Source: Flavobacteriaceae bacterium (lineage in GTDB: Bacteria > Bacteroidota > Bacteroidia > Flavobacteriales > Flavobacteriaceae). From it: a DNA stretch of 5,229 nt. The stretch spans positions 1-5,229 of the forward strand of contig JAESUF010000381.1 in the NCBI GenBank assembly GCA_016763215.1, read 5' to 3'. Of the stretch, positions 1 to 5,229 are shown piece by piece (position 1 is the first letter of the stretch; every line of letters starts with the position of its first letter). The notes beneath the pieces were generated by a model. That model was given only the letters and a program-made list of their open reading frames with translations. It made no database searches and had not been told where the DNA came from. The position numbers and the translations under genes were made by a program.

Positions 1-246
1 ATTTGGTTGACCAAAAAAGATGAAATTTATGGTATGGATTATCATGGGAAATCGATTCTAAATTTTAGAATTACCATGTTTATCTATTTACTAATCTGTA
101 TTCCGCTAATTTTATTGTTAGGTTTAGGTCTTTTGGGAATTTTTGCAATTGCAATTTCCTATATGATTTTTCCAATAATAAATGCAATCAAAGCTAGTAA
201 TAACGAAGAACCAAATTATCCTTTTAGCATTCAATTCTTGAAATAA
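1..246 (+). CDS. DUF4870-type small membrane protein, C-terminal part (5' end outside window)
   Basis: The frame is open from base 1 and ends at TAA 244-246, giving 81 residues. The codons before the TTG at position 7 (Ile-Trp) continue a typical DUF4870 stretch (IWLTKKDE), so this TTG is an internal Leu and not a start. Visible family marks are HGKSILNF (fragment residues 15-22), two hydrophobic segments at about 26-45 and 46-62, and the closing YPFSIQFLK. DUF4870 proteins are small inner-membrane proteins, usually about 100-120 residues, related to the Tic20-like fold; their molecular role is not established. A hairpin terminator follows about 26 bp after the stop. The family assignment rests on recalled motifs, mainly the charged loop before HGK, the NF pair and the C-terminal YP-FLK signature. 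Function is unknown. Confidence 0.8.
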   Translation: MWLTKKDEIYGMDYHGKSILNFRITMFIYLLICIPLILLLGLGLLGIFAIAISYMIFPIINAIKASNNEEPNYPFSIQFLK

Positions 247-272
247 GAATTTCTCTATATATTATTTGAATT

Positions 273-300
273 AAAATCGTCTTTTATGGGCGATTTTTTT
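273..300 (+). terminator. Rho-independent terminator, probably bidirectional
   Basis: A 9-bp stem is formed by AAAATCGTC (273-281) and GGCGATTTT (289-297), with one T-G wobble and a 7-nt loop. T residues run on to position 300, giving a seven-base T tract from 294. It lies just after the DUF4870 gene and overlaps the TAA stop (299-301) of the convergent DUF4268 gene. On the minus strand the same stem is followed by TTAATT, so it can plausibly stop the opposing transcript too. Confidence 0.75.
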
Positions 301-739
301 ATTGAATGGCTTGTTTGATGTAGTCTTGGTATTCGTAGAAAAACAGTTCAAATTTTGGCATCGTATTTATAAAAAACTCATAACAGTCTCTCCAAGTATT
401 TTTAGTATGAATGCTAAACTTTTCTTCATGACTCACATACATACGATGTATGATCTTACCATTTTCTAATTCATAACTAGCATCAAAAATAATTTCAGGA
501 TGGTATTCTTCTGTTAGAATGGTTTTTAAGGAAAGTAACTGATCGTAGAACAACTCGTTGGCAATATCATCTGGATGTTCTAGATCTAAACTCACCAGTG
601 CTTTTTTACGATCGGCAACAAATTTAAAACTAACTCCTTTTATTTTGGTATTGTAAAGCAACCACTTTCGAGGAAACGATTTTCCGAAACTAGTCCAAAA
701 TTCTTGACGAAGTTTTGCTGATTCTTCTTTACTAAACAT
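299..739 (-). CDS. DUF4268 domain-containing protein
   Basis: A complete 146-residue protein runs from ATG (737-739) to TAA (299-301). It matches the small stand-alone DUF4268 proteins common in Bacteroidota. Recognisable features are the N-terminal LRQEFWTSFGK (10-20), PRKWLLYNTKIKG (23-35), a beta segment with FKFVADRKKALVSLDLE (38-54), a central acidic helix, and an aromatic-rich C-terminal helix (FINTMPKFELFFYEYQDY, 123-140). There is no signal peptide or membrane segment, so it is probably cytosolic. The biochemical function is unknown. In some larger proteins DUF4268 is fused to nuclease-like domains, but no catalytic motif can be identified here. The leader is GAAGAAA before ATG, A-rich as usual in this phylum. 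The tandem heptamer array ends five bases before the start codon, so the array lies in the 5' leader or in the intercistronic RNA if the gene is cotranscribed with miaE. Confidence 0.85.
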   Translation of the reverse strand: MFSKEESAKLRQEFWTSFGKSFPRKWLLYNTKIKGVSFKFVADRKKALVSLDLEHPDDIANELFYDQLLSLKTILTEEYHPEIIFDASYELENGKIIHRMYVSHEEKFSIHTKNTWRDCYEFFINTMPKFELFFYEYQDYIKQAIQ

Positions 740-744
740 TTTCT

Positions 745-828
745 TCAGTTATCAGTTATCAGTTATCAGTTATCAGTTATCAGTTATCAGTGAACAATTA
801 CCAGTTATCAGTTATCAGTTAACAATTA
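745..828. repeat. Tandem heptamer array, 12 in-phase 7-bp units (TCAGTTA / TAACTGA)
   Basis: On the plus strand six exact TCAGTTA units (745-786) are followed by TCAGTGA, ACAATTA, CCAGTTA, TCAGTTA, TCAGTTA and ACAATTA, all in exact 7-bp register up to 828. A degraded partial unit may reach 835. The array fills nearly the whole 97-bp gap between the miaE stop and the DUF4268 start. Read as mRNA on the minus strand, the unit TAACTGA puts stop codons in every frame. Read on the plus strand, no exact unit makes a stop in any frame. The function is unknown; such arrays can change length by replication slippage. Confidence 0.95.
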
Positions 829-836
829 TCATTATT

Positions 837-1418
837 CTACCCGTGTATTCTCGCTGAATTCCCTCTAGTCTTCATCATTTCAGCCTCAAAAGCTAACAGG
901 TCTTGCCATTTTTGATCTACAATTTTACGATCCATATACTTTCTAGCATATCCTAAGAACAATGTGTAGTGATTGGCTTCTGAGACCATCAGTTCTTTGT
1001 AAAATTGTGATAATTCTTCATCTTCCATATTTTCAGAAAAGACTTTAAAGCGTTCACAACTTCTAGCTTCAATCATTGCAGCAACTAACAATCGATGAAT
1101 GAGTGCATAGTTTCTGTCTTTGGTTTTAGGAAAGAACCCTTGTAATTTCTTTGCATAGTCATTGTGTTGCTCTCTTCCTAAAACAAACCCTCTTTTAACC
1201 ATGAGATGATGTACCATTCTAAAATGTTCCATTTCTTCAATGGCAATATCACTCATGTCTTTTACCAAGGCTGTCTCTTCAGAATAATTGATAATAATTG
1301 AGACCGCATTAGAGGCTGCTTTTTGTTCAGCAAAAGCATGGTCTGTTAAAATTTGTTGCAAATTATCTTTAGCAATCTCTACCCAAGAAGTTTCAGTTTC
1401 AAATTGTAATCCTAACAT
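837..1418 (-). CDS. miaE: tRNA-(ms2io6A)-hydroxylase MiaE
   Basis: This is a complete 193-residue protein, ATG 1416-1418 to TAG 837-839. MiaE is a non-haem diiron monooxygenase that hydroxylates the isopentenyl side chain of ms2i6A at position 37 of tRNAs reading U-initial codons, after MiaA and MiaB have acted. It has a ferritin-like four-helix fold. The full ligand set can be read: E31 (AEQKAAS), E62 and H65 (EEMEHF), E117 (MIEARSCERF), and E147 with H150 (SEANHYTLF). The two ExxH pairs and the EARSCERF stretch are diagnostic. The length matches the short form of the family (about 190-200 residues). The preceding glucosaminidase gene on the same strand ends 49 bp upstream, and a -7-like box lies in that gap, so the gene may have its own promoter. 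The heptamer array follows its stop. It probably acts in the cytosol, needing oxygen and an electron donor, which fits an aerobic bacterium. Confidence 0.93.
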   Translation of the reverse strand: MLGLQFETETSWVEIAKDNLQQILTDHAFAEQKAASNAVSIIINYSEETALVKDMSDIAIEEMEHFRMVHHLMVKRGFVLGREQHNDYAKKLQGFFPKTKDRNYALIHRLLVAAMIEARSCERFKVFSENMEDEELSQFYKELMVSEANHYTLFLGYARKYMDRKIVDQKWQDLLAFEAEMMKTRGNSARIHG

Positions 1419-1440
1419 CGTTTTAAATCTAGTTTCGAGG

Positions 1441-1448
1441 CAAAATTA
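1441..1448 (-). promoter_or_regulatory. Candidate Bacteroidota -7 promoter box for miaE
   Basis: The minus strand reads TAATTTTG, an exact match to the TAnnTTTG -7 consensus of Bacteroidota sigma factors, 22 bp before the miaE ATG. The nearest upstream TTG (1475-1477) is 26 bp away, longer than the usual spacing of about 17-23, so the -33 element is weak or absent. A chance match in AT-rich DNA is possible. Confidence 0.4.
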
Positions 1449-1467
1449 ATGATAATTCGTTATAGAT

Positions 1468-2253
1468 TTATCTCCAACTTTCATTAAAACGCTTTCCAGT
1501 ATGTAAATCAGTAGTTAATTCTGTTAACCCAGCCCTTTTGATAATATAAATGACTTTTTTAGGCCAAGTTTCTCTATAATTATAAGAATTAAGTTTTCCT
1601 CCAATTCCGTAGATAAATTGGATAGCAGTCTTTTCTTCTAAAAGAATTTTTTTTCCATGCTTGGCAACCAAGCTGTCCATTTTTCTTCTTGTTTCACGAT
1701 AGGCTTTAATCCGACTTTTTCTTCCAATAAAAACAGTTGCGAAATCATTTATATTCGCAATTTGTGCTGCATGTTTTTCTTTAGGATGGTATTTAAAATA
1801 AGCGAGGTTGTATGGTGTTCCTGCCCAAGGTTTTGGTCTGTAATCTTTTTTAATGCTTTTAGGCCTATTTTGCCATTGCAGACTTTTTTTATCGAACTTA
1901 ATAATATCTAAAGAATCGTAAATGATTTTGTTGCTTTCTAAGAGTATAGGCAATCGTAAAGCGGGCAATTGAATGTCTCTTTTCCGAGGACCTAAACTTA
2001 AAATATTTCCTGTTATTTGACCAATATAACCGCTGTCCCAACCAGACTCTAATCCAGCAATAGCAAGTAATGAAGCAGGAGGGATGTTGTTCTCTAAGCA
2101 GAGCTCAGTTGCTTTTTTAGAAATGCCTTTGTAAAACTGTTTTACATGAGGATACTTTCGTAAGGTATATTTTTCCTGTGAGCTATATTCTCCTGAAATT
2201 ATTAGAATTAACAAAAGGCTAGTGATGTATTTCATAGATTCGTTTTTAATCAT
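1468..2253 (-). CDS. Secreted glucosaminidase-domain protein (FlgJ/GH73-like peptidoglycan hydrolase)
   Basis: This 261-residue protein appears to be a cell-wall hydrolase that would cut the glucosamine-muramic acid glycan backbone in the periplasm. ATG 2251-2253 is the first start. An in-frame ATG at 2233-2235 (Met7) gives a cleaner signal peptide (MKY, then ITSLLLILIISG) and may be the true start. There is no lipobox Cys. The catalytic-site block is PPASLLAIAGLESGWDSG (residues 58-75), with E69 as the expected acid, followed by GNILSLG where the family normally has a NxFGI-type motif. The C-terminal YRETWPKKVIYIIKRAGL (226-243) matches the end of Bacteroidota glucosaminidase domains. About 140 residues lie between these blocks, including KPWAGTPYNLAYFKY and a basic helix, and are not typical of short FlgJ-like domains. 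It heads a minus-strand run ahead of miaE and is divergent from the antiporter gene. The family is fairly sure; substrate and activity are inferred. Confidence 0.75.
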   Translation of the reverse strand: MIKNESMKYITSLLLILIISGEYSSQEKYTLRKYPHVKQFYKGISKKATELCLENNIPPASLLAIAGLESGWDSGYIGQITGNILSLGPRKRDIQLPALRLPILLESNKIIYDSLDIIKFDKKSLQWQNRPKSIKKDYRPKPWAGTPYNLAYFKYHPKEKHAAQIANINDFATVFIGRKSRIKAYRETRRKMDSLVAKHGKKILLEEKTAIQFIYGIGGKLNSYNYRETWPKKVIYIIKRAGLTELTTDLHTGKRFNESWR

Positions 2254-2282
2254 CCCTGTGGCACAAGATAGGAACTTTCGGA

Positions 2283-2290
2283 CAAAGCTA
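2283..2290 (-). promoter_or_regulatory. Candidate -7 box for the glucosaminidase gene
   Basis: The minus strand reads TAGCTTTG, fitting TAnnTTTG, about 30 bp before the ATG at 2253 and about 48 bp before the alternative ATG at 2235. No TTG is visible at normal -33 spacing. It faces away from the antiporter's candidate box 16 bp to the right, as expected for a compact divergent promoter. Confidence 0.4.
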
Positions 2291-2306
2291 AAAAAGAGTC
2301 AAATTT

Positions 2307-2314
2307 TAATTTTG
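2307..2314 (+). promoter_or_regulatory. Candidate -7 box for the antiporter gene
   Basis: The plus strand reads TAATTTTG, matching TAnnTTTG. Transcription would begin near 2320. That leaves only about 9 nt of leader before the ATG at 2329 but about 50 nt before the ATG at 2371, which supports the later start. No -33 TTG is seen at normal distance. Confidence 0.4.
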
Positions 2315-2370
2315 GATTACGCAGGCTTATGTATTTTTTTGTATTTTGGATTCTCAACAAAGAATCAAAA

Positions 2371-4188
2371 ATGTTAGAATTAGCAGGAATCATAATTTTA
2401 GGAATTTTAGCGCAGTGGGTTGCTTGGCGGGTTAAAATTCCAGCGATATTACCATTAATATTAATTGGACTTTTAGTAGGCCCAATAGCAGCAGAATTTC
2501 TTTCTGAAGATGGTTCAAAATATATTGAGCCTATTTGGAATGGAACAAAAGGGCTTTTTCCTGGTGATGGACTCTATTATTTTGTTTCATTAGCCATTAG
2601 TATCATTCTTTTTGAAGGTGGCTTAACACTGAAAAGAAACGAAATAAAAAATGTTGGCCCCGTAATTTCTAAACTAATCACTCTAGGTTCTGCAGTTACG
2701 TTTTTTGGAGCTGGAATATTGACACATTATATTTTTGGTTTGGGATGGGAACTATCATTCTTGTTCTCTGGATTAATTATTGTTACAGGACCTACTGTTA
2801 TTACCCCTATTTTAAGGAACATTCCTTTAAAAAAGGATGTGTCTACTGTTTTAAAGTGGGAAGGTATTTTAATAGATCCTATCGGAGCTTTGGTAGCTGT
2901 ATTGGTTTTTGAATTTATTAGTGTTGGTAGTGGTGGTGGTTTTACCAAAACAGCATTAACTGAATTTGGTAAAATAGTACTTTTTGGAACTTCTTTTGGA
3001 TTTACGTTTGCACACGCATTGGCCTTTGTAATTAATAAAAAATGGGTTCCTCATTATTTAATGAATGTAGTTTCACTCTCTACCGTATTGTTGGTTTTTG
3101 TTGAATCTGAAGTTTTTGCTCATGAGTCTGGGTTACTAGCAGTTGTGGTCATGGGAATGGTATTAGGGAACGGTAAACTAAACAATATAAAAGAGCTATT
3201 ATACTTTAAAGAATCGTTAAGTATTCTCTTAATTTCCATTTTATTTATTCTGCTGTCTGCGAATATCAATATTGAAGATTTGATGTTGTTATACACTTGG
3301 AAGACCGCAGTACTTTTTGTTCTGATAGTATTTGTGATACGGCCTTTAGCTGTGTTTTTAAGTACTTACAAATCCAATTTAAAGCTCAACGAAAAATTGT
3401 TTATTAGTTGGGTAGGACCTAGAGGTATTGTAGCTGCAGGGATTGCTTCTCTTTTTGGGAGTAAATTGTTAAAACAAGGTGTAGAAGGTGCCGAATATAT
3501 TACACCGTTAGTATTTATGGTTGTTTTAGGAACGGTATTGTTGAATGCAACTACGGCTCGCTTATTTGCGAAAATTGTCGGTGTATTTTTGAAGAATTCT
3601 GATGCTATTTTAATTATAGGAGCTTCAAAATCATCTAGGCTGATCGCTAATTATTTACAAGACTATGGTAAAAGAGTTGTTTTGATTGACTCCAACAAAA
3701 CGTTTATAGAAAAAGCAAATAGCGAAGGACTGGAAGCTTTTGAAGTAAATGTATATGACGATGATTTAACTGACAATATTGAATTGAATGATGTTGGTTA
3801 CCTCATTGCTATGACGGGAAGTGATGCAGTAAATAAGTTTGCTTTAAAAAATCTGACTAAAGTTTTTGGTGAACATGGGGCTTTCCGATTGGCTAGTGCT
3901 GATGAAGTGAAAACTAAAAATTTCGAAGAAAAAAACCAATTCCTTACTCCACAAGACGATTTCATTAACTTAAGTGAAACGATACGAGATTATCCAACTA
4001 TTTATGAAATTGCAATTAATTCAGAAGAGGAATATAAAACGAACTTAAACAAGCTTCATCATCAGTTAGAATCGATTCCATTATTTGTAAAAACCAACGA
4101 TCAAAACATTTACTTGCTTTCTGAATTTGAAGAGAAAGGTATTTCGAAAGAGAATAGTGCGTTAGTCTATGTAGGAAATAAGATCTAA
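2371..4188 (+). CDS. CPA1-type cation:proton antiporter with C-terminal Rossmann-like (TrkA-N-like) domain
   Basis: This is an inner-membrane Na+(K+)/H+ exchanger of the Na_H_Exchanger superfamily, 605 residues from ATG 2371 to TAA 4186-4188. The frame opens at an earlier ATG (2329), but MLELAGIIILGILAQW from 2371 begins directly with the first membrane helix, and an A-rich leader precedes it. Residues 1-405 form about 12 membrane segments. Motifs, numbered from 2371, are LFEGGL (80-85), TGPTVITPILRN (139-150), EGILIDPIG (164-172) with D169 as the likely ion-binding carboxylate, ESGLLAVVVMGMVLGN (252-267) and VGPRGIVAAG (348-357) with R351. From about 411 a soluble Rossmann-like domain begins (ILIIGASKSSRLIA, with D440 at the end of strand 2), the position of a regulatory nucleotide-binding domain. 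The canonical Asn-Asp pair is Ile-Asp here. It is divergent from the glucosaminidase gene and convergent with dnaX. The cation preference cannot be read from sequence. Confidence 0.88.
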   Translation: MLELAGIIILGILAQWVAWRVKIPAILPLILIGLLVGPIAAEFLSEDGSKYIEPIWNGTKGLFPGDGLYYFVSLAISIILFEGGLTLKRNEIKNVGPVISKLITLGSAVTFFGAGILTHYIFGLGWELSFLFSGLIIVTGPTVITPILRNIPLKKDVSTVLKWEGILIDPIGALVAVLVFEFISVGSGGGFTKTALTEFGKIVLFGTSFGFTFAHALAFVINKKWVPHYLMNVVSLSTVLLVFVESEVFAHESGLLAVVVMGMVLGNGKLNNIKELLYFKESLSILLISILFILLSANINIEDLMLLYTWKTAVLFVLIVFVIRPLAVFLSTYKSNLKLNEKLFISWVGPRGIVAAGIASLFGSKLLKQGVEGAEYITPLVFMVVLGTVLLNATTARLFAKIVGVFLKNSDAILIIGASKSSRLIANYLQDYGKRVVLIDSNKTFIEKANSEGLEAFEVNVYDDDLTDNIELNDVGYLIAMTGSDAVNKFALKNLTKVFGEHGAFRLASADEVKTKNFEEKNQFLTPQDDFINLSETIRDYPTIYEIAINSEEEYKTNLNKLHHQLESIPLFVKTNDQNIYLLSEFEEKGISKENSALVYVGNKI

Positions 4189-4226
4189 GTATATTGGGGT
4201 AAATAGATAAAGGATGGAAGGTGAAA

Positions 4227-4236
4227 CTTACGTAAG
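4227..4236. other. Perfect 10-bp palindrome in the convergent gap
   Basis: CTTACGTAAG lies between the antiporter stop (4188) and the dnaX stop (4297). It has no loop, so it is not a terminator hairpin. It could be a dimeric protein site or chance. The rest of this 108-bp gap shows a T6 run at 4255-4260 but no convincing intrinsic terminator on either strand. Confidence 0.35.
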
Positions 4237-4296
4237 GCTTTATAAAACCGATACTTTTTTCAGTCTCAAATGGTTAAATAAATATATTATGAACGA

Positions 4297-5229
4297 TTAG
4301 ATGTCTAACTGAAACGTCTCTTTTAGTTTTTCAATAAAAGGATTTTTTTCTTTCAGCTTATTGTATTTCTCTAATGGCGTGTAGACAAACTTTTTTTCAA
4401 TAGTTTCATTGACTATAACCTCCAAGCTAATTCCATAATTATTTAAGGATTCACGTAAAAATTTTAAAAGCTTCGAACGACCTTGTTTTAATTGATCTTG
4501 CATCTGTTTATTAGGAAGTGCAAACTGAATAACAAAACCTTCTTTTACTATAGGTAAATCGGTAGCAATAATTGAAGCCATACTTTTCTCCCCTTTTTTA
4601 ATGAGTAGTTCTTGATAGGTATTCCAAAGTTTATGCAAGATTTCTTCTGTAAAACTATCTTTTGGATGATTGTCAAAATTCTCTTCAAGTGTTGTTTTTT
4701 TCTCCCCTTTTTTTTGATAAACACTTTTTAGAGAAAGAGAAGAAGCTCGTCTTTTAACATTCTTTAAAACTGGCGGTTTTATCTTTTGAACAATAGATTT
4801 CCCCTCAACAATAGGTTGCTGAGTAACCTCTTGTGCTTTTTTTATTGGAGCTGTTTTTTTTGAAATTTCTTTTGCTACTGGCGATAAAGAAGTAAAGAAA
4901 GTAGCAGGGATTATGTAGTTAGCTGGCTTTTTTTTTTCTCCATCAAATGTGATAGAGGCAATTTGCATTAAAGTCAATTCAACCAACAACCGTTGATTTT
5001 TACTGGTTCTATATTTTAAATCACACTCATTTGCTTTATCAATAGACTGGATTAAAAAAGGAATACTTGTTTTTATTGCCTGTTCTAAATAACGCTTTTT
5101 GGCAGTATCACCAACCTCCAAAAGCTCAATAGTTACTTTGTCTTTGGCCACCAATAAATCTCTAAAATGGGAAGCTAAGCCATTGATAAAATGATGACCT
5201 TCAAATCCTTTGCTAAGTACGTTGTTAAA
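4297..5229 (-). CDS. dnaX: DNA polymerase III subunit tau/gamma, C-terminal part (5' end outside window)
   Basis: The minus frame is open from the window edge to TAA 4297-4299, giving 310 residues. The TTG at 5152-5154 is internal, because the upstream codons spell LSKGFEGHHFINGLASHFRDLL, a DnaX collar-domain (domain III) signature. DnaX is the clamp-loader ATPase subunit, and its tau form also ties the loader to polymerase and helicase. The N-terminal ATPase domains are missing here. In fragment numbering, domain III runs from the edge through NQRLLVELTLMQIASI (78-93). Next comes a Lys/Pro/Ser-rich, low-complexity linker (about 98-190). Last is a C-terminal tau domain (about 191-310, from DSFTEEILHKLW) ending YTPLEKYNKLKEKNPFIEKLKETFQLDI in two steps (fragment 283-310), as is usual in Flavobacteriia. 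An A10-G slippery tract at the domain III/linker border suggests a shorter gamma-like product (separate entry). The linker also holds A7-A8 runs. The gene is convergent with the antiporter gene. Confidence 0.93.
   Translation of the reverse strand, partial: FNNVLSKGFEGHHFINGLASHFRDLLVAKDKVTIELLEVGDTAKKRYLEQAIKTSIPFLIQSIDKANECDLKYRTSKNQRLLVELTLMQIASITFDGEKKKPANYIIPATFFTSLSPVAKEISKKTAPIKKAQEVTQQPIVEGKSIVQKIKPPVLKNVKRRASSLSLKSVYQKKGEKKTTLEENFDNHPKDSFTEEILHKLWNTYQELLIKKGEKSMASIIATDLPIVKEGFVIQFALPNKQMQDQLKQGRSKLLKFLRESLNNYGISLEVIVNETIEKKFVYTPLEKYNKLKEKNPFIEKLKETFQLDI
4873..4906 (-). promoter_or_regulatory. Inverted repeat (possible RNA hairpin) downstream of the dnaX slippery tract
   Basis: In the mRNA sense TGCTACT (4906-4900) pairs perfectly with AGTAGCA (4879-4873), a 7-bp stem with a 20-nt loop. 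It begins 20 nt after the slippery tract. E. coli dnaX has a stimulatory stem-loop there but at a shorter spacing (under 10 nt), and this loop is large, so a stimulatory role is only possible. Confidence 0.35.
4919..4937 (-). promoter_or_regulatory. Candidate dnaX programmed frameshift or transcriptional slippage site
   Basis: On the minus strand, ten A residues (complement of 4928-4937) followed by G encode Glu-Lys-Lys-Lys as GAA AAA AAA AAG. This contains A AAA AAG in the same codon phase as the E. coli dnaX frameshift heptamer. A -1 shift then reads GCC AGC TAA, with the stop at 4919-4921. A shift the other way stops at 4911-4913. Either would end the protein just after collar domain III, as expected for a gamma form. 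A GGAG abuts the A run upstream. Use of the site is inferred. Confidence 0.6.

Follow-up and report, generated by a model that had tools for sequence, protein, structure and literature searches.

The window, the whole stretch of 5,229 nucleotides analyzed here (contig JAESUF010000381.1 of the Flavobacteriaceae bacterium assembly GCA_016763215.1), ends in the 3' part of a dnaX gene, whose 5' end lies beyond the window edge and in which tau is read in frame 0. Elsewhere in the window, a MiaE gene (837-1418) and a Na/H exchanger gene with a TrkA_N domain (2329-4188) flank a 261-amino acid minus-strand ORF (1468-2253), which gave no Pfam match at E<=0.001. The 7-bp repeat TCAGTTA occurs in about thirteen copies at window positions 745-835, an array that begins 5 bp ahead of the start codon (ATG at 739, minus strand) of a DUF4268 ORF (299-739) and is possibly a variable promoter or leader spacer. 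An Rfam scan of the window found nothing at gathering thresholds. The features of dnaX, listed from the gene to its parts, are these:

4297..5229, minus strand: 3' part of dnaX, 310 codons (collar end and tau tail), from the ORF and its tblastn relatives
4938..4957, minus strand: RNA hairpin CUCUAUCA-CAUU-UGAUGGAG, 8 bp with a loop of 4, flush against the A run, from predicted fold and conservation
4928..4937, minus strand: putative A10 slippage tract (T10 on the plus strand), followed by G, from sequence and relatives
4927..4933, minus strand: A_AAA_AAG heptamer in the E. coli phase, not conserved in relatives, from sequence
4919..4921, minus strand: TAA that closes the -1 frame two codons past the run (GCC AGC TAA), from sequence
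4911..4913, minus strand: TAA that closes the +1 frame (CAG CTA ACT ACA TAA), from the Ile codon ATA, from sequence

The gene was identified as dnaX from its tblastn relatives and from the DnaX clamp-loader domains that Pfam finds in a full-length relative from Polaribacter glomeratus (L003); the window piece itself had no Pfam match. Residues 1-310 of the piece were matched by 75 of the 80 closest relatives (best 80 of 127), with the matches of the other five extending to residues 304-309. Domain III (PF12169, with a bit score under the curated cut-off) ends at residue 349 of L003, and the A run corresponds to codons about 355-358 of that protein, just past the collar domain, in agreement with an earlier note on this DNA that had placed the tract 5-10 residues after the collar. 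On the minus strand the site reads GAT GGA GAA AAA AAA AAG CCA GCT AAC TAC ATA ATC, and the letters are those that the earlier note had described: A10-G with A_AAA_AAG in phase, a near stop in the -1 frame, and a stop after four codons in the +1 frame.

Three sets of dnaX loci were compared with the window. The close set comprises the best 80 of 127 loci found by tblastn, mostly from Polaribacter and Tenacibaculum, with protein identities of 57-71%. The other two sets come from groups defined around the genome of L003 (G001), which we take to be the Flavobacteriaceae and the Bacteroidota. The family search matched 116 of 120 genomes and gave a sample of 108 loci (L173-L280); this sample excludes G001, G110, G137, and G185, which are in other sets, as well as G214, G239, G260, and G263. 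The phylum search matched 196 of 198 genomes, and 147 loci among the matches listed were examined (L084-L172 and L291-L348), the remaining 49 being G001, G170, G099, and matches outside those listed. Except where the 147 loci are named, phylum counts of the run, the heptamer, upstream structure, and stops refer to 84 of the first 89 loci, 71 of them with the run; the other five had no usable alignment. Some of the phylum loci were first picked for a short frame, and the other listed matches were then added.

Every one of the 80 close relatives (best 80 of 127) has the A run at the codons where the window has it, as A10 in 56, A11 in 22, and A12 in 2, and a run of A8-A13 stands at the site in 107 of the 108 family-sample loci. 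Relatives that break the run, which the earlier note would have counted against its reading, thus amount to one locus among the 188 of the close and family sets. This locus (L274), the sole one in the family sample without a run, stops in the zero frame at the site (GTG GAA AAG TAA), so that only the gamma-like product is readable in frame; it is possibly an assembly error or possibly a real loss. Another family locus, L280, has only A8 yet carries, flush with the run, a 7-bp hairpin whose sequence is unrelated, and is a candidate for a short run compensated by a hairpin. Across wide divergence, the length was A10 or A11 at 177 of 187 loci. Both the phase of the run and the base after it vary (T in 63, G in 27, and C in 17 of 107 family loci), so it is the length of the run that is under selection.

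Comparable runs are scarce nearby: ORF stretches neighbouring dnaX, 201,144 bases in all from the same loci, hold two runs of A10, six of A9, and none longer, and the 80 close dnaX genes (best 80 of 127) hold eight runs of A9 or longer outside the site. At the site, all 80 close loci (best 80 of 127) have AAA at both inner Lys codons, and the last Lys codon is divided between AAG (36 loci) and AAA (44 loci), whereas Lys-Lys pairs elsewhere in dnaX include at least one AAG in 339 of 600 cases. In the nucleotide-level comparison proposed in the earlier note, the run and the -1 stop are kept throughout the close set (best 80 of 127), and AAG is common at other Lys-Lys pairs. Synonymous entropy in these loci (best 80 of 127) averages 0.07 bit over the scored codons from -7 to +2, versus 1.02 bits upstream, and is back to 0.8-1.6 bits from codon +9 onward. 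Several codons of the close set (best 80 of 127) are all but invariant against the usage of the gene, namely ATC (79 of 80 loci versus 8% of Ile codons), GCC (79 of 79 versus 14%), GGA (79 of 79 versus 38%), and ATA at +8 (80 of 80 versus 22%), the last of which supplies the +1 stop.

The wider phylum sample is divided with respect to the run. A run of A9-A11 was present in 100 of the 147 loci among the matches listed, and no run of A9 or longer was found in the other 47, within 60 codons after position 335; the count takes any such run in this interval, and a few far ones may be chance occurrences. The run is widespread, but about a third of the phylum sample has lost it or never acquired it. 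Gamma of this origin would thus be dispensable in some lineages. Examples of run-less loci are L136, L140, L147-L149, L163, L165, L292-L295, and L298-L302; 33 of the 47, those listed, have an open frame of 186-391 codons past position 335.

Both frames other than that of tau close soon after the run. The -1 frame meets a stop within three codons in all 80 close loci (best 80 of 127), compared with 51% when the downstream codons are shuffled synonymously; under the same null, a mean of 9.0 loci have both other frames closed within eight codons, and the observed number is 80 of 80 (best 80 of 127). Among loci with tau in frame 0, both frames close within eight codons in 84 of 88 from the family (null 18.5) and 39 of 46 from the phylum (null 10.0). 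The near stops, whose loss among relatives the earlier note had also named as evidence against it, have thus been retained in the close set and, where tau is in frame 0, in all but four of the family loci. They need not be made of the same letters: in many Tenacibaculum the run is followed by TCT AGC, and the -1 stop is a TAG. A -1 ribosomal shift needs closure on one side, whereas a polymerase that adds or drops A's needs it on both.

Tau occupies frame 0 in 88, frame -1 in 16, and frame +1 in 3 (L224, L228, and L270) of 107 family loci, and the corresponding numbers are 70, 29, and 1 for 100 phylum loci among the matches listed, with L088 of the phylum sample as the fourth +1 locus. In the split genes the zero frame stops 0-7 codons past the run, and tau lies in the -1 frame in 45 of the 49 loci. 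Where tau is in the -1 frame, the +1 frame is closed within nine codons in 40 of 40 loci; an exception among later loci, L348, closes after 41 codons. Six tails were read in shifted frames, and all are long and open: those of L088, L224, L228, and L270 end in FAYTxxEKY as in the window, L090 has a variant of this ending, and that of L103 is more distant. The +1 loci are four single genomes that a homopolymer sequencing error could relabel, although each has one open and two closed frames whatever its true A count. On a quick tree of 141 loci, in which 67 of 138 inner branches are weak, parsimony requires a minimum of 20 switches of tau frame and 16 gains or losses of the hairpin, numbers that should not be taken as firm.

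This drift of the tau frame and the hairpin 5' of the run are both additions to the earlier note. Taken alone, the hairpin of the window is only mildly unusual (65-nt piece, minimum free energy -9.7 kcal/mol, z -1.81; 11 of 200 shuffles fold as well). A flush stem is nevertheless predicted in all 80 close loci (best 80 of 127), with 7 bp in 5 and 8 bp in 75. The family sample allows an unbiased count, made on the 101 of 107 loci that have the run at the same codon: all 8 pairs are present in 52, versus 2.5 expected from synonymous resampling with the gene's own usage, and the distribution is bimodal, with 7-8 uninterrupted pairs in 57 loci and three or fewer in 44.

The fixed rare codons near the run back the hairpin, and some compensatory changes are supportive of it. 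An alignment of 27 distinct sequences, from loci chosen for having the hairpin so that the percentage of paired positions is biased upward, contains two-sided changes in 7 cells of 3 pairs; among 500 shuffles, none reached 7 cells, 39 reached 3 pairs, and 33 reached the number of pair types. Its covariation score, likewise from hairpin-selected loci, is 0.218, and no score above 0.108 arose when one arm was shifted along the other. Covariation is also seen across the family loci between the third base of Ile and the first base of Asp/Asn (67, 5, 6, and 7; Fisher p=0.0002; 85 of 101 loci) and between the first base of Ile/Val and the third base of Asp (64, 2, 1, and 4; p=0.00008; 71 of 101 loci), in tests that ignore kinship. 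The letters GGAG, which touch the run, are paired inside the hairpin, and L020 alters GGAG yet keeps the pair.

Outside the strict pattern, 14 of 51 family loci fold better than 95% of synonymous shuffles, where about 2.5 would be expected, and 9 of 51 fold worse than half of them. Among the 14, the main hairpin is built from different letters in L181, L214, and L225, and the stem is set off from the run in L223, L243, and L279; unrelated stems, located at the run or no more than 2 nt away, occur in others, including L242, L251, L270, and L280. In more distant phylum loci (L102-L172), upstream structure was no commoner than expected, with p<0.05 in 3 of 53. A covariance model of the hairpin plus nine A's was run on 60 family genomes. 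Its 35 matches at E<1e-3 all lie in dnaX, and outside dnaX nothing in these genomes fell below E=1e-3, under strict filters that lose weak matches. The next matches outside dnaX, at E=0.0067 and 0.0084, look like chance and were set aside. The hairpin is not essential, as the main register is absent in 44 of 101 family loci and the distant phylum loci show no excess, and because the run persists in relatives that lack the main-register hairpin, it would be a modifier and not the engine.

The earlier note had proposed a tau-like and a gamma-like product made by ribosomal frameshifting, by transcriptional slippage, or by both. The two products are strongly supported by the conserved run length, the stops on both sides, and the occurrence of tau in three frames; the choice of mechanism can be narrowed, with the two-sided stops fitting RNA polymerase slippage better than a -1 ribosomal shift. 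If gamma came solely from programmed -1 frameshifting of the E. coli type, the in-phase A_AAA_AAG of the window and its -1 stop two codons on, both of which E. coli dnaX also has, would be accounted for, and the prevalence of the -1 frame among the split genes is what this route, too, predicts. The emphasis that the earlier note had placed on the heptamer does not hold up, however: only 36 of 80 close loci (best 80 of 127), 21 of 107 family loci, and 18 of 71 phylum loci have it in phase, and it looks incidental, since relatives end the run with AAA, AAT, AAC, or AAG. Nor is there the conserved 3' stem-loop of E. coli. Downstream structure showed no excess over the null, with folding energies that averaged -1.68 versus -1.83 for the null in the close loci (best 80 of 127) and -5.00 versus -4.79 in 88 family loci. 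At p<0.05 there were 2 of the 80 close loci, where a control stretch gave 4, and 6 of the 88 family loci, where the control gave 3; synonymous sites are free from codon +9. The window alone has a possible stem about 20 nt past the run (70 nt, -6.9 kcal/mol), from a single fold with no null. The Shine-Dalgarno-like element of E. coli dnaX stands about 10 nt upstream of the slip site; judged on the GGAG, which adjoins the run, no such spaced stimulator was found here. Finally, the +1 stop is strongly kept though it has no role in a -1 shift, and four loci require +1. Frameshifting on the heptamer as the only source of gamma was therefore rejected as unlikely.

A smaller departure from our preferred explanation, to which we give a better but still minor chance, is that RNA polymerase slippage operates everywhere and that runs ending in AAG add slipping by the ribosome. 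It shares polymerase slippage with the preferred explanation, so the probabilities of the two do not sum to one. A10 and the in-phase heptamer coexist in the window, where a -1 ribosomal shift could contribute, and dnaX is described as using either mechanism, depending on species, in passages of PMC3711429 and PMC5009743. Against this, close relatives switch between AAG and AAA while little else near the site changes, giving no sign of selection on the heptamer. An A10 tract is also long enough to mutate, and relatives differ in the DNA register that holds tau, as expected if replication slippage at a contingency tract switched dnaX on and off by phase variation. An essential clamp-loader gene is an unlikely on/off switch, and the near-constant run length over wide divergence, the closure of both other frames in the split genes as well, and the long, open tails of the six shifted loci led us to reject this as very improbable. 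The remaining alternative, chance and codon bias in a Lys-rich linker of AT-rich genomes, can point to AAA making up 84% of the Lys codons in dnaX, but is contradicted by the alignments, given the two A10 or longer runs in 201 kb of neighbouring ORF stretches, the fixation of GCC, ATC, and ATA near the run, and the excess of full hairpins in the family; we rejected it as well and attach next to no probability to it.

The features that are kept are those of polymerase slippage and not those of E. coli frameshifting, and we thus prefer slippage. In our view the A10 tract is most likely a programmed transcriptional slippage site of the Thermus type, which the hairpin, in that part of the family that has it, probably boosts. 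From the run, the hairpin, the two closed frames, their conservation, and the three registers of tau, all of which are there in the aligned sequences, we infer the following course for the slippage, the ratio of products, and the effect of the hairpin. RNA polymerase would copy the T10 template, and the A:T hybrid would slide, yielding mRNAs with 9, 10, 11, 12, or other numbers of A's. Those with 10+3n A's would be translated into full-length tau, and all other A counts would take ribosomes into the -1 or +1 frame and to a stop after two or four codons, so that shifted reading would give a gamma-like clamp-loader subunit ending just past the collar domain. As the tract is transcribed, the nascent RNA may fold into the 7-8-bp hairpin at the run, which is predicted in the window, in 80 of 80 close loci (best 80 of 127), and in 57 of 101 family loci. 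The hairpin would sit in the RNA exit channel while the polymerase is on the A tract, where it probably increases or adjusts slippage in the way proposed for the Roseiflexus IS630 stem-loop.

Transcriptional slippage at nine A's is known from dnaX of Thermus thermophilus (Larsen et al. 2000, as cited in PMC5009743 and PMC1088944), and the Thermus tract placed in E. coli is reported to give both -1 and +1 shifts (PMC6260861). As described in the passages of these papers, Thermus dnaX resembles the window in having a run of at least nine A's, tau in one ORF, near stops in both other frames, and a short product; in the window, too, the run of at least nine A's lies past the collar and near stops stand in both non-zero frames. 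Two things set the present loci apart from Thermus: the conserved flush 5' hairpin, which the close relatives (best 80 of 127) and part of the family sample add, and the presence of tau in all three registers among relatives. A passage of PMC1088944 notes that slippage yielding a truncated product is hard to detect by comparison; the closed frames in our alignments provide that comparison for what would be slippage of this kind. In Roseiflexus IS630, a stem-loop promotes slippage from the exit channel (Penno et al. 2015, as cited in PMC5009743), and there, as predicted here, it forms in nascent RNA directly 5' of the slippage motif. According to that account, however, the IS630 motif is U5C5, shows no detectable slipping alone, and belongs to a transposase gene, whereas the dnaX motif belongs to a replication gene and is A10, which in other systems is long enough to slip unaided. 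It is doubtful that slippage in dnaX would depend on the stem-loop, given that the run is retained in relatives where the main-register hairpin is missing.

The passages of the GeneTack study of 2013 (PMC3711429) report 17 two-ORF dnaX genes from 12 genera, nine of them with A10, with tau in the -1 ORF, and propose transcriptional realignment for them. The split genes L090, L092-L094, and L096-L100 look like members of this class. Two-ORF dnaX genes with A10 have thus been known since 2013, and the window is a variant of a known phenomenon; what goes beyond these passages is the one-ORF and +1 layouts with A10, the hairpin, the selection for stops on both sides, and the range across the phylum. 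Among open-licence papers, we found none that apparently describes the hairpin or this distribution.

We give even chances to the further idea that the Flavobacteriaceae possess a compact hairpin and poly(A) cassette that sets the tau:gamma ratio from within the exit channel, and that the gene drifts between layouts around it. With a mixed output of all three frames, such a cassette would leave selection indifferent to the frame of tau in the DNA, and the one-ORF, -1, and +1 layouts could interchange without losing either product. If hairpin-assisted slippage does take place, it would, to our knowledge, be the first example in a chromosomal housekeeping gene. Annotation can misread split dnaX genes of this kind as truncated or frameshifted. 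If our explanation is correct, it would extend gamma made through RNA polymerase to nearly all of the family sample and two thirds of the phylum sample, and it would provide a natural system in which to test why dnaX retains two products.
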